Below are positions 1 to 64,000 of a stretch of DNA of 64,000 bases, one piece after another. How positions within the stretch are numbered: the first letter of the stretch is position 1; each line of letters opens with the position of its first letter. The DNA lies in the NCBI GenBank assembly GCA_030696085.1, contig JAUYNL010000081.1, positions 62,001 to 126,000 of the forward strand, read 5' to 3'. The notes beneath the pieces were generated by a model. It worked only from the letters and a program-made list of their open reading frames with translations. It was not told the DNA's origin and did no database searches. This stretch comes from Luteolibacter sp. Its GTDB lineage: Bacteria; Verrucomicrobiota; Verrucomicrobiia; Verrucomicrobiales; Akkermansiaceae. Both the position numbers and the translations under genes were made by a program.

Positions 1-599
1 AAGGTTTCCTTCTCCACCTTGAAGTGGACGTCTGAAGCACGTGTCCGAACCGCATCCGACATGATGGTGGCGATGAGCTGGGCCATCGGCTCGGTGTAGT
101 CGGTGGTGACGTCGAAGTCGTGGATGCCATCGTCCATGTCCTCGACGTCGATGGCTTCGAGTTCGGAGCGGCTGGGGCCGTTGTTGGTGGCGACGGACTC
201 GATGGCACGGTTGATTTCCGAGGCGAGCGTGACGATTTTGACGATTTCCAGATCGGGAAAACGAGGCGCGAGATACTCCTCGGCGAGCGGACTCCATGGA
301 TTGGCGATGGCGACGATGAGCTTGTCCGATCCGGCGATGCACAGCGGAGCGAAAAAGCCGCGGGTCATGACCGTGGAGTCGCAGGCGCCGTGCAACGAGC
401 CATCGCAGAACTCGGCGACCTTCGGGAAGAAGGGCAGGCCGTTGATCCTGGCGACGGCCGCCATGAAGCTGTAGCGGGTGACGCGGTTGGGCACCTGGTC
501 CTGGGCGAGCTCGGCATAACTCGGATCATGACCGGCCAGCTCGCCCATGATGCGGCGGCTGATGAGTTCGTTGAAGGAGATGCCGTCGAATTCGATCAT
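1..599 (-). CDS. GspE/PilB-like secretion ATPase, N-terminal part (cut by window edge)
   Basis: Reading leftward from an ATG at 599, the frame stays open to the window edge, giving 199 residues. It starts MIEFDGISFNELIS and shows the N-terminal domain typical of type II secretion/type IV pilus assembly ATPases (GspE/PilB). The last visible part, DAVRTRASDVHFK, matches the family's conserved 'DAIRxGASDIHxEP' entry into the ATPase core; the Walker motifs lie outside the window. Its ATG overlaps the upstream gene's TGA (ATGA), so the two are probably translationally coupled. In the family, a cytoplasmic hexameric ATPase powers pilin or pseudopilin assembly; here it ends the visible part of the pilus-like cluster. 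It could be an extension ATPase acting opposite the PilT-like gene at 7002-8279. Confidence 0.8.
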   Translation of the reverse strand, partial: MIEFDGISFNELISRRIMGELAGHDPSYAELAQDQVPNRVTRYSFMAAVARINGLPFFPKVAEFCDGSLHGACDSTVMTRGFFAPLCIAGSDKLIVAIANPWSPLAEEYLAPRFPDLEIVKIVTLASEINRAIESVATNNGPSRSELEAIDVEDMDDGIHDFDVTTDYTEPMAQLIATIMSDAVRTRASDVHFKVEKET

Positions 600-1186
600 A
601 GCTCGAAATGCTTCCGTGTTAGAAACGTCCAGCTCTCATAATCAAGGCGGGCGATGGTGACGAAAGGGCGGATGCCGAAGCGCTTGTAAACGACAACGGC
701 GATTTCCTCTGCGAGGATGGCGGCGGCCACGGGATTGGCGGAAGCGGTGCCGATGGCGTCGGTGTCCTCGGCATAGATGACCGGGGAAAGCAGCACCCGC
801 GCGAGTTTGTGGAGCTGGTCGAAGGAATCGTAGAAGGCCGAAGGAGCGATCAGCTTGCCGGCGAACGGGATCAGCGGCGCGTAGGGCGTGAGGGTGAGGG
901 CCACCTTGTTGCCGAGTTCCAGAATCGCAGGGCTGAGGTGCTCCTCATCGTGACCCTGGACCCGGGCGACCGCTTCTAACAAATCGGTGGGTCTGCCGAG
1001 CGCCTGGGATTCGCGGGCGGCGGCGATGGCCTGGTTGATCTCGGTGGCGCTGGCCGCGCGGGCCTCGTGCAGGGCCTCGGCGGTCTTCATCAGGCACTCT
1101 TCGGCAAAATCCCGGACTTCGCCGGAGGGTGGGCGTGGCGGAGCCTGCGGCGGCGGCGCTTCAACGGCTAAAAAAGGGGAGGACAT
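596..1186 (-). CDS. Uncharacterised protein of the pilus-like cluster
   Basis: A 196-residue protein I do not recognise. It has a Pro-rich N-terminus (about residues 8-22), then a helical Ala/Glu-rich stretch (about 24-75) and a more globular C-terminal half with the segment PVAAAILAEEIAVVVYKRFG. There is no clear signal peptide or membrane helix, so it is probably cytoplasmic. Its stop overlaps the start of the GspE-like gene by ATGA, and it lies 109 bases downstream of the secretin gene. That position ties it to the secretion/pilus machine, perhaps as an ATPase partner; this is inference from context only. Confidence 0.7.
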   Translation of the reverse strand: MSSPFLAVEAPPPQAPPRPPSGEVRDFAEECLMKTAEALHEARAASATEINQAIAAARESQALGRPTDLLEAVARVQGHDEEHLSPAILELGNKVALTLTPYAPLIPFAGKLIAPSAFYDSFDQLHKLARVLLSPVIYAEDTDAIGTASANPVAAAILAEEIAVVVYKRFGIRPFVTIARLDYESWTFLTRKHFEL

Positions 1187-1295
1187 GGGGCACGGGGGAA
1201 ATTCTAAATCTTAAGCACGAAATTCGAAACGGAAGAGGAGAGGGCCGGAAGCTCGAATAGGCTTTTGACTTTCCAATCTTCCGCACCCGATCCGC

Positions 1296-3071
1296 TCACT
1301 TCCTCGCCCGGCTGAAGCGGGGTTGGGTGGATTGAACACGGGCCGGTGGGGCTTCTCCGGTGAGTTCGCCACCTCTGGGGAAATAGGGTGCCTGCACGGG
1401 CTGGAGGCCGCGAACGCTGCGTTTCAGATTCGCTTCATGGGCGGGGCCGGGGTTTTCAGGATCAATCCATTCATGATCGCAATCCAGAGTCGTCGCGCCA
1501 CGGATCCGGTTGCTGGCCCCACGATTCGCCCCAACACTGGATGGATTGTAGGACTTGGGCGTGACCACGAACACCAGACTGGCTTGCTCTTTCACGGATT
1601 CCTTGCTCTTGAAGAAGAAGTTGAGCACCGGAATGTCCCCGAACAAGGGAATCTTGGAGCGGTCGCGGTTTTCCTCTTCGCCATAAAATCCGCCAACCAC
1701 CAGCGAATGGCCATCCGGAACCCGGGCGATGGCCTCCACCATGGATTCGGTCACAAATGGGTAGCTGTTTCCAGTCTGACTGACGACACTTTTGCTTGGG
1801 ACGATCTGGGCGGTGCGGGGACGCATCTTCATGCGGACGGTGCCGTCGGGCAGGAGCGTTGGAGTGACCACCAGCGAAATGCCGATCTCGCGGTGTTTTT
1901 CGGGATCGGAATCGATGGATTTGTCACTTGTGTCGATTTTATAGCGAACCTCCTCGGTGACAATGGGTTCCGATCCCGCCGAACCCGGAGTGGTGGTGGA
2001 GGTGATGATGGGTACCCGGTCGATGATCGAGATGGTGGCCTGCTCGTTGTCCTCGGTGATCAGGGTGGGGTTGGAAATCTGGCGGGCGATGCCGCCCTCG
2101 GCGAGCGCGCGCAGCACTCCAGAGAGCTCGAGGGGGCTGAGAACCAGGTTATTGCTGGTGCTGGAAGTGGCGGAGTCGAGAATCGGGGAATCCAGTCCAA
2201 ACACCGAATTGAGATCGCGGATGACCCTGAGGCTCGTGCCGGTCTCGCCAAGAGAGGACGACCAGTTGACGCCTACGCGTTCCGCGGCGCCGCTGTTGAC
2301 GCGGAGGATCTTGGTTTCGACGATGATCTGGCCCTTGGCCTGATCGATGCCGTGGAGGAGTTCGCGAGCTTGCTCGATGCGGTGGGCGGAGTCGATGATG
2401 ACGATGGTGTTGGTCTTGGGCTCGAAGTTGACGATGCCGGTGCCGGGACTGAGCATGGGTTTGATCAATTCCTTGATCTGCTCCATGTCGGTGGGCCGGA
2501 GGTAGCGGAGTTGATAGTGGAACTCGGCGCTGGGGAGTTGGGCGAGCTGGGCCTGGGTGAGTGCGTAGATGGTGTTGCCCTTGATGTGCAGGGAGAGGCC
2601 GTACATGAAGGCGAGCTCTTCCATTTGTTGCAGCGGGTTTCCGTCATTCAAATGGCCGGTGACGAGGAAGTCGGGGCCGGAAATCTTGGTGTTGTGGAAA
2701 TACTGCCGGCCGGCGGATTTGGCGAGGAACTGGAAGATATCATTGAGTCCGGCGTCCTTGATGATGAAGCCTTCGTCGGATTTCTGCATTTCCTGTTGCT
2801 GCTGGGCAAGCGGGCCGAAGGGCGCGCCGGGGGCGGGGGTGACGACGGTGGCCGGCTCACCGGCGGGTGCGCCGGATGGAAGCGGCAGGTCCGGGGAATT
2901 TGCCGGGGGCGGCAAGTCGGCGTGCGCGGTGTCGGCGGCCGGGATCTCGGCCTGCAAATCCGCGGTGGGCTCGGCAACCGGCTCGATCAGCGGGTTCGCA
3001 GGGGTCTGGGCGCAGAGTGATCCGACGAGCCAGAGCGCGGCTGAGAGGTTGAGTAAATTAGCAGCTTTCAT
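1296..3071 (-). CDS. Secretin (GspD/PilQ family outer-membrane channel)
   Basis: A 591-residue protein with a Sec signal peptide (hydrophobic core about residues 5-20, ending SLCAQ), a Pro/Ala-rich linker (about 25-90), N-domains (GFIIKDAGLNDIFQFL; LRPTDMEQIKELIKPMLSPG) and a C-terminal secretin domain. The hallmark secretin segments are VPIITSTTTPGS, LLPDGTVRMKMRPR, VPDGHSLVVGGFYGEE and IPLFGDIPVLNFFFKSK followed by LVFVVTPK. The family forms a homo-multimeric outer-membrane gate for pili or exoproteins. It sits 12 bases downstream of the Amuc_1099-like gene, as Amuc_1098 does in Akkermansia (recalled, not searched). The short 'SNRIRGATTL..' tail after the secretin fold is unassigned. Confidence 0.93.
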   Translation of the reverse strand: MKAANLLNLSAALWLVGSLCAQTPANPLIEPVAEPTADLQAEIPAADTAHADLPPPANSPDLPLPSGAPAGEPATVVTPAPGAPFGPLAQQQQEMQKSDEGFIIKDAGLNDIFQFLAKSAGRQYFHNTKISGPDFLVTGHLNDGNPLQQMEELAFMYGLSLHIKGNTIYALTQAQLAQLPSAEFHYQLRYLRPTDMEQIKELIKPMLSPGTGIVNFEPKTNTIVIIDSAHRIEQARELLHGIDQAKGQIIVETKILRVNSGAAERVGVNWSSSLGETGTSLRVIRDLNSVFGLDSPILDSATSSTSNNLVLSPLELSGVLRALAEGGIARQISNPTLITEDNEQATISIIDRVPIITSTTTPGSAGSEPIVTEEVRYKIDTSDKSIDSDPEKHREIGISLVVTPTLLPDGTVRMKMRPRTAQIVPSKSVVSQTGNSYPFVTESMVEAIARVPDGHSLVVGGFYGEEENRDRSKIPLFGDIPVLNFFFKSKESVKEQASLVFVVTPKSYNPSSVGANRGASNRIRGATTLDCDHEWIDPENPGPAHEANLKRSVRGLQPVQAPYFPRGGELTGEAPPARVQSTQPRFSRARK

Positions 3072-3083
3072 GATGATGACTGT

Positions 3084-3842
3084 TTAGCGGTTTTGGAACG
3101 TATCGTTAGAAGATATGCCTCCATCAAGGTCGATCGGGGCGTTGGGCAGGTCGGGAACCATTCCCGGTGCGCTGATGCCATGATTGCCGGGAGTCATGCC
3201 GACGGGCAGGAGGGTGAGCGGGAGGGCGGCGGACTCGCCATTTTCGAGGTTGCGGAATTCGATGCGGCGCGCACTGACGGAGGAGACCTCTACGTTGAGG
3301 TTCTTGCCGCGGAAGGTGATGGGGATGCGATCGCCTTGTCGGACGGAACGGGTTCCGATGAGGAATCGTTTTTCGCCCGGCATGATGGTGGTCACCTTGA
3401 TCAGGCGGATGATGTCGGAAAAGGGCGTGGCTTGCAGCGGGGCGAAACGCGGGGCTGCCTTGGCGATTGGGTTTTTGATGATGGGCTTGGCGTTGGGGTC
3501 CTGAAGCTGGCCGAAGGGATCGGTGACGCGCTTCTGGATGGAAAACACGGCGGTGAGGGATTCCACATAGGCTGGTAACTCGGTCTCGCCAATGTGGCGG
3601 GAGGGCGAGGTGCTGACGGGGCCCGCCACTTTTGCCGGAGTGGCGGCGGGCGCTGCGGCGGATTTTTTGCCCTTGGATTCCTGCGAGGCGGACGGGGTTT
3701 CGACAGGCGGGCGGCCGGCATCGAAGTTGGCGGCGGATTGAGCGCTGGCGGGTGCGACCACGAGAAGGGTTAGAGCGCACGAAACCGCCCACGGCGTTTG
3801 CAATCGCAGCGGACGGACTTTCGTGGTGTGGATCGAATTCAT
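3084..3842 (-). CDS. Exported protein of the pilus-like cluster (Amuc_1099 position)
   Basis: A 252-residue protein with a signal peptide (LRLQTPWAVSCALTLLVVAP, cleavage likely after ASAQS), a low-complexity Ala/Pro/Lys linker (about 38-78) and a C-terminal domain containing RFLIGTRSVRQGDRIPITF and NLNVEVSSVSARRIEFRNL. The latter resembles the short beta-domain of pilus-alignment or secretin-clamp proteins (PilP/GspC-like), but I cannot assign a family firmly. It lies between the PilO-like gene (36 bases upstream) and the secretin (12 bases downstream), where Amuc_1099 sits in Akkermansia. The likely role is a periplasmic link between the inner-membrane platform and the secretin. Confidence 0.75.
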   Translation of the reverse strand: MNSIHTTKVRPLRLQTPWAVSCALTLLVVAPASAQSAANFDAGRPPVETPSASQESKGKKSAAAPAATPAKVAGPVSTSPSRHIGETELPAYVESLTAVFSIQKRVTDPFGQLQDPNAKPIIKNPIAKAAPRFAPLQATPFSDIIRLIKVTTIMPGEKRFLIGTRSVRQGDRIPITFRGKNLNVEVSSVSARRIEFRNLENGESAALPLTLLPVGMTPGNHGISAPGMVPDLPNAPIDLDGGISSNDTFQNR

Positions 3843-3878
3843 AATGAAAGGGTTATGGCCGGAAACCAGGGGGATTCC

Positions 3879-4445
3879 TCAGTTCTCCCATGCGGTGTAG
3901 GTAACTTGGAAATTGAGGAGGGAGGATTGGGTGGAGTTGGGGTCGATGCGCAGTTCCTGGAGTTGGAGCTGGGGCATGCGGGTTTCGAGTGCGAGGAAGG
4001 CCCGCTGCAAGGTACGGAAAGTGCCGCGGAAGGCGATGCGAATCTGCGAAGAATTCTGGGCGGAGACCGAGCCAAAGCCGCTGTTGCCATTGGGCCGCTC
4101 GAAGGCGGTCTGCTGAATTTCCTTGCCGGGCAGACCCTCTGAAATCTCGCGCAGATTGGTGGCCACGGCGCTGGCGGTCTCCTCAGAGAGCTGGACGTTC
4201 CAGCGGTCGAGGTGTTGGCGTTCGCGGGCGACTTGGGATTCGATTTCAAGTGCGCCGACGCGGCCTTGTTCGTAGGTCGTGTAGTTTCGCTGCTTGTGAT
4301 CGAACGAGGCGGTCATTTTTGATTTGAGAAAGGAACCCAAGCCAACAACGACCGCCGCAAGCAGGATGGGCACGACGATTCCAAACAGGATGATGGGCTG
4401 GCGGTAATAATGCATGTTGAGGAAGGTTGGACGTTCGATGTTCAA
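3879..4445 (-). CDS. PilO/GspM-like inner-membrane alignment protein (Amuc_1100 position)
   Basis: A 188-residue bitopic protein: a short cytoplasmic N-terminus, one membrane helix (about residues 17-38, IILFGIVVPILLAAVVVGLG), a coiled-coil-like segment (about 45-85) and a C-terminal alpha/beta domain ending in LLNFQVTYTAWEN. This is the architecture of PilO/GspM, and Akkermansia Amuc_1100 was reported to have such a fold, although it is longer (about 317 residues). Its ATG overlaps the stop of the PilM-like gene (ATGA, 4442-4445), implying coupling. In the family it forms an inner-membrane alignment complex with PilM/PilN. The assignment rests on topology and position more than on sequence motifs. 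Confidence 0.75.
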   Translation of the reverse strand: MNIERPTFLNMHYYRQPIILFGIVVPILLAAVVVGLGSFLKSKMTASFDHKQRNYTTYEQGRVGALEIESQVARERQHLDRWNVQLSEETASAVATNLREISEGLPGKEIQQTAFERPNGNSGFGSVSAQNSSQIRIAFRGTFRTLQRAFLALETRMPQLQLQELRIDPNSTQSSLLNFQVTYTAWEN

Positions 4446-6214
4446 GGCGCCTTCGGTACCACGACGGCCAGCGGATCGGTGGCTTCGAAGCGCTGGGCGA
4501 TGGTGAGATCGAAGGTGAAGGGATACGTGGATTCGTCCGAAACGCTGCTTTCCTCCGGCGGGACGGGTTTGAATCCGCTGTTTTCCTGAGTGCGGACGTT
4601 CACCGAGATGCTGCGGTTGCCGGTGTTGGGATTGAATGCGGGGCTGGCGGTGACGCGGGCGATTTCACTGAAATGGGCGGCGATGCCCTCGCGGGTGTTG
4701 AGGGTGTTGAGATAGTCGAGCGCCTCGTCGCGGGCGTAACCGGTGATTTTCCATTCCTTGACGAAGCCCACCTTGGCCTGTCCGGCGGTGCTTTCGGGTT
4801 TTGCGGTGTGCGAGTAGGTTTTGACCAACATGCCGCCGTTTTCCGGGAACATGCGGGAGAGGGACTCCATCGCGGTCCAGGCTTTGGAGCGATCATCGAG
4901 CAGGTTGTTCCAGTGATCGGCCGTCTGGCGTTCGGTGGTGAGCTTCGCGAGCCGGGTTTTGATCGCATCGGCCTCGGAAGGATCGAAGGCCCACTCCGGG
5001 CGGCGGATCAGGTCCACGATGCCGAGCACGAAGTAGGCGAGGCAGAGCACGGTGATGGCGAAGACGGCGACTCGGGAAAGACGGAGCATCCGCAGCAACT
5101 TCATTTCGGAGCGGTTGGGATAGATTTCAACGATTTCCCGGGGCGTGGGCAGGAAGTCCTGAAGTGCCCATTTGTCGTCGCGCAGGATGGAAAAGGTGTG
5201 GCTGGTGGTGGTGGGATTGGGTGCGGCGGCAGGCGCGGCGCTGATGAAGGGTTCCGGGCTCCATTCGGCGATCCCGGCGGCGGTGGGAGTTTGAATGGTC
5301 TCGACGCGGCAGGTGGTGAACGTGACGCGCAGATTGGCTTCCAGGCTGCTGTCCACTGTCTCGCCGAGCGGGACCAGGAACAAATCGGGATCGAGGAATT
5401 CGAGTGAGGCGTTGGTAGTGGTCAGCGCGTTGCGTAAATTGGTGGCACGCCGGACACCGCGGTGCTGGAGGGTGCGGATGAGGCGTAGGTCGGCGTGTTC
5501 ATTGAAGAAGGCCAACACGGTGAACCAGGAATATTGGAGGATGGCGACGAAAGGCTTTCCAGGGGTCGGCTCGATGGTCTGGCAAAGACCCATGATGGCC
5601 ACCAGCGGTGCGCTGAGGGCCTGGGTGATGATCGGGAAACTCTGTGTTTCGCCGATGTTGCGAAACGCGGTGATCAGTGCCGCGTGCTGGCGGGAAAGGG
5701 TGACGGTGGTGCCGATCACTTCGCTGCCGGCGGCGGGATAGGGCAGCACGCGCCAGGAGGCCTGGCTGGCGAGAATAGAAGAGTCCTCAAGGATTGAGGC
5801 GGGATCATTGATGGCGGCATCGCGCAGATCCGGCAGCGCGGCGGGGTTGTCGAGCTCGGGCTTGAGCTCGGTGGTCGCGAATTCGTTGGCAATGTGGAGA
5901 ACGACACCGAGCGAGGTGGCCCCCTTGGAGCGGGTGTTGCGCAGGATTTCCGCGATGGCGGAATCGAGTTTCGCAGGTTCGTCGAGAATGTCCTCGGTGA
6001 GAGTCGGCCCGGCGGACCACTGGTCTATTTTGCGGTCGAAGTAGTAGCAGCGGATGCCGGGGCCGTCCGGACGGATGTGCAGTTGGAAATTCAGTTCCAG
6101 CGCGTCCTGGTACCAGGAGGGATTGCTGGCGCGCGTGGTGTTGCGCAGGATCGAGCAGGCCTGGCGGAACTGTTGCAGGACATTGAGGGATGCCGGATGT
6201 TGGAAAGTGGCCAA
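4442..6214 (-). CDS. PilM/GspL-like platform protein with membrane anchor (Amuc_1101 position)
   Basis: A 590-residue protein with a large cytoplasmic N-terminal region (about 1-375), one membrane helix (about 381-403, RVAVFAITVLCLAYFVLGIV) and a periplasmic C-terminal domain (about 410-590). The layout is that of GspL, or a PilM-PilN fusion: a cytoplasmic actin-like domain that recruits the ATPase, joined to a periplasmic ferredoxin-like domain that pairs with PilO/GspM. I cannot point to intact actin-fold nucleotide motifs, so binding is uncertain. The next gene overlaps its stop by ATGA. It is the first gene after the pilin and the terminator hairpin at 6283-6317, so an unmapped promoter or read-through must drive it. 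Confidence 0.75.
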   Translation of the reverse strand: MATFQHPASLNVLQQFRQACSILRNTTRASNPSWYQDALELNFQLHIRPDGPGIRCYYFDRKIDQWSAGPTLTEDILDEPAKLDSAIAEILRNTRSKGATSLGVVLHIANEFATTELKPELDNPAALPDLRDAAINDPASILEDSSILASQASWRVLPYPAAGSEVIGTTVTLSRQHAALITAFRNIGETQSFPIITQALSAPLVAIMGLCQTIEPTPGKPFVAILQYSWFTVLAFFNEHADLRLIRTLQHRGVRRATNLRNALTTTNASLEFLDPDLFLVPLGETVDSSLEANLRVTFTTCRVETIQTPTAAGIAEWSPEPFISAAPAAAPNPTTTSHTFSILRDDKWALQDFLPTPREIVEIYPNRSEMKLLRMLRLSRVAVFAITVLCLAYFVLGIVDLIRRPEWAFDPSEADAIKTRLAKLTTERQTADHWNNLLDDRSKAWTAMESLSRMFPENGGMLVKTYSHTAKPESTAGQAKVGFVKEWKITGYARDEALDYLNTLNTREGIAAHFSEIARVTASPAFNPNTGNRSISVNVRTQENSGFKPVPPEESSVSDESTYPFTFDLTIAQRFEATDPLAVVVPKAP

Positions 6215-6282
6215 GGGACTGGAAGGGTGTGAGGGTGCATGGCGGACTGGGGGGCGGTTCCGAGGGAAACGAGCAGGACTGG

Positions 6283-6317
6283 CAAAAACGGCCCGCCCAC
6301 CGTAGGCAGGCGGGCCG
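6283..6317 (-). terminator. Rho-independent terminator after the pilin gene
   Basis: On the minus strand a 9-bp GC stem (cggcccgcc paired with ggcgggccg) with a 10-base loop is followed directly by a short T-run (gtttttg). It sits 42 bases past the pilin stop and upstream of the PilM-like gene. It would let the abundant pilin transcript end while some read-through supplies the assembly genes. Confidence 0.8.
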
Positions 6318-6358
6318 CGGATTGTTCAGGATCTCCTCAGCGGGAGATCACGATGATT

Positions 6359-6772
6359 TCACCATTCGTCAGTGGAACCGGAGGTCGGATCGTAATCGGC
6401 GGCAGTGGCGTCGCCACTGTAGGTCCGAGTCAGATACAGGGTGCCGATGGCCGGAACAACGGCAAGATAGCCGTATGCGATGCCCGTGGTTGGCGGGGTA
6501 ACCGAGTTCAGGTATTTGCCAGTGCCGACGATTTCGCCATTAAGCAAGGCGTCGCCAATGCTGAGTGCGCGAACATTGGCATGAGCACGCACGGCTTGTT
6601 GCACGTTGCGGATGTTCAGGATGTTAGCGGCACGGTCCGAACCCTTCTTCCAGGCGCGTGCGCCGATGAAGAGGATGGAGATGAGGGAGAGCAGGACGAG
6701 GATGACGACCGTCAGTTCGAGGAGGGTCATACCGGACTTGCGCTTCATGTTGTGGGTGTTGGTCAGTTTCAT
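6359..6772 (-). CDS. Prepilin/pseudopilin with type III (class) signal peptide
   Basis: A 137-residue type IV pilin-like protein. The leader KRKSG is followed by MTLLELTVVILVLLSLISIL, with the Glu at mature position 5 that pilins need for assembly and the hydrophobic first helix, so a PilD-type peptidase should cut after the Gly. Two in-frame ATGs exist, 6772 and 6748; the second (MKRKSG) gives a more usual 6-residue leader. The soluble part is short, with many Thr/Gly/Tyr and no Cys pair. It matches the Amuc_1102 position of the Akkermansia locus. A terminator lies 42 bases downstream, so it can be transcribed as a separate, high-level unit. Confidence 0.9.
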   Translation of the reverse strand: MKLTNTHNMKRKSGMTLLELTVVILVLLSLISILFIGARAWKKGSDRAANILNIRNVQQAVRAHANVRALSIGDALLNGEIVGTGKYLNSVTPPTTGIAYGYLAVVPAIGTLYLTRTYSGDATAADYDPTSGSTDEW

Positions 6773-7001
6773 AGTGTGTGTATTTCTATTTTTATGTATT
6801 CGGGTGTGTTGTCTTTTTTGTCGGATTGAGACCGTTTGGCGAAAGGGAAGGATTCTGAGTTCTTCAGATTCGTTGGGCGGTCTCGGAGATTTTTTGTGTT
6901 TGTAGCGGCGGTCTATGACCGTCGATGCGATTGAGGTGTAAAAGTGAAGTCGTCAGGTATTTCGGATGAAGTGCGACGGTCACAGACCGCCGCTACAGTT
7001 T
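6773..7001. other. Intergenic region between PilT-like and pilin genes
   Basis: About 230 non-coding bases. It holds a REPIN-like repeat pair (6901-6997) and, nearer the pilin, a long imperfect inverted repeat: gagaccg near 6827 matches cggtctc near 6883, with a smaller imperfect palindrome (attctga/tcagatt) between them. The 70 bases just before the pilin ATG are AT-rich for this genome and probably contain its promoter, but I see no convincing -35/-10 pair. Confidence 0.55.
6901..6997. repeat. REPIN-like inverted pair (copy 1)
   Basis: A 24-base unit, tgtagcggcggtctatgacc + gtcg (6901-6924), faces its near-perfect reverse complement (6974-6997) across 49 bases. Each unit is itself palindromic (cggtc-tat-gaccg). 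The same unit recurs at 8326-8418 in the same inverted arrangement. This is the structure of REP doublets (REPINs), usually mobilised by a RAYT transposase encoded elsewhere. Confidence 0.8.
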
Positions 7002-8279
7002 TCAAATCTCATCATCATTTTTGTTCATGCGGGCGTTGATGAAGGTTTCAGGAGTGATGAGACCCATGCGGACGAGGCGGCGGAGGTTGTTGTCCCACTC
7101 GATATTACCGGCACGGCGGATGACGTCTTCAAGCGAGCGGGCTCCGCCGGAGTAGTTGGCGATGGCGGAGGAAACGGCGTCATCGTTGTTTTGGAGAAAT
7201 TCATAGGTGAGCACGCGGCGCTGGACGCCGTTGAGTAGGCCCTGGGAATGGATGAAGATGAGGATTTCAGAGAGGCGGCTGAGAACGGAGCCATGACTCT
7301 CCCGCGGATAGAGTTCGAGAATCCGGCCGATTGTTTTGACGGCACCGGTAGTGTGCAGGGTGGAAAGCACAAGGTGGCCGGTTTGCGCGGCTTCCATGCA
7401 GGTTTCCATCGCCTCCCGATCACGGATTTCTCCGAGCAGGATGATGTGCGGGGCTTTCCGCAGCACGTCCTTGAGTCCCTGGCGGTAGGAATGTACGTCG
7501 CGGCCGACTTCCTGCTGGGTGACGATGGAGGGCGAGGGAACGCGGTGGCCCGGATATTCGGGATCGTCCATGTCGTCGGGATATTGATATTCGATGGGAT
7601 CCTCGACGGTGACGATGTGCTTGGGATGATGGCGGCGCGCCCAGTCGATGAGCGAGGCGAGCGTGGTGGACTTGCCGGAACCGGTGGGACCGGTGACGAG
7701 GCAAAGGCCGGCGCGCTTTAACACACAGTGGCGCAAGGTGTCGGTGGTGTCCGGATCGATGCCGAGAGACTCGAGCTCGGGGATGAAGTCATTCAGGATG
7801 CGGCAGGTGATGCCGAGGCCGGAGGAACTGAGGTGGGCCTGAATCCGCAGGCGGCCGGAGCGCTCGCCAGTGTCACCCATCGGTATGCCGTCGCAGGAGA
7901 AGTCCGCCACGCGGGTCTCTGCGAAACTGGCGATGGCGAGGCGGATTTTTTCATCCACGCGCATTTCCATGGCCTGTTCCTGGCCGAAGCCATGACTGCC
8001 ACTTTCGCGGTTGGTGATGAGCTCCTTGAGGATCTCATCCATGTTGGAAGGCGAGAGAATCCCCAGGAATTCGAGTTTCTCCATGCCCTTGTTGGTATGG
8101 ATGTAAACCGGGCGGGAGGCGCGCATCTGGATGTCCGAGACGCGGAGTTCGCGGCAGACGCGGAAGATGATGCCTAGCAGATCGCGGCCGCTCATGCCCG
8201 GACCGAAACGCCCTGAACCAGCCGCCGGCGCGTGGCCCGGAAGCGGAGGGGGTTCGAGAACTGGTGATGCGGTGATCAT
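7002..8279 (-). CDS. PilT-like secretion/retraction ATPase
   Basis: A 425-residue AAA+ family secretion ATPase. Walker A is GPTGSGKS (about residues 197-204), the Asp box is HIVTVEDPIEY, Walker B is IILLGEIRD (about 279-287) and the His box is GHLVLSTLHT. Length and the short N-terminal domain fit PilT/PilU rather than GspE/PilB, and no zinc-binding Cys cluster is present. A 28-residue Pro/Gly-rich leader precedes the fold; a start further in is possible. The family retracts type IV pili by hydrolysing ATP at the inner-membrane platform. It is flanked on both sides by REPIN-like pairs, so it is probably its own transcription unit. An assembly role in a system lacking true retraction is the alternative. 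Confidence 0.9.
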   Translation of the reverse strand: MITASPVLEPPPLPGHAPAAGSGRFGPGMSGRDLLGIIFRVCRELRVSDIQMRASRPVYIHTNKGMEKLEFLGILSPSNMDEILKELITNRESGSHGFGQEQAMEMRVDEKIRLAIASFAETRVADFSCDGIPMGDTGERSGRLRIQAHLSSSGLGITCRILNDFIPELESLGIDPDTTDTLRHCVLKRAGLCLVTGPTGSGKSTTLASLIDWARRHHPKHIVTVEDPIEYQYPDDMDDPEYPGHRVPSPSIVTQQEVGRDVHSYRQGLKDVLRKAPHIILLGEIRDREAMETCMEAAQTGHLVLSTLHTTGAVKTIGRILELYPRESHGSVLSRLSEILIFIHSQGLLNGVQRRVLTYEFLQNNDDAVSSAIANYSGGARSLEDVIRRAGNIEWDNNLRRLVRMGLITPETFINARMNKNDDEI

Positions 8280-8288
8280 GGAAGAAGT

Positions 8289-8310
8289 GCCGAGTGAGCA
8301 GTGATCAGTG
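8289..8310. repeat. Short dispersed repeat (copy A)
   Basis: Contains gagtgagcagtgatcagtg. The same 22 bases recur at 21851-21872, inside mutS, and in both places are followed by a similar purine-rich tail (agagaag). Here it lies between the PilT-like start and a REPIN-like pair. Confidence 0.75.
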
Positions 8311-8325
8311 GTAAGAGAAGAAGTT

Positions 8326-8418
8326 TGTAGCGGCGGTCTGTGACCGTCGGCGCGAATGGAAAGTGAGCGGGCGTTGGGAAGATTTGTTAGTCAGCGACGG
8401 TCACAGACCGCCGCTACA
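8326..8418. repeat. REPIN-like inverted pair (copy 2)
   Basis: The unit tgtagcggcggtctgtgacc + gtcg (8326-8349) faces its reverse complement at 8395-8418, about 45 bases apart. It shares its arms with the pair at 6901-6997 while the sequence between the arms differs, as expected for REPINs. Confidence 0.8.
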
Positions 8419-8428
8419 GTTGAAGTGG

Positions 8429-9307
8429 TTAATTGGCGACCTGGGTGGGCAGCGTTTTGCCTTCGAAACGGAGGATGGTGCCCTCGGCAGCCTCGCGGAA
8501 CTTGAGGATGAAGTGGAGACGCTCGTCGCACTCGGTACTGCGCTGAGGCGAGAGAAGCTGCCAGTTTTTGGTAGTATCCCATTGCCGGGCGATGGCGACG
8601 TAGCGGCTGATGCAGTGATCGAGTAGCGTGAGGTATTGGCGCATCTGCTCCGTGGTGAACTTGGGCGCGGCGTTTTGCCGGTCGTTGAACATCAACTCCA
8701 GGATATTGGAGGTGGCGGCGGCGGCGGTGAGTGCCGGGCGCGGATCGTTATCCTGCTTGAGGCAGTATTGAATGGTTTCCTCGGCGAGTTTGGCGGCGGA
8801 TGGCGTGAGCTCCGGGCGGGTGCCGAGTTGCGGCTCGGTGAGAAAGAAGTGCAGCGAGTTGTAATTCGCGTAATGCGAGGGATCGAGCTGATAGGCGAAG
8901 CGGAGTTTGTCTTCCACCTGGCGGCGCAGGTAGCGCTTGTGCGCCGCGCTGGCGGATTTCCGATTGGTGCGGGTTTCCACTGCCTTTTCGAGCGAGGTGA
9001 GCAGGTTTTGGAAACGGTTTCCAGAGGTCGGCTCCGCTTTCACCGGTTGGCAGGAATCGCAATGTTCGCCCTCAGCGTGTTGGTGGGCCGGACCGCCGCC
9101 ACTCCATGCGCCGTGGAAATGGGTGTCGATGGGCCCTTGCATGGCCATGGCGAAAACTTCGCCGTAAGGACTGCCGTTGATGCCGAGAGGATTCATCGGC
9201 GCATTGAGATCGGGATTATGGACCAACGGGCGTCCGGCTAACGCCCATGCAAGCATACCCGTGCCGATGAGGCCGGTGCTGAATGCGGTGGAAGTGATGC
9301 GGGACAT
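8429..9307 (-). CDS. Uncharacterised exported or membrane-anchored protein with His/Cys-rich segment
   Basis: A 292-residue protein I do not recognise. A hydrophobic N-terminal segment (about residues 8-27, AFSTGLIGTGMLAWALAGRP) suggests a signal peptide or anchor. Residues about 61-86 are rich in metal-type ligands, with HFHGAW, HQHAEGEH and CDSCQ (a CxxC). The rest is predicted mostly helical. The segment could bind a metal or haem, but the single CxxC is not followed by His, so a cytochrome c site is not supported. It lies upstream of the PilT-like gene on the same strand and 43 bases downstream of the ABC permease gene; a link to either is uncertain. Confidence 0.65.
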   Translation of the reverse strand: MSRITSTAFSTGLIGTGMLAWALAGRPLVHNPDLNAPMNPLGINGSPYGEVFAMAMQGPIDTHFHGAWSGGGPAHQHAEGEHCDSCQPVKAEPTSGNRFQNLLTSLEKAVETRTNRKSASAAHKRYLRRQVEDKLRFAYQLDPSHYANYNSLHFFLTEPQLGTRPELTPSAAKLAEETIQYCLKQDNDPRPALTAAAATSNILELMFNDRQNAAPKFTTEQMRQYLTLLDHCISRYVAIARQWDTTKNWQLLSPQRSTECDERLHFILKFREAAEGTILRFEGKTLPTQVAN

Positions 9308-9350
9308 TTGGAGGAAGGAGATTTGAAATTTGAAAATTCAGATTTGAAGC

Positions 9351-10118
9351 TCACGCGGAGAGCTTGGTGCGGAAGCAGAGGCGGGAGATGCCGGTGTAAA
9401 CGGCGAGGATGCCGGCGAAATAGAGTGTCATCATCCAGAATGCCTCGGTGGGAAGGGCCCCGGTCTTGAAGTAGAGGCGCTGGGTGAGATCAGCGAAGCG
9501 GTAGTGCGGGGAGAAGACCCACAGGCTGCGCAGAATCGGGTTGGCCTCGAGTTTGAGCATTTGATCGAGGTAGCCCACGCCATAGAGACCGTAAATTGTG
9601 AGCAGCAGGGTGACTGAAAACCCGGTAATGCCGCCAAAACGCGAGGCCAGCGCCGTGGCCAGTGCCAGCAAGGGCGCGATGACTAACAGGAATAGCGCGG
9701 TATATTGGGCATTGAGCACTCCCCACATCGCGTGCTCCACGGGATCGGCAGGCGCGGCGGCGAACTGGCAGATCAGCGCGGTGATGATCGTGAGCGGCGC
9801 GATGAAACAAAAAACGGCCAGCCAAATTTCAAAAAGTTGACGGGTTGCGGAGAGGCCGGTGGTGAGGAAATACTCGCCGATGCCGGATTTCGCGTTGGTT
9901 TCACCTTCGCGGGCTGCGGTGTAGAGTCCCCAGATGAGCGAGCAGATCCAAAGCGTGTTCCATGCGGCGAGGATGCGCGCGGGTTGAACCAGCAGAGGTT
10001 TTTCCGTGGCGCTGGAAATAAGCGGCATCACGAAGGGCAGACAGATCACCGCAAAAGCGCAGATCGCCCAGGCCTTGCGCTGGAGAATCGTGGCGAATGT
10101 AAGGCGGAAGAGTCTCAT
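9351..10118 (-). CDS. ABC-2 type transporter permease
   Basis: A 255-residue polytopic membrane protein with about six hydrophobic segments (for example AWAICAFAVICLPFVMPLIS, WLAVFCFIAPLTIITALICQ and LFLLVIAPLLALATALAS). This fits the membrane subunit of an ABC-2 exporter. It follows the ATPase gene by 6 bases on the same strand, so the two form one transporter. The substrate cannot be told from sequence. Confidence 0.8.
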   Translation of the reverse strand: MRLFRLTFATILQRKAWAICAFAVICLPFVMPLISSATEKPLLVQPARILAAWNTLWICSLIWGLYTAAREGETNAKSGIGEYFLTTGLSATRQLFEIWLAVFCFIAPLTIITALICQFAAAPADPVEHAMWGVLNAQYTALFLLVIAPLLALATALASRFGGITGFSVTLLLTIYGLYGVGYLDQMLKLEANPILRSLWVFSPHYRFADLTQRLYFKTGALPTEAFWMMTLYFAGILAVYTGISRLCFRTKLSA

Positions 10119-10124
10119 GGCGTG

Positions 10125-10790
10125 TCAGTTAAGAAGATTCTTGAGCTGGCTCCAGGTTTGGCCGCCGCCGTTGAGGTGGCGGGCGGTTTTGTCCTCGATC
10201 ATCAGCGCGCTGGGCATTTCCATGGAGTCATAGTCCGGATGGCAACTCACCAGGCGCAGCACGTTGGTGGCGGATTCGTGCCAGATTTCCTCGAAGACTT
10301 GGCGGGCGAAGGCGTCGAGACCGCTGAAGGGTTCATCGAGCAGGAGAATGTTGCCGCGATCAGGCTTCACCGAAAATTCGGCCGCGATCAGATTGGTCTT
10401 GCGGCGGTTGCCGGTAGAAAGACGACCGTAGGGTTTTTTTACATCCAATTCGATCCGGGTTGCGAGATCGAGGGCTGCGCCGAGCCGCGCTTTTGGCAGC
10501 AGCATGCGGAAAATCATCGCCGGCGAGATTTCAGGATCGAAGCGGAGATCTTCCGGCAGGTATTGCATGAAGCCTTCCGTGCGGAAACTTCCAGCAATGG
10601 GCTTCAGTGTCCGGGCCAGCGTGCGAAGCAGGGTGGTTTTGCCGCGGCCATTGCGCGCCAGCAGGAAATGGGTGCCGCCGGCAAGGCTGACCGACTCACC
10701 GAATCGGGCGAGCGGGCCTCCGTAGCCAATCTCCAGACCGGAGTCGAGATGAATGGATGGAACTTGGTGGGACATCGTTTTGGATTTCAA
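10125..10790 (-). CDS. ABC transporter ATP-binding protein
   Basis: A 221-residue ABC ATPase with Walker A GRGKTT (within LARNGRGKTTLLRTLA), Q-loop region QYLPEDLRFDPE, a degenerate signature LSTGNRRK instead of LSGGQxx, Walker B NILLLDEPFSGLDA and H-loop VSCHPDY. The altered signature and P-loop (NGRGKTT) are somewhat unusual but retain the catalytic Lys and Glu. It is followed 6 bases later by its permease. It lies divergently from purM across about 280 non-coding bases. Confidence 0.88.
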   Translation of the reverse strand: MKSKTMSHQVPSIHLDSGLEIGYGGPLARFGESVSLAGGTHFLLARNGRGKTTLLRTLARTLKPIAGSFRTEGFMQYLPEDLRFDPEISPAMIFRMLLPKARLGAALDLATRIELDVKKPYGRLSTGNRRKTNLIAAEFSVKPDRGNILLLDEPFSGLDAFARQVFEEIWHESATNVLRLVSCHPDYDSMEMPSALMIEDKTARHLNGGGQTWSQLKNLLN

Positions 10791-11069
10791 TTTCGTCGCG
10801 GTTTCTAGTGGATTTCAGGAAGTAATCAAGATAAATTAAATATCGCATTCGCTAATCTTTCTGAGAATTAGGATAATCTTGGTCGCTTGGCAATCTTTTT
10901 TTGAACATTTTGAGGGTGCGGGTGTCAATTTTTTAGAATTCGTGGGTAACAATGGGTTCGAAAGCCGCGGATTGTGGGGATTTCCGGTGTATCGGGCACA
11001 TTTCGGACCATGTGGAAGATTTTCCGCGTGACGGGGGGTGGGTGGCATGTAGAACCGCCGCAGCGGATT
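10791..11069. other. Divergent intergenic region, ABC exporter / purM
   Basis: About 280 bases, AT-rich for this genome between 10820 and 10960, so probably holding promoters for both directions. I see no riboswitch-like structure and no confident -35/-10 pair; the best plus-strand candidate (ttgaac near 10902, poor -10) is too weak to call. Confidence 0.4.
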
Positions 11070-12065
11070 ATGGCGGGTAAATTGACTTATCAACAGGCCG
11101 GGGTGGACACGCGCAAGGCGGCCGCCCTGGTAGGAGACATCGGCACTCATGTGCGCAGAACCCAGCAAACACGCAAGTTGTGGGGGGCTTTCGGGCTTTT
11201 CGCCGCGTGTTACGATCTCAGCTCCTACAAGGAACCGGTGATCGTCACCGGTTGCGATGGAGTCGGGACCAAGTTGGAGCTGCTTTTGGAGCATGATCTG
11301 CTCGAAACAGCCGGCAAGGACCTGGTGGCGATGAGCGTGAATGACATTCTCACTACCGGCGGCGAGGCGCTTCTTTTCCTGGATTACATTGGCATCGCGG
11401 CGCTCCATGAGGAGAAAATCACCCGTCTGATCGCCGGGATGGCGGACTACCTGGAGGCCTGCGATTGCATTCTGGCCGGCGGCGAAACCGCCGAAATGCC
11501 CGGCATCGTCCCCGTGGATGTGATCGAGCTCTCCGGTTTCTGCATCGGCTGCGCCGAGAAACCCGATCTCATCGACCCGACGTCGGTGGCCGTGGGTGAT
11601 GTGCTGATTGGCTACCCCTCGGACAGTATCCACGCCAACGGTTGGTCGCTGGTGCGCCGCGTGCTCAACGAGTTTCCCGGGGAAGTCAGCGACGACGAAC
11701 TCGCCGCCTGGCTGAAACCCACCCGGCTTTATCACGATGTCACCCGCGATCTGAAAAAATCCGGGGTGAAACCCAAGGCCATGTCACACATCACTGGCGG
11801 CGGACTGCCGGAAAACCTGGAACGCCTGTTCCGCTGCATGGGGGCCGACCTGGAAATCCCGCGCTGGGAGCTTCCCGGCATCGACAAGCTCCTTTCCCAT
11901 GTGGACGCGCAGGACCGCTTCCACACCTTCAACATGGGCATCGGCTGGGTGGTGATCGTCGCCGAGGCGGACGTCCATACGACTCTCAAAGCGGGGCCTG
12001 GCGGCCACGTCATCGGCCGGATGGTTCCTGAAGAAGGAGTCCGGGTCCGCATAAAAGGCGAGTGA
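11070..12065 (+). CDS. purM: Phosphoribosylformylglycinamidine cyclo-ligase (AIR synthetase)
   Basis: A 331-residue PurM, purine-biosynthesis step 5 (FGAM + ATP to AIR). Landmarks are TYQQAGVDTRKA near the N-terminus, VTGCDGVGTKL, MSVNDILTTGGEALLFLDY, the GGETAEMPG loop, GYPSDSIHANGWSLVR and SHITGGGLPENL, then FNMGIGWVVIV near the end. I chose the ATG at 11070 because homologues begin just before TYxQAGVD; the frame is open further upstream (ATG at 11010) but that extension is not conserved in kind. purF starts 19 bases downstream, so the two form an operon. No Shine-Dalgarno is obvious. Confidence 0.95.
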   Translation: MAGKLTYQQAGVDTRKAAALVGDIGTHVRRTQQTRKLWGAFGLFAACYDLSSYKEPVIVTGCDGVGTKLELLLEHDLLETAGKDLVAMSVNDILTTGGEALLFLDYIGIAALHEEKITRLIAGMADYLEACDCILAGGETAEMPGIVPVDVIELSGFCIGCAEKPDLIDPTSVAVGDVLIGYPSDSIHANGWSLVRRVLNEFPGEVSDDELAAWLKPTRLYHDVTRDLKKSGVKPKAMSHITGGGLPENLERLFRCMGADLEIPRWELPGIDKLLSHVDAQDRFHTFNMGIGWVVIVAEADVHTTLKAGPGGHVIGRMVPEEGVRVRIKGE

Positions 12066-12084
12066 CGCGAAGATTTCAGCAAGC

Positions 12085-14010
12085 ATGAGCGATTTCCTCA
12101 AACACGAATGCGGGATCGCGGCGGTCCGTCTCCGCAAGCCCCTTGCCTATTATCACGACCGCTACGGCACCTGCCTCTGGGGTCTCAACAAGCTCTTCCT
12201 GCTGATGGAAAAGCAGCACAACCGCGGCCAGGACGGCACCGGCATTGGCTGCGTAAAGCTCAACATGCCCATCGGCCAACCCTACGTCTATCGCCGTCGC
12301 GGCATCGAAAAGGACGCGCTCGCCGAGATTTTCCGCAAGGAAATCAAGAACTTCTATAAAATGTCCCGCAAGGGCGTGATGAACCACCACGACCCCGAAA
12401 GCGTGAAGCGCCACTTCGATTTCGGCGGCGAAATCCTCGTCGGCCATCTCCGCTACGGCACCTCCGGGGAATTCGACGAAGGCTCCTGCCACCCCTACCT
12501 GCGCCGCAGCAACTGGCGCACCCGCACGCTCATGGTCATGGGAAACTTCAACATGACCAACGCCGCCGAGCTCAACGAGGTGCTCATCAACCGCGGCCAA
12601 CACCCGGTTTTCGGCACCGACACCCAGACGGTGCTCGAAGAAATCGGTTACCACCTCGACGAGGCCCACACCGATCTTTACCGCCATCTCCGCGATTCCG
12701 GCATCCCCGGCGCGGAAATCCCCGGAACAATCTCCGCCTCGCTCGATGTCCCGCGGCTCGTCGCCGAATCTGCCGCCGCCTGGGATGGCGGCTACACGAT
12801 TTGCGGAGTGATCGGCAATGGCGACATGTTCGTCATGCGCGATCCGCGCGGCATTCGTCCCTGCCACATGCTCATCACCGAGGACGTGATCGCCTTCGCC
12901 TCCGAGCGCGTGCCGCTCATGACCGTGTTCGAGGCCGATGCCGCTGACGTCAGGGCCGTGGATCCGGGCTCGATGATCACCATCAAGGCCGATGGAGCGA
13001 TTTCCGATACCGCCTTCGCCCCACCGCAGAAATTCACGCCCTGCTCGTTTGAGAAAATCTACTTCTCGCGCGGCAACGACCCGCAGATCTACCGCGAACG
13101 CAAGGCCATGGGCTCAGCTCTGGTGCCGCAAATCGTCGCGTCCATCGGCGGGAAATACGATAAAACCATCTTCTCGTTCATCCCCAACACCGCCGAAACC
13201 GCCTATTATGGATTGATGGAGGGCCTCCGCCTGCATCGCCGCCACGAGGTGCGCGCAGCCATCCTCAGCGCCGTCGAAACGGGAAGCCTCACCCCGGATC
13301 TGGTCGATGACCTGATCCTGCGCAATTGGCCTCAAAACGAGAAAATCGCCCACAAGGACATCAAGATGCGCACCTTCATCTCCCAGGAGAAGGGCCGCAA
13401 CCAACTGGTCTCCCACGTCTATGACATCACCTACGGCGTCGTCGAACCCGGCGATTTCCTCGTCGTGCTCGATGATTCGATCGTCCGCGGCACCACCCTC
13501 AAACAATCCATCCTCAAAATCCTCGCCCGCACCAAACCGGCGAAAATCGTCGTCTGTTCCACCGCGCCGCAAATCCGCTACCCGGATTGTTACGGCATCG
13601 ACATGTCGGAACTCGGCAAGTTCATCGCCTTCCAGGCCGCCGTCGCCCTGCACCGCCGCGCCGGCCACCAAGCGTTGCTGGATCGCATTTACGACGAGTG
13701 CCAGAACGAGCTGAAACTCCCGCCGGCGGATCGCCGCAACCGCGTGCAGGAAGTGTATGACGCCTTCACCGATGAGGAAATCTCCGCCGAGATCAGCCGC
13801 ATGGTTTATCCCGAGAAAATCGACTGGGACGGCGAGGTCGAAGTGATCTTTCAATCCATCGAAAACCTCCAAGCCTCCATCAAGGGCGATTGCGGCGATT
13901 GGTATTTCACCGGAAACTACCCGACACCCGGCGGCTATTCCATGGTCAATCTCGCCTACATCCGCTGGTTCGAAGGCCTTGGCGGAAGAAGTTACGATCT
14001 GCCCCTCTGA
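12085..14010 (+). CDS. purF: Amidophosphoribosyltransferase, long form
   Basis: A 641-residue PurF, first committed step of purine synthesis (PRPP + Gln to phosphoribosylamine). The N-terminal glutaminase is class II: Cys9 in ECGIAAV is the nucleophile after removal of a short propeptide; GHLRYGTSG and GNFNMTNAAEL form the amidotransferase core. The PRPP-binding loop is VVLDDSIVRGTTLKQ. It is about 130 residues longer than the E. coli enzyme, with inserts near residues 70-110 and in the glutaminase domain plus a C-terminal extension, resembling the long Bacteroidetes-type PurF. I see no Fe-S ligand pattern of the B. subtilis type. It lies directly downstream of purM. Confidence 0.95.
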   Translation: MSDFLKHECGIAAVRLRKPLAYYHDRYGTCLWGLNKLFLLMEKQHNRGQDGTGIGCVKLNMPIGQPYVYRRRGIEKDALAEIFRKEIKNFYKMSRKGVMNHHDPESVKRHFDFGGEILVGHLRYGTSGEFDEGSCHPYLRRSNWRTRTLMVMGNFNMTNAAELNEVLINRGQHPVFGTDTQTVLEEIGYHLDEAHTDLYRHLRDSGIPGAEIPGTISASLDVPRLVAESAAAWDGGYTICGVIGNGDMFVMRDPRGIRPCHMLITEDVIAFASERVPLMTVFEADAADVRAVDPGSMITIKADGAISDTAFAPPQKFTPCSFEKIYFSRGNDPQIYRERKAMGSALVPQIVASIGGKYDKTIFSFIPNTAETAYYGLMEGLRLHRRHEVRAAILSAVETGSLTPDLVDDLILRNWPQNEKIAHKDIKMRTFISQEKGRNQLVSHVYDITYGVVEPGDFLVVLDDSIVRGTTLKQSILKILARTKPAKIVVCSTAPQIRYPDCYGIDMSELGKFIAFQAAVALHRRAGHQALLDRIYDECQNELKLPPADRRNRVQEVYDAFTDEEISAEISRMVYPEKIDWDGEVEVIFQSIENLQASIKGDCGDWYFTGNYPTPGGYSMVNLAYIRWFEGLGGRSYDLPL

Positions 14011-14590
14011 GCAGCCAAACCAATCAAGCCAGGGTGCAAGCACAAGGAATCCGATGCGTTTTCAACCGCGAATGGACGTCAACCGATGCGGATTTTCGGA
14101 ACTGAACCTCACCCGACTTTCGCTGTTAGCGAGTTTTTCGGAGCCGGATCGTTGAGATTGCGTTCATCCTGGAATCCGCAGTTGGAAAGAGGATGAACAG
14201 CAGCTCATGGCGGCTCTTGATCGCCTCGGTGTGGCCGTCCCGGTTCCTGAGTGAAAAAGGCTTTGAGTATATCGATGACGGGCGCGGCAAAGGGTAGTGT
14301 GCGGCGAGCTGGCCAAACACTCCGCAGCGTTCCAGACAGTGATCCCATGCCACCAATCCGCCATACGCCGTGAGTGCTTCGACGCTGCCGCGCAGGTGAA
14401 ACTGCCCGCCCGCAGGCAGGAATTTGAAATCCAGTTCCCCTTCACCCGATGGGTGAACCAACGATGTGTTCGCTTTCGTCTTCAAACGACGCACAGCCAT
14501 AAGCACTTGCGCTTCTCATCCTCAATCCAAACTGCGGATTCGAGGTTCATTTGCTAACCGGAAGCACAGGGGTGTGGCGCCTCCTGATAT
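14011..14590. other. Gap between purF and parE with transposase debris
   Basis: About 580 bases with no intact gene. The only recognisable content is the transposase-like remnant at 14126-14506. No terminator hairpin with a T-run is visible for either purF or the convergent parE. Confidence 0.5.
14126..14506 (-). pseudogene. Degraded transposase N-terminal fragment
   Basis: A minus-strand frame of 126 residues includes SVEALTAYGGLVAWDHCLER followed by CGVFGQLAAHYPLPR. This resembles the 'T-x-x-x-GGL-x-x-[FW]' start of IS1380/IS4-like DDE transposases as I remember them. After about residue 75 the sequence no longer resembles a transposase and stops early, without DDE residues. No terminal inverted repeats were found. 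It looks like a leftover from an old insertion. The family name is tentative. Confidence 0.45.
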
Positions 14591-16450
14591 TCAGGCCACG
14601 GCTGCTTCCACCTGCTTGTCAACGTCCTCGCGGAGGTTGGCGATGATGTAGTCCTGGCGGTCCGGGGTGTTCTTGCCCATGTAGAAGGCTAACAATTCCT
14701 TAACGCCCTTGCCTTCCTCGTATTCGACCGGATCGAGCCGCATGTCCGGGCCGATCATGAAGCCGAACTCGTCGGGCGAGATTTCGCCGAGGCCCTTGAA
14801 GCGGGTGATCTCGGAGTTCCTGCCGAGCTTGCCGATCGCCTTGCGGCGTTCATCTTCATCGTAGCAGTAGATGGTTTCCTTCTTGTTGCGGACGCGGAAG
14901 AGCGGCGTTTGCAAAATATATAAATGCCCGTCGCGGATCATCTCGGGGAAAAACTGGAGGAAGAAGGTGAGCAGGAGCAGGCGGATGTGCATGCCGTCCA
15001 CATCGGCATCAGTGGCGATGACGACTTTGTTATATCGAAGCGCCTCGATGCCGTCCTCGATATTGAGGGCGGCCTGGAGCAGGGAGAACTCCTCGTTTTC
15101 ATAGACGATCTTGCGCGGCAGACTGAAGGTGTTGAGCGGTTTTCCGCGGAGCGAGAACACGGCCTGCGTTTCCACGTCGCGGCTTTTGGTGATGGAGCCG
15201 GAAGCGGAGTCGCCCTCGGTGATGAAGAGCGTGGATTCCTCGCGGCGCTTGTGTTTCGAGTCGAATCGGATGCGGCAGTCGCGGAGTTTCTTGTTATGGA
15301 CCTTCGCCTGTTTGGCGCGTTCGCGGGCGATTTTCTGCACGCCCTTGAGGTCCTTGCGCTCGCGTTCGGCGGCCTGGATGCGCTTGCCGATGGCTTCGGC
15401 GACCGCGGTGTTCTTGTGCAGGTAGTTGTCGAGATTGGTCTTGAGGAAGTTTCCGATGAAGGTGCGCAGCGACTCGCCGTTGGGAACGATGGTGGTCGAG
15501 CCGAGCTTGGTTTTTGTCTGGGACTCGAAAACGGGCTCGACGATTCTAACGCAAACCGCGGCCTCGATGCCCGCGCGGATGTCCGCGGGGTCGTATTGTT
15601 TTTTGTAGAAACCCCGGATCACCTGGACCATGGCCTCGCGGAACGCGGCGAGGTGGGTGCCGCCCTGCGAGGTGTTCTGGCCGTTGACGAAGGTATAATA
15701 TTCCTCGCTGCTCTCCGCGGTGTGGGTGAACGCGATTTCGATGTCCTTGCCAACGAGATGAATCGGCGGATAGAGCGCCTCGTTTTCCATTTCCTCGCGC
15801 AGCAAATCTAGCAACCCGTCCTTGGAGCGGAACTTCTTGCCGTTGAAGTTCACGGTGAGCGCCGGATTCAGATATGAATAGTAACGGCACATCTTCTCGA
15901 CGAAGGGCTCCTTGAATTTCGCCTTGGCGGGGAAAATCGAGCGGTCGAGCTCGAAGGCGAGCCGCGTGCCGTTCGCTCCATCGTCGCGGCGCGCGTGCTT
16001 CATGTCCACGGTGAGCTGGCCTTTGGAGAATTCGAGGGCCTTCGTTTCCCCTTCGCGCCAAGCCTGGATCTCGAAAAAGTCGGACAGCGCGTTCACCGCC
16101 TTGATGCCGACGCCATTCAGGCCGACGGATTTCTTGAAGGCCTCGCTGTCGTACTTCGCGCCGGTGTTGATCTGGGCGGCGCAGTCGAAAAGCTTGCCTA
16201 ACGGAATTCCCCGGCCGAAGTCGCGGACCTCGACGCGGCCTTCCTCATCGATCTCGACGCGGATTTCCTTGCCGTAGCCCATGATGTGCTCATCGATTGA
16301 GTTGTCGATGGCCTCCTTGAGCAGAATGTAGAGGCCGTCGTCGGGCGAGGTGCCGTCGCCGAGCTTGCCGATGTACATGCCGGGGCGCATGCGGATGTGT
16401 TCGCGCCAGTCGAGTGATTTGATGTCGTCTTCAGTGTAGTCTGCGGCCAT
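14591..16450 (-). CDS. parE: DNA topoisomerase IV subunit B (GyrB/ParE family)
   Basis: A 619-residue type IIA topoisomerase ATPase subunit. GHKL ATPase motifs are [18 protein letters not shown] and [16 protein letters not shown]; the transducer has [15 protein letters not shown]; the Toprim motifs are [10 protein letters not shown] and [11 protein letters not shown]; the tail has [14 protein letters not shown]. Length and the [16 protein letters not shown] segment fit the ParE-like branch common in Bacteroidetes/Verrucomicrobia rather than a classical GyrB with its long insert. It decatenates or relaxes DNA with a ParC/GyrA-type partner, not in this window. It is downstream of rarA on the same strand by 73 bases. 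Confidence 0.93.
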
Positions 16451-16523
16451 TGGGAAAGTGTTACGGAGTTCCTAAGCGATTGCCATGCGGGGCGCAAGGA
16501 TGGGAATTCGTGGCGGGGGTGGC

Positions 16524-17867
16524 TCACTCGGTTTTCATCCGGCTGCGCCAGAAATCGAGACGCTCGCGGATTCGTTTTTCCATCCCCTGATCGCCCGGTT
16601 GGTAATAAATCCGGCCTTCGGGAAGATAGGCTTGCGGCACATAAGCGCCCTCGAAATCGTGGGAATAGAGATATTTCATCGCCGCCTCGGGTTCGCCGGA
16701 GGCGGCGGCGAGTTTCTTGCGGGTCGGCGTGCGCAGGTGCGGCGGCACGGCCAGCGTCCGTCCGCCTTCCACGTCGGTCATCGCCTTGCCAAGCGCGGCG
16801 TAGGCGCTGTTGGATTTCGGCGCGGTGGCCAGGTAAACCGTGGCGTGCGCCAAAGGAATCCGGCCTTCCGGCATGCCCAGGAATTCAAAGGCGTGGTGCG
16901 CGTCGAGCGCCACGCGCAGGGCAGCGGAATCCGCCAGGCCGATGTCCTCGGAGGCCGCGATCACCAGCCTGCGCGAGATGAAACGCGGGTCCTCGCCGGC
17001 ATGCAGCATTTTCGCCAGCCAATACAAGGCGGCGTCCGGATCCGAGCCGCGGATCGATTTGATAAAGGCGGAAATCGTATCGTAGTGCGCATCGCCATCG
17101 GCATCATAGACCACCGCCTTGCGCTGGATGGATTCCTCCGCCACTTCGAGGGTCAATTGCACCACGCCGTCCTCGTCCGGAGGGGTGGTGAGCGTGGAAA
17201 GCTCCAGCGCGGTGAGCGCCTTGCGCACGTCGCCGTCGGATTTCTCGGCCAGATGGCGCAGCGCGTCAGGGCTGGCGGCCGTGGGAATCGCGCCCAGTCC
17301 CCGCTCGGCATCGGCGAGCGCCCGCTCCATCACAAGGATCACGTCGTCCACCGGCACCGCTTCGAGTTGGAAAATCTGCGAGCGCGAGACCAGCGGCGAG
17401 TTCACATGGAAATACGGATTGTGCGTTGTCGCGCCGATAAAGCGCACCACTCCGCGCTCGATGTGTGGTAGCAGCACGTCCTGCTGCGCTTTGTTGAAAC
17501 GATGGATTTCATCGATGAACAGGATCGTCGTTTCGCCGCGCAGCTCGCGCCAGGTGCGGGCCTGATCGATTTTTGCGCGGATCTCCGCCACATTCGATTC
17601 CACGCCATTGAGGGATTCGAAACGGGAACCGGTGCTGCGCGCGATCACGCTGGCCAGCGTGGTTTTTCCGGTGCCCGGCGGGCCATAGAAGATCAACGAG
17701 GTGAAGCGGTCCGACTCGATCGCGCGGCGCAGCAGTTTCCCCGCCGCCAGGATGTGCTGCTGGCCGGCCACCTCGTCGAGCGAACGCGGTCGCATCCGCG
17801 CCGCCAGCGGCTCGGATGGATTCGGCTTGTGGGTCAAGGCCGCAGGCGTGGTGAAAAGATCGGACAC
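16524..17867 (-). CDS. rarA: Replication-associated recombination protein A (AAA+ ATPase)
   Basis: A 447-residue RarA/MgsA. It opens with LAARMRPRSLDEVAGQQHIL, followed by Walker A YGPPGTGKTTLA, Walker B ILFIDEIHRFNKAQQD and sensor GATTHNPYFHVN, then the RarA C-terminal tetramerisation domain (RGSDPDAALYWLAKMLHAGE; ASEDIGLAD; YLYSHDFEGAYVPQAYLPEG). The family acts at stalled replication forks with SSB and RecA. Length is normal and no residue seems missing. Confidence 0.95.
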   Translation of the reverse strand: MSDLFTTPAALTHKPNPSEPLAARMRPRSLDEVAGQQHILAAGKLLRRAIESDRFTSLIFYGPPGTGKTTLASVIARSTGSRFESLNGVESNVAEIRAKIDQARTWRELRGETTILFIDEIHRFNKAQQDVLLPHIERGVVRFIGATTHNPYFHVNSPLVSRSQIFQLEAVPVDDVILVMERALADAERGLGAIPTAASPDALRHLAEKSDGDVRKALTALELSTLTTPPDEDGVVQLTLEVAEESIQRKAVVYDADGDAHYDTISAFIKSIRGSDPDAALYWLAKMLHAGEDPRFISRRLVIAASEDIGLADSAALRVALDAHHAFEFLGMPEGRIPLAHATVYLATAPKSNSAYAALGKAMTDVEGGRTLAVPPHLRTPTRKKLAAASGEPEAAMKYLYSHDFEGAYVPQAYLPEGRIYYQPGDQGMEKRIRERLDFWRSRMKTE

Positions 17868-18187
17868 GGCGAACGCCCGGAATCATCGCCGCGATGCTGC
17901 CTGGGTGCCAGCCCGAATCCCGATGGGGAACCAAACGATTCGGGAGTAGCGCATTGAAAACGTTCAATCTTTTCTCCCAATTCTGGTCTTGTGGCCGATT
18001 ATGATCCTACTTGGCCGATTTTGAGGCCCTAAAAAACTTCCAAAACCCGGAATTTCCGGCAATCTGAGTTTGTTCAGCGAGCGCTTCGGCACTCAATGAA
18101 TGATCAGCCAAGCGTGCTAAGCCACATTGGGTTCGTTTGATCTCCGGGGGGAAATCAAGCGGTCCAGGCCGGAGCCGGGAGGCGATG
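17868..18187. other. Intergenic region upstream of rarA
   Basis: About 320 bases without a credible gene. A 14-base direct repeat (tccggggggaaatc at 18143-18156 and again at 18209-18222 inside the terminator loop) is the only notable structure. The rarA promoter presumably lies here but is not identifiable. Confidence 0.4.
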
Positions 18188-18240
18188 AAAAAAGCGCGCG
18201 TTGTGAAATCCGGGGGGAAATCCAACGCGCGCTTTTCTTT
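18188..18240. terminator. Strong bidirectional hairpin terminator
   Basis: A 14-bp perfect stem (aaaagcgcgcgttg paired with caacgcgcgctttt) with a 19-base loop and T-runs on both strands. It closes the minus-strand TPR gene, whose stop is 12 bases away, and would also stop plus-strand read-through. Confidence 0.88.
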
Positions 18241-18252
18241 TCCCCCTCACCG

Positions 18253-18720
18253 TCAATTCAGAGGGCCGATGCCTGCGAGATCCCGGTCCTCGCGGGCGGC
18301 TTCGAGAAACGATTCGTCCATCGTGATGGCTTGTTTGAGATGGCTGCGGGCGCGCTTGGCCTCACCCAATGTCCACAGGTAGCAAGCCAGATTGTAGTGG
18401 AAAATCGCCATTTCGAAGAGCGTTTTCGGCCCGCGCAGCAGCCAATTGCAGGCAGCAAGCGTGTCACCTGTTTCATGGAGGCAGAACGCCGCCCGCAGGA
18501 AAAACATCGGCTCGTCCGCCGCCTTCAGGCACAGCAGGCGGGCGGTGTCCGAGGCCGGGTTCCACGACTGGTTGACCATTTGTGCGGCCAGTTTCAGCTC
18601 CAGCGCCGCGCGCTGGGTGCGGACTTCGAAGGGCAGCGATTCCAGCTCGGCCAATGCCTCATCGGCAATTCCGAGTTCCAACCAGCCCGTGGCGGCCCGC
18701 AAGGTCTGTTTCACGCCCAT
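18253..18720 (-). CDS. TPR-like helical repeat protein
   Basis: A 155-residue protein made of helix-turn-helix repeats: ATGWLELGIADEALAELESL, MFFLRAAFCLHETGDTLAAC and HYNLACYLWTLGEAKRARSH followed by LKQAITMDESF, the last two fitting the TPR pattern (W-LG-Y-A-F-A-P positions). No signal peptide, so probably a cytoplasmic adaptor. I chose the ATG at 18720 (MGVKQTLRAATG) because the longer frame adds only an unconserved-looking Pro/Arg-rich leader. A strong terminator follows its stop. Specific partners are unknown. Confidence 0.72.
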   Translation of the reverse strand: MGVKQTLRAATGWLELGIADEALAELESLPFEVRTQRAALELKLAAQMVNQSWNPASDTARLLCLKAADEPMFFLRAAFCLHETGDTLAACNWLLRGPKTLFEMAIFHYNLACYLWTLGEAKRARSHLKQAITMDESFLEAAREDRDLAGIGPLN

Positions 18721-18800
18721 CCCCGCGACCCTAGGCGACCGCGGCCCGGGATGCAATCATTCAAGACGCGGAATTTCCGGAGTGCCAGCGAGCCCCGTTC

Positions 18801-20114
18801 CTAGGTCCCGAGCGCGCGGCAAACATCCGCCGTCCAGACATCTGCGATATCACCCGCAGTCCAGCGAGTGACCCGCTTTGCCCTGCCGTCCACAATGAGA
18901 TCGATGCGTTTCATGGGCTTGCCGTTGACGTCTCCCGAGCGGGTGGCGCGGATTTCCCTCACGGAAGCTCGCGGAAACGACTGCTCCTTGATCACCCGGC
19001 CATGTTGATAGGTGCGCAGCGCCACCTGCGTCTCATCACCCTCCAGCCGGACTTCCCGTTCGCGGCCGGGCCATGTGTTTCCCGCCATGAGCACGCCGAC
19101 TCCGCCGAAGACCAGCCCGACGATGATGGGAATGAGGCTGAAAAGGCTGAAGATGCAGTTGAACACCACCGCGAACCAATCCATGCCGTCTTTTCCACGG
19201 CTGGGCAGATCCGGCCCGTTGGAAAGCCCCATGAAGATGGCTCCCAGGCCGATGAGAATGAGGACGATACCGAGGATCCATTGTCCTTTCGGCGCCGGCG
19301 GCAGCGGGAATGAAAACGACGACTGCCTCTGCGCGGCGACCGCTTCCGGCGAAACGGCGGTGACGGGAGTTGCCGCGGGCTCGCCGAAGACCGCGCGCTT
19401 GATGTCGGCCACCAGCCAGGCCTTTTCATCCTCCCGCAGCGTGGTGCCAAACCTCAGCTTGCCGCCGCGACCGCGGATCTCCACGCCGTAAACCGGCTGA
19501 TAGTTCTGCTGATAGAACACGGTCTGTTCGACCGATTGCACGTCCCGGGTGACCAGGGACTTGTCTTTGATCCTCCCGAACATCTCGCGGCGCAGTGTGA
19601 CCAGATCGCGCGTGACGGTGATCCGGAGGCGGGAGTATTTATTGCGCACCGCGGCATAGAGACATCCTAGACCGATCGCCCAGAACACGGAGAAAAACGG
19701 ATAGAGGAACCACGGTTGGGCGTCCTGGCCATTCGCAGGCATGCCGAACAGGAATCCACCGCTTAGCACTGCGGTGATCAGCGTCCAGACCAGGCCGAAG
19801 AATAGGAAAAACCCGAATTTTCCGCTGGCGGGAATGTGCCAGACGCAATCTCCCGGGGCGCTGCCCTCGCGCTGGATGCGGGTGTTGGGCGGGATTTGGT
19901 CGGGCTGTCCGGTGGGAATGCCGCCGGCTTCGGGCCGCCATTCGGTGGGAAGCGCGTTCGTCCCGCACGATTCACAACGGACAAGGGTTTCCGCGTCCAC
20001 CGGGGCTTTGGCGGGTTTCTGTCCGCATTTTGGGCAGCGCAACAGACCCTTGGCAAAAGCCTTGTCCATCGCGGCCTTGCCGGCTTTGGCCGTCAGTTTC
20101 TCAAATAGATTCAC
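18801..20114 (-). CDS. Zinc-ribbon membrane protein of unknown function
   Basis: A 437-residue protein. The N-terminus has a zinc ribbon, CPKCGQ (about residue 27) with CESCGTN (about 48). Two hydrophobic segments follow (about 99-125 GFFLFFGLVWTLITAVLSGG; about 135-157), then a beta-rich domain (YSRLRITVTRDLVTLRREMF) resembling a PH-like bacterial membrane domain, then two more helices (WILGIVLILIGLGAIFMGLS; VVFNCIFSLFSLIPIIVGLV) and a second similar soluble domain. Such ribbon-plus-PH-like proteins are common and uncharacterised in Verrucomicrobia and Planctomycetes. It is upstream of the TPR gene on the same strand, with an 80-base gap. Confidence 0.7.
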   Translation of the reverse strand: MNLFEKLTAKAGKAAMDKAFAKGLLRCPKCGQKPAKAPVDAETLVRCESCGTNALPTEWRPEAGGIPTGQPDQIPPNTRIQREGSAPGDCVWHIPASGKFGFFLFFGLVWTLITAVLSGGFLFGMPANGQDAQPWFLYPFFSVFWAIGLGCLYAAVRNKYSRLRITVTRDLVTLRREMFGRIKDKSLVTRDVQSVEQTVFYQQNYQPVYGVEIRGRGGKLRFGTTLREDEKAWLVADIKRAVFGEPAATPVTAVSPEAVAAQRQSSFSFPLPPAPKGQWILGIVLILIGLGAIFMGLSNGPDLPSRGKDGMDWFAVVFNCIFSLFSLIPIIVGLVFGGVGVLMAGNTWPGREREVRLEGDETQVALRTYQHGRVIKEQSFPRASVREIRATRSGDVNGKPMKRIDLIVDGRAKRVTRWTAGDIADVWTADVCRALGT

Positions 20115-20263
20115 TCCGCGAATCCTATGGGGCCTGTGAGATTCCGGTCAATCCCTCCGATCTGATGCGAAGATCCGATTAAAAAAACAGGTAGCCATTG
20201 TCTCCAAGTGTGCGATTCTCAAAAACACCCGGATCATCATCCCGGTCAGACAGATACAATCCT

Positions 20264-20458
20264 ATGAAAAATCTACTACTTCTGGCCGTGTGTTCGGTGT
20301 CCATTCTCGCCGCATTTGCCTCCTGCAAGAAAAAAGGTCCGGCTGAAAAAGCGGGCGAAAAAATGGACGATGCCATCGAGAATGTGAAGGACGCCATTGA
20401 TCCCAAGGGCCCTGCCGAAAAGGCGGGGGAAAAAGTTGACGAGATCCTGGATAAGTGA
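20264..20458 (+). CDS. Small lipoprotein with duplicated Lys/Glu-rich motif
   Basis: A 64-residue protein. The ATG at 20264 starts a classic signal (MKNLLLLAVCSVSILAAF) ending in ASCKKK, whose Cys is the likely lipidation site, although Phe at -3 makes the lipobox imperfect. The mature part contains KKGPAEKAGEKMDDAIENVK followed by DAIDPKGPAEKAGEKVDEI, that is, two copies of KGPAEKAGEK around a helical linker. It resembles entericidin-like or stress-associated amphipathic lipoproteins in size and charge, but I cannot assign a function. It converges on mutS. Confidence 0.72.
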   Translation: MKNLLLLAVCSVSILAAFASCKKKGPAEKAGEKMDDAIENVKDAIDPKGPAEKAGEKVDEILDK

Positions 20459-21143
20459 ATGCCCGCTGGGCGGGACCGTGAGACGCGATCTTCAGGAGCC
20501 TGCGTTCCTGCTCAAAATTCCGCGAACAGATCCATCTGCGGCGGGTTGGATTTCGGGAAATCGTCCTGGACGGTGTTCTTCGCCTTGGGTCCTTGTTTCT
20601 TCTGCTCGGGTTTCACCGAGTGGAGTTCGAGATGGGAGAGGATGGACTTGGCGCGCTCGACGACGACTTTCGGAAGGCCGGCGAGGCGGGCGACCTGGAT
20701 GCCGTAGGATTTGTCCGCGGCACCGGGGAGGATCTTGTGGAGGAAGATGATCTCCTCGTTCCACTCTCTAACAGCGACGTTGTAGTTGGCGACGGCCTGT
20801 TTGGTGTTCGCGAGGTCGGTGAGCTCGTGGTAGTGGGTGGCGAAGAGGGTGCGGCAGCCGATGGTGTCGTGCAAATGTTCGGCGACGGCCCAGGCGATGG
20901 AGAGTCCGTCGAAGGTGGCGGTGCCGCGGCCGATCTCGTCGAGGATGACGAGGGATTTGTCCGTCGCGTGGTTGAGGATGAGGGCGGTTTCGCTCATCTC
21001 GACCATGAAGGTGGATTGGCCGCGCGAGAGGTCGTCGGACGCGCCGACGCGGCAGAAGATGCGGTCCACGAGGCCGAGTGTGGCGGATTCCGCCGGGACG
21101 TAGGCGCCGATCTGGGCCATCACGGCGATGAGGGCGATCTGGC

Positions 21144-21163
21144 GGATGTAGGTGGATGTAGGT
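21144..21163. repeat. 10-bp tandem duplication in the mutS P-loop
   Basis: Plus strand ggatgtaggt twice in a row (21144-21153, 21154-21163), followed by a partial third copy (ggat). On the coding strand it repeats the bases for the Ser-Thr-Tyr-Ile part of GKSTYI. One copy gives the normal ...[15 protein letters not shown]; two copies shift the frame. Confidence 0.95.
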
Positions 21164-21850
21164 GGATTTGCCGGCCATGTTAGGGCCTGTTAGAATCTGG
21201 AGGCGCGCGGTTTCCGGATCGAGTTCGGTGTCATTGGGGACGAACTTGGTTTCTGTTAGCGTTTGTTCGAGCACCGGGTGGCGGCCGTCGGTGACGAAGA
21301 AGCCGATTTCGTGGTTGAGCACCGGGCGGCAGTGGCGGTGGAACTGGGCGACTTCGGCCAGCGCGCAGAGCACGTCGATTTCCGCAACGGCGGCGGCGCT
21401 TTGCTGGAGGCGCTGGAGGTGGGTGATGACTTGCGTGCGGAGTTGGGCGAAAAGCTCGGCTTCGAGTTTCTTGGAACGCTCCTCGGCACCTAACACCTTG
21501 TTCTCCATCTCCTTGAGCGCGGGGGTGATGTAGCGCTCGGCGTTGGACATGGTTTGCTTGCGTGTGTAGTCGTCAGGAACCTTGGCGAGGTGGGTGGTTG
21601 TGATCTCGATGAAATAACCGAAGACGTTGTTGAATTTGATTTTCAACGAGTCGATGCCGGTGCGTTTGCGCTCGTCTTCCTGGAGGCGGGCGATCCAGTC
21701 CTTGCCGCCGCGGGAGGCGTTGCGGAGTTCGTCGAGCTCGGGCGACCAGCCGTCGCGGATGATGCCGCCGTCGCGGAGGTTTGCCGGTGGTTCGTCGGCG
21801 AGGGCGGAGCTCAATAGTTGTGTTAGATCCTGGAAGTCGTGGAGATTGGC

Positions 21851-21872
21851 GCCGAGTGAGCAGTGATCAGTG
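21851..21872. repeat. Short dispersed repeat (copy B) inside mutS
   Basis: The same 22 bases as 8289-8310. In the mutS frame the element and its tail encode ISSLITDHCSLG, a segment that interrupts the usual clamp-region spacing but keeps the reading frame. Confidence 0.75.
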
Positions 21873-23091
21873 ATCAGAGAAGAGATGTCTTCCTTGAGCG
21901 CGGGGATGTGGCTCAGCGAGATGCCGAGTGACTGGAGGTCGCGGGCGTTGCCCGAGTTTTGGGAGAGTCGGGAGGTGGTGCGTTCGATGTCGCGGATGCC
22001 TTTGAGGGATTCGCGGCATTTGGAGAGCAGGAAGGGTTCCGCCAGAAGCGCGGCGATGATTTCCTGGCGGGTGGTTAGAGCGGCGAGGTCGCGCAGCGGG
22101 TGGAGGATCCAGTCGCGCAGCAGGCGCGCTCCCATGGGCGTGGCGGTGCGGTCGAGCACGGCTAAGAGGGTGTGCTGTTTGCCGTTACGGGATTCCACGA
22201 GATCGAGGTTTCGCTGGGAGGCGGCGTCGATGAGGACGTGGTCGGTGTTTTCCCGGACTTTCGGAGCGTGGAGGTGCTCGCAGGGGCGGCGGAGTTGGTG
22301 GATGAGGTAGTGCAGGATGGCGCCGGCGGCACCGCTGGCGGAGTGAAGGTTTGCGCAGCCGAAGCCATCGAGCGAGTGGACGTTGTAATGATCCTTGAGA
22401 AGCTGGGTGGCGTGCTCGGGGAGGAACGCGTAGCCGTCGTAGGCCATGCAGTTGGTTAGAGCGCCGAACTCGGCGGTCTGGTGGTCCGGGATGAGGAGCT
22501 CGGACGGGGAGATGCGCGAGAGTTCGTCGGTGAGCAGGCCGAAGTCCGGGAACTCGGCGATGGTGAACTCGCCGGTGGTGTGATCCACGCAGGCTAGGCC
22601 GGCGGTTTTCCCGCAGCGGAAGACGGCTGCGAGGTAGTTCGGGCGCTGGTCGTCGAGCAGGGTGATGTCGTCGATGGACCCGGGGGAAAGGATGCGGGCG
22701 ATCTCGCGGGACACGAGTTTGCCGGCGACGGGTTCCGAGGTTTGTTCTGCGATGGCGACGCGTTTTCCGGCTTTGAGCAACCGGGCGATATAGCCTTGGG
22801 CGGCATGGTAGGGAACGCCGCACATCGGGGTGCCGCCGCGTTTGGTGAGGGCGACGTTGAGGATGGGAGCGGCGGTTTTCGCGTCCTCGAAGAACATCTC
22901 GTAGAAGTCCCCGAGACGATAAAAGAGGATGACATCCGCAGGCAGTGATTTCCGCATGGCCATGTATTGGGCCATCATCGGAGTAGCGGCGGGAGCGGAC
23001 ATGGGCGGAGACTGAAGAGGGGGGCGACGGGAATCAAGAAGGCAGGTGGATGGGAGAAAATTGAAGAAAATGCTCGACAAGGCGGACGGGG

Positions 23092-23110
23092 TGCCATACC
23101 GAGTATGGCA
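23092..23110. promoter_or_regulatory. Palindrome at the vapB start, probable VapBC operator
   Basis: An 8-bp perfect inverted repeat (tgccatac / gtatggca) around the 3-base spacer cga, ending on the A of the vapB start codon. VapB antitoxins typically repress their own operon by binding such palindromes. It could also affect the divergent mutS promoter, 90 bases away. Confidence 0.65.
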
Positions 23111-23376
23111 TGAAAATGACCATGCATATTGATGAGGCGCTGTTGAAGCGCGTCATGGAGGATTACGGCTACGACAGTAAGACCGAAGCCGTCGAAATGG
23201 CCTTGCGCGAATTGGATCGCAAGGCGCGTATGAAGGAATTCGGAACCAAAGGATTGGGTCTGACACCTGCCGAATGGGCGGATGCGGTTTTCCCCGGATA
23301 TGATCCCAAGAATCTGTCCAGTTATGATCCTGCAAGCTGCAAAGTAGCCGAAGAGCCTGCGAAGTATGGAAAGTGA
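23110..23376 (+). CDS. vapB: VapB-type antitoxin
   Basis: An 88-residue protein starting MKMTMHIDEALLKRVMEDYG followed by YDSKTEAVEMALREL, the ribbon-helix-helix pattern of type II VapB antitoxins ('T-x-x-[ID]-x-L-[LI]-x-x-[AV]...K-x-x-A-V-x-x-A-L'). The longer C-terminal tail (about 55-88) would wrap the toxin. ATG at 23116 is an alternative start. It overlaps vapC by 11 bases, so translation is coupled, and the palindrome at its start suggests autorepression. Confidence 0.82.
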   Translation: MKMTMHIDEALLKRVMEDYGYDSKTEAVEMALRELDRKARMKEFGTKGLGLTPAEWADAVFPGYDPKNLSSYDPASCKVAEEPAKYGK

Positions 23377-23773
23377 CGTCTTGGTGGACAGCAATGTCTT
23401 CATCGATTTGATGCGGTTCCGGGGAGATCCCGCGCCATTGCTTTACGAGTGGGCGGGAAGTCGTAACCTGGCCATTTGCGGAATGGTGCGTGTCGAGGTG
23501 CTGCGCGGCGTCAAATCCCACAAAGCTTATCGCAGCCTTTGTTCGTTCATGGATGTGATGGTGAATGTGCCGGCATCCAACCGTCTATGGGATGAGGCTG
23601 CGGGGCTTGCGTGGAAATTGGACCGCAGGGGATTAGTGATTCCCGGTACGGATGTGGTCATCGCGGCGAGCGCGATGAATATTGGAGCTGCCGTGCTGAC
23701 ATCGGACGCGCACTTCAGCAGGATCGAAGGGCTGCGGGTGATCTCCCCTCCGGTGGAGTGGTTTTCACCTTAA
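23366..23773 (+). CDS. vapC: VapC-type PIN-domain ribonuclease toxin
   Basis: A 135-residue PIN-domain protein. The four acidic active-site residues expected for Mg-dependent RNase activity are visible: D8 (LVDSNVFIDL), E44 (VRVEVLRG), D96 (IPGTDVVIAA) and D114 (LTSDAHFSRI). It overlaps vapB by 11 bases. Family members cleave tRNA or rRNA and are held inactive by VapB. It appears intact; the RNA target is unknown. Confidence 0.88.
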   Translation: MESDVLVDSNVFIDLMRFRGDPAPLLYEWAGSRNLAICGMVRVEVLRGVKSHKAYRSLCSFMDVMVNVPASNRLWDEAAGLAWKLDRRGLVIPGTDVVIAASAMNIGAAVLTSDAHFSRIEGLRVISPPVEWFSP

Positions 23774-24967
<1,194 letters not shown>

Positions 24968-24997
24968 CGCCTTGCGGTTCCACCCGTTCCACATTTC

Positions 24998-25032
24998 AAA
25001 AACGGCGGTCCTGCGAAGGGTCGCCGTTTTTT
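24998..25032 (+). terminator. Rho-independent terminator after gapA
   Basis: Stem aacggcg/cgccgtt flanked by A- and T-runs (aaaaacggcg...cgccgtttttt), starting about 30 bases after the gapA stop. The A/T flanks make it usable by the converging gene at 25039-25440 too. Confidence 0.85.
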
Positions 25033-25038
25033 ATGACT

Positions 25039-25440
25039 TCATGTTAGAGAAAGCCGCTCAATTCCCTCGCGGATGCGGAGCACCATATCCCGGGTATCGG
25101 GGCTGACCTGGTCAAGCCAGAGCAAGACTTCCTCCTTGTCTCTCATGACGGGCAGGGCTGCCTTGGTAAGGCGGTGGATATCGAGGAAAAGTCGAGTCTC
25201 CTCCACCGTGGCCCGACTGAACAGTCCGGCATAAAACCACGGCTTGGGATCATCCAGCGGATTGCGGAATCCGCACATCGCGCGTGCGGCTGCGCAGGAG
25301 GTCTCTAGGCGGCCGTCGCCGAGAGCTGCCAGATGTTCCAGCCAGGCATCGGCACAATCGTTGAGATTACCGCGGACGAGCCATGAGCGGTTCACCCGTT
25401 TCACCCACTCGAGGGTAGGCAGTGTGGAGTGATGTTTCAT
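25039..25440 (-). CDS. Small uncharacterised helical protein
   Basis: A 133-residue protein I do not recognise. No signal peptide or membrane helix. It is mostly predicted helix with several Trp and Cys residues (LEWVKRVNRSW; CADAWLEHLAAL; CAAARAMCGF). It converges on gapA and ends in the shared terminator. Coding is supported by a clean frame, plausible composition and position; function unknown. Confidence 0.6.
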   Translation of the reverse strand: MKHHSTLPTLEWVKRVNRSWLVRGNLNDCADAWLEHLAALGDGRLETSCAAARAMCGFRNPLDDPKPWFYAGLFSRATVEETRLFLDIHRLTKAALPVMRDKEEVLLWLDQVSPDTRDMVLRIREGIERLSLT

Positions 25441-25750
25441 GGTTCGAGGCGGGTTTCTACGGCAAGGCTTGTGACCGTTTCACCGCCATGCGGGTGACGA
25501 ACATGGTTAGCAGCGCTGCGATCTGGCATCCAGTCGTGATTTGGTCAAAAGAGAACGTCAGGTCCAGCAAGACTCCCGCCGAAAACGTGACTGCGCGGAT
25601 GGGTTGCCCTCCATCCCGGTGATTCCAGGCGGAGTCTAACGGCGGCTTCAAAAAATCCAGGAACTTGACATTTGCGTCATCCTTGGCCCAGTTTCCTACC
25701 AGTTCAAGCTAGGCATACATCATGAAAAATGGATGACATGGCGGACAAAG

Positions 25751-25772
25751 AATGACTATGTACATAGTCATT
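25751..25772. promoter_or_regulatory. Perfect 22-bp palindrome
   Basis: The half-site aatgactatgt is followed directly by its exact reverse complement. The length and lack of a spacer suit a dimeric regulator site (or a recombination target) rather than a transcript hairpin. No adjacent intact gene explains it. Confidence 0.5.
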
Positions 25773-25782
25773 GCCAAGGCTA

Positions 25783-25818
25783 AAAATATGGCGGGCTGAA
25801 AAGCCCGCCATATTTTTT
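25783..25818. terminator. Strong bidirectional terminator-like hairpin
   Basis: A stem of about 15 bp (aaatatggcgggct / agcccgccatattt) with a 4-base loop (gaaa) and A/T runs on both sides. The nearest gene end on either strand is the truncated VOC frame at 25959 on the minus strand. Confidence 0.8.
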
Positions 25819-25958
25819 TCCCTGCACCCACGATGCGCGCCACTTCATTTTTGAAATTGCGCTTGAGCGAACATTTCCAGACGACCGCCGATGACCAGCC
25901 TAAAAGCCGCAGTTTACAATGCGGCCTTCGACCCTGCGGCTTCAGGGCTTCGCTCGCA

Positions 25959-26201
25959 TCAGTCGTTTCTCCGGTGAATGCCGAGTTTGTTGCCGTCCGG
26001 GTCGGTGATGATAGCCGCCTGGCAGGCGGGCATGTCGAAGGGTTCCATGGCAAAGGGCAAGTGGCGGGACTTGAGGTGGGTGATCGCAACGTCGAAGTCC
26101 TCCACCTCGAGCACGAGCCGGGCTCCGTCGCCGGAAGGCTTCATGAAGGGTTCGTTGCCGATGCCCAATGTGTGTGGGCGCTATTTCCGTTCCTGACCGG
26201 A
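25959..26201 (-). pseudogene. Truncated VOC (glyoxalase-like) protein, C-terminal half only
   Basis: Reads MGIGNEPFMKPSGDGARLVL followed by EVEDFDVAITHLKSRHLP and ending in AIITDPDGNKLGIHRRND: the second beta-alpha-beta-beta-beta half of a VOC-superfamily protein with the usual 'DPDGN' ending. The frame is open only back to a stop at 26202-26204, and the start would be a TTG in mid-domain. The N-terminal half is missing, replaced by the end of pqiC. Deletion is the simplest cause. An intact but different VOC gene is at 43871-44266. Confidence 0.7.
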
Positions 26202-26203
26202 AA

Positions 26204-26761
26204 TTATTTCATCCCCGCTGCGATGTCATCGGCGAGGCGGGAGAGCAGCCGGGATTGTGCGGCGACCAGCGGCTGGTAGCCATCGGTCTCCAGCGCCTCA
26301 CGATCAACGAAGGTGCGGGAGGCTTTGAGTTTGCGCTCGGGCAGTGAATAGACGCGCCAGCCGGCCTCGATCACGGCGTAGCCATCGGAGCCGCCATGGA
26401 GTTGGCGGATGTCGAGGGTGACTTGGTGGCGGATGCCTTCGTCGCCCTGCCAGGGGTAGGAGCGGACGTTGCCGGTATGGAGGCGGCGGCCCAGGTTGGT
26501 GGCGGTGACGCGGGTGATGGAGGCGGCCAGATCGCCGGCCCAGCGGTGGTTTTCGGCGACGCCCAATTGGTTTTCGGACTCGGCGATGACGAGATTGGAG
26601 CGATCGATGTATTCGGCGAGGCTCACCGGCCCGACTCCGATGCCCGCGCCGCCGCCGGAGGGTGCCGGGCCATCGGCGGTGAGCACATAAAACGATCTCG
26701 ATCCGGAGCCGCACGCGGCAAGCAGGAGGATGGCCATCAGGGAAATAAAGCGCTGGATCAT
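26204..26761 (-). CDS. pqiC: PqiC-like ABC-type transport auxiliary lipoprotein
   Basis: A 185-residue lipoprotein with lipobox LLLAAC (Cys17). The mature part follows the PqiC/YmbA family: FYVLTADGPAPS, IGVGPVSLAEYIDRSNLVI, RWAGDLAASITRVTATNLGR and VTLDIRQLHGGSDGYAVIEA. In E. coli PqiC sits at the outer membrane and completes the PqiABC lipid-transport bridge. It follows pqiB by 16 bases, closing the operon. Length matches the family. Confidence 0.87.
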   Translation of the reverse strand: MIQRFISLMAILLLAACGSGSRSFYVLTADGPAPSGGGAGIGVGPVSLAEYIDRSNLVIAESENQLGVAENHRWAGDLAASITRVTATNLGRRLHTGNVRSYPWQGDEGIRHQVTLDIRQLHGGSDGYAVIEAGWRVYSLPERKLKASRTFVDREALETDGYQPLVAAQSRLLSRLADDIAAGMK

Positions 26762-26777
26762 GGGATGGGAATTGTTT

Positions 26778-28454
26778 TCAACGGCCGCCGCGCGGTGCTT
26801 TGGGAGTCGGATTGCCGGAGGACTCGCGGCCGAAGAGCAGGGAATTGGGTTTCTCGTCGATGGTGGTGGTCATCGCCTGAATGGCGCGCAGCGAGGCGCG
26901 GAGTTCGTCGAGAGTGCGCAGCAGGTCGCCCTGGACGGCTCCATCGGGGCCGACGCTGGCTACGGATTTATCGAGTGCGGCGATGGCATTTCGCAAGTCC
27001 TCGGGCAGGCCGCGGAATGCGGGGTCTTCCAGAGTTTTGCGGGCGGCGGCGGCGGTGTCTTCGATTTCCTTGAGGGTGCCGCGGGCTTCAGTGATGGTGG
27101 TTTTCGCCTCGGCGGCGGCGGCGGCGATGTCGTTCATGGTTTCCACCAGTGGCATGGCCTGCACCTTGTCGAGGATGGCGGAGAGTTTCGCCTCCAGTTG
27201 GGCGAAACCGGAGGAGACGGTCGGGATGGTGGAGAATTCTCCGGATTTCCCGAGTTCGGTAGCCGGACTCTCCGGGTAGTAGTCGAGATCCACGAACAGG
27301 GCTCCGGTGATCAAACTGCCGGTCTTGAGAGCCGCCCGCAAGCCGCTGGCCACTGCGGCCCTGAGAAAGTCCTCGCCTTTTCCGCCTTCTGCCAGCGCTT
27401 TTTCCGAGCGCATCAACTGTGGATCGATCTCAATGAGCACCGGCACGCGAGGATCGTTCTGCCCGGGTGTCAGATCGAAGGATATGCCAACCACCCTGCC
27501 GATGGTGATGCCGCGGAATTCCACCGGAGCCTTTTCCGTAAGGCCGCGCACGGTTTGATCGAACAATAACAGCAGCTTGAGGGTGGGGTTGAAAGCGGAG
27601 TTGCGGGCGGCGTCCTCATCCCGATAGATTGTGAAGCTCATGCCGTCGGTGGCTGGTTTTCCGGGGGGCTCGCCGAGCGTCACGCCGAAGGACACACCAC
27701 CCGTGACCATCGCCTGGAATGAAGGTGTGCGCAGTTTGAAACCGTCGGCTCCCGCGCTGATGTCGATGCCGCTGGTGTTCCAGAAGCGGGTGTATTCCGT
27801 GACCAGGGAACTGTAGTCCGCGCCGATGAATGCGTCGTAAGTGACCCGCGCACCATCCGCGTCCAGTTGGCGGCCTTCGATGCGCCCAACCTCGAATCCA
27901 CGATGGTAGATCGGCGCGCCGATCGTCAGCGAGCCCGCCGACTCGGCGGTGAGCGTCAGGCGGAGGCCCGGCACGCTGCGATTGCTGGCCGGCGGCGTCT
28001 CAAGGCCCTCGAAAAACGAGTGCCTTTCCGCATTCGGCGGGCCGGGATCGAGTTCGATGTAGGCACCGGTGATCAGCGTGCCGACGCCGGAGAACTCGGT
28101 CGGCGAAAGGCGCGGCTTGACCACCCAGAAGCGGGTGCCGCGGCGCAGCAGTGTTTCCGAATCCGAATCGAGCTCCAGATAGACCAGCACCGAATTCAAG
28201 TCCTCCGCGAGACTCACATCCTTGACGAGACCCACCCTCACCGAGCGGCAGCGGACCTCGGTTCTTCCCGCGGCGATGCCATCCGCAGTTTCGAAACGGA
28301 CACGCGCCACCGGTCCTTGGGCGGCGAAGTTCCGGTAGAGCAGCCATCCGCCTAACAGCAGGGCGATGATCGGGACGACCCACACGATGTTCCATCGCTG
28401 GGCGCGGCGGACCACGGGAGAAGCGGCGGGTGGCGGATTTGGTATTTCGCTCAA
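26778..28454 (-). CDS. pqiB: PqiB-like MCE-domain intermembrane transport protein
   Basis: A 558-residue protein with one N-terminal membrane helix (about 21-41, IVWVVPIIALLLGGWLLYRN) and three MCE repeats (VRFETADGIAAGRTEVRCRS; LTLTAESAGSLTIGAPIYHR; LLLLFDQTVRGLTEKAPVEF with GITIGRVVG), then a helical tail (about 440-540) like the needle/tube segment of PqiB. I place the start at a TTG (28454) whose TTGA overlaps the stop of the upstream pqiA-like gene; the frame is open further up but only as shadow of that gene. In E. coli PqiB forms a periplasmic tunnel between the membranes. Confidence 0.88.
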   Translation of the reverse strand: MSEIPNPPPAASPVVRRAQRWNIVWVVPIIALLLGGWLLYRNFAAQGPVARVRFETADGIAAGRTEVRCRSVRVGLVKDVSLAEDLNSVLVYLELDSDSETLLRRGTRFWVVKPRLSPTEFSGVGTLITGAYIELDPGPPNAERHSFFEGLETPPASNRSVPGLRLTLTAESAGSLTIGAPIYHRGFEVGRIEGRQLDADGARVTYDAFIGADYSSLVTEYTRFWNTSGIDISAGADGFKLRTPSFQAMVTGGVSFGVTLGEPPGKPATDGMSFTIYRDEDAARNSAFNPTLKLLLLFDQTVRGLTEKAPVEFRGITIGRVVGISFDLTPGQNDPRVPVLIEIDPQLMRSEKALAEGGKGEDFLRAAVASGLRAALKTGSLITGALFVDLDYYPESPATELGKSGEFSTIPTVSSGFAQLEAKLSAILDKVQAMPLVETMNDIAAAAAEAKTTITEARGTLKEIEDTAAAARKTLEDPAFRGLPEDLRNAIAALDKSVASVGPDGAVQGDLLRTLDELRASLRAIQAMTTTIDEKPNSLLFGRESSGNPTPKAPRGGR

Positions 28455-29104
28455 GATGCTGGTTTCGTTGGATTCGGAGGAGGGGTGGCGGGCAGCTCGT
28501 CGAGCCGGTCCCAGAGCAGGCGGGGTTCGAAGCGCATCGCCGCGAACATGGTAAGCACGACCACGCCTGCGAATGCAAGCGCTCCCGGCCCGGGAGTGAT
28601 CGCCATGTAGTTGCCGAGCTGGACCACGGATACCAGGATGCCGACCACGAAAATATCGATCATCGACCAGCGACCGAGCAATTCGGTGAACCAGTAGATC
28701 CTGCCCAGTGCGGCCGGCGAGGGGTGGACCCGGCCGGTCGCGGCCAGGCAGAGCCAGCTCAGCGCGGCGATTTTCAGAAAGGGAATCAGGATCGATGCGG
28801 TGAAAATCACGATCGCGATCGGATAGGCACCCGTTCTCCAGAAGGTCATCATGCCGCCGATGATCGTGTTGTGCGTCGTTTCCCCGAGTTCCACCACCGT
28901 CATGACCGGCAGCAGGTGGGATGGGATGAAAAGCGCGGCCGCGGCGGCCATCAGCGCGATGGTGCCCTCGATGCTGGCCGGCTTGCGCAAATGCAGGTGC
29001 GTGCCGCAGCGCGGACAATGTTTCAGCGAGACAGGCGAAACCTTGCCGCAGGTGTGGCAGCCCGCCAGTCCCACGTCAGCGGCTTTTGGAAGCGGAGCGC
29101 TCAT
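28451..29104 (-). CDS. pqiA: PqiA-like membrane protein, second half-protein
   Basis: A 217-residue protein with an N-terminal zinc ribbon (CHTCGKVSP and CPRCGTHL) and four membrane helices (IALMAAAAALFIPSHLLPVM; AIVIFTASILIPFLKIAALS; MIDIFVVGILVSVVQLGNYM; GALAFAGVVVLTMFAAMRF). This equals one of the two PqiA/LetA repeats of E. coli PqiA, which is a single protein of about 417 residues. Its ATG overlaps the upstream gene's stop (ATGA), and its own stop overlaps the pqiB TTG. PqiA family members feed lipids to the MCE tube from the inner membrane. Confidence 0.87.
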   Translation of the reverse strand: MSAPLPKAADVGLAGCHTCGKVSPVSLKHCPRCGTHLHLRKPASIEGTIALMAAAAALFIPSHLLPVMTVVELGETTHNTIIGGMMTFWRTGAYPIAIVIFTASILIPFLKIAALSWLCLAATGRVHPSPAALGRIYWFTELLGRWSMIDIFVVGILVSVVQLGNYMAITPGPGALAFAGVVVLTMFAAMRFEPRLLWDRLDELPATPPPNPTKPAS

Positions 29105-29766
29105 CCTTTCGCCACCTCCAGGCGGTCCCACAGCTCCTCGCGGTCGATGCCCGCCACCGCTCCCGCCATGCACAACATCACTCCGGCGAAGGCCCAGAAG
29201 CCGATGCCGAAATGCACGTCCGCCACCTTGGCCAGCTTCATCAGGCTCACCAGCACGCCCAACAGGAAAACCTCCACCATGTTCCACGGCTCGCTGCGGT
29301 ACATCCACTTGGCGGCATGGCCGGCACCGGGTGCCGCACGCCCGAACATCAGTGGCAGGCAGACATAGATCATCCCCCCTGCCAACATCAGCGGCGTGAT
29401 CATGGTGAACAGGATGATCGCCGTCCCCAGGATCGGAGCGTCCTGCTCCATCAGCGCGGTCGCCGCGCCGACCAGGGTGAGGTCGCGCCGCATGGTCGCC
29501 GCGTCCATCGTTAGAAAGGGAAACACATGCACCAGCGCCATCAGCAGCAGCGCCGCCAGAGAGAAGGCCGAGGCCCGTGCCAGCGAGGCCGGGCGATTCT
29601 GGTAGAGCAACGCGCCGCAGCGCGCGCAACGCGCCGCAGTGCCCTCGTCCACCGGAAACGACTGGTGCAGCGTGTCGCAGAAATGGCAGACGGCATAGCG
29701 CTCACCGCCCGGCGGTCTCGGCCAGGGCAGCAGCGCCCTCCAGGTTCTGGAAAATCCCTTTTTCAT
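29101..29766 (-). CDS. pqiA: PqiA-like membrane protein, first half-protein
   Basis: A 221-residue protein with zinc ribbon CHFCDTLHQ/CARCGALL and four hydrophobic segments (AFSLAALLLMALVHVFPFLT; AIILFTMITPLMLAGGMIYV; MVEVFLLGVLVSLMKLAKVA; FWAFAGVMLCMAGAVAGI). It is the counterpart of the other PqiA repeat. The ATG at 29766 overlaps the stop of the FAH-family gene (ATGA), and its stop overlaps the next pqiA-like start. Two separate half-PqiA genes therefore replace the fused protein of E. coli. Confidence 0.87.
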   Translation of the reverse strand: MKKGFSRTWRALLPWPRPPGGERYAVCHFCDTLHQSFPVDEGTAARCARCGALLYQNRPASLARASAFSLAALLLMALVHVFPFLTMDAATMRRDLTLVGAATALMEQDAPILGTAIILFTMITPLMLAGGMIYVCLPLMFGRAAPGAGHAAKWMYRSEPWNMVEVFLLGVLVSLMKLAKVADVHFGIGFWAFAGVMLCMAGAVAGIDREELWDRLEVAKG

Positions 29767-30623
29767 GCGGGACGGGATGCCACCACGCGCTGAGCCAGCT
29801 CGCCAAGACCTTCCACCCCGCATTCCACGAAATCCCCGGCCTGTAGGTAGCGCGGTGGAGTCATGCCCATCGCCGCGCCGCCGGGCGTGCCGGTGGCCAC
29901 CACATCGCCGGGCAGCAACGTCATGAAGCGGCTGATGTAACTCACCAACTGCCTCACGGAAAACATCATGTCGCCGGTCCAACTGTTCTGGCGCAGCTCG
30001 CCGTTCACCTTGCACCACAGGCGCAGCTTCTGCGAATCCGCGACTTCATCCGCAGTGGTCAGCCACGGCCCCATCGGCGCGAAGCTGTCGGCGCTCTTGC
30101 CCTTGGTCCACTGGCCGCCCATTTCCTTCTGAAACGCCCGCTCGGAGAAATCGCAGAAGGTCGCGTAGCCCGCCACGTATTCCAGTGATTCACGCTCCTC
30201 CACATAGGTTGCCGTGCGTCCGATCACAACCGCCAGCTCCACCTCGTAATCGAGCTTTCTCGCGCCGCGCGGCATGATCACATCGTCGCAGGGCCCGCTC
30301 CAAGCGCTGGTCGCCTTCATGAAAAGCGCCGGCTCCGTCGGTATGCCCTCGCCCAGCTCCTTGGCGTGATCGAGATAGTTCTTGCCCACGCAGACAAGTT
30401 TCGACGGGCGGTTCACCGGCGGCCCCAGCCGCACCCGGTGGTCCACCTCCACGCCGCCCGGACAACCATCCTCCACCCACTCGGCCAGCGCCTCCAGCCC
30501 GCCGGAGGCGAAAAAACCCTCGTCATAATCGTGAAACTCGCCGCTCGCATCCAATCTCCGGCCATCCGCCAGCAGAATCCCCGGCTCCTCCCGCCCTTCG
30601 TCGCCGAATCGGATCAATTTCAT
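29763..30623 (-). CDS. Fumarylacetoacetate hydrolase family protein
   Basis: A 286-residue FAH-fold hydrolase. Seen: KLVCVGKNYLDHAKELGEGI, the metal-binding LDYEVELAVVIG (Glu pair), FCDFSERAFQKEMGGQWTKG, KSADSFAPMGPWL and the closing GDVVATGTPGG...MTPPRYLQAGD. The family cleaves C-C bonds in beta-diketo acids or hydrates related acids; this subgroup is often annotated as ureidoglycolate lyase or 2,4-diketo-3-deoxy-fuconate/rhamnonate hydrolase. The substrate cannot be fixed here. It is the first gene of an overlapping run with pqiA-pqiA-pqiB-pqiC, an unexpected partner for lipid transport. Confidence 0.9.
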   Translation of the reverse strand: MKLIRFGDEGREEPGILLADGRRLDASGEFHDYDEGFFASGGLEALAEWVEDGCPGGVEVDHRVRLGPPVNRPSKLVCVGKNYLDHAKELGEGIPTEPALFMKATSAWSGPCDDVIMPRGARKLDYEVELAVVIGRTATYVEERESLEYVAGYATFCDFSERAFQKEMGGQWTKGKSADSFAPMGPWLTTADEVADSQKLRLWCKVNGELRQNSWTGDMMFSVRQLVSYISRFMTLLPGDVVATGTPGGAAMGMTPPRYLQAGDFVECGVEGLGELAQRVVASRPA

Positions 30624-30693
30624 GGGCGGATCCTACTCATTCTCCGGGGATTCCGGCAACCACCCATTCCAATCCTCCGGACTTTCCTCATAC

Positions 30694-30722
30694 TTGTTAA
30701 AAAAGCCCACTTTCCGCATATT
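30694..30722 (+). promoter_or_regulatory. Candidate promoter for the lamin-tail protein gene
   Basis: TTGTTA (30694-30699), 17 bases, CATATT (30717-30722), in the only AT-rich stretch of the divergent gap, about 100 bases before the ATG at 30825. Each box matches 4 of 6 consensus positions. Weak, position-based call. Confidence 0.35.
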
Positions 30723-30824
30723 TTGCTTTCCATCCCCCCGGTGACAAATGCGACACCTATCACAGCATGCGAATTCCGCATTTCTTGCCACTGTCCCCCC
30801 ACGACTCACAGAACCATCCCCACC

Positions 30825-33713
30825 ATGAATCCCCTAACCATTCCCTCACACTTCTCCCGGTCAGGCTCCTCCCTCCGGGTCAAATGCCTCGCCGCCGCAG
30901 CGATGATCATCGGTTTCTCCGCTCCCATGGCGAACGCGCAGGCTTTCAGCGGTACTTATACCTTCGGCGCTGAGGGCAATGTCGCCAGTTTCATCTACAA
31001 CGGCAGCTCCATCACCAATCTCACGGTGGCTCCCCTCACCAAGATCGGAATCACCAACAGCAGCAGCAATGATAACCTCCGTGCCACGGCATGGCCCACC
31101 GGCGCAACCACTGGGAACGATACCTTCTCAGGCAGCGTCGATACCGGAAAATACATTGAGTTCACGCTCACCGCGGCATCGGGAAAAGTCATCAATTTAC
31201 CGACCCTCGCCTTCGGCATTGGGCGCAGCAGCACGGCTCCCCGCCAGTGGCAGTGGCGCTCCAGTGTGGACGGTTTTGCAAATCCCATCCCGGTGACGAC
31301 GGCTAACAGCGGCCTGACTCACGTCGCAGGCGTCCTCACCACCCCGGACACGGATGCCAACTGGACGGGAAATCTCATCCAAATCTCGGGAAGCGCCTAT
31401 CAAAACCTCAGCAGCATCAGCTTCCGACTTTATGGCTACAATTCGGAAAGTACTTCCGGAACCGGCGGATTGCAGGGTCCGCTGACCTTCGGTGGCACTC
31501 TGGCCAATGAGGGTGAGAGCGAAGGGATCCCTCCGGTGATGGTCACTCGCAGCCCCGCAGACGACTCGGCGTCCGCATTGACCAATACCAGCCTGGTCAT
31601 CACCTATGATGAGAATGTGATTCCGGCCAGCGGCACCGTCGTGATCAGGAAAACCTCCGAGCCAACGACGGTCGTGGAAAGCATCACGGTGCCCGGTCCC
31701 AAAGTGACGACCTCCACCGTCAGCGCGATCATCAATCCGGATGTCGTCCTGAACCCCGGCACCTCGTATTACGTAGAGGTCACGGCCGGAGCCTTCACCG
31801 ACACATCCGGAAATCAAGCCCCTGCGATCTCCGGCGCGACGGCATGGAATTTCACCACCCGCGGCGAACCCCAGATCGTCATCAACCAGTATTACGAAGG
31901 TTTATCTAACAACAAATACATCGAATTGAAAAATCTCACTTCCGGCGATGTTGCTCTATCAAACTATCGCCTGGCGGCATGGGTTGACTCGAATCGTGAG
32001 ACATGGAAATCCGGCGCGGGCTCCACAACACGCGTGACTTCCTTGAGCGGCACCATTCCCGCCAACGGTACCTTCCTGGTGAAGTCCTCCTCCGCGGTGG
32101 CTCCGGCATATGCCGCCAACAACTTCGATCAAAGCGCCCCTGCTTCGGAATCCGCCGCCTTCAACGGCGATGACAGCGTGGTTCTCTACAATGGCCCCGG
32201 ATTCACCCAGGCGGAAGTGGTGGATGCCGTATCCTTCATTGGAAGCGATGGTCAGGACAAATCCTTCCACCGCCTGACCAACGGGCCGGGATTCGATTTC
32301 GCGCCAGCATCCTCCATCCTCGATTATTCCGGCGTATGGGGCGCCAAGACCAATGCGGATGTGGATGCCGCGTTGGTCTCGGAGGATTGGTATCTCAGCG
32401 CCACGCAGCCCATCGGAAATCTCACACTGAACCTCTCGGACGCTTCGATCTCCGAAAGCACGGGGACCGCCACCGCCACCGTGACCCGCAGCGGTGCCAC
32501 GGGCGCGCCGTTGACGGTCTTCATCGCGAGCAGCAACACCGCCTCAGTCAATCCCGGGCTTACCGTGGTCATTCCCGCCGAACAGAGTAGCGCGCAGTTC
32601 GCCATCGCCGCAATCGACAATGCATGGTTCACTGGCGATCAGGTCATCACCATCACAGTGAGCGCGGATCGGCACCTCCCGGACAGTGAGGCCATCACCC
32701 TGGTGGATGATCTTGCGGATCCTCCCTTCACGGTGGTCATCAACGAGGTGGATGCGGCCCAAGCCGGCACGGATGGCCTGGAATTCATCGAGCTTTACAA
32801 CACGTCCAACCAGTCCATCTCCCTCAATGGCGTGGTGGTGGTGCTCTACAACGGTGAATCCGCCGGTGATGCTTCCTACAGAACCATCGATCTGAGCGGA
32901 CACAGCATTCCTGCGAACGATTATTTCGTCATCGGCAACAGCCTTGTGGCCAATGTGGATTTGAGCGCATTTACGACCAACGGCATTCAGAACGGACCGG
33001 ATGGCGTTGCGCTCTATTTGGGCGAAGCGGCTGCTTTTACAAGCGGCACACTGCCGACGGCCGCGCCGGGCACCTTGCTCGATGCGATTGTTTATAACGA
33101 ATCCCTGACACAGGACGCCGCGCTCGTCGCCGCGCTCACGCCCGGAAAGCCGCAGGTGAATGAAAATCCCGGAGGCAACGGCGACATCAATGCGATGGCC
33201 CGGGTCCCGGATGGCGGAGCGGCCTTCGATACCACGCTTTTTGTGGCTCAGTCCCCCACGCCCGGCACCACCAATGCGATCACGTCTCCCGGCAACACTT
33301 TCGCCTCCTGGATCGGCACCTTCGATTTCAGCGGCTTCACCAGTCCGGACCTTACGGCCGCGGGCGATCCGGACCACGACGGCCTCGCCAACTCCCTGGA
33401 GAACCTCCTTGGCACCAGCCCGGCGGCGGCCAGCCAGGGTCTGACGACGGTTTCCGCCAGCGGCGGCAATCTGATTTTCCGCCACACGCGTTCCGCCACC
33501 CCGGCCACGGATCTGAGCGGTTCCTACGAGTGGTCCACCAATCTGGCGGATTGGAATGCCTCGGCCGTATCCGCTGGCGGCATCACCGTTACCTTTGGTG
33601 CGCCGCCGACGGTCATCACGCCGGGCACGCCGGATCTGGTCGAAGTCAGCGCCACCGTCACCGGCACTGCGGCGACCAAAATTTTCGCCCGCTTCAAGGT
33701 GGTGCGGAACTGA
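30825..33713 (+). CDS. Large secreted protein with two lamin-tail domains
   Basis: A 962-residue exported protein. The signal peptide (about residues 18-38, CLAAAAMIIGFSAPMANAQA) is followed by a beta-rich domain (about 40-230), an SbsA/Big_5-type Ig-like domain (VTRSPADDSASALTNTSLVI; WNFTTRGEPQI), a first lamin-tail domain (VINQYYEGLSNNKYIELKNL), a Calx-beta-like segment (LNLSDASISESTGTATATVT), a second lamin-tail domain (VVINEVDAAQAGTDGLEFIE) and a C-terminal Ca-binding type motif (DPDHDGLANSLENLLGTSP) before a final beta module. Lamin-tail domains often accompany surface or secreted nucleases, but no nuclease domain is seen, so it is probably a surface or structural protein. I chose the ATG at 30825 because it begins the signal peptide. 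Confidence 0.85.
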   Translation: MNPLTIPSHFSRSGSSLRVKCLAAAAMIIGFSAPMANAQAFSGTYTFGAEGNVASFIYNGSSITNLTVAPLTKIGITNSSSNDNLRATAWPTGATTGNDTFSGSVDTGKYIEFTLTAASGKVINLPTLAFGIGRSSTAPRQWQWRSSVDGFANPIPVTTANSGLTHVAGVLTTPDTDANWTGNLIQISGSAYQNLSSISFRLYGYNSESTSGTGGLQGPLTFGGTLANEGESEGIPPVMVTRSPADDSASALTNTSLVITYDENVIPASGTVVIRKTSEPTTVVESITVPGPKVTTSTVSAIINPDVVLNPGTSYYVEVTAGAFTDTSGNQAPAISGATAWNFTTRGEPQIVINQYYEGLSNNKYIELKNLTSGDVALSNYRLAAWVDSNRETWKSGAGSTTRVTSLSGTIPANGTFLVKSSSAVAPAYAANNFDQSAPASESAAFNGDDSVVLYNGPGFTQAEVVDAVSFIGSDGQDKSFHRLTNGPGFDFAPASSILDYSGVWGAKTNADVDAALVSEDWYLSATQPIGNLTLNLSDASISESTGTATATVTRSGATGAPLTVFIASSNTASVNPGLTVVIPAEQSSAQFAIAAIDNAWFTGDQVITITVSADRHLPDSEAITLVDDLADPPFTVVINEVDAAQAGTDGLEFIELYNTSNQSISLNGVVVVLYNGESAGDASYRTIDLSGHSIPANDYFVIGNSLVANVDLSAFTTNGIQNGPDGVALYLGEAAAFTSGTLPTAAPGTLLDAIVYNESLTQDAALVAALTPGKPQVNENPGGNGDINAMARVPDGGAAFDTTLFVAQSPTPGTTNAITSPGNTFASWIGTFDFSGFTSPDLTAAGDPDHDGLANSLENLLGTSPAAASQGLTTVSASGGNLIFRHTRSATPATDLSGSYEWSTNLADWNASAVSAGGITVTFGAPPTVITPGTPDLVEVSATVTGTAATKIFARFKVVRN

Positions 33714-33864
33714 GCGGATTCCTGAATAAAACCTCAGCCCGTGGGATGCCTGGCGTCCTGCGGGTGATTGCTGTCCGGAGTTCAAACTTCAGCTTGCTCT
33801 TTCCTCAAGAGCACGCGGCGTGAAGGCACGACCTCGCGGACTGAAATTTTTCTATCCAGCCCGC

Positions 33865-34611
33865 TCAGTCCGGGCGTTTGGTGCGGGGCCTTGGCTTTTC
33901 CTTTGGCTCCGCCGTGCCCATCAGCATGCCGATTTCCAACCGGTTGAGGATGGCGTGGCGACCGGGTTCCAGATCGCCGAGCCAGAGCCCGCCGACACGC
34001 ACACGCATCAGTTTGGTGACCTGGTAGCCGAGGGTTTCGAACATCACGCGGATCTGGCGTTTCGCGCCGTGGTCGAGCACGATCTTGATGCGCCGGGGCG
34101 AGAGCCGCTCGATGGCCTTGGCCTTGAGTTTGCCTTCCGGAGTGTAAACGCCTTCGAGAAACTGGTCGAGGTGGGCGTTTTCAAAGGCCTGGTTCGAGGT
34201 GACGAGGTATTCCTTTTCGACCGATTTTGACGGATGCATGAGTTGCTGTGAGAGGTCGCCGTCATTGGTGAGGATCAGCAGGCCTTCCGAATCGCGGTCC
34301 AACCGGCCGACGTGGTGGAGGGCGCGCAAGGTTTCGGGCAGCAGCGCGTAAATCGTATCGCGTCCGAGTTCATCCTCACGGGTACACACGTAGCCGCGAG
34401 GCTTGTGGAAGGCCACGATCACCGGATCGCGCGGGGCGACTCGCTTGCCATCCACACGGACATGATCGCCCGGCACGATGCGGGTGCCCATGTTGATGCA
34501 GGGGCTGCCATTCACCTCTACGTGGCCTGCCTTGATGAGCTCATCGCACTTGCGGCGGGATCCCACGGCGCAGGAGGCGAGGTATTTGTTGAGGCGGGTA
34601 CCTTCGTTCAT
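33865..34611 (-). CDS. 23S/16S rRNA pseudouridine synthase, RluB/RsuA family
   Basis: A 248-residue protein. An S4 RNA-binding domain (TRLNKYLASCAVGSRRKCDE; IKAGHVEVNGSPC) is followed by the RsuA-type catalytic domain with VGRLDRDSEGLLILTNDGDL, whose Asp in RLDxxSEGLL is the catalytic residue, and ending LMRVRVGGLWLGDLEPG. The family isomerises a uridine in rRNA; RluB, RluF or RsuA specificity is not decidable here. The ATG at 34611 fits the start of the S4 domain. It is 76 bases downstream of the small basic protein gene on the same strand. Confidence 0.92.
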   Translation of the reverse strand: MNEGTRLNKYLASCAVGSRRKCDELIKAGHVEVNGSPCINMGTRIVPGDHVRVDGKRVAPRDPVIVAFHKPRGYVCTREDELGRDTIYALLPETLRALHHVGRLDRDSEGLLILTNDGDLSQQLMHPSKSVEKEYLVTSNQAFENAHLDQFLEGVYTPEGKLKAKAIERLSPRRIKIVLDHGAKRQIRVMFETLGYQVTKLMRVRVGGLWLGDLEPGRHAILNRLEIGMLMGTAEPKEKPRPRTKRPD

Positions 34612-34687
34612 GGCGGTGGGGCGGAATACAAAAGGCGCGAAACCCGCAGGGGTTCCGCGCGTGGAGAAAGGGAATCCAAACGAGGGA

Positions 34688-34843
34688 TCAACCCTCTTGT
34701 TTGGTCTTCGGCAGGCCCACGGGTGAGCGGCCGTCCTGCCATTCGCCACGGGATTTGAGCAGCTTGACGCGCTCGAAACGCTTGAGAACGGAACGTTTGC
34801 CGCCGACGGTGGCGCTGGATTTGAGACTGTTGTGCTTGGACAT
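34688..34843 (-). CDS. PVC-superphylum 'small basic protein'
   Basis: A 51-residue protein beginning MSKHNSLKSSATVGGKRSVL, then KRFERVKLLKSRGEWQDG, ending PVGLPKTKQEG. The pattern 'SLK...[RK]xVLxRxERxxxLKxxGxWxDxxSxxGLPK' is that of the small basic protein family (TIGR04137, as I recall) found in Verrucomicrobia, Chlamydiae and Planctomycetes, suspected to be ribosome-associated. About a quarter of its residues are Lys/Arg. It precedes an rRNA pseudouridine synthase gene, which fits a ribosome link. It is the best taxonomic marker in the window. Confidence 0.88.
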   Translation of the reverse strand: MSKHNSLKSSATVGGKRSVLKRFERVKLLKSRGEWQDGRSPVGLPKTKQEG

Positions 34844-35048
34844 CGCGTGAGGTGGTTTGAAAGTCGCGGGAGGCGGAAGCTAGGGGCGGCCCGCGCCTGT
34901 GGCAACCCGAAAATCACCCGAAAATCAGGTTTCGGCAGGCGGCCCGGCTCACAAGCCTCGCGGGTGCCCTCGCGGCAGCGGGTTTTCGCACGGTGTCACT
35001 GGCCGGCAGGAACCTCATGTCCGTCAACAACAGCTGGATCGGTTCCGG

Positions 35049-35213
35049 GTGGCGGTCCCAGATTTCCAGCGTGATGCCAGAGCGCCGCAATGGCCACCCT
35101 CTCCGATCCAAGACCGATGGAACACCTGCATCGCCTGCGGCGGCTGGATCGACCTGGAAGCCGGCGAAGGCCACGACTCCGAGGACGGCCCGATCCACAC
35201 GGACTGTGAGTGA
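35049..35213 (+). CDS. Possible small zinc-binding protein
   Basis: The C-terminal 30 residues read NTCIACGGWIDLEAGEG then HDSEDGPIHTDCE: a CxxC and a HxxC pair spaced like a small zinc finger, ending the protein 63 bases before the UPF0158 gene. The N-terminus is uncertain; GTG at 35049 gives 54 residues, and the frame is open back to 34899 but loses coding character. It may be a degraded gene or a real short one. Confidence 0.4.
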   Translation: MAVPDFQRDARAPQWPPSPIQDRWNTCIACGGWIDLEAGEGHDSEDGPIHTDCE

Positions 35214-35276
35214 CTCTTTCTTGTTCCGGTGCGTTGAAAAACACTCGCGTGCATAGACCCTTGCAAGCCACAGCCG

Positions 35277-36500
35277 ATGCCGAAGAAGAAAAAGAAACGC
35301 GCGAAATACCACACCGACGAGCAGGGACACTACGTCTGGGAGAACTACTTCGTCCGCGGCAAGCAGCGGCGGCGGAAACTGCGCGTCACGGTCATTGATG
35401 GCGAAATCATCGACGATCCCGACGCATGGCTTCTTGCCAACGCCGATGACTGCTTTTTGAATCAAATCGAACGCTGGGATCTCATCGGGCAACGCATGAT
35501 CGAGGACGAGGGACCGCAAACCGCAGAACACACTATGAAGCACCCGCCCCGCAAGCTGCGCCTCGACATCGCCGAACTCGAATCGGCCTTTGACTTCATT
35601 GCCACGGTCGATCCGGGTTATTGTGACCAGCCATGCATTTCCTTCCTCGATCTGACCACTGGCAAAGTCGTCGCGGCGGAAGACGAGGAGGAAACCGAGG
35701 CGCTGTTTGGTGACGGAAACCACCTCGTCCTGCCCGCCGACCTGTTCGAGGGCTTGGAATACGGCGCACTCGACGAGTTTGTGGATTCCCTGCCGGACGA
35801 TCCGCTCCGCGGACAACTGGCGCAGGCCATTCGCGGCAAGGGCGCTTTCCGGCGCTTCAAGGACATCGTGTTCGGCGATGGCAACGTCGAGTTGAAACAT
35901 CGCTGGCTCTGGTTCGAGACCCGCCGCAGGCGCGAACGCATCGTCGAGTGGCTCCGCGACGAAAACATCGAGCCGGATTGGGGTCGCGATATTTTCGAGC
36001 CACCACCGCCGCCAAACAAACGCGCCGATCTGCTCCGCGCCGTGCTCGCCTTCGTTCGCGACGCCCGCGCCATTCCCGGCGTGCGCCGCATCGCCCTGCT
36101 AGGCTCGCTCACCACCCCCAAGGCCATACCGAAGGACGTCGATGTTCTCGTCGAGGTGAGCGACGATCTACCGCTCGACAAGCTCGCCCGCTTTTCACGC
36201 CGCTTGCTCGGCAAGACCATGGAAACCGGCGACGGTTGCGGCACCGATGTCTTTCTCTGCAATCCGCAAGGCGAATACCTCGGACGCATCTGCTCGTGGA
36301 AACAATGCGCCCCCGGCATCCGGCGGGCTTGCCAGGCCCAACACTGCGGACGGCGGGAATATCTCTACGACGACCTCCAAATCGTCCGCCTTGATCCCAT
36401 GCTCATCGCCAAACCGCCGCTCGAACTCTGGCCCGAAATCGTCACCCGCATCGAAATCCCGGACGACGTGCGCGAGGAACTCGTCGCGGCCCTGCGGTGA
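35277..36500 (+). CDS. UPF0158 domain fused to a nucleotidyltransferase domain
   Basis: A 407-residue protein of three parts. A Lys/Arg-rich N-terminus (1-90) opens with MPKKKKKRAKYH. A UPF0158 domain (about 93-235) has KLRLDIAELESAF, SFLDLTTGKVV and GKGAFRRFKDIVFG with RHW-type ending. A minimal nucleotidyltransferase domain (about 250-400) has ALLGSLTT (Gly276-Ser277) and the metal pair D287-x-D289 in KDVDVLVEV, plus a distal Cys-rich patch (CSWKQCAPGIRRACQAQHCG). UPF0158 has no known function; MNT-like domains act as toxins, antitoxins or tRNA/protein modifiers. The fusion is unusual to me. It lies next to a restriction-modification candidate. Confidence 0.75.
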   Translation: MPKKKKKRAKYHTDEQGHYVWENYFVRGKQRRRKLRVTVIDGEIIDDPDAWLLANADDCFLNQIERWDLIGQRMIEDEGPQTAEHTMKHPPRKLRLDIAELESAFDFIATVDPGYCDQPCISFLDLTTGKVVAAEDEEETEALFGDGNHLVLPADLFEGLEYGALDEFVDSLPDDPLRGQLAQAIRGKGAFRRFKDIVFGDGNVELKHRWLWFETRRRRERIVEWLRDENIEPDWGRDIFEPPPPPNKRADLLRAVLAFVRDARAIPGVRRIALLGSLTTPKAIPKDVDVLVEVSDDLPLDKLARFSRRLLGKTMETGDGCGTDVFLCNPQGEYLGRICSWKQCAPGIRRACQAQHCGRREYLYDDLQIVRLDPMLIAKPPLELWPEIVTRIEIPDDVREELVAALR

Positions 36501-36537
36501 ACGTGAAAAACCAGGCCCCCGCCATTTTCCCTCACCC

Positions 36538-36852
36538 ATGACCATCCCGCGTCTCGATCCTCCTCCGGAAGGACAAACCCAGAAAGGCTGGTGCCTTTAT
36601 CAAGACGATCGCTGGGATGGTCCGGTGCCGCACGATTGGGACGAACAAGGATGGCTCGTCTATCCGGACCGCGCCACGGCATTCATCGGCCTGGCACGCG
36701 AACTCCGCAGGCGCTGCGACCTGTTCGATGCCGGCCAATTGCGGGGCGAAGAACTCGCGTGCAACTGGTATCCCGTCGAAGTCACCTACCTGCCCGATGG
36801 GTGCGTGAGGGATGAAACGGACGCGGAGTTTGAGCCCGGAAAACCGTGGTGA
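36538..36852 (+). CDS. Small uncharacterised acidic protein
   Basis: A 104-residue protein rich in Asp, Pro and Trp (GWCLYQDDRWDGPVPHDWDE; GWLVYPDRATAFIGLARELR). No signal, membrane helix or known domain. It starts 37 bases after the UPF0158-nucleotidyltransferase gene on the same strand, so it may be its partner. The ATG at 36538 is preferred because the open frame upstream overlaps the previous gene in a shadow frame. Confidence 0.6.
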   Translation: MTIPRLDPPPEGQTQKGWCLYQDDRWDGPVPHDWDEQGWLVYPDRATAFIGLARELRRRCDLFDAGQLRGEELACNWYPVEVTYLPDGCVRDETDAEFEPGKPW

Positions 36853-36966
36853 GAAAAGAACAACACTTTGCCAAACATCAACAACCCCACGCCAAGGACA
36901 AGCCGATGAAACGGGGGCTGGTACCGGCACCAAGGATGGGCACACTGTGAATCCGAAAGACACTAT

Positions 36967-37584
36967 TCACACCGCCAAGAAACAGTGGAAGAGCTTGAAG
37001 CGTCCTTCCGGAAAGTGGAGGGAAAGACGCAGTCTTGAATCCTTCGGCTCGATGCATGGCTGGAAGCACCTGCCATCGATTTCCAACTCCGCCTTGTGGG
37101 CCGCCAAATGCGTCTCTACGCTGGCGATGGCCTTGCCGATTTCACCATCCATCACGAATCCGAGCATGCCGCCATGGTCATGCCCCTTAGCGTATTTCCT
37201 GGATATGAAACGTGCGACACCTTCCTTTCGGTATTCGCCGTACAGCGTTTTCCCTTTAAAATGCAATCGCTTGCACTCCCAGATGAACCGATGGTGACCT
37301 CCTAAATCGAAGGTGATGTCCGTCCGTCCCAGATGGCTTTCTTGTTCGGCGTCCAATTCGTCATTCTGTCCACTGATGGAATAGTCAGCCAGCCACTCCC
37401 ACCCGTCTTTTGACTGCAACCGCCGCAAGGCAAAGACAAGTTGCCGGGACATAGGGTCTTCTCGTCTCGATAGAGTGGTGCGGTATCCTCGGTCGAAGGC
37501 CTCAAGTGTTGCTTCAACGAGCCAAACGACTTCCCGGGTGAAGTCGATCTCCTTGAGAAGACTTGTTTTCCTGGATGCGATCAT
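36967..37584 (-). CDS. Putative PD-(D/E)XK restriction endonuclease
   Basis: A 205-residue protein. The core GRTDITFDLGGHHRFIWECK has the order D89...E103-x-K105 of PD-(D/E)XK nucleases. The rest is alpha/beta with no other recognised domain. Its ATG overlaps the stop of the large methyltransferase gene (ATGA, 37581-37584), so it is made together with it. A restriction endonuclease partnering the methyltransferase is the natural reading; a nicking or phage-response effector is possible. I do not recognise the specific family. Confidence 0.65.
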   Translation of the reverse strand: MIASRKTSLLKEIDFTREVVWLVEATLEAFDRGYRTTLSRREDPMSRQLVFALRRLQSKDGWEWLADYSISGQNDELDAEQESHLGRTDITFDLGGHHRFIWECKRLHFKGKTLYGEYRKEGVARFISRKYAKGHDHGGMLGFVMDGEIGKAIASVETHLAAHKAELEIDGRCFQPCIEPKDSRLRLSLHFPEGRFKLFHCFLAV

Positions 37585-40500
37585 TCGTGTTTTGACCGGC
37601 GAAGATTTGCCAAATGGGAGATGATTTCATCGGCATCGTTCAAAGCAGCCGAGCGAGTCCAATGTCTCAGGATGTCCGGCTTCAGGATGTAAACGTGATC
37701 TTCTTCCAGAAATTTGAATCCCCGCAAATATTGAAACGGAGTATCTTCTTTGCGGAGAGCTTGTTCCATTCGTGAGAGGATTTTGGAGAATCCGTCTGTT
37801 GAATCATCCGGCTTTCGCCCGCTCGCCGAACGCTTTTTGTCTCCGTCATCTGTCAGTCGAATGACGAGAAGACGCAGGCGGCTCTTTTGACCCGGTTTCA
37901 GGACACTTTCGAGGGCGACCTTGCGGCGGGAACCGAACTTCGAGATGAATTGATTGATGCTCTTGCACAGAATTTCCTGATAGGAATCGATTTCAGGTTC
38001 TTTTGGACTCATCAACGCAGGCCCCTTGGTTTTTCTGCCACCCGGGCGAACGCTCGGGCTATAAATCCGGCAGGTGTCTTCAATGAGCATGCGCTCATTT
38101 GCCCCGACACCATAGTATTGGTAGATCAACTCATCCAAGCGTTCCTTGGTCTGGATGGACTCTTCCGGATTGAAGAAAGCTCCGTGCTTTTTCTTCGCGG
38201 CAGCGAGGTTCTCAAATTCTTTGAGGATTCGGTCAGCGATCACTTCGGCGTCAGACCCCGCGAAAGGACTATCCGGAAGTGGAAATGGAAGGTGGAGTTT
38301 GTCTTCAAGATGAATCTGATTCCGTCCTGCAATCCAGCCTGCGGCTGAGTGGAAAATCAGATACTTGGCAAGATCGCTTTGAAGAAAGCCAGCAAGCAGT
38401 GCAATCATTCGCCGATCATTTTTTGTGCTGGAGAATGCTTGAAGCGAATCTTGAAACCGGATGGGCTTTCGATATTCGCCGAAATAGGCAAACTTGGTGA
38501 ATCCCTTGTTATGAATGAAAAGTGGACCGCGAAAAATCTGCTCATCAGGTTTGCGACGCAACAGTGTTAGCGATGCCTTTGTTCCTTTCTGGCTTCGGTG
38601 TTTTCCGAGAAAAGAACCCACTGTCTGCCCATTGCAGTCCTCCACGGTGACGGTAAGATCGAGTTTGGCGCTACTGTCCAGATAAGGGCTGTTTTTCCAG
38701 GCTTCAGGCAGGGGTTGACTGCCGCCTTTTGTCTCGGCCAGATAGAAAGGTTGAAAACCGACGCCACGGATGAATGGCTTCACTTCGTCGCTTTCAGGTT
38801 CTCCTGTGATATCGCCAAGTTTCGGCATCATCCAAAGCCTTTGCAGGAATTTCAGATCGCGGGCGGACGCTTGGAACCGTGAAACCCAGAGCAATCGAAA
38901 GGCCACATTGTTTTCACAGGCAGCGATCTCCCGTCCATGGATCACTTTTTCGTCTCCAGGTTCCAGCGGGATCAATCCGCGCCGGTTGTCGTAATTGCAA
39001 ACCTTGGGAGTGAGGTAGCGGATCGAATGTTCCTTCGTTGGCTTTCCGGTGGAATACCGCATGATGAAACACGGATAATCCGGTCCGACAAAAAGTTGGT
39101 TCTGATAATCGGCCAAGTTGACGACGAGGCCGACCTTGTGGTTGCCAAACCATTCCTGAGTCAATGTTCCCTGTTCCGATACCAACATCGTGGTTGGGAG
39201 AACAAAGCATGCAATCCCGCCGTTACGGGTCTTTCTAGGAGCATCCCGCACAAAAGGAAACGCGATTTGTTTGCTGCCACGCTGGCCCCACGGGGGATTA
39301 CCCACGATGCAATCGAACCCGGTTGGCAAGCTGCTGAAATCCTCAATGAAATCCGCGTGCGTAATCGTGGCGAAGCCATCCCGATTGTCAGGATTGGGTG
39401 TGAGTAGATTGGGCAGAATCGGTTTGCCTTTTAGGCTGGCCTTGAATTCTTCCAGTTCGACGGGCTCCACCTTTTCGAAAAGGGCAAGGTAGAGGCTGAA
39501 AGCGGCAATCCGACAAGCGGTGGGATCCTTGTCCACGCCGCGGATTTGGTTGAGCAGGATGTCAAGTAGCGCGTTGATCCGTGTGTGTTTGTGGCGGTTT
39601 CCGTTTCCCTGATGAAACTGCCAATGCTCGGCTAGCAGGTTGAAGGCGATGACCAGGAACACTCCGGAACCACACGAAGGATCGAGAAACCGCGAGGAAC
39701 CGACGTCCTTTCTGTCTTGGATGGAGATATTAACCACCATCTCCGCAAGATGTCGGGGAGTGTAATACGCGCCAAGTTCGTGTTTGCCCTCCGCATCCTC
39801 CGCTTCCAAAAAGTCTTCGTAGATGGCGCTAATGGTCTCCACGGGAATATGGCGAAAGTCGTAAACCCAGAATGGCAACGTCATCTGCCCGGTGCTGATT
39901 TCATCACCGTTCAAAAAGTCGGCCAGGAGATCGAACTTATCCGGAGTGAGGCACTCCTGTTCCGGCTTCATGTCCGGACTGAACATGCTGCCATTGAACT
40001 CCCGCTGAAGACTGGCAAACAGGTTGTCATACAGAAGTTTGACGGCCTTGCTGCCGTGACCGCGGTTGTGTGAAAAGAACTCCTTGAGGTTCTTCGCCTT
40101 GCCCGGGAAATGCTGTTTCGTAAGGAAACCGCGGTCGCACAGGAAACTGATGAAAAGCAAGCGCCCAAGAAGATTGTGTGCGATCTTCTTGTCGTGGAAG
40201 CCGAGTTGATTGCGAATCTCGTTAAGATTCCTCATCAGGCTGCGATCCACTGCGTTTTCGGTATCGAACTTCGGTTGGCAGTCTCGGTAAATCTGTCCCG
40301 TTTCGATTTTCCGCAGGTAATCGGAGAGGCTGTTTTGCTCCAGCGCCTCAGCGGCGATTGTCCACGTATCGACCAGTGAAACATCGGACCACCGGGAATC
40401 TTTACTTGCGGGCGGGCGAAACATCGCGGAATGAACCTCAATCTTTGTCGGTTCGATCAGCAACAGAAGAGGGGCGGTGCCTTGATTCCACAAGAACCTG

Positions 40501-40742
40501 ATCCATGGCTCCTTTTCGTCGGCCGGTACGGCCCGCCCCCAATGTTTGAGGTAGGCGGCTGGCTGGTGGTCGATAAAGAGCACCCCGTCGAGTCTGAGTT
40601 TTTCCCAAGCTTGCCGAACCGAAAAAGCGACCGAAGCGAGTTCGGGATGCCTGACAAGATCATCTGGAGAAGACAAATAGAGGGATGCCCGGGTCGTTTC
40701 AAGCCCTAGCGCATTCTCGATGTGCTGTACAGTCTGCCTCAT
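37581..40742 (-). CDS. Eco57I-like N6-adenine DNA methyltransferase
   Basis: A 1053-residue protein. The N-terminal region (about 1-300) is of the kind seen in type IIG/Eco57I-family proteins (LLLLIEPTKIEVHSA) but shows no clear nuclease motif. Motif X is GAYYTPRHLAEMVV (about 324), motif I FLDPSCGSGVFL (354-360) and motif IV IVGNPPWGQRG (482-485, NPPW), typical of gamma-class m6A enzymes. The C-terminal 500 residues probably hold the target recognition domain (HLEDKLHLPFPLPDSPFAG). The coupled 205-residue nuclease supplies a PD-(D/E)XK core, so the pair makes a compact two-gene system. It lies beside a SNF2 ATPase; BREX PglX and DISARM DrmMI are related but their partner genes are absent. 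Confidence 0.85.
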   Translation of the reverse strand: MRQTVQHIENALGLETTRASLYLSSPDDLVRHPELASVAFSVRQAWEKLRLDGVLFIDHQPAAYLKHWGRAVPADEKEPWIRFLWNQGTAPLLLLIEPTKIEVHSAMFRPPASKDSRWSDVSLVDTWTIAAEALEQNSLSDYLRKIETGQIYRDCQPKFDTENAVDRSLMRNLNEIRNQLGFHDKKIAHNLLGRLLFISFLCDRGFLTKQHFPGKAKNLKEFFSHNRGHGSKAVKLLYDNLFASLQREFNGSMFSPDMKPEQECLTPDKFDLLADFLNGDEISTGQMTLPFWVYDFRHIPVETISAIYEDFLEAEDAEGKHELGAYYTPRHLAEMVVNISIQDRKDVGSSRFLDPSCGSGVFLVIAFNLLAEHWQFHQGNGNRHKHTRINALLDILLNQIRGVDKDPTACRIAAFSLYLALFEKVEPVELEEFKASLKGKPILPNLLTPNPDNRDGFATITHADFIEDFSSLPTGFDCIVGNPPWGQRGSKQIAFPFVRDAPRKTRNGGIACFVLPTTMLVSEQGTLTQEWFGNHKVGLVVNLADYQNQLFVGPDYPCFIMRYSTGKPTKEHSIRYLTPKVCNYDNRRGLIPLEPGDEKVIHGREIAACENNVAFRLLWVSRFQASARDLKFLQRLWMMPKLGDITGEPESDEVKPFIRGVGFQPFYLAETKGGSQPLPEAWKNSPYLDSSAKLDLTVTVEDCNGQTVGSFLGKHRSQKGTKASLTLLRRKPDEQIFRGPLFIHNKGFTKFAYFGEYRKPIRFQDSLQAFSSTKNDRRMIALLAGFLQSDLAKYLIFHSAAGWIAGRNQIHLEDKLHLPFPLPDSPFAGSDAEVIADRILKEFENLAAAKKKHGAFFNPEESIQTKERLDELIYQYYGVGANERMLIEDTCRIYSPSVRPGGRKTKGPALMSPKEPEIDSYQEILCKSINQFISKFGSRRKVALESVLKPGQKSRLRLLVIRLTDDGDKKRSASGRKPDDSTDGFSKILSRMEQALRKEDTPFQYLRGFKFLEEDHVYILKPDILRHWTRSAALNDADEIISHLANLRRSKHE

Positions 40743-41124
40743 CGGTTACAGTATTTGTTCATTTGTTCAACGTGGAATCGAAGGTGTTCATTGGAACTAC
40801 AATAATGCGTTGCGGTGTGCAACCCCCGAGCCATCAATGACTGATTTATTTTCGAAGGACCAGCGAAAGTGCTCAAGGCATCTAAATGGACGGCAAGGGT
40901 CTCTCTGAGACGCTTCTCGCAAGGCAACTTTCGGGGTCAGCCGGGTTCTTGATGCTTGGAACCATTCACCGGCTTTCTCTCGGTGCCAAGGCTGTCCAAC
41001 ATCGTGACGATCAGGCCGAATCTTGTTCAAAACAATTACGAATCTTCCAGAATCGTTACAAATCGGGGTTTTTCCAAGTTTTTGATTACGAAATACGGCA
41101 TGGCGGCTGAAAACCGCCGCCAGC
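40743..41124. other. Intergenic region between SNF2 ATPase and methyltransferase genes
   Basis: About 380 bases, lower in GC than its neighbours, with no credible gene. Just upstream of the methyltransferase start, on its strand, the octamer tgaacaaa is directly repeated (about 40755-40772). This is the likely control region of the restriction-modification pair, but no promoter is clear. Confidence 0.45.
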
Positions 41125-43914
41125 TCACCCCTCCAACAAGGCCCGCACCATGCTGGCGTCGAGCTTGCTGGAAATGTCCGCATCGGCCAGCAACCCGGCG
41201 GCGAGTTTGGCTTTTTCCTGCTGGAGCTTGTGGATGCGTTCTTCGACGGTGTCCTGGCAGAGCAGTTTGTGGACGAAGACCGGTTTGTCCTGGCCGATGC
41301 GGTAGGCGCGGTCGGTGGCCTGGGCCTCGGCGGCGGGGTTCCACCAGGGGTCGTAATGGATGACCGTGTCCGCGGCGGTTAGATTGAGGCCGGTGCCGCC
41401 GGCTTTGAGGGAAATGAGGAATACGGGGATTTTTCCGGTCTGGAAATCCTCGACGAGTTTGCCGCGGTCTTTGGAGGCTCCGGTGAGTTTGAGGTGCGGG
41501 ATTTTTTCCCTGACGAGATGCGCCCCGATGAGGGCGAGCATGGTGGTGAACTGCGAGAAGATGAGGATGCGCCGGCCTTCCTCGATGAGCACGGCTAACA
41601 ACTCGGTGAGGAAATCGAGTTTCGCGGATTCATGGATGGTATTGGCGAACTCGTCGGGCAGGAGGCGCGGATCGCAGCAGATCTGGCGGAGCTTGAGCAG
41701 GGCGTCGAGGAAGACGATTTGGAACTGGTCCATGCCTCGCGCGGCGATGGCTTCGCGGACGCGCTTGTTCATGGTGGCTCTCACGGTTTCGTAGAGGTCC
41801 TTCTGCGCGGTGTGGAGTTCGATGAGGTGGACGAGCTCGGTTTTCGGCGGCAGTTCCTTGGCGACCTGGTCCTTGGTGCGGCGCAGGATGAGCGGGGCGA
41901 CGCGCTTTTTCAGGACTTCGTTGCGCTCGGTGTCGCCGTCCTTTTCGATGGGCTTGCGGAAGCGGGTGTTGAAGGCCTGTTCGCTGCCCAGGAAACCGGG
42001 GACCAGGAATTTCATCAGGCTCCAGAGCTCGCCGAGGTGGTTCTCGACCGGAGTTCCTGATAGACAAAGACGGTGGCGGGCATCGAGCTTGCAGGCGGCC
42101 TGCGCGACCTTTGCATGCGGGTTCTTGATGTTCTGCGCCTCGTCGAGCACGGCGAGGTGGAAGGGATGGGCGCGGAGTTTCTCGATATCGCGATGGAGCA
42201 GGGCGAAGGAAGTCAGGACGATGTCCGCGTGGGGGATGGAACGGTGGTATTTTTTGCGCTCGGGGCCGTTGAGGATGAGGATGCGCAGATCCGGCGTGAA
42301 CTTGCGGGCCTCCGCCGCCCAGTTCGGAACCACCGAGGTGGGCGCGACGACGAGGGTGGGCAGGCCGCGCGAATGGCCGGATTTTTTTTCGGTTAGAATG
42401 TGGGTGAGCGTTTGCAGGGTTTTGCCGAGGCCCATGTCATCGGCGAGGATGCCGTGCAGGCCGTGGCGGGCGAGGAACTGCATCCAGTGGAAGCCTGCGA
42501 GCTGATAGTCGCGCAGCGTGGCATGAACGCCGGGATCGGGCGGGATGGGCTCGATGCCGGAAAAGTTGTTGAGCTTGGAGGCGAGCTCCGCGAGGTCCGG
42601 CGGGGTTTCGAGGCCGAGACCTTCAAGACCGGCGAGCGAGGCGGCATCCAGCGCGTGGAGGCGGGTTTTTTCGGGAAACTTCGGATCAATGAGCGATCCG
42701 AGATGATGGAGGATGCGGCGCACGCGACCGATCGGGAGTTTCAGCGCATCGCCATTCGGCAGCGGCACGTAGATGTGCCCGAGATCCGGGCGGTCGAGGG
42801 TTTCCTCCAGAAAATCGCTTTCTAACAAACCCGCGAGGATCGGCAGCAGGTCATGGCGTTCGCCGCCGACATCGAAGCCGACGGACAGGCTGAACCAGCC
42901 GCCGTCCTGGGGCGCGAGGGAGCTGTCCCATTGCGCGGGATCGGCCTCGAAGACGCGGTGGCCGACGTTGTCATCGACGGTGACGGTCCAGTCGGAATCC
43001 TCGAGGCGGGTGATCATTTCGCCGCGGAACTGGTGCCAGAAGGCATCCACCGGGACGCGGCCGGGATCGGGGAACCAGCGGTCGCGGGCAGGCGCGGTTT
43101 TGGTGTCGCGGGACTTGAGGTTGAGGAGAAAACGCCAGGCGGAATTGGACTGGAGCGAGGACAGCCCGGTGTCGGCAAGCTGGCGGGCGGCGGCGTTTTC
43201 CGCAGCCTGATGGTGCTGGAGAATGGCCGGGCGGCCATCCGGCAGGGTGATGCGGCTGGTCCAGTCGGGCATGGATCCGCGCAGCGGGCCGCGATGCTCG
43301 CCATAGATGACGCCGGCCTCTGCGGCGATCCAGACATCTGGATCCGCTTGGCCGAGTGATTGGAGCAGCAGCTTGGACATGCGGTCCACGGGTTCGCGGG
43401 TGACGTGGAGCTCGAAGCGCGGCTCGGGCGAAATGCGCGGCAGGGCCGGCATCACCGGGGGAGGTGGGCCGTCCTGCGGCAACGCGGCTGCGACTGCGGC
43501 GGCGATTCCATGGCCTTTCATCCGCGAGAGGACGCGTTCTTTTTCCGCACGCAGAATGAGGGCGGCGGCGTGGTGGCAGAAGGCCCCCAGCTCGCAGGAA
43601 CAGAAGGTTTCCATCTCCCAGCCGTCATCGGCCGGCCAGAAACCGACCTCGGTTTCCTCCTGCACCATCGTTCCTAACAAGCTGAAGGAATCCGGTGACG
43701 GTTCTTCCAGGCGAAGTTCCCGGACTTTTGAAACGAGAGGATTCGCGGCGTGTAGAATCTCGTCGTCGAAACGGTTCTTCCAGCGGGAATCCCGGAAGAA
43801 TGCGGATGGATCGGCGGGCACGGGGCGGCAGAATGATTGGGCCGGGCGGTCGTAAAACCACCGCCACTCATCACGATTGCGTGGAGGGCGAGCAGAGTTC
43901 GACGACAATACCAT
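41125..43914 (-). CDS. SWIM-domain SNF2 family ATPase/helicase
   Basis: A 929-residue protein from the ATG at 43914. A SWIM zinc finger (CSCELGAFCHHAA, C-x-C...C-x-H) sits near residue 110. The C-terminal half is a Snf2/Rad54-like motor: DDMGLGKTLQTLTHIL (motif I), LVVAPTSVVPNW, LAVLDEAQNIKNPHAK (DEAQ motif II), LCLSGTPVENHLGELWSLMK (III), ILIFSQFTTML, GGTGLNLTAADTVIHYDPWW and the final ATDRAYRIGQDKPVFVHKL. Such proteins translocate on dsDNA and remodel protein-DNA complexes; the bacterial SWIM type is common but functionally open. The start overlaps the VOC gene's end by 44 bases; a TTG at 43908 is an alternative. Confidence 0.88.
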   Translation of the reverse strand: MVLSSNSARPPRNRDEWRWFYDRPAQSFCRPVPADPSAFFRDSRWKNRFDDEILHAANPLVSKVRELRLEEPSPDSFSLLGTMVQEETEVGFWPADDGWEMETFCSCELGAFCHHAAALILRAEKERVLSRMKGHGIAAAVAAALPQDGPPPPVMPALPRISPEPRFELHVTREPVDRMSKLLLQSLGQADPDVWIAAEAGVIYGEHRGPLRGSMPDWTSRITLPDGRPAILQHHQAAENAAARQLADTGLSSLQSNSAWRFLLNLKSRDTKTAPARDRWFPDPGRVPVDAFWHQFRGEMITRLEDSDWTVTVDDNVGHRVFEADPAQWDSSLAPQDGGWFSLSVGFDVGGERHDLLPILAGLLESDFLEETLDRPDLGHIYVPLPNGDALKLPIGRVRRILHHLGSLIDPKFPEKTRLHALDAASLAGLEGLGLETPPDLAELASKLNNFSGIEPIPPDPGVHATLRDYQLAGFHWMQFLARHGLHGILADDMGLGKTLQTLTHILTEKKSGHSRGLPTLVVAPTSVVPNWAAEARKFTPDLRILILNGPERKKYHRSIPHADIVLTSFALLHRDIEKLRAHPFHLAVLDEAQNIKNPHAKVAQAACKLDARHRLCLSGTPVENHLGELWSLMKFLVPGFLGSEQAFNTRFRKPIEKDGDTERNEVLKKRVAPLILRRTKDQVAKELPPKTELVHLIELHTAQKDLYETVRATMNKRVREAIAARGMDQFQIVFLDALLKLRQICCDPRLLPDEFANTIHESAKLDFLTELLAVLIEEGRRILIFSQFTTMLALIGAHLVREKIPHLKLTGASKDRGKLVEDFQTGKIPVFLISLKAGGTGLNLTAADTVIHYDPWWNPAAEAQATDRAYRIGQDKPVFVHKLLCQDTVEERIHKLQQEKAKLAAGLLADADISSKLDASMVRALLEG

Positions 43915-44266
43915 CCTTGTCACGGACGAAGGCGACGATCTGGCCCCAGGGTTTGGTGATTGGGCCGGACACGGCGGTGGCTCCGGCGCTGAGCGCGCGC
44001 TCGTATGCGGAGGGAACATCCTCGGTGGTGAATGCGATCTCAAATCCCGCAGGCGGGGAGGAGGGCGTGTTTTCCTGAAATCCGCAGGGCAGATTGGATT
44101 TCGCGAGACCGTTGGCGGCGAAGGAAAGCGTGGTGGCACCGGTGTCCATTTCGGCATACATACCGGCCTCATGGACGAAGCGGCGGCTTAGACCGAAGGC
44201 GTCTTCATAAAACGCCACCGAGCGGGGCACATCTTTGACGTAGAGGATCGTGTAGCCGAGCTTCAT
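43871..44266 (-). CDS. VOC family (glyoxalase-like) protein
   Basis: A 131-residue, complete two-module VOC fold: KLGYTILYVKDVPRSVAFYE at the start, TTLSFAANGL, FEIAFTTEDVPSAYERALSA and RDKDGIVVELCSP at the end. Metal-ligand positions of glyoxalase I (His near the start, Glu in VVELCSP) are partly present: no His at the first site, so lyase activity is doubtful and binding or resistance roles are equally likely. It overlaps the start of the SNF2 gene by 44 bases, so the two may be coupled. Confidence 0.85.
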   Translation of the reverse strand: MKLGYTILYVKDVPRSVAFYEDAFGLSRRFVHEAGMYAEMDTGATTLSFAANGLAKSNLPCGFQENTPSSPPAGFEIAFTTEDVPSAYERALSAGATAVSGPITKPWGQIVAFVRDKDGIVVELCSPSTQS

Positions 44267-44606
44267 GGCTGGAGGATTAGCAAAGCCCCGCCCGGCAAGA
44301 CAAGCACAGTCGGGAAAAATCCCGCTCGCACGAGCTGAAAAACAAGGCGTTGCCCTGCGGAGCCATCATCATCATCATCATCATCTGTCGGCAAGAGAGC
44401 GGGCGGTCCGTCGCCATGGCCGCTTATTGCGGAGCAAAGGACAATTGAGAACTGCCCGTGGCCCAGGAACTCCTCAAGCAAAGTGGTGACTTGCTCGAAA
44501 ACGCAGCCCCTTGCGAAGAACAGGCCAGCCAGGCAAACGCCCTGCGCCGGCCCGCATTCAAGTCCCCGCTTGCCAGCCGGATGCGGATGGTGAAGCGTCG
44601 CCGCAC
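44267..44606. other. Divergent intergenic region with CAT microsatellite
   Basis: About 340 bases between the VOC gene (minus) and the TPM gene (plus). Holds the trinucleotide tract at 44364-44384. I see no credible gene, although frames across the tract would encode poly-Asp or poly-His. Confidence 0.5.
44364..44384. repeat. (CAT)7 trinucleotide tract
   Basis: Seven perfect tandem copies of cat in a divergent promoter region. Tracts like this are prone to slippage, more so if mismatch repair is off. Confidence 0.95.
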
Positions 44607-45377
44607 ATGCGTTGGCTTCGATACGGAATCACAGCCTGGTTGGTCTGGGTGGCAGCGGCCTTGTCTGGATTCGGCCAGACCCTGCCGGAGTGGTTGGCGG
44701 GTGGCGGCATCCCCAAACCACCGGATTTCGGAGTCCGCGATGCCAATGGCGTGTTCAGCCGGGATTCCGGGGCGCTGCGGCGTATTTCCGAGCAGCTTCG
44801 CAAACTGGAGTCGGAGCACGGATACCGCATCCTCCTGATGGTGGAGCCGGTTTTGATCGCCACCAGCGCGCCCGAACTCGCGGCCCAGCTGCAACAGATC
44901 TGGCTGCCCGATGGCAACGGCCTGGTGGTCGTGTTCGAGGCCGGCAACCGCAGCCTCGGCTTCGGCCGCGATATCGGCGGAAACCCGGACCCGCCGCCGG
45001 CCGGAAACCGGGTGCCCACTCATGAAACAGCCGCACTCCTGCTGGCCGCAGTCGATCAAACTGATAGAAATCTCTCTCCCGAAGCCTATGCCGAAACCCT
45101 GATCGGCAATCTGGTGAAGGCATTCAATGACTACTTTGCGCGTTGCGCCTCGCCGCCACCACGCCAGCGCAGCCTGCGTCTCGGGCTGCTCACCATTGGC
45201 GGGCTCACCCTGTTAGGACTCGCGGCCATCGGTGTGGGTGCGCTCACCCGGCTTCAGTCGGTGGGAGGTGGCCGGAAGTTCCGCTTCCCCGTGGTGGACC
45301 GGCCGGAGCGGCTGGGCGCGCCCTGCGGTGGAGGCAAGGTGACCGTGCGCAGGTTCAATGCCGGCCCTCCCTCCTGA
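44607..45377 (+). CDS. TPM-domain membrane-anchored protein
   Basis: A 256-residue protein with a signal peptide (about 5-24, GITAWLVWVAAALSGFG), a TPM domain (about 45-170: DANGVFSRDSGALRRISEQL, then LESEHGYRILLMVEPVL and GNGLVVVFEAGNRSLGFG) and one C-terminal helix (LGLLTIGGLTLLGLAAIGVG) with a short basic tail. TPM proteins are periplasmic or lumenal; some are phosphatases, others act in photosystem repair or membrane homeostasis. The chemistry is not predictable here. I chose the ATG at 44607 from the signal peptide. Confidence 0.75.
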   Translation: MRWLRYGITAWLVWVAAALSGFGQTLPEWLAGGGIPKPPDFGVRDANGVFSRDSGALRRISEQLRKLESEHGYRILLMVEPVLIATSAPELAAQLQQIWLPDGNGLVVVFEAGNRSLGFGRDIGGNPDPPPAGNRVPTHETAALLLAAVDQTDRNLSPEAYAETLIGNLVKAFNDYFARCASPPPRQRSLRLGLLTIGGLTLLGLAAIGVGALTRLQSVGGGRKFRFPVVDRPERLGAPCGGGKVTVRRFNAGPPS

Positions 45378-45481
45378 AATTCCAAGCCGGGTTTATCGCC
45401 GCGGGCAGCGGCATCACCCACACCGGTGCGCCACTGCATGCCGATGACCAACCCTGTGATGGAAATGGCGGGGATTTTGTT

Positions 45482-46762
45482 TCATGGCAATGCTGTGGAA
45501 TACGGGGAAACGCATGCAAACCTGCAAACCATGGCCGCAGTCGTGATCGCAGCCAGCGCGGGCAGTCCCGGCAACCATAGATCGGACCCGGCGGCGATGA
45601 TTTGGGCGGCGATCACAAACCCGGAGAGCGCGAGAAACCCGATATTCCTGGGAAATGCATTGAGCCGGGAAAGTGGCGTGAGCGCCGCGATGAGCACGGC
45701 CAGCAGCACCAGCTCGCGGGCCGGAGTGAAGCGGGCGATCATGCGGGCGGGAGCCAGGCCGGTATCGGAGGCGATGGCGGCGATCATCCTCGGCAGGTTT
45801 TTTGAGAAAATCCGTGTGGCGGCGTCGGCGGCGCTGTGATCGTCGCGGAGAATCACCGGCTTCGGCGCTTGTTTCGGAAACAACGCATCGCCGCCATCGA
45901 TCAAGGCCTCGGCCGGAATCACCGCATAGGGCGAAACTTGGCCGGGCGGTGTGGCCATGCGACCGTAGCGGTCCAGCGGCACAACCGGTCCGCGCGCGCT
46001 GAGCTTGAGATAGGCGCCCAGGCGGATTTCGATGCCATCCACCGGGAGATCGAGGCTCCGCATCGCGGCTAGCAGGGGGAACGCGAACACGATCCGGTCT
46101 TCCCAGCGGGCCAGCAGAGGGGGAAAACTTGTGGCGGCCTCGGAATCCAGCGTTTGGAATCCGGCCGTGGTGTTTTCTCCTCCGAGAATCACGCCGGGCA
46201 GCGGAATCCGGTTCACCAGCGGGATGGCGGAAAGATCGCCATGCACCTCGTTCACGGAAACCGAGGCCTTGCGGAATGCCGGCGGCAGCGACTCCGCTTT
46301 TGCACCGCGGGTGAGCGGCGCGGCCATCAGCATCGTGTCGAAACGCGCGATGGCCATGTCAAGCGCGGCCAGGCCGATCGGATCCGGCTCATCCCAGGCC
46401 AGCACTGCGGCGGTCGCCGCCTGGGTCGCGCCGAGACGCCGGAAATTGCTCAGAATGACCGCCAAATCGATGGGGGAGGGCGGCGAGCTTTGGAAAAAAC
46501 CCTCGGGATCGTCGCTCAGCGAAACAATGAGCGGTGCTCGCCGGGGGTCGGATCGTTGCTTCGAGGCAAAGCTGCGGACCTGCCACGAAGCCGCCTGGCT
46601 GCCGTTTCCCGTGATGAAAAACGGCGGGTTGGCGGAGGTGCGCGCGATGGCGGTGAAGGCCGTGCGGTCGATCAGGGTGCCCGGCAGGAAGATCCAGGCG
46701 ATCATCGCTGCCAGCACCGCGAAAAGCGGGACACGCAGGCAGGGCTGGAGCAAGCCGTTCAC
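45482..46762 (-). CDS. CHASE2-domain membrane protein
   Basis: A 426-residue protein with an N-terminal helix (about 10-28), a large extracytoplasmic domain and about three C-terminal helices (ELVLLAVLIAALTPLSRL; IGFLALSGFVIAAQIIAAGS; LPALAAITTAAMVCRFA). The domain carries CHASE2 hallmarks: PIDLAVILSNFRRLGATQAA, DMAIARFDTMLMAAPL, RWEDRIVFAFPLLAAMRSLD and PKPVILRDDHSA. CHASE2 normally senses external signals for kinases or cyclases, but no such output domain follows here, so it may act with a partner. It is 7 bases downstream of the AmgK-like gene on the same strand. Confidence 0.75.
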   Translation of the reverse strand: MNGLLQPCLRVPLFAVLAAMIAWIFLPGTLIDRTAFTAIARTSANPPFFITGNGSQAASWQVRSFASKQRSDPRRAPLIVSLSDDPEGFFQSSPPSPIDLAVILSNFRRLGATQAATAAVLAWDEPDPIGLAALDMAIARFDTMLMAAPLTRGAKAESLPPAFRKASVSVNEVHGDLSAIPLVNRIPLPGVILGGENTTAGFQTLDSEAATSFPPLLARWEDRIVFAFPLLAAMRSLDLPVDGIEIRLGAYLKLSARGPVVPLDRYGRMATPPGQVSPYAVIPAEALIDGGDALFPKQAPKPVILRDDHSAADAATRIFSKNLPRMIAAIASDTGLAPARMIARFTPARELVLLAVLIAALTPLSRLNAFPRNIGFLALSGFVIAAQIIAAGSDLWLPGLPALAAITTAAMVCRFACVSPYSTALP

Positions 46763-46769
46763 GGCGGGA

Positions 46770-47720
46770 TCAGCGGATCGCCGCGAGCACCGGCGCGAGC
46801 GGGGTTTCCAATGGCGTGTCGGCGGCGACCTCTCCTAACAATCGCGCCGCGGTGGCGATGTGCGGGCGATACCATTCATCGCCGCGGTTCCTGAGGATGT
46901 TGCCATAGGCGCCCAGCGCCTGCATCAGGCGTTGCGCGGCGCATTCATGGAACAAGGTGGGCTCCGGGCGCTCGTCGGCGATGTCTTCCCATAACTTCAG
47001 CAGGCCCTCGCGCTCGTCCGCCGAGTGATCCATGTAGGGATCGAAAACCAACGACGCCAGATCGTATTCCTGGCGGCCGCGGCGCAGCCCCTGGAAGTCG
47101 ATGAGCCAGACCTTGCCATCCCTGACCAGCAAGTTTTGCGATTGGAAATCGCGGTGGACGAGATGCCGCGCCACCGTGCCGAGGCGCTCCGCCAGCTCGG
47201 TGAAAACCGGGTTTTTCCTCAAAGCGGTGGCATCCATGCCGAGGAAATCCTCCACCAGATGCTCGAAAAAATACTGCTGCTCCCAGCGATAGAGCGCCGC
47301 GTCGAAGGGCGGCATCAGATGGAAGTCCTTCGGCGGCTTCGCATAAAACAGCTTGTCCACCTGCTCGAAAGCGGAGCGGTAGAGCGGCAGCCGTTCCGCA
47401 AAGGGGCGCTCCTTCAGCGAGAACAGGTCCACGTCTCCCAGGTCCTCCACCAGCGCCACCCGGTAGCGCGCGCGCTCATGGATGATCTCCGGCACGCGCA
47501 GTTTCGCCTGTTTCAGGAAATTCCCCACCGGGATGTACTGCGCGTTGTCCTCGCGTTCCTCGGTCCAGTGGATGCCGATGAATGGTACGTGCACCGGCGT
47601 TTTCACGCGCACGATCGTGCGCCCGGACGCGCCGCGCTTGATCGGTTCCAGCGTGATGGGAACGGTCGGGTCCACACCGAGGAATTGTCGGGCGGTGGAA
47701 AGGATCGCTTCAGTGGGCAT
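46770..47720 (-). CDS. Phosphotransferase-fold sugar kinase, AmgK-like
   Basis: A 316-residue aminoglycoside-phosphotransferase-fold kinase. Seen: the N-lobe with FIGIHWTEEREDNAQYIPVG, VALVEDLGDVDLF, the catalytic loop LVHRDFQSQNLLV (HRD-type Asp) and the metal-binding VWLIDFQGLRRGRQEYDLAS. The 'DFQSQN...IDFQG' wording is typical of AmgK (N-acetylmuramate/GlcNAc-1-kinase of cell-wall recycling). Its usual neighbour MurU is absent here. Kinase function is well supported, the sugar substrate less so. Confidence 0.83.
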   Translation of the reverse strand: MPTEAILSTARQFLGVDPTVPITLEPIKRGASGRTIVRVKTPVHVPFIGIHWTEEREDNAQYIPVGNFLKQAKLRVPEIIHERARYRVALVEDLGDVDLFSLKERPFAERLPLYRSAFEQVDKLFYAKPPKDFHLMPPFDAALYRWEQQYFFEHLVEDFLGMDATALRKNPVFTELAERLGTVARHLVHRDFQSQNLLVRDGKVWLIDFQGLRRGRQEYDLASLVFDPYMDHSADEREGLLKLWEDIADERPEPTLFHECAAQRLMQALGAYGNILRNRGDEWYRPHIATAARLLGEVAADTPLETPLAPVLAAIR

Positions 47721-47857
47721 GGGCGGGGCAAATAGGCTGGAAATTCAAGCGGCTGCCAAGGGGAAAACCGGGTCACGATTCACTTGGCGGTTCTGACCGG
47801 TATCAGTCATGACATTCAACTTGCCTGTCGGGCGATGGTTCCGCAGATTGAGGTGTC

Positions 47858-49624
47858 ATGAAAGACGTTGTTTTTCTCGCCCTGATCGTGATGTTTCGAT
47901 TCATCGCGACGGCCGAGGGAGCCGAGTTGCTATGGACGCGGATTCATCCACAGGCGGATCTGGCGGGTTTCTCAGCCATAGCGAGTTCCAAGCAAGGTCT
48001 GATGGCAATCGGGGTGGCCAACGTGATTGACTACGCGGATGCCCCCGGGCTTTATTTTTCCAAAGATGGACACGACTGGATACGGGGCAAGGCCCCGGAA
48101 CGTGTGTGGTGGCGCGGGATTGCCGGATCCGGAGGTGGATTTGTCGCGGTGGGTGATGGTGGTGCCATTGCGTATTCCGAGCATGGATACGTCTGGGAAT
48201 CGATGAATTCCGGAGTGGTAGCCCACCTTCGTGCGGTGGGCTGGACGGGAAGCTCCTTCATCGCATGTGGCGCCGAGGGGAGAATCCTCCGTTCTCCTGA
48301 TGGCAAAACCTGGCAGAGCCAGGTTTTGAGCGGGGCGGCGAATTTTCAGGACGTGTTTCTTGCCATGGGTAAGGTGCATGTGGTGGGAAGCTCCACGCTC
48401 GCCATCTCGGTGGATGACGGCTTCGGATGGGCCATTCAGGATCTCGGTGTGCAGGCGAACTTGAAGCGGGGATGCGCGAGTCCCAACGGCGTTCTGCTCT
48501 ATTCCGATAGTGGGGGGATACGCCGGTTCTTCCGGGAAAGCGCACCCGGATCGTGGGAGACCATGGCGGCGCCGGGCCAGCGTCCTCTGACCGGCCTTGG
48601 TTTTCACGAGGAGAAGGGATTTCTGGCGGTCAATGACTATGGGGTCTTGCTGCTCTCGGCGGATGCGGTGACTTGGAGCACTTCAGCGGAAACACTCTCC
48701 GGGGCCGGGGCGATCTCCGGCGTCGAAGACGGATGGATCGTGGCTGGCAGCCAAGGTGAGATTCTTTGGGTGGGGCGTGGGCGCGGGTGGAATGTTCCAG
48801 TTCCGCTTCAGGCATCCGCGCACACGGTGGCAAGGCATGCCGGGCGCTATTATGCCTTCGGTCATTATGGTTGGATCCATTCATCTACAGACGGGGTCAA
48901 CTGGAACTCCTCCTATGGAGGCAGTTCGGCGGACGTTTTAAGATCGAGTGTGAGTTTCAATGATCAACTGATCGTAGTGGGTGCAAATGGAGCCGTGCGG
49001 CGAATCGATGCCGGAGGTGGGGTGAGCTTTGGCTATGTCGGGAGACTTGTCGATTTGCGTGCGGTGGCGAGTTCGGGAACCCGGATTGTCGCGGTGGGAA
49101 TGGGAGGTGTGATCTCCCGGTCTGACGACGGTCAATCGTGGCTTTCCGTGACCAGTCCGGTAACGGACGATTTGCATGCGGTCATTCACAGCAATGGACG
49201 CTTCCATGCGGTGGGCGAGAACGGGGTGATGATCGAATCTCTTGATGGGGTGGCCTGGGAGGTCGGAACGACAGGCGCCGAGGCGACGTTATTTGGCATC
49301 GCCGCCACCGATGCCGGGCTGGTTGCGGTGGGCGGTGGCGGAGTGATTTTAAGGAAAGTGGCGAGCGGAGCATGGCACACAGAGGAATCGGGAGTCATGT
49401 TCGATCTTCATGCTGTGCTTGAGTCAGATACCGGACTCTTGGTGTGTGGTGACGCGGGAACACTTCTAAGCAAGGCGGGCGATGGCCTCTGGACGAGTGA
49501 GCGAACGGGAATTTCCGGTGCTTGTGATTTGCGCTCGGCTGTTTTCACGGATGGTCGGCTGCTGCTTGTCGGAAGCAGCGGCTTTTACGAGGAATCGGTG
49601 TCGGCTTCGGCAAGCACTGGCTAG
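47858..49624 (+). CDS. Secreted beta-propeller repeat protein, N-terminal part (ends at in-frame TAG)
   Basis: A 588-residue product with signal peptide (VVFLALIVMFRFIATAEGAE). It is built from about eight blades each carrying a '[ST]-x-DG-x-x-W' Asp-box-like turn: FSKDGHDW, YSEHGYVW, RSPDGKTW, LSADAVTW, SSTDGVNW, RSDDGQSW, ESLDGVAW. It stops at TAG (49622-49624), but the following frame is the same and continues the same repeats for 724 codons, so this looks like the first part of one larger gene. A GAGGTG sequence 6 bases before the ATG is a good ribosome site. Family-wise it resembles Ycf48/BNR-type secreted proteins; ligand unknown. Confidence 0.82.
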   Translation: MKDVVFLALIVMFRFIATAEGAELLWTRIHPQADLAGFSAIASSKQGLMAIGVANVIDYADAPGLYFSKDGHDWIRGKAPERVWWRGIAGSGGGFVAVGDGGAIAYSEHGYVWESMNSGVVAHLRAVGWTGSSFIACGAEGRILRSPDGKTWQSQVLSGAANFQDVFLAMGKVHVVGSSTLAISVDDGFGWAIQDLGVQANLKRGCASPNGVLLYSDSGGIRRFFRESAPGSWETMAAPGQRPLTGLGFHEEKGFLAVNDYGVLLLSADAVTWSTSAETLSGAGAISGVEDGWIVAGSQGEILWVGRGRGWNVPVPLQASAHTVARHAGRYYAFGHYGWIHSSTDGVNWNSSYGGSSADVLRSSVSFNDQLIVVGANGAVRRIDAGGGVSFGYVGRLVDLRAVASSGTRIVAVGMGGVISRSDDGQSWLSVTSPVTDDLHAVIHSNGRFHAVGENGVMIESLDGVAWEVGTTGAEATLFGIAATDAGLVAVGGGGVILRKVASGAWHTEESGVMFDLHAVLESDTGLLVCGDAGTLLSKAGDGLWTSERTGISGACDLRSAVFTDGRLLLVGSSGFYEESVSASASTG

Positions 49625-49627
49625 GTC

Positions 49628-51799
49628 GTGCGGGAGTCCACGGGTGGGGGGATGGAGGTGATACGCCGGACCTACTCGGGACTTGAAGCGGTGGTGGCGG
49701 TGCCGGATGGATTTCTAGCAGCCGGATGGAACGGGCGGACGCTAATGTCCCCGGATGGAGAACATTGGAACGAGGGAAGTTTCCCCGGAACATGGACAAT
49801 CAGGGATTTGGCTGTGGCAGATGGTTTGATCCTCGCGGGCGGGGAACAAGGAATCATGGTTTCCTCGGATGGCAGGACATGGAGACCGGTGACCTATGAA
49901 AAATACCAACTGGGGCCGGCGACTTATGTGAGTCCGGCCAGGCATGTGAGGCGGATACTACGCGGTGACTCCGATTGGTTGGCGGTAGGATATTCCGGCA
50001 CGGTGCTGCGGTCGCTGGATGGCTTGTCGTGGCACCGCCCGGCAGACCCGGGGAAGGCGCTCGGCTCGGGCATATTGACGGGTGCGGCCTACGGCACGGG
50101 AATATGGGTGATCTCCGGGGAAAGCGGCAAGGTGCGGGTTTCGAGCGATGGTGAAACCTGGTCTGTCGTTCAAACGCCCACCTCCAAAACGATTCTGGAT
50201 GTCTGCCACTTCGGCGGACGATTTCTTGCCAGCGTCTCGGATGCGCCGGATATGATGCTCGAATCGGTCGATGCAATGACCTGGGTGTTGAGCCCGGGGA
50301 TCTCAGGCTGGCGTGCCGCCATGTTGCGTTTGGCTGACAACCGGTGTTTCGGTCTGGGGCCGAGAGAAAGAATCGCATCCACGGCGGATGGCACATCGTG
50401 GAGTTCCCATTGTGAAGGAACCAAGTTCAGCACGGATTCTGACATCGCCCGACCTGAAATCCGTGGCATCGCCTTCAAGGATGGGGTTTATGTCGCGGTC
50501 GGAACCCGGGGAATGGTTGGCCGCTCTGTGAATCGTGACAGTTGGACTCATGTGCTGGGAGGTGGTGTCCGGGGATTCCGTCGGGTATTCTGGATGCGGG
50601 GTCGATTGATCGCCCTTGCGGAGCCCGGGAATTTGCTCAGCTCCGTGGACGGTCGGTCCTGGACAAACCACCGGGCCGGAAACCATCCGCATGAACTGCT
50701 GACAGCGGTGGTTGACAACGGCACCTTGGCAGTGGCGGTCGGCAAAACGGTCCTGATATCAGACGACCTCGTTTCCTGGGTTGAGACTGGTGTGCCTGCG
50801 GGGAAGGAGTTCACGAGCGTGACATGGGATGGCACGCGCTTCATCGCGGGGTCAAAAGATGGCGGGATTTATCATTCCAGCGATGGGGCGAGTTGGAATT
50901 TGGAACTCGCGGGTCAACTTCGGATCGACGATGTGGCAGGGATCAATGGAATGGCCCTGGCTTTATCCGGGGCGAATATCAAGTCGTGGACGAATGCAGG
51001 GCCGTGGTTGCAAGTGCCCAATACCTGGGGCGGCGGGGACTATCGATTTCTATACGCGGACGGAACCAGTTTCATGGCGACGGGTAGTTCAAGCTTCTCG
51101 CTATGGTCGGCAGACGGGCGGAGTTGGGAGCGACTCTATCATTCCTCGCTGACTCCGGGACGGGTTGCCAAAGGCGCTCAGGGGCTCTATGCGTTATCTC
51201 CCGACTCGGTCAACAATCTCGTCTATCGACTCCTTGAATCCCAGGATGGCCGGCAATGGTCGGCGCTTCCGGTCTCACTGCCGGAGCGCGGAGTGAATGT
51301 GATCGAACAGGTAGGCGCACTCCTCACCTTTCACGAAAAGGGCGAAGTGTTGCTGGGATTGCCGCTTGTCAGCGCTGCCTTTCAAACCGAGATGCTTGCT
51401 TCCGGCTATCCTTTCCAATCCGATCTCAGTCCCTGCGCTGATGCCAATGGCGACGGGATTCCCAACATGGTGGCACACTATTTTGGATTGAACGTCGTGA
51501 ACCTCAATCCTGTAGGAATCGCAGCACTTCCGAAGCTGGAATTCGCGGGAAAGGAAGAAGGCGTGATCTCGGTGGGAATCCCGACACATGGGACTTCCCC
51601 GTCTTATTTGAGAGCGGCGATTGAAGCGGGCGAAGGTCTGGACGACTGGGAGGAAGTGGCGGTAAGATTCGGTGCTGGAGCATGGACGGCACGGGCAGGC
51701 GGTACGATTTCAACAGATGATGATGGTGACATCATGCTTAATTTGCCAGCAGATCCCCCCTCGAGGTTTTTTCGCCTGAAGATCGAAGAGGCGCCGTGA
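49628..51799 (+). CDS. Beta-propeller repeat protein, C-terminal part (no signal peptide)
   Basis: A 723-residue frame from GTG 49628 (ATG at 49652 possible), in the same frame as the preceding gene and separated from its TAG by one codon. It has about twelve further blades (MSPDGEHW, SSDGRTW, RSLDGLSW, SSDGETW, SSVDGRSW, SSDGASW, SADGRSW and others), then a Ca-binding-type module CADANGDGIPNMVAHYFG and a terminal beta domain. It lacks any export signal of its own, which argues it is the distal part of the upstream gene, translated by stop read-through or lost by a nonsense mutation. No ribosome site precedes it. Confidence 0.75.
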   Translation: MRESTGGGMEVIRRTYSGLEAVVAVPDGFLAAGWNGRTLMSPDGEHWNEGSFPGTWTIRDLAVADGLILAGGEQGIMVSSDGRTWRPVTYEKYQLGPATYVSPARHVRRILRGDSDWLAVGYSGTVLRSLDGLSWHRPADPGKALGSGILTGAAYGTGIWVISGESGKVRVSSDGETWSVVQTPTSKTILDVCHFGGRFLASVSDAPDMMLESVDAMTWVLSPGISGWRAAMLRLADNRCFGLGPRERIASTADGTSWSSHCEGTKFSTDSDIARPEIRGIAFKDGVYVAVGTRGMVGRSVNRDSWTHVLGGGVRGFRRVFWMRGRLIALAEPGNLLSSVDGRSWTNHRAGNHPHELLTAVVDNGTLAVAVGKTVLISDDLVSWVETGVPAGKEFTSVTWDGTRFIAGSKDGGIYHSSDGASWNLELAGQLRIDDVAGINGMALALSGANIKSWTNAGPWLQVPNTWGGGDYRFLYADGTSFMATGSSSFSLWSADGRSWERLYHSSLTPGRVAKGAQGLYALSPDSVNNLVYRLLESQDGRQWSALPVSLPERGVNVIEQVGALLTFHEKGEVLLGLPLVSAAFQTEMLASGYPFQSDLSPCADANGDGIPNMVAHYFGLNVVNLNPVGIAALPKLEFAGKEEGVISVGIPTHGTSPSYLRAAIEAGEGLDDWEEVAVRFGAGAWTARAGGTISTDDDGDIMLNLPADPPSRFFRLKIEEAP

Positions 51800-51927
51800 A
51801 TTCCAGCTCGAGAAGACGCACGCGGAATTCAAGCCGGATTTTCCTCACACGAGTGGTTGGTGAGACTGAGCGATCATGGTGGAGACACTTGGCAGCCCCC
51901 AGTAATCCGCAGGGAAAACCGGCGCTA

Positions 51928-52197
51928 TCACTCGTGATGATAAAACCAGAGCAATACCAGCAAGCCCACGCCAGCACCCCAGAGCAACCAGTCGTTGGTG
52001 ATGAAATACGGATAAATCATCAGCGCGAGCCCGATCACGCGGGGTTGCCAAAGATCCAGCTTCTTGCCGTAGGAAAACGCTCCCCAGCCGAGAGTTCCGA
52101 AGACGAATCCTGCCAGCAGATTGTAGGGGTTGAAGTTCAGCACGGGTGAATTCTGCGCCGGCGGGGCGAGTCCGCGAGCCTTTTTGTGACCTTTCAC
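51928..52197 (-). CDS. Small two-helix membrane protein
   Basis: An 89-residue protein with two hydrophobic segments (about 28-43, LLAGFVFGTLGWGAF; about 54-84, RVIGLALMIYPYF then LLWGAGVGLLVLLWF). This pattern is common among short conserved membrane proteins of unknown role. It starts with GTG at 52197, overlapping the moaD stop (GTGA), so it is coupled to the molybdenum-cofactor remnant operon. Confidence 0.7.
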   Translation of the reverse strand: MKGHKKARGLAPPAQNSPVLNFNPYNLLAGFVFGTLGWGAFSYGKKLDLWQPRVIGLALMIYPYFITNDWLLWGAGVGLLVLLWFYHHE

Positions 52198-52436
52198 CCA
52201 CCGGACATGGGTGGCAGGAAGGCGATGTGGTCGCCGTCATGGAGGGGATGCTCCCATGGAGTGAACTCATCATTGACGGCAACCCGGAAGTCGGAGACCT
52301 CCATTCCGAGCCGGTGTTCGGCGTTGATCGCGGCGTAGAGTCCGGCAGGCGTCTGCTCGGGACTGGCAATCGACTCTTCCGCCAGGCCGCGGCGCTCGCC
52401 GAGCAGGCCGAAGTAATGGATCTGATAGTTATTCAT
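52194..52436 (-). CDS. moaD: MoaD-like molybdopterin synthase sulfur carrier
   Basis: An 80-residue ubiquitin-fold protein: QIHYFGLLGERRGLAEESI at the start, FRVAVNDEFTPWEHPLHDGD in the middle, IAFLPPMSGG at the end. The terminal Gly-Gly is the thiocarboxylate site that passes sulfur to precursor Z with MoaE. The ATG at 52436 overlaps the stop of the moeA-mobA chimera (ATGA). Intact, but surrounded by broken cofactor genes, so its function depends on copies elsewhere. Confidence 0.87.
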   Translation of the reverse strand: MNNYQIHYFGLLGERRGLAEESIASPEQTPAGLYAAINAEHRLGMEVSDFRVAVNDEFTPWEHPLHDGDHIAFLPPMSGG

Positions 52437-52840
52437 GGTGTGTTCGCGGCCTGCCAGTCGCCGGGCGTGTTGGCGTTGTCGAGCGTGCGCGGCGTGACGG
52501 GATCCAGCAGGCGGCATTCATGCCGGATGAGCACCTTGCGCGGGCAATGAATTTCCGGGTCCCGCAACAGGGGAAGTGCCGCCGGCGCATAGAGCGCGCA
52601 CAACGGCTCGGGCAGTCCGTCGAATTCACTGCGATAGGAGAGAAACAACTCGTCCGGGCGTTTCGAGGAAACCAAATGCCCGAGCGTGGCCGCATCGCTG
52701 CCGGCCTTGTGGATGAAACGACCGGTCTGCGCATCGAAGGCTCCGGCGATATTGATTTCATCCGCGCCAAGTCTCGAAGTTTCCTCCACCGGAACGATGC
52801 CGTCCGCGCCGTGCGGCAGCGGAGCTCCTGTCATCATCAT
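52433..52840 (-). pseudogene. Chimeric remnant: internal MoeA segment joined to MobA C-terminus
   Basis: The 135-residue frame opens MMMTGAPLPHGADGIVPVEE and continues to IHKAGSDAATLG, the central 'TGAPLPxGAD..VPxE' motif of MoeA. It then passes directly into DGLPEPLCALYAPAALPLL and ends TLDNANTPGDWQAA, the C-terminal features of MobA (molybdenum cofactor guanylyltransferase). MoeA's N-terminal and C-terminal parts and MobA's nucleotide-binding N-terminus are missing. In-frame joining by deletion between neighbouring moeA and mobA genes explains it. Its first ATG overlaps the upstream TPR gene's stop. Unlikely to work as either enzyme. Confidence 0.72.
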
Positions 52841-53760
52841 GGTTCGCCAAACAAACTCCCAGCCTCCTCAAATTGCGCATTTTGGAGAGGTTTTCCCTCC
52901 TCCATCTCCTCGGCACTGACGAGGTTCAACTGTGCCGGTTGGTAGTGCGGATCCAGATCCAGTGCCTTGTGCAATTCGCCAAGCGCATCAGCCTTGCGAC
53001 CCAGTTGGGCATAACACAGGCCCAGATTGCCATGGGAGGGGACACTGTGGGGGTTCACCTTGAGCACCGCCTTGAACAGGCGGACGGCCTCTTCCCATTC
53101 CTTGCGCTCCATGCACGCGAACGCCGCGTTGAAATTGTCGGACGATTTCAGAAAAGCGTCGATTGAAATGCCATTGTGCTTGGCGCGCAGCATGGCATTG
53201 ACGTCATCGATAAACTCCTGTGATCGGGCAACATCCGGGTCGTGCCGCTCACCGTATTCCAACACCTTCCGGTGAGCCCGGACCGCATTGGAAAAATCAC
53301 CGAGTTTCTGCCAGGCGGTCGCCAGGTTGATTCTGGCCTCGATGCAGTGCGGGAAAATGCCGATCGCCCGCTCGAACCACTCGATGGCCTCCCGCTGCCT
53401 GCCGATGCAGGCATGGGCGGTCCCGATTCCAAACAACAGGATATGGCTGCGCGGGTGGTCCTCGAGCATGGCAAGAAATTCCCGGATCACCGCCACAGCC
53501 TCGCCGCGTTGGGCTCGCGCCAACCCCTCGTTCACCGCCTCATCGATTTCATCGGAGATCTCCGTGAAAAAATGCCCGCCCGGCAGCGTGCGCGAGTTTT
53601 TTGTAAGCTCGCGCACGCGGGTTTCCACATAAAACACGCATTCCCCACAGGATTCATCACGCATGGCGGCACAGCATGCGCTGCAAATCTCCACGCCACC
53701 GCTGCGATGACAATTTCTGCGGGCTTTGCCCTTGCCGCATTCCGGACACTTTTGTTTCAC
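52837..53760 (-). CDS. Cys-rich zinc-binding plus TPR protein
   Basis: A 307-residue protein. The N-terminal 45 residues hold a metal-binding cluster: CPECGKGKARRNC, then CSACCAAM and CGECVFY. TPRs follow (AHACIGRQREAIEWFERAIG; LATAWQKLGDFSNAVRAHRK; MERKEWEEAVRLFKAVLKVN; LGLCYAQLGRKADALGELHK then ALDLDPHYQPA). No signal peptide, so a cytoplasmic scaffold. This class of 'zinc-finger plus TPR' protein is common in Verrucomicrobia but unassigned. Confidence 0.8.
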   Translation of the reverse strand: MKQKCPECGKGKARRNCHRSGGVEICSACCAAMRDESCGECVFYVETRVRELTKNSRTLPGGHFFTEISDEIDEAVNEGLARAQRGEAVAVIREFLAMLEDHPRSHILLFGIGTAHACIGRQREAIEWFERAIGIFPHCIEARINLATAWQKLGDFSNAVRAHRKVLEYGERHDPDVARSQEFIDDVNAMLRAKHNGISIDAFLKSSDNFNAAFACMERKEWEEAVRLFKAVLKVNPHSVPSHGNLGLCYAQLGRKADALGELHKALDLDPHYQPAQLNLVSAEEMEEGKPLQNAQFEEAGSLFGEP

Positions 53761-54239
53761 CGGATGAGCAAAATGGATCTTCGACTTGTCGTCAACCTTT
53801 GAGCGGAATGTCGCTCGAGAGACAGAAATTGGCGGTCCTCCGCGGTCTCACGGTCTCACTGGGGCGGAGCGGTTGCGCCCCAACAGGCGGGCGAGGACAT
53901 CCTCGCTTGTTAGATTCGCGGGCCAACCGTAGGCGCTGGCGACGGCGGCATGGAAGCGCATGAATGAAATCCTGGATTTGGTCCGCTTCGCATCCAGTGG
54001 CGATATGAATGACTTTCCCGCAGTCATCCGGGGCGACGAAATGATCTGCCGCGACACTGACTTCAACCGGGCATTCCAGAGTTCCTTTCGAAATTTTAAT
54101 TTGCGATTGCCTCCGGTTGCTCCGGCTGAGGTGAAGCTCTAATCCTCAGTTGAGATTGCGGATGGGAGGCCCGCTCCCCTTCGTTGTCCAAATAACCGCG
54201 TGAAAAATCCAGGTCGCTGGCGTCGAGCGCCCTCACATC
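53761..54239. other. Gene-poor region with DNA-methyltransferase scar
   Basis: About 480 bases with no intact gene. The only recognisable part is the methyltransferase C-terminal remnant at 53848-53961. A 60-codon plus-strand frame at 53960-54142 (MNEILDLVRFASSGDMNDFP) has plausible composition but no recognised features. Confidence 0.5.
53848..53961 (-). pseudogene. C-terminal scrap of a large class I DNA methyltransferase
   Basis: Thirty-seven codons read FHAAVASAYGWPANLTSEDV then LARLLGRN, the typical very C-terminus of big type IIG-like DNA methyltransferases ('LHxAVxxAYGW...LsDExILxRLLALN'). Nothing upstream in any frame continues it. A remnant of a lost restriction-modification gene. 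Confidence 0.55.
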
Positions 54240-54389
54240 CTACTGCGCTTGCGCGGAACACCAGGCCTTCAAGCGTTGATTCTTGTCGCGAAGGGCGGGC
54301 GGTTTCAGCCTGCCCTTCACTTCCGCAAGATACCCGTCCATCGCGTCTGCGCGCGGCAGAGACTTCGACTTGGCTTTGAAGAGAGGCAA
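54240..54389 (-). CDS. Possible small basic protein directly after a TAG stop
   Basis: Immediately after the TAG of the OvoA-type methyltransferase (54390-54392), in the same frame, TTG begins 49 codons: MPLFKAKSKSLPRADAMDGY if TTG starts, then LAEVKGRLKPPALRDKNQR and LKAWCSAQAQ. It is strongly basic with a helical middle and reads like real protein. It could be a separate TTG-started peptide, a read-through extension or a scrap. No homologue is recognised. Confidence 0.35.
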   Translation of the reverse strand: MPLFKAKSKSLPRADAMDGYLAEVKGRLKPPALRDKNQRLKAWCSAQAQ

Positions 54390-55169
54390 CTAGTGCTCTG
54401 CCGCATCTTCCAAGGTAGTTCCCGCGTCACCGCATCGTTCGCGCCGCCACACCGTCACCAGCGAAAGCGTCCACTGAAACTTGCGCGCGGTTTCGCGGAT
54501 CAGGAACGGTTCCTCGGATGTCCGTAGTAGCGTGAAATGTGGCATCAACACGGATTTGAGCCAATCGAAGGTGCCGCGCGGCGGCCAATGGTCGCGCGGG
54601 GTGAACTCCTCCAGCCAGGTGCATGGCGTCGCCAGCACCAACTCGCCGCCGGGACGAATCAGCGACGGCAGGCGGTCTAGCAGGCGTTTCGGTTCGGGCA
54701 GGCGGCAGAGCAGATTGGCGGCATGCGCGCGATCGAAGGAACCGAGTCCGTCCGGCAGATGCATGGCATCGCCTTGCAGGAATCGGATGCGCTCACCGGT
54801 GATCCCCGCAGGAGCGCATGCGCTCAGGGGCGTGCGCAGCGAGGCCTCGTCCAGGCGTTCGTAGGTCAGCGCTTCTCCAAGGCGCAGTGCCTCCGCCGCG
54901 CGGATGAAGGCATGGGAGAAATCGATGCCCGTGACCGAATCGCAGGTGCGCGCCATTTCAAAGGTGGAGCGCCCGACGGCGCAGCCCAGATCGAGCCCGC
55001 GGCCGGCGTGGCCAGGCGAAAAGCAGGCGACGGTGCGCAGCGGGAAATCCAGCGCCTCGCGCATTCCGGCGGGCCATGCGCGCTCCGGCGGCAGGATTTC
55101 CTCCGCCGCGCCGTAGTGGAATAACAAATACTCGGCTAGCAGCTTGTCGGTCTCGTAGATGGCGCTCAT
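54390..55169 (-). CDS. Putative 4-mercaptohistidine N1-methyltransferase (OvoA C-terminal type)
   Basis: A 259-residue SAM-dependent methyltransferase starting IYETDKLLAEYLLFHYGAAE, the signature of the stand-alone OvoA C-terminal family (TIGR04345, as I recall). Motif I is GLDLGCAVGRSTFEMA (about 58), then VTGIDFSHAFIRAAEAL, FLQGDAMHLPD, RAHAANLLCRLPEPKRLL, LATPCTWLEEFTPRDHW and the closing FLIRETARKFQWTLSLVTVW. In ovothiol synthesis this domain N-methylates 4-mercaptohistidine. The sulfoxide-synthase part is not in this window. Its ATG... start overlaps the EF-hand gene's stop (ATGA, 55166-55169). Confidence 0.85.
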   Translation of the reverse strand: MSAIYETDKLLAEYLLFHYGAAEEILPPERAWPAGMREALDFPLRTVACFSPGHAGRGLDLGCAVGRSTFEMARTCDSVTGIDFSHAFIRAAEALRLGEALTYERLDEASLRTPLSACAPAGITGERIRFLQGDAMHLPDGLGSFDRAHAANLLCRLPEPKRLLDRLPSLIRPGGELVLATPCTWLEEFTPRDHWPPRGTFDWLKSVLMPHFTLLRTSEEPFLIRETARKFQWTLSLVTVWRRERCGDAGTTLEDAAEH

Positions 55170-55501
55170 CGCGCGGCGGCCTCAGCCGCCTTGCGCTCAT
55201 GGATGAGTTTCTCGGCCTCATCGGCGCGGCTGTAGCCGGCCTGCGCCTCCCGCAGCGAGATCCGCTGGTTGGCATCGGTGTCGTAGAAGGTGATCGCTCT
55301 CTCGGGCTTGTGCTCGGTGCCTTCGAGGCCCGTAGCGAGTTCGCTCCGGTCGAGTTCGCCATCGCCGTTGTCGTCCCAGCGGTCGAATTTTTCCAGGAGG
55401 CCGATCATTTTGCGCTCCACCTGTGTCTTGGGCGCCACGGGCCCCAATCCGGGCGAGCAAGCACCGCACATCAGCGCGGAAAGAAAGAGGCGGATCATCA
55501 T
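55166..55501 (-). CDS. Small EF-hand lipoprotein
   Basis: A 111-residue exported protein: signal MMIRLFLSALMCGACSPG, with Cys12 or Cys15 a possible lipidation site. Two EF-hand loops follow: DRWDDNGDGELDRSEL (canonical D-x-D-x-D-G) and YDTDANQRISLREAQ (weaker). The C-terminal helix is Ala/Lys/Glu-rich. It probably binds calcium at the cell envelope. Its stop overlaps the start of the OvoA-type methyltransferase, so they are co-translated despite unlike functions. RlmH starts divergently about 50 bases away. Confidence 0.75.
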   Translation of the reverse strand: MMIRLFLSALMCGACSPGLGPVAPKTQVERKMIGLLEKFDRWDDNGDGELDRSELATGLEGTEHKPERAITFYDTDANQRISLREAQAGYSRADEAEKLIHERKAAEAAAR

Positions 55502-55554
55502 GTGGAAATGAGGTTGGCGCGCCGCCCGGGGCCGGGCAAGCTCCGATGCATCCC

Positions 55555-55998
55555 ATGCGCATCCGCATCATCGTCGCCGGAAAACCCGCGCTCTCCTATG
55601 CCAAGGCGGGCGTGGACGAGTATATGAAGCGCCTGTCGCGCGGCGGCGGCCATGAACTCGTGACGGTCAAGTCCGGCGGGCGCGATGAGGTGTCCGCGCG
55701 CTTGCTGGAGCGCTCCGAAGGATGTTTCCGCATCGTTCTGGACGAACGCGGCGAGCGCATGGGCACGCGCGCCTTCGCCGGGAAACTCGATGCCCTGGCC
55801 ACCCGCGGCGACATCAAGACCGTGGCCTTCCTGATCGGCGCGGCCGATGGCCATAGCGACTCGCTGCGCGCCGCCGCAGATCTGTTGCTCACGCTCTCAC
55901 CCTTCACCCTCCAGCACGAGCTCGCGCTGCTCGTTTTGCTGGAGCAGCTCTACCGCGCCGCCTCCCTGCAAAGCGGATCGCCCTATCACCGGGATTGA
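55555..55998 (+). CDS. rlmH: 23S rRNA (pseudouridine1915-N3)-methyltransferase RlmH
   Basis: A 147-residue SPOUT methyltransferase. Seen: MRIRIIVAGKPALSYAKAGV, EYMKRLSRGGGHELVTV, RIVLDERGERMGTRAFAGKL, VAFLIGAADGHSDSL and the C-terminal knot LLVLLEQLYRAASLQSGSPY + HRD. RlmH methylates a pseudouridine in the decoding-site helix H69 of the 50S subunit. Family length is about 155. ATG at 55546 is an alternative start; 55555 matches the usual 'M-[RK]-[IL]-x-I' opening. Confidence 0.93.
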   Translation: MRIRIIVAGKPALSYAKAGVDEYMKRLSRGGGHELVTVKSGGRDEVSARLLERSEGCFRIVLDERGERMGTRAFAGKLDALATRGDIKTVAFLIGAADGHSDSLRAAADLLLTLSPFTLQHELALLVLLEQLYRAASLQSGSPYHRD

Positions 55999-56060
55999 GT
56001 GGCGTTTTTTGACGATGGCCGCTTGTGATTTGGCGGTCGGCTTATAGAAATAGCGCCCTC

Positions 56061-56261
56061 ATGATCATGAAAATCCCCGCCTGCCTGCTCATCGTCATGC
56101 TCATCACCCACGGAAACATCCCCCACGCCACCGCGCATGCCTTCTCCCAACGCCTCAACGAACCGAAGGGCGAGGGCCCGCTGCGCCTGCGGGATCACGG
56201 CAATGCCATCCAGTTCCGCAACATCTGGTTGATTCCCGGCAAAAAGAACGCCGCCCCGTGA
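56061..56261 (+). CDS. Signal peptide joined to the C-terminal tail of a DUF1080-type domain
   Basis: A 66-residue product: a signal peptide (KIPACLLIVMLITHG) followed almost at once by EGPLRLRDHGNAIQFRNIWL, the terminal strand of the DUF1080/3-keto-disaccharide hydrolase jelly-roll domain ('GPIxLQDHGxPVxFRNIWIRPL'). The domain body (about 150 residues) is missing. It is probably an internal-deletion remnant, though it keeps a start, signal and stop. It abuts the HscB-like gene, whose start is 2 bases past its stop. Confidence 0.6.
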   Translation: MIMKIPACLLIVMLITHGNIPHATAHAFSQRLNEPKGEGPLRLRDHGNAIQFRNIWLIPGKKNAAP

Positions 56262-56263
56262 TC

Positions 56264-56809
56264 ATGGATGCCTACGCAATTCTGGGGATTCCGCCCCGCC
56301 TCGTGATCGCCGCGGAAACGCTGCACGATGCCTACCGCGAGGCCGGTCGGCTGGCACACCCGGACGCCGGCGGCGAGGAACAAGCATTCGCCACCTTGCG
56401 TGAAGCCTATGAAACCCTCACCAGTCCGTCCCGGCGTTTGCGCCACTGGCTGGAACTGCGCGGCACGCCCGCCGAAACGCGCGGCACGGTCTCGCCCGCA
56501 CTCATGGCCCTGTTCGCGCGGGTCGGCGAGGCCAGCCAGCAGGCGGAGTCGCTCGTCCGCAAGCGCGATGAGGCAAAATCCTCGCTTGGCCGGGCCTTGC
56601 TGGAACGCGAAACCCATGCCTGCCGCGAAGCAGTGGAACGCGCGATCACCATGGTCGAAACCGCAATCGATCACGAATGCGCGGCGTTTGCCGATTATGA
56701 AAACTCCTCCACGCCGGACCTCGAAAGCGCCTCGATGAGTGCCCGGAATCTCGCCTTCCTCGAAAAATGGCGGGCCTCACTACGCCGGGTCTTCCCGCGC
56801 CTCATCTAG
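56264..56809 (+). CDS. HscB-like J-domain co-chaperone
   Basis: A 181-residue protein: an N-terminal J domain with DAYAILGIPPRLVIAAETLH and the HPD motif (AHPDAGGEE, about 32-34), then a helical C-terminal domain (LRHWLELRGTPAETRGTVSP; ALMALFARVGEASQQAESLV) like HscB. HscB delivers the IscU scaffold to HscA for Fe-S transfer; the IscU-contact residues are not resolvable here, so a general DnaJ-like role is possible. GTG at 56258 could also start it. Its TAG overlaps the convergent small gene's stop through a shared ctag. Confidence 0.75.
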   Translation: MDAYAILGIPPRLVIAAETLHDAYREAGRLAHPDAGGEEQAFATLREAYETLTSPSRRLRHWLELRGTPAETRGTVSPALMALFARVGEASQQAESLVRKRDEAKSSLGRALLERETHACREAVERAITMVETAIDHECAAFADYENSSTPDLESASMSARNLAFLEKWRASLRRVFPRLI

Positions 56810-56958
56810 CGTTTCCCCGGAACCGGGATCGCCCGCGCCGGAGCGGCATCCTTGCGCGAAAACTCCGCGCTGTGGCTCAAATACCAGATCAAGCCCCCGC
56901 CGGCGAGCACGAGCGTCAGCACCATGACGATAAAAAACAGGCCAAGGCAGGACTTCAT
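56806..56958 (-). CDS. Short single-span membrane protein
   Basis: A 50-residue protein beginning MKSCLGLFFIVMVLTLVLAG then GGLIWYLSHSAEFSRKDAA and ending in PVPGKR. A single helix with a short basic extracytoplasmic or periplasmic tail. The clean start, codon use and stop exactly convergent with hscB (both stops share ctag) support it as a gene. Confidence 0.65.
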   Translation of the reverse strand: MKSCLGLFFIVMVLTLVLAGGGLIWYLSHSAEFSRKDAAPARAIPVPGKR

Positions 56959-57053
56959 GGACGCTGTGATAACCATTTCCTCCGCCCGCAGCCAGCGCGA
57001 AAGTTGCGGAAACCCTTTGAAAAATCCCCGCGCCTGCGTTTGCTCCCCGCGCC

Positions 57054-57350
57054 ATGACCCCGATGTTCCTGCTGCGAGCCGCCTCCCTCACCGAAGGGGT
57101 TTCCTTCCTGCTTTTGTTAGGCGTGGCAATGCCGCTCAAATATCTCTGGGACCAACCGCTGGCCGTGAAATGGGCAGGCTGGGCGCATGGCGTGCTTTTC
57201 ATCGCACTCGGCGCACTGGTCCTGCTGGCGATGCTGCGCGCGGCGCTGCCCTTCAAGCTCGCCCTGATCGTGGGTCTCGCCGCCCTCTTGCCCGCAGGCC
57301 CGTTTTTCGCCGACCGCCTGCTCAAATGCCATCAAAGGCGGCTTGCCTGA
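57054..57350 (+). CDS. DUF3817 family integral membrane protein
   Basis: A 98-residue membrane protein. It starts MFLLRAASLTEGVSFLLLLG then VAMPLKYLW, followed by VKWAGWAHGVLFIALGALVL, the DUF3817 (YdzA-like) pattern with 'EGxSxLxL...PLKY...G..HGxLF'. Three membrane segments are seen. Function unknown. Its TGA overlaps an ATG (57350) of the next frame; the probable start of that gene is 57386. Confidence 0.85.
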   Translation: MTPMFLLRAASLTEGVSFLLLLGVAMPLKYLWDQPLAVKWAGWAHGVLFIALGALVLLAMLRAALPFKLALIVGLAALLPAGPFFADRLLKCHQRRLA

Positions 57351-57385
57351 TGTTGCGTCCGCCCGAATCTCATTCCGTCAAAACC

Positions 57386-58156
57386 ATGCCTCCCAACCGC
57401 CGATTCGAGGAACTCGACTATCAGAAAACCCCGCTCGGTGATCTGGTTCTCCGCCGCAGGACGCTTCCATCCCTTGATGACATCGAGGTGCATGAAATCA
57501 TCCTGGGCGATGCGTTTTTGATGACGAGTTTGTTCACCGAGGTGGAACAGGCGCTTTCACGGCTTGGCCTGGCCGCCGCCAAAGCCGCCTTTCCGGGCAA
57601 ACCCCTCGATGTGGTGGTGGGCGGCCTGGGCCTCGGGTACACCGCGCGCGCCGCGCTGGAGTTTCCGGAAGTAGGCTCCTTGATCGTGGTGGATTTCCTT
57701 GAGGCGGTGATCGGCTGGCATCAGCGCGGCCTCGTGCCTCTGGGGCCGGGGCTCACGGCGGATGCGCGCTGCCGTTTCGTCCGGGGTGATTTTTTCAAAC
57801 TCGCACTCTCGACCGGAGACGAACCGGGCTTCGATCCCCTGGAATGCGGGCGGCTCCATCACGCCGTGCTGCTGGACATCGATCACTCGCCTTCCAATCT
57901 CCTTCACGAGGGAAACTCCGCTTTCTACACGCCTGAGGGACTCCACCGTTTGACCAGCCACCTCCATCCGGGCGGCATCTTCGCCTTGTGGTCCGATGAT
58001 CCTCCCGATGTGGCGTTCATTGCCTCTCTCACCCAGGTTTTCGCCACTTGCGAGGCGCATGTTGTGACTTTTCACAATCCCCATCAGGATCGCACCGCCG
58101 CCAGCACGGTCTATGTGGCCGTCAGCGAGAATCAATCCGGCCAAAGACGCGCTTGA
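57386..58156 (+). CDS. Spermidine-synthase-like methyltransferase-fold protein
   Basis: A 256-residue protein with RFEELDYQKTPLGDLVLRRR at the start, VHEIILGDAFLMTSLFTEVE, motif I VVVGGLGLGYTARAALEF, post-I IVVDFLEAVIGWHQRGLVPL and HAVLLDIDHSPSNLLHEGNS, then the typical FYTPEGLHRLTSHLHPGGIF. This is the polyamine-synthase fold often annotated as spermidine synthase-like in Planctomycetes and Verrucomicrobia. The Asp that binds decarboxylated SAM's amine is not obvious, so it may be a methyltransferase. The alternative start 57350 overlaps the upstream stop. Confidence 0.78.
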   Translation: MPPNRRFEELDYQKTPLGDLVLRRRTLPSLDDIEVHEIILGDAFLMTSLFTEVEQALSRLGLAAAKAAFPGKPLDVVVGGLGLGYTARAALEFPEVGSLIVVDFLEAVIGWHQRGLVPLGPGLTADARCRFVRGDFFKLALSTGDEPGFDPLECGRLHHAVLLDIDHSPSNLLHEGNSAFYTPEGLHRLTSHLHPGGIFALWSDDPPDVAFIASLTQVFATCEAHVVTFHNPHQDRTAASTVYVAVSENQSGQRRA

Positions 58157-58189
58157 TTTCCGGGAATCACTGCCATTCTCTCGCCGTCC

Positions 58190-58534
58190 ATGAGTCATTC
58201 CTTTCCTTCCTGCCCGCTGTGTGAAATGAACGAAATCGCAGTCCACACCAGAAACTACGAATGTCTCACATGCGGTCACGAATGGCCGGTCGGGCTTTCC
58301 TCAGAGGAGGGAAGCGCCGAAAGAACCGTCAAGGACGCCTATGGCAACGTCCTGGCAAACGGCGACGTGGTCGCGATGATCAAGGATCTGAAACTCAAAG
58401 GCTCCTCCCAGGTTCTCAAGATCGGAACCAAGTCCAGGCCCATCCGCCTGGTGGACGGCGATCACGAGATCGACTGCAAAATGGATGGCATCGCCATCGC
58501 CCTCAAGGCGATGTATGTCAAAAAGATCCAGTGA
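58190..58534 (+). CDS. PhnA/YjdM family zinc-ribbon protein
   Basis: A 114-residue protein. The zinc ribbon is CPLCEMNEI...YECLTCGHEWP; the PhnA-C domain is VKDAYGNVLANGDVVAMIKD, then LKLKGSSQVLKIGTKSRPIR and MDGIAIALKAMYVKKIQ. E. coli YjdM (PhnA) was once linked to phosphonate use but its role is unclear. Intact, family-typical length. Confidence 0.92.
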   Translation: MSHSFPSCPLCEMNEIAVHTRNYECLTCGHEWPVGLSSEEGSAERTVKDAYGNVLANGDVVAMIKDLKLKGSSQVLKIGTKSRPIRLVDGDHEIDCKMDGIAIALKAMYVKKIQ

Positions 58535-58618
58535 GACGGGTCCAGGCCAAACAGAATATCGCGTGTTGCGCCGAAAAGTTTCCCGGCTCTCGTGTGCCGC
58601 GCCATTTCAGCGCAATTC

Positions 58619-58768
58619 ATGGACGACTCGAAAATCGCCATCTTCGAATTGTGTCTGGATGAGTTTGGTTTGGTCAAAATCGTCGAGGAACGGCATTACC
58701 AACTGGCTTCTTCTGAGAGGATCGGCATCACGGAACTGGAATCCTATCGAAGCCGGGCGCATCAATAA
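58619..58768 (+). CDS. Possible 49-residue acidic protein
   Basis: ATG 58619 to TAA 58768: MDDSKIAIFELCLDEFGLVK then IVEERHYQLASSERIGI and TELESYRSRAHQ. Amphipathic, balanced composition, and its stop overlaps the convergent flippase stop by 7 bases. No motif is known; it could be chance. Confidence 0.35.
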   Translation: MDDSKIAIFELCLDEFGLVKIVEERHYQLASSERIGITELESYRSRAHQ

Positions 58769-60108
58769 TTTCGCTTCAACTCCACCGCCACGCGGCGGGG
58801 CAGCAGGGTGCCGGTGATGCAGAGGATGGTCGCTCCCATGGCGGCGAGCATCATGGGCAGGCCTCCGCCGTGCAGGGCCGCCCAGGCGACGGCTGCGACG
58901 ATCAGCGTTTCGATGAGCTGGACGCGCGCGAGGCGGGTGACCTGGCCGGTGCCGATCATCAGGGTGTGATGGATGTGCCGCCAGACGTGCGCGGCGAAAT
59001 AGAAGCCGAAACACGCGAGCACGCCGCGGCCGGTATCGGCGAATTCCGGGCCCAGCCAGATCCCGAAGACCCAGGGCCCTAGCGTGGTCAGGCCCAGCGC
59101 GGCGCAGGCACCGACCGCCAGGCCATAGGCTTGCAGACGGCGTGCGGCCCGCGCGGCCCATTCGCGGTCGCCACGGGCGATGGCCTCGGCGATGGCCGGC
59201 CAGGTGGGAGCGGTGAGCATGATCACGAAGCCGAGCTGCATGACGGAGAGCGAGACGAAGATGCCGTAAAGCGCGGCATCGCGCGGGCCGCCGGCGCGTC
59301 CCACCATCCAGCCGCAGAGATTGTATTCCACCACGCCGGTGAGCAGGGTGGCGGCGGCGAAGGAGAGCCCGTCGCGGAACAAATGCCGGGCCAGCGGCAT
59401 CCGGAACGCCTGCCACTTGGGGATGAAATCCGGGTGTTTCCACCACAGCGTGGCGGTGTTGGCGAGCTTTGCCAGCACCGCCGAACCATTCACAGCCAGC
59501 ACCAGAAACCAGACCTGCGGTACGAACAACACGCCGATTCCCACCGCCGCGGCCGCCACCAGATTGCCCAGCGCGCCCCACAGGTTGGTCTTTGCCACCT
59601 CCAACTGCCCCTCGCGCAGCCGCTCGCTGAGATTGAGCAGGAAAAGCATCAGGAACAAGCCGAGTCCAAGCCACAGCGCGGGTCTCATCGCCGCCTCGCG
59701 CCCGGCATAGCCATCGCCGAAAAGCAGCGGCAGCGGCACGCTGATCAGCAGCGCCGCCAGCAGCGCCCCTGCCAGCAGGGCGATGAGCGCCATCATCAGA
59801 AACGCGGTGGACGCCAGCTCTCGCCGCCGCCCGGTATCGCCCATCGCATTGGCCCGCGCCACGCCGTGGGCGAGCGCCGGCCCCACCCCCACTTCCAGCA
59901 GCGAGACGGTGGTCAGCGTGAGCGTGACGGTGGTGAAGAGCCCGAATTCCTCGCGCCCGAGCACCCGGATCGCGATCGGGATGGCCAGCAATTGCAGCAG
60001 CGCCGTCCCCGCCTTGGAAAGGAACGAGGTGAGCACTGCGGAGCGGATCGATAAATTGCGCCGCGCCGCATGTTCGGGATTTTGTGGGCTTGGCTCCATC
60101 CGCTTCAT
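58762..60108 (-). CDS. Polysaccharide flippase (MATE/PST-type, Wzx-like)
   Basis: A 448-residue polytopic protein with about 12 hydrophobic segments and the Wzx-like N-terminus SIRSAVLTSFLSKAGTALLQ then LLAIPIAIRVLGREEFGLFT. It should move lipid-linked repeat units across the inner membrane. I chose the ATG at 60108 (MKRMEPSPQ), 8 bases downstream of the glycosylphosphotransferase stop; the frame is open to 60183 but that would overlap the upstream gene. Third gene of the exopolysaccharide operon. Confidence 0.85.
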   Translation of the reverse strand: MKRMEPSPQNPEHAARRNLSIRSAVLTSFLSKAGTALLQLLAIPIAIRVLGREEFGLFTTVTLTLTTVSLLEVGVGPALAHGVARANAMGDTGRRRELASTAFLMMALIALLAGALLAALLISVPLPLLFGDGYAGREAAMRPALWLGLGLFLMLFLLNLSERLREGQLEVAKTNLWGALGNLVAAAAVGIGVLFVPQVWFLVLAVNGSAVLAKLANTATLWWKHPDFIPKWQAFRMPLARHLFRDGLSFAAATLLTGVVEYNLCGWMVGRAGGPRDAALYGIFVSLSVMQLGFVIMLTAPTWPAIAEAIARGDREWAARAARRLQAYGLAVGACAALGLTTLGPWVFGIWLGPEFADTGRGVLACFGFYFAAHVWRHIHHTLMIGTGQVTRLARVQLIETLIVAAVAWAALHGGGLPMMLAAMGATILCITGTLLPRRVAVELKRNY

Positions 60109-60116
60109 TCCGGACC

Positions 60117-61646
60117 TCAGCAGGCGCCTTTGCGACTGACGAGTGTCATCAGCATGATTCTGAGATCGAAAATGAAGTTCCAATGTTCGATGTAGTCGAG
60201 ATCGAATTTGACGCGCTCGCGCAGGCAGGTGTCGCCTCGCAGGCCGTTGACTTGTGCCCAGCCTGTGATGCCGGGCTTGATGTTGTGGCGCACGTTGTAG
60301 TGGGGGATTTCCTCCTTGAAGTCCTCGATGAGCTCCGGCCGCTCCGGGCGCGGTCCCACCAGGCTCATCTCGCCCTTGAGCACGTTCCAGAATTGAGGCA
60401 GCTCATCGATGTTCCAGGCGCGCATCAAGGCCCCGATGCGGAGCCGGCGCGGGTCGTCCTGGACGGTCCAGCCGGGTCCGCCGCCCTTCTCGGCGTCGGG
60501 TTTCATGCTGCGGATCTTGAAGATGTGGAAAGGCCGGCCGTTGAGGCCCACGCGCCGCTGGCGGTAAACCACCGGGCCCGGCGATTCCAGATAGACCAGC
60601 GCCGCGAAGACTGCCATCACCGGCGCGGAAACGAGCAGGCCGAACAGTGCGCCGAGGATGTCGAGGGCGCGTTTCGCCATATTGTTGAAGGCATGGTGGA
60701 GCGGCAGTCTGCCGACACCGAGCACGGGCAGGCCGTGGATGCTCTCGAATTGCAGACCGGAAACCAGCACCTGGAAACAACTCGGAACCAGCTTGAAATC
60801 GACGAATTCCTTGCCGCAGATTTCGGCGAGTTCCAGCATGCCCTCGCGGTCGCTCGCGCCGTCCACCACCATCAGGATGTCCGCGGAGCTGTTGCGCAGC
60901 ACGCGGCGCAGCGTCTCGTAGCGGCCGAGCACCCCCACGCCTGAGGCGGGCGGCTCGGTGAAGCGGCCGTTTTGCGGAGCGACGACTCCCACGACCTCCA
61001 GTTTCCGCGCCCGGTCCAGGCGCAGCCGCTCGATGGCGCGCCCGCACTCGTTGTTCCAGCCGACGAAGAGCACTTTCTGGCGCAGTGCGCCGGCGACCGG
61101 TTCGCGCTGGAACAGCCCGTGCAGAAACAAGCGCCAGCCACTCAGCAGAAACACCAGCGCCGCCGCCGCCATCAGGCAGTAAATGCGGCTGATCTCCGGC
61201 TCCAGCTTGAGCGCGAGGGCGAGGCCGAGGAAACTGGCGAACCAGATCGCCCCCGCCTTGAAAATCACTCCGATGTTGCGGCGCAGCGAGAGGAAATTCC
61301 GCGGATCATGCAGCCGGTAGGTGCCTAACAAGAACAGCATCAGCAGGCTGCCCGTTAGAAGGTGGCCCAGGTATTGCTGGAGATCCATTTTCGGATCCTC
61401 CACGCCCCAGCCGCGCATGGCGGTTTCAAAGCGCAGCCAGTAGGCGGCCATCAGGCTGATGGCGACCACGGCGGCATCACCGATGAAACTCAGGAGCACG
61501 AGTTTCTGGTGGGCCACCCAGGGGCGGCGCCGGTGGCGGAGCTGATAGGATTCGGGTTCTTTGGTTTCCGTTTCGCGGAAACGTGGGAGTTGGGGCCGGA
61601 CGCGGGGACGCTCGGCCACAACCGACAGGGTCGGTGGGGGGGACAT
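60117..61646 (-). CDS. Exopolysaccharide polyprenyl glycosylphosphotransferase (WcaJ/WbaP type)
   Basis: A 509-residue protein. About five N-terminal membrane segments, a CoA-binding-like central domain (KVLFVGWNNECGRAIERLRL), then the catalytic C-terminal domain: KRALDILGALFGLLVSAPVM, VVYRQRRVGLNGRPFHIFKI with RSMKPDAE, MRAWNIDELPQFWNVLKGEM then SLVGPRPERPELI, and RHNIKPGITGWAQVNGLRGD. It links the first sugar-1-phosphate to undecaprenyl phosphate and starts polysaccharide repeat assembly. Second gene of the operon, with a hairpin in the 89-base gap to the Wzc-like gene. Confidence 0.92.
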   Translation of the reverse strand: MSPPPTLSVVAERPRVRPQLPRFRETETKEPESYQLRHRRRPWVAHQKLVLLSFIGDAAVVAISLMAAYWLRFETAMRGWGVEDPKMDLQQYLGHLLTGSLLMLFLLGTYRLHDPRNFLSLRRNIGVIFKAGAIWFASFLGLALALKLEPEISRIYCLMAAAALVFLLSGWRLFLHGLFQREPVAGALRQKVLFVGWNNECGRAIERLRLDRARKLEVVGVVAPQNGRFTEPPASGVGVLGRYETLRRVLRNSSADILMVVDGASDREGMLELAEICGKEFVDFKLVPSCFQVLVSGLQFESIHGLPVLGVGRLPLHHAFNNMAKRALDILGALFGLLVSAPVMAVFAALVYLESPGPVVYRQRRVGLNGRPFHIFKIRSMKPDAEKGGGPGWTVQDDPRRLRIGALMRAWNIDELPQFWNVLKGEMSLVGPRPERPELIEDFKEEIPHYNVRHNIKPGITGWAQVNGLRGDTCLRERVKFDLDYIEHWNFIFDLRIMLMTLVSRKGAC

Positions 61647-61689
61647 GATGTTTGGGGGGAAATGGGGGAATTCAGGGGGGCCGTGGGGA

Positions 61690-61714
61690 GTTTCCCGCAG
61701 GGGGGGCGGGAAAC
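61690..61714. other. Intercistronic hairpin
   Basis: A 9-bp stem (gtttcccgc / gcgggaaac) with a 7-base G/C-only loop region between the Wzc-like and glycosylphosphotransferase genes, set in a G-run-rich stretch. No T-run follows on the minus strand, so it is more likely an RNA-stability or attenuation element than a terminator. Confidence 0.55.
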
Positions 61715-61735
61715 AGGACGGCTAAAAAGCGGATC

Positions 61736-63949
61736 TCATGATGCGTCGGGAGATGGTGACGGGATTGGAGCGGATTCGATCATGGATGACAAGGATTCTT
61801 CTTCTCCTCCGCCCGGGATGGATGCGATCTGGCGGCGTCCGGGGCTGACGAAGGGTTGCTCGGTTCTGCCGGAGGGCACCTCGTTCCAGATAAACCCGGC
61901 AAGTTTCGCGCCAGCCGCGCGGAGCATTTCCGCCGCGCGTTCCACCTCGTCGCGCCGTGCGTTGCCGCTGCCCACCAGCATGCAGGTGCGGTCGGCATAG
62001 CGGGCCACGGCCTGCACATCGCTGGCACCGAGCACTGCGGGGACATCGATCACCACGCGGTCGAACCACAGCGAGGCCTTTTCCAGCAATGCGGGAAAGC
62101 GGTTGTCGGCCAGCAATTCCGAGGCGTTCTCGCGGGGGCTTCCAGAGGCCATCAGGTAGAGGTCCGGCAGGGAGGTAAGCAGGCAGGTTTCGGCGGGTTG
62201 CGCGTTTCCCGCGAGGTAATCGCCCAGGCCGGGCATCATCGCATCCTGACTCGCGGCGGGATTGCGGCTCAGGCCGCGCTGGCGCAGATCGGCATCGATG
62301 AGCAGCGTGCGGTAGCCCTGCATCGCCAGCGAGGCGGCGTGGTTCAGGGCGCAGAAGGATTTTCCCTCGCCATCGCGGGCACTGGTGAAAAGCGTGGTGC
62401 GCAGGCCGGTGCCCGGCCATTCCGGGGCCAGCACCGCGCGCAAGCCGCGGAAAGCCTCCGCAATATCCGAGCCGGGATCGCTCAGCATCACCATGCCGCC
62501 CGCGGCGCGCGAGTTGGAAGCCGGCAGGCAGCCCAGCAAGGGCATGCCAGTGGCGCGCTCCACCGCCGCCGGGTGGCGCAGGCGGCGGTCGCCGAGTTCG
62601 AGCACCGTTGCTAACAGAAATCCGAGGAGCAGGCCGCCGCCTCCGGCCAGCGCCATGAACACCGGCTTGTTAGGCTTGGCCGCCTTCTCAGGGGTGAGCG
62701 GGGTTTCCTCCCAGCGCAGCACGGAGCCCGGCACGGAGCCCGCCAGGCTGGTTTCGCGCAGGCGGCGCTCCACGGTGGCGTAAAGTTCGCGGTCCGCATC
62801 GGCGGCACGGGCGAGGGTGGCGAATTTCGCCCGCAAGCCGTCCACGTCCACGGCGTGGCCTTCGGCGCGTTTGACCTCCGCGCCGAGCTTCTCCTCGTTG
62901 CCGAGCACGACCTGGTATTTCTTGTCGAGCGAGACCTTGGCCGCGCTCATCGCGGCGGTCAGTGTGGCTTCGAGCCGGCTGATTTCCCCGGCGATCTCGC
63001 GGTAAACCGGATGCTTGTGAAGATAGCGCTCCTTTACCCGGGCGAATTCGACCTGCTTGTCGCGCAGACTGTGCGCGAGCGCGGAAAGCGCGGCGGTCTC
63101 GCCACTGGCGGGCAGCCGTCCCACGGCATCCGGATCGGTCACATCGAGCCGGGCCAGGCCCTCGACCTCCGCCTCCAGCCGCAGCCGTTCGGCACGCAGC
63201 TGGGTGAGCTGGCCGCGCAGGCCAGCCAGCTCTCCGCCGGGCAGTTCGGCTCCTTGGCCGGACTCCACGCCGGGGACCGGGTTCTCCTCGCGGAAGATCC
63301 GCAGTTTCCGCGCGGATTGCTCCATCCGCACGCGCAGCCGCTGCTCCTCGGCTGCCAGGCCCTGGCCGATCATTTCCATGAGGCGGTTCTGGCGCTCGGC
63401 GGCGAGGCGTTCATATTGCTCCTTGAGGGTGTTCACCAGCAGGCGGGCGCGCGCGGGCTCGTGATCCTCCACATCGATATCGATGATGCGCGTGCCGCGC
63501 CGCAACTCCACCCTCACGCGTTTTTGAAAACGCTCCACCCAGCCTTGTTCGCCGGCATGTCCTGCTAGAAATGCCGGATCCTTCGACAGTCCGGAGAGTT
63601 CGATCACGCGCAGCAGCAGGGTGGAGGAAGTCATGCCGTTGGCCACGGAGTGGAGTTGTTCGAGCTCCTTGGACTCCACCGGCACGATTTCCCGCACCTC
63701 CGGAATCCCGGGCGCGCCGGTGCTCACATAGACCGATCCGTGCGCCTGATAGACGGGCGTCATCCGCTGCAACAGCGCCCACATCGCGCCGACTGCCAGC
63801 AGAAAGCACGGCACGACCAGCCAACCGCGCCGTTTCAACACGGCGAGCAGACGCAGCGGTTCGATTCGCGGCAGGCGGGCGGTGGCATCTCCGACCGCGC
63901 CGGAATACGGCACCAGAGGCCGCGGGGTCTTGTTTTCAAGATGTTTCAT
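61736..63949 (-). CDS. Wzc/GumC-like chain-length regulator with BY-kinase-type ATPase domain
   Basis: A 737-residue inner-membrane protein. Wzz domain: first helix about 42-61 (WLVVPCFLLAVGAMWALL), then VYQAHGSVYVSTG and a long periplasmic coiled coil (about 165-400), second helix about 448-468 (VFMALAGGGGLLLGFLLATV). The cytoplasmic C-terminal ATPase has Walker A TSARDGEGKSFCALNHAASL, Walker A' TLLIDADLRQRGLS and Walker B VIDVPAVLGASD. BY-kinases control polysaccharide chain length and export. The C-terminus (SMIESAPIPSPSPDAS) lacks the usual Tyr cluster, so control by autophosphorylation of that tail is absent. First visible gene of the operon. Confidence 0.88.
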   Translation of the reverse strand: MKHLENKTPRPLVPYSGAVGDATARLPRIEPLRLLAVLKRRGWLVVPCFLLAVGAMWALLQRMTPVYQAHGSVYVSTGAPGIPEVREIVPVESKELEQLHSVANGMTSSTLLLRVIELSGLSKDPAFLAGHAGEQGWVERFQKRVRVELRRGTRIIDIDVEDHEPARARLLVNTLKEQYERLAAERQNRLMEMIGQGLAAEEQRLRVRMEQSARKLRIFREENPVPGVESGQGAELPGGELAGLRGQLTQLRAERLRLEAEVEGLARLDVTDPDAVGRLPASGETAALSALAHSLRDKQVEFARVKERYLHKHPVYREIAGEISRLEATLTAAMSAAKVSLDKKYQVVLGNEEKLGAEVKRAEGHAVDVDGLRAKFATLARAADADRELYATVERRLRETSLAGSVPGSVLRWEETPLTPEKAAKPNKPVFMALAGGGGLLLGFLLATVLELGDRRLRHPAAVERATGMPLLGCLPASNSRAAGGMVMLSDPGSDIAEAFRGLRAVLAPEWPGTGLRTTLFTSARDGEGKSFCALNHAASLAMQGYRTLLIDADLRQRGLSRNPAASQDAMMPGLGDYLAGNAQPAETCLLTSLPDLYLMASGSPRENASELLADNRFPALLEKASLWFDRVVIDVPAVLGASDVQAVARYADRTCMLVGSGNARRDEVERAAEMLRAAGAKLAGFIWNEVPSGRTEQPFVSPGRRQIASIPGGGEEESLSSMIESAPIPSPSPDAS

Positions 63950-64000
63950 GATGATATGTGCCGTGGGAAATCGAATCAGAACAGACCTTCCGGAACGTGG

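Follow-up and report, generated by a model that had tools for sequence, protein, structure and literature searches.

GTAG-type REPINs on both sides of a pilT-like gene in Luteolibacter, probably orphaned from a RAYT lineage read in frame inside housekeeping genes

The two inverted repeat pairs that flank a PilT-like ATPase gene are REPINs built of GTAG-type REPs; such elements are known, and by themselves these two are ordinary. They lie in a window of 64,000 nucleotides (the whole stretch of DNA analysed), which belongs to contig C90; the draft genome (G000) has 3.77 Mb in 110 contigs and is 96% complete. In the explanation that we consider probable, the two REPINs are separate insertions that have been orphaned, their likeliest source being a RAYT lineage carried in frame in a housekeeping gene. 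The features of the locus are:

6359..6772, minus strand: prepilin-like gene downstream of the pilT-like gene (N_methyl motif at 19.9 bits, under the 21.2 cut-off; synteny kept in congeners)
6901..6997: REPIN 1, on the 3' side of the pilT-like gene, 49-nt spacer
6902-6924, plus strand: unit of REPIN 1
6974-6996, minus strand: unit of REPIN 1
7002..8279, minus strand: PilT-like ATPase gene between the REPINs (425 aa, Pfam T2SSE)
8326..8418: REPIN 2, on the 5' side of the pilT-like gene, 45-nt spacer
8327-8349, plus strand: unit of REPIN 2
8395-8417, minus strand: unit of REPIN 2
8429..9307, minus strand: conserved 292-aa gene (orf292) upstream, no family above cut-off

Each unit is 23 nt long and is laid out as a GTAG head followed by an 8-bp stem with a 3-nt loop (4+8+3+8), in the form GTAGCGGCGGTCTRTGACCGTCG. 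Allowing up to 3 mismatches, the window has four matches to it and 100 shuffles gave none, which bears out the sequence-only reading that inverted pairs of palindromic units at 6901-6997 and 8326-8418 flank one gene. Its description of the units was right in that each holds a palindrome, but the palindrome leaves out the GTAG head and contains one G.T pair in its stem, and the copies are near-identical, not identical (A replaces G in the loop of one unit). With GTAG placed before an imperfect palindrome and a total length within 20-40 nt, the units are REPs of the GTAG type, and both pairs, as two inverted REPs forming one hairpin, have the anatomy of REPINs. The heads point outward in both, the 24-nt arms are 96% and 100% complementary, and each pair folds into one long hairpin (z of -8.0 to -9.0 as DNA and -9.7 as RNA); two of the units, folded singly, gave -11.5 kcal/mol each. 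REPIN 1 starts 4 nt past the TGA stop of the pilT-like gene.

Multiple dispersed copies are a further mark of GTAG-type REPs, and a genome-wide search allowing up to 3 mismatches found 36, with 18 on either strand; a reversed-pattern control gave 0. A strict-pattern search matched 11 of 39 genomes, these being the window's own and 10 of the same genus. Among 79 distinct copies in the loci examined, stem pair 6 is GC in 66 and CG in 9, stem pair 8 is CG in 76 and GC in 3, and stem pair 3 is a G.T mismatch in 62. The dinucleotide before GTAG is CT in 29 copies and TT in 31, together 60 of 69; the E. coli TnpAREP described in PMC8266576 cuts at CT beside the REP, and requires GTAG and a bulge in the stem. 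Close pairs (n = 19) comprise 14 inverted with heads outward, 2 inverted with heads inward and 3 direct. Neither a lack of other copies nor a random orientation of the units, which the sequence-only reading had named as grounds against itself, was found, and the spacing between arms, whose conservation it had proposed to check, varies from 28 to 76 nt across the 14 outward pairs. The REPIN architecture that it had recognised stands as regards the dispersed GTAG units and the predominance of outward pairs, but most copies in the window's own genome are singlets: 7 outward pairs account for 14 of the 36 copies there, and by a tally of coordinates 22 are other copies. The populations of Bertels and Rainey 2011 (PMC3116915) are described as mostly doublets, with a singlet/doublet ratio below 2 in 17 of 20 classes; a predominance of doublets, which is a trait of populations and lies outside the definition of the element, is not seen in G000 (22 other copies vs 7 pairs). 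This kind of element, which the sequence-only reading described as known from Proteobacteria, extends beyond them: GTAG repeats are also described from the PVC superphylum, including the Verrucomicrobia, with O. terrae highly enriched (Di Nocera 2013, PMC3733652).

The family resembles the REPs and REPINs described for Pseudomonas, E. coli and other bacteria in its GTAG head, imperfect palindrome and inverted hairpin doublets, and in being dispersed at gene ends, at times in frame and with TAG as a stop (PMC3116915, PMC3733652). Unlike them, it has no RAYT beside its copies, is rich in singlets in its own genome and has a variable spacer.

The flanking of pilT is a matter of insertion history. 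Counting the window's own genome, 29 of 61 genomes of the genus have a near-full-length orthologue (at least 78% identity). Most congeners keep the gene order orf292-pilT-prepilin, including at repeat-free loci. At up to 5 mismatches the family was found at 4 of 30 orthologous pilT loci scanned (the window's, L135, L136 and L149), while L145 has a decayed copy, L128 keeps a half unit, also decayed, on the 5' side, and in G018 (C188) a listed copy starts 6 nt beyond the end of the pilT match. Both sites are empty in most congeneric orthologues, and such empty sites would fit excision or transposition of a REPIN as a unit. On a pilT tree of 29 sequences the 3' REP needs two changes, one in the window lineage and one in a clade of four; the 3' site has been struck at least twice, by independent insertions. 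The 5' remnant lies in L128 and the 3' copies belong to another clade, so REPIN 1 and REPIN 2 entered this syntenic cluster separately. This differing history of the two sides, together with the gene order kept in congeners that have no repeats, largely refutes the idea of a single composite element, made of both pairs and pilT, that moves the gene. In its favour, it is mildly surprising that two of only 7 outward pairs in a 3.77-Mb genome should fall within 1.5 kb of each other (a chance of about 0.017 by rough arithmetic); we regard a composite element as extremely improbable.

The hairpins could instead have been selected as terminators or mRNA-stabilising 3' structures of an orf292-pilT-prepilin operon. 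Their strong RNA folds agree with this, as do the repeated strikes at the 3' site, the position of REPs mostly downstream of genes reported in PMC3733652, and the stop codon that the REP supplies in four relatives (its TAG doubles as the pilT stop in L135, L136, L145 and L149; in-frame REPs and TAG stops are already described in that paper). Selection of this kind leaves unexplained why both sites are empty in most orthologues, why the unit occurs genome-wide and why family copies are also read in frame within a purL frame and a U32-peptidase frame, and we find it improbable as the main explanation. A secondary role of the hairpins as terminators or stabilisers may nevertheless exist, and the REPINs may in some way affect pilT expression.

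A block like CTTTCCGAGACTGCC...CGCCAGGCAGTC...GACAAAAC upstream of the prepilin gene (window 6773-6885) is conserved in many congeners. A structured RNA leader was considered for the region upstream of this gene and dropped, RNAalifold having given no consensus pair on 16 of 24 regions; an Rfam scan of the window gave no match.

The dependence on a RAYT that the sequence-only reading had called usual for this architecture was not borne out by the searches. The window's genome has 13 Y1_Tnp matches, and 10 family-bearing congeners were searched with Y1_Tnp and a RAYT alignment (six at a first threshold, all at a stricter one); by coordinates, no Y1 or RAYT gene adjoins a family copy in these 11 genomes, and the window REP was found at the ends of none of the RAYT loci scanned. 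Since no RAYT flanked by the same REP was found there, it is their architecture alone that makes the pairs REPINs here, and with no RAYT beside its copies in the genomes searched, the family looks like an orphan population among the genomes compared. An undetected RAYT is possible in a draft of this completeness. An ordinary free-standing RAYT, missing from the drafts or too divergent for the models, is a doubtful but real possibility: the assemblies are fragmented, several Y1 genes lie near contig ends and Y1_Tnp scores RAYTs low, but the absence recurs in 11 genomes under both Y1_Tnp and the RAYT alignment. The free RAYTs that could be parsed (6 of 9 loci) carry repeats other than the window REP at their ends.

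The nearest case is L032 (C56 of the window's genome), where a small IS200-like gene has two family copies about 600 nt upstream. This gene was set aside as a mobiliser, since its flanks carry other motifs and no copy lies within 1.5 kb of the paralogue L031 (C25). The two genes encode 147-155 aa, and a further palindromic motif resembling GTAGCCGGTGG lies in the neighbourhood of L032. A RAYT-like match with a family copy about 1.1 kb away (L170) was taken as chance. The free RAYT L036 (C47, 145-1859) lies among seven units of a GGAG-headed REP family (GGAGCGGCGGAACGTGTCCGCCG and variants), of which the window has no copy. Five other loci (L035, L037, L038, L041 and L042) encode a family of Y1 proteins of 320-400 aa starting like MRRARW or MRKARW, several of them near contig ends; the GTAG REP of the window is absent from their examined flanks.

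The closest flanking REP, GTAGCGGCGATCACCGGTCGCC, belongs to the metH-borne RAYT of G011, G013 and, in diverged form, G006. This RAYT's own REP, GTAGCGGCGATCACCGGTCGCCG, matches the window unit in the head and lower stem, its first nine bases, and in the 4+8+3+8 layout, and differs from it by 7 mismatches in the upper stem and loop. Three genomes rich in the window family tell against such a source: the metH site is empty in G014 and G018, and G022 gave no metH match. A lost or unseen member of the metH-type RAYT lineage may have made the window family, where cognacy is judged by similarity, as no RAYT is flanked by exactly the window REP.

In this genus RAYTs often lie in frame inside other genes. 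Two are present in the window's own genome, within ispG (L121, C94; 1155-aa frame) and within carB (L122, C71; 1339 aa), both with REPs at either end and with no stop. The hosts read in the genus are leuS, metH, ispG, carB, alaS and one DUF5107/TPR protein; the fused frames examined represent 22 Y1 places, namely 17 frames and five more (four alaS, one DUF5107/TPR). A RAYT match was obtained in 54 of 61 genus genomes, and 82 of the 150 matches listed sit in a stop-free frame of at least 500 aa. A phylum-wide sample gave matches in 88 of 288 genomes, with 48 of the 150 listed in such a frame; a long open frame alone is no proof of a host, and the host gene is known for the loci that were read. 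In a scan of named genomes, 31 of the best 80 of 448 loci have a frame of at least 590 aa. The domain scans of these left out L252 (1457 aa), and in at least 16 of the 31 Pfam host domains flank the RAYT on both sides or one domain spans it (HsdR, LeuS, MmeI, an Arg/Orn-type decarboxylase, CarB, XseA, an ADH/GFO pair, PriA, an Eco57I-type methylase, a polyA/CCA polymerase and MetH). Of the others, some have a host domain to one side of the RAYT and some lack one altogether. The record titles of matches name Verrucomicrobia, Methylomirabilis, Bacteroidales, Gallionellaceae and Kiritimatiellales, titles which for MAGs may be wrong.

The in-frame units have the features of RAYT/TnpAREP proteins (NF047646; PDB ID: 4er8), namely an HUH motif, a catalytic tyrosine and inverted flanking REPs. 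All 17 aligned RAYT domains share the HxH motif, the tyrosine that we take to be catalytic (placed via the alignment to 4er8, which an in-frame RAYT matches with E 1.3e-6) and a further 20 invariant positions. NF047646 was the best family for all five domains tested, a set that includes the free RAYT L036, with 83.3 bits in one and 65.5-73.2 in the others (cut-off 80). Each of 17 frames has an inverted repeat at the two ends of its unit (0-5 mismatches in 22). Of 12 pairs, one is saturated for the RAYT part and the other 11 have a dN/dS ratio of 0.04-0.29 there; the host part has 0.03-0.18. The in-frame RAYTs keep their catalytic residues, and RAYT and host parts alike are under purifying selection. 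Pfam scans of the in-frame loci listed no self-splicing (Hint) domain.

The RAYT tree clusters by host gene, with 10 label changes vs 30 in shuffles, a statistic in which, judging by flanking residues, some host labels are wrong (L278, leuS; L114, L167 and L267, ispG; L284, metH) and the second units of L271 and L277, at another metH site, are labelled "other". One loop of metH carries a unit in 13 of the 28 loci listed (30 in total) and none in 15; where empty it is 5 to 7 residues long (13 loci measured). The MetH proteins of G011, G013, G001 and G024 are 96.2-97.5% identical, whereas their RAYT units are 90.1% identical in the GTAG pair, 87.2% in the GTGG pair and 53.7-58.5% between types, and in G054, from the same small clade of the metH tree, the site is empty. 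Comparison of these genes points to horizontal replacement of the in-frame RAYT at the metH site.

These metH identities come from 10 pairs of 5 genomes, with 18 of 30 loci parsed (5 with insert, 13 without). In a second comparison, of 10 pairs that include metH, leuS and ispG hosts, differences at four-fold sites are far fewer in the RAYT than in the host for G016/G015 (0/63 vs 175/367 in metH), G074/G008 (4/73 vs 130/392), leuS of G018/G042 (2/71 vs 30/208) and two ispG pairs (2/82 vs 23/161; 5/82 vs 63/288). The other five pairs have no clear excess of RAYT similarity (29/69 vs 132/413, 25/68 vs 122/425, 19/70 vs 86/271, 21/79 vs 87/275 and 15/67 vs 148/388 for RAYT vs host). In G016/G015 the unit and both REPs are identical, and the identity extends a few tens of bases into metH on each side and then falls. 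The pattern looks like that left by homing, or at least by recombination centred on the unit.

The five pairs without a clear excess, the ability of ordinary homologous recombination to yield a transferred tract, and the draft state of nearly all genus genomes could be taken to mean that the in-frame RAYTs are artefacts of assembly or annotation, or reflect only vertical descent and ordinary recombination. We think this quite unlikely. Against it stand the recurrence of the same unit and site in many genomes and phyla, with single-contig genomes among them (G004), the open frames under purifying selection in both parts, and the sharp drop in similarity just outside the unit in G015/G016.

A REP population can also be seen to persist where its RAYT is not. 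Copies of the metH-unit REP, a sister family of the window's, number 42 in G011 (two of them the unit's own ends) and 41 in G013, whose metH carries the GTAGCGGCGATC RAYT. G001, which now has a GTGG-type RAYT in metH, holds 51 copies of this same REP, and G054, where metH is empty, holds 14; by the coordinates listed, no RAYT lies beside them in either genome. Since G001 and G054 keep their copies after a swap or in its absence, REP populations can outlive the resident RAYT, and the window REPINs may likewise be read as a stranded population.

The explanation of orphaned, separately inserted REPINs would then run as follows. The REPINs would be non-autonomous and copied as single-stranded hairpins by a RAYT/TnpAREP, a step suggested by the published biochemistry of TnpAREP, and the copied hairpins would be dropped at gene ends, pilT having been flanked by separate events. 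The likeliest source would be a RAYT lineage resident in this genus as an in-frame unit, the nearest known being metH-borne. Such units would be gained, swapped and lost at fixed codon positions through homing-like transfer, and swap or loss of the resident RAYT would strand its REPIN population. On the broader proposition we are evenly divided: that in Verrucomicrobiota, and by single loci in other phyla, a branch of RAYTs lives in frame with REP ends in essential enzymes, keeps an active nuclease, homes between species to the same codon, swaps RAYT and REP types and strands REPIN populations.

Inteins and other homing elements sit in frame at one conserved site of an essential gene, with a patchy distribution, empty sites in near relatives and co-conversion at the edges. 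The in-frame RAYTs are like them in having one conserved site, patchy presence, empty sites and shared edges, and unlike them in bearing an HUH/Y single-strand transposase and REP ends; their putative homing is read from sequence only. The palindromic elements of Rickettsia (RPE) are not known to contain a transposase in their inserts, and the in-frame RAYT units do. The likeness to RPE lies in the palindromes being read in frame, as PMC3733652 describes for RPE in proteins. RAYTs are described in PMC8049555 as single-copy, vertically inherited genes; those found here are, unlike these, often in frame in leuS, alaS, metH, ispG, carB and other genes, and seem to pass from species to species while keeping to one site, which conflicts with a picture of purely vertical RAYTs. 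Long Y1 proteins were discarded in the study described in PMC6006769. Neither whole RAYTs lying in frame in housekeeping genes nor their transfer was found described in the literature consulted (open-access papers mainly). It seems that a single-strand transposase can be read within methionine synthase, IspG, CarB and the tRNA synthetases for leucine and alanine, that the cell apparently survives this, and that the transposase moves between species, which suggests an intein-like life cycle without splicing; RAYT swap or loss offers an explanation for orphan REPIN populations.

Some single loci are worth recording. L271 (G069, C35) and L277 (G071, C107) have metH frames of 1425 and 1452 aa with two different RAYT units at two sites. 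At the metH site of L311 (G007, C156), which looks empty, CCCTGTAGC is retained, possibly a scar of a lost GTAG-type unit. In the ispG of L118 (G006, C294), the usual site keeps only the first residues of the RAYT (SYLPHWKLDGG before the host YDPFSYERR) and looks like an in-frame deletion scar, and a RAYT is present at another place in the same gene.

Follow-up and report, generated by a model that had tools for sequence, protein, structure and literature searches.

In the window (the whole 64,000-nucleotide stretch of Luteolibacter sp. DNA analysed here), a gene for a large repeat protein starts on the forward strand at ATG 47858, which is preceded by GAGGTG. Its reading frame meets a TAG at 49622-49624 (...GGC TAG GTC GTG...; residue 589), and the same frame is then open to the stop codon at 51797-51799. 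There is thus one frame with one stop (588 + 724 codons; listed as locus L026, a 1315-codon frame with '1 TAG'), and the two long same-phase frames divided by a single in-frame TAG in the original prediction are confirmed by the sequence. The first ORF (47858..49624, + strand) encodes a signal peptide region with a hydrophobic core, MKDVVFLALIVMFRFIATAEGA (47858..47923, +), followed by 14 propeller blades, and it ends at the TAG. The continuation of the frame (49625..51796, +) encodes 14 further blades and a C-terminal module (DANGDGIPN..., ending FFRLKIEEAP; 51401..51796, +), and it has no signal peptide. The analysis also supports the earlier claim that the signal peptide belongs to the first frame only. 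The same claim described the module as Ca-binding-type; it is indeed present on the second frame only, while Pfam gives it no family. Other large proteins of the genus end in the same module. An imperfect 22-nt inverted repeat (82%; 51527-51548 / 51794-51815) brackets the last 245 nt of the module.

The second frame is coding, since a stop-free run of 724 codons is very improbable from base composition alone (p ~5e-11). No second lesion was found in these 724 codons. Each 1% of neutral divergence should add about 0.78 stops to the second half; if that half is neutral, therefore, a nonsense lesion is younger than about 4% divergence. No Shine-Dalgarno sequence was found at the possible starts 49628, 49652, and 49658, and the GTG at 49628 is merely a mechanical start of the second ORF. 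Promoter-like and terminator-like sites were also sought at the TAG junction and are not present, and a search for tandem DNA repeats returned none. A codon-model scan for split genes (761 kb of the same genome) was too noisy, and the propeller gene itself was not flagged because of its own codon usage.

A probable single gene at an insertion site

The propeller gene lies on an inserted segment of about 4.14 kb (47772..51911, +) that is missing at this place in relatives. On its left is an APH-like phosphotransferase gene (46770..47720, -), a conserved neighbour, and on its right a small gene (DUF_89; 51928..52197, -), which is found beside APH in relatives. About 60 bp separate the orthologues of these two genes in congeners, where both have the same direction; here the propeller gene is inserted between them in the opposite orientation, and the APH promoter region is intact despite the insertion. 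The insertion is flanked by an 11-bp direct repeat, GGGAAAACCGG, with its left copy at 47761..47771 and its right copy at 51912..51922. At the empty site of relatives there is one copy of CCGG(A/T)TTTCCC before the APH promoter. The element CCGGTTTTCCC is thus single in relatives and is found here on both sides of the insertion. The repeats look like a target-site duplication, while recombination at a microhomology is a possible alternative origin. Neither a transposase nor terminal inverted repeats could be recognised at this single-gene insertion. The insertion is lineage-specific, and the propeller gene is a recent acquisition.

The two halves were most likely once one gene, because the signal peptide is on the first half only, the C-terminal module is on the second only, and a distant homologue of the same class (G589) has the same layout uninterrupted. 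In relatives, complete propeller ORFs generally have the N-terminal hydrophobic segment and the C-terminal tail on the same ORF. Codon usage in both halves is atypical for the genome (95th percentile each; GC3 0.62-0.63 versus a mean of 0.73), and the halves are closer to each other than average gene pairs are (4.6 versus 6.6). This common atypical usage most likely points to a single origin of both halves.

Propeller architecture and position of the TAG

The protein has 28 blades, 14 before the TAG and 14 after it. A repeat HMM built from the protein itself finds 23 of them and the remainder follow from spacing, so that the earlier figure of about 20 is corrected upward. The short Asp-box is defined as S/t-X-D/n-X-X-X-W/f/y and lies in the hairpin joining strands 3 and 4 of a blade (PMC2716378). 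This motif is repeated in the propeller gene, and about 16 copies of the form [ST]xDGxxW are present, i.e., in about 16 of the 28 blades.

Residues 305-588 (propeller 2; 48770..49621, +) were folded with AlphaFold2 on an alignment to three further segments of this protein. The model (pLDDT 84.7, pTM 0.85) begins with one outer strand, continues with six full blades, and finishes with three strands (strand d + 6 blades + abc), and is predicted to be a closed 7-bladed ring. The model places boxes after strand 3 and before strand 4 of a four-stranded blade; box 39-45, for instance, is flanked by E35-39 and E46-49. The closed ring of propeller 2, the one propeller of the four that was modelled, aligns over 4-278 to 2z2n (Z 30.8, rmsd 2.4, 273 aligned) and matches other 7-bladed propellers over its full length with Z about 31. 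Propellers 1, 3, and 4 are probably also 7-bladed, to judge from their blade counts and from end-to-end alignment with segments 1 and 3. The most likely architecture is therefore four 7-bladed s-Asp-box propellers (2 + 2). A 7-blade periodicity was sought in the blade-to-blade similarity within the protein and none was found; for this reason the grouping into sevens is based on the fold and on some relatives whose blades are arranged in runs of 7 and about 14. The protein is predicted to be secreted, and most likely it would bind a surface, a polymer, or a protein partner.

Several known systems resemble this protein in part. The best Foldseek match of predicted propeller 2 is YCF48/HCF136, the 7-bladed photosystem II assembly factor (2xbg, 5ojp; TM 0.76-0.78, 16-18% identity). 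YCF48/HCF136 is, however, a single propeller, whereas here four stand in tandem with a C-terminal module, and the repeat ([ST]xDGxxW) is one residue shorter than that of YCF48/HCF136. The Pfam profile of this group, PSII_BNR (PF14870), does not match the propeller protein at E<=1, and the resemblance is one of fold only. With the Asp-box and s-Asp-box propellers the protein shares the motif S/t-X-D/n-X-X-X-W and the hairpin between strands 3 and 4; in known s-Asp-box structures, however, the short box is usually found in one or two blades (PMC2716378) rather than in more than half of them. GH74 tandem propellers and Aip1 likewise have paired 7-bladed propellers in one chain, but one pair instead of two. 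The propeller protein has no sequence match to solved structures. DUF6242 (PF19755) and the F510_1955 glycosylhydrolase profile (NF045728) give weak and partial matches to a few blades, at or near the cut-off for DUF6242 and far below it for NF045728, and no enzymatic assignment follows.

The last strand of propeller 2 ends at residue 580 and the leading strand of the next blade starts near residue 599. Between them is a linker rich in S, T, and G (residues 581-597; 49598..49648, +), which contains the TAG and reads VSASASTG-TAG-VVRESTGG across it. The first ORF is thus able to encode two complete propellers, with the TAG within the linker. A single-sequence fold across the TAG reached a pLDDT of only 61; it has three strands before the stop and no strand around residue 589. 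The linker accounts for 1.3% of the protein and offers about 1% of its one-step nonsense targets. The position of the stop is consequently somewhat surprising for a purely blind event, whether mutation or error, although this argument is made after the fact. It slightly favours persistence of the stop because a folded product remains, and it is insufficient for claiming a programmed stop.

Relatives and stops elsewhere in the family

Among 73 congener genomes there is no orthologue of the propeller gene but only partial matches of about 26-47% identity, and a search of genome contigs for close relatives gave only one weak match, from Actinomycetes. The family itself is matched in 55 of the 384 sampled genomes of the class. 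In the homologue G589 two sets of about 14 blades are separated by an Ig-like stretch (a Pfam Ig_2 match with E 7e-5, below the Ig_2 cut-off) and followed by a C-terminal tail; its single frame of 1324 aa is uninterrupted, also across the position equivalent to the TAG junction. Single ORFs of 680-840 aa, matching one 14-blade unit in size, are common among the relatives. At about 4,675 aa, the open frame L224 (G530:C110) is a far larger relative, in which about 59 blades can be recognised, grouped in runs of 7 and about 17.

In homologous segments across the genus, order, and class, stops are found at about 1 per 7,700 codons; they are TAA or TAG and lie at mid-propeller positions. At this rate a gene of 1313 codons is expected to hold 0.17 stops, and about one in six such genes would show one in such assemblies. 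In a core-gene control (the APH gene in 69 genomes) there is 1 stop in about 21,800 codons, and the difference between the two rates is not significant (p about 0.09). A lone in-frame stop is found in three other family genes (L221, G547:C31, TAG; L222, G617:C71, TAA; L207, G274:C32, TAA). All three stops are in or beside an s-Asp-box; this exceeds the share of about 16% that the one-step nonsense targets of the window gene would predict, although the numbers are tiny.

Explanations for the in-frame stop

Taking as established one frame with one stop, the common origin of its halves, the insertion site, and the position of the stop relative to the predicted propeller, we regard an ordinary recent nonsense mutation between the propeller pairs as somewhat more probable than an even chance. 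Of the three options in the original prediction (recent nonsense mutation, programmed read-through, and a stop that creates a short secreted form plus a long form), this is the one favoured. A gene for a secreted four-propeller protein (7-bladed s-Asp-box, 2 + 2) with a C-terminal sorting or anchoring module would have been acquired, and a recent change to a stop codon in its flexible linker would now end translation between the propeller pairs. The secreted product would be a complete two-propeller protein that lacks the C-terminal module, presumably made and folded, and the second half would be translated little or not at all. This supposes a TAG that the population really carries. In agreement, propeller 2 remains closed in the model when the chain ends in the linker, and stops occur elsewhere in the family. 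On the other hand, the placement exactly between modules is unexpected, as noted above, and none of the 73 congeners has an orthologue carrying a sense codon at the TAG site. The gene could be read as a pseudogene, but the absence of decay across the 724 downstream codons fits a recent event only; the distant homologues are open, and none of them is an orthologue.

In the main rival view, which we think unlikely, the base at the TAG is wrong in the consensus or assembly of this draft metagenome-derived genome, or stems from a minority strain, and the gene in the population is intact with 1313 codons. One base accounts for everything in that case, the genome is in 110 contigs with 2% contamination, and homologous genes in other drafts likewise have lone stops. 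However, conserved genes compared with fragments from relatives show no stop or frameshift, shadow frames excepted, and an error would have only about a 1% chance of falling in the linker.

If the second half were translated on its own from GTG 49628 or ATG 49652, through re-initiation or coupling, the two frames would act as two cistrons and yield two 14-blade proteins. The stop does divide the protein into two complete 14-blade halves, and many single-ORF relatives have the size of one such unit, but the second half has neither a signal peptide nor an evident ribosome site, so that a separately made product would remain cytoplasmic. The first half, moreover, lacks the C-terminal module, and the linker runs on smoothly over the stop. 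Such a pair of cistrons seems improbable.

Programmed leaky termination would give a short secreted two-propeller form and, through read-through in small amount, a four-propeller product that ends in the C-terminal module. The in-phase continuation, the intact downstream frame, and the stop exactly between modules are what it would look like, yet the programmed read-through of the original prediction is unsupported and we consider it very improbable. RF1 is present in the genome with a profile score over the cut-off. The search for a suppressor tRNA proposed earlier found no anticodon CUA among 43 tRNA genes; the genome is 96% complete, and a missed tRNA is therefore still conceivable. RNA structure downstream of the TAG is nothing unusual in comparison with shuffles (z -0.76). 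The stop is not conserved at the same site in homologues, which have no stop at the junction and other stops mid-propeller. Nothing on point was found in the literature on read-through and gene fission. One suppressor-tRNA candidate (L111, G000:C78:855-953) was rejected, as it contains no CTA; it is tRNA-like with an anticodon-loop insert of about 26 nt, and ARAGORN reports it as Leu(tag), or as Ser(gct) with an intron. Another gene (L116, G000:C68:10912-10993) is a tRNA-Leu with the anticodon AAG, which is unusual for bacteria.

We consider it very improbable that the TAG has been selected as a module switch, in which a leaky linker stop would give mostly a two-propeller protein, secreted and free, and as a minor product the four-propeller form that carries the C-terminal module. 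The TAG may still leave a short form that is meaningful, because it is exactly between two complete propeller pairs, a position which the original prediction had not seen.

With this locus and its relatives, an s-Asp-box propeller family of 7-blade units is documented, in which modules are gained, lost, or broken from member to member. A real stop would show how a four-propeller gene, not long after its acquisition, is cut at a domain boundary so that two propellers are left. If the stop were programmed, this would be an unusual bacterial case in which a stop decides whether a secreted protein keeps its C-terminal module.
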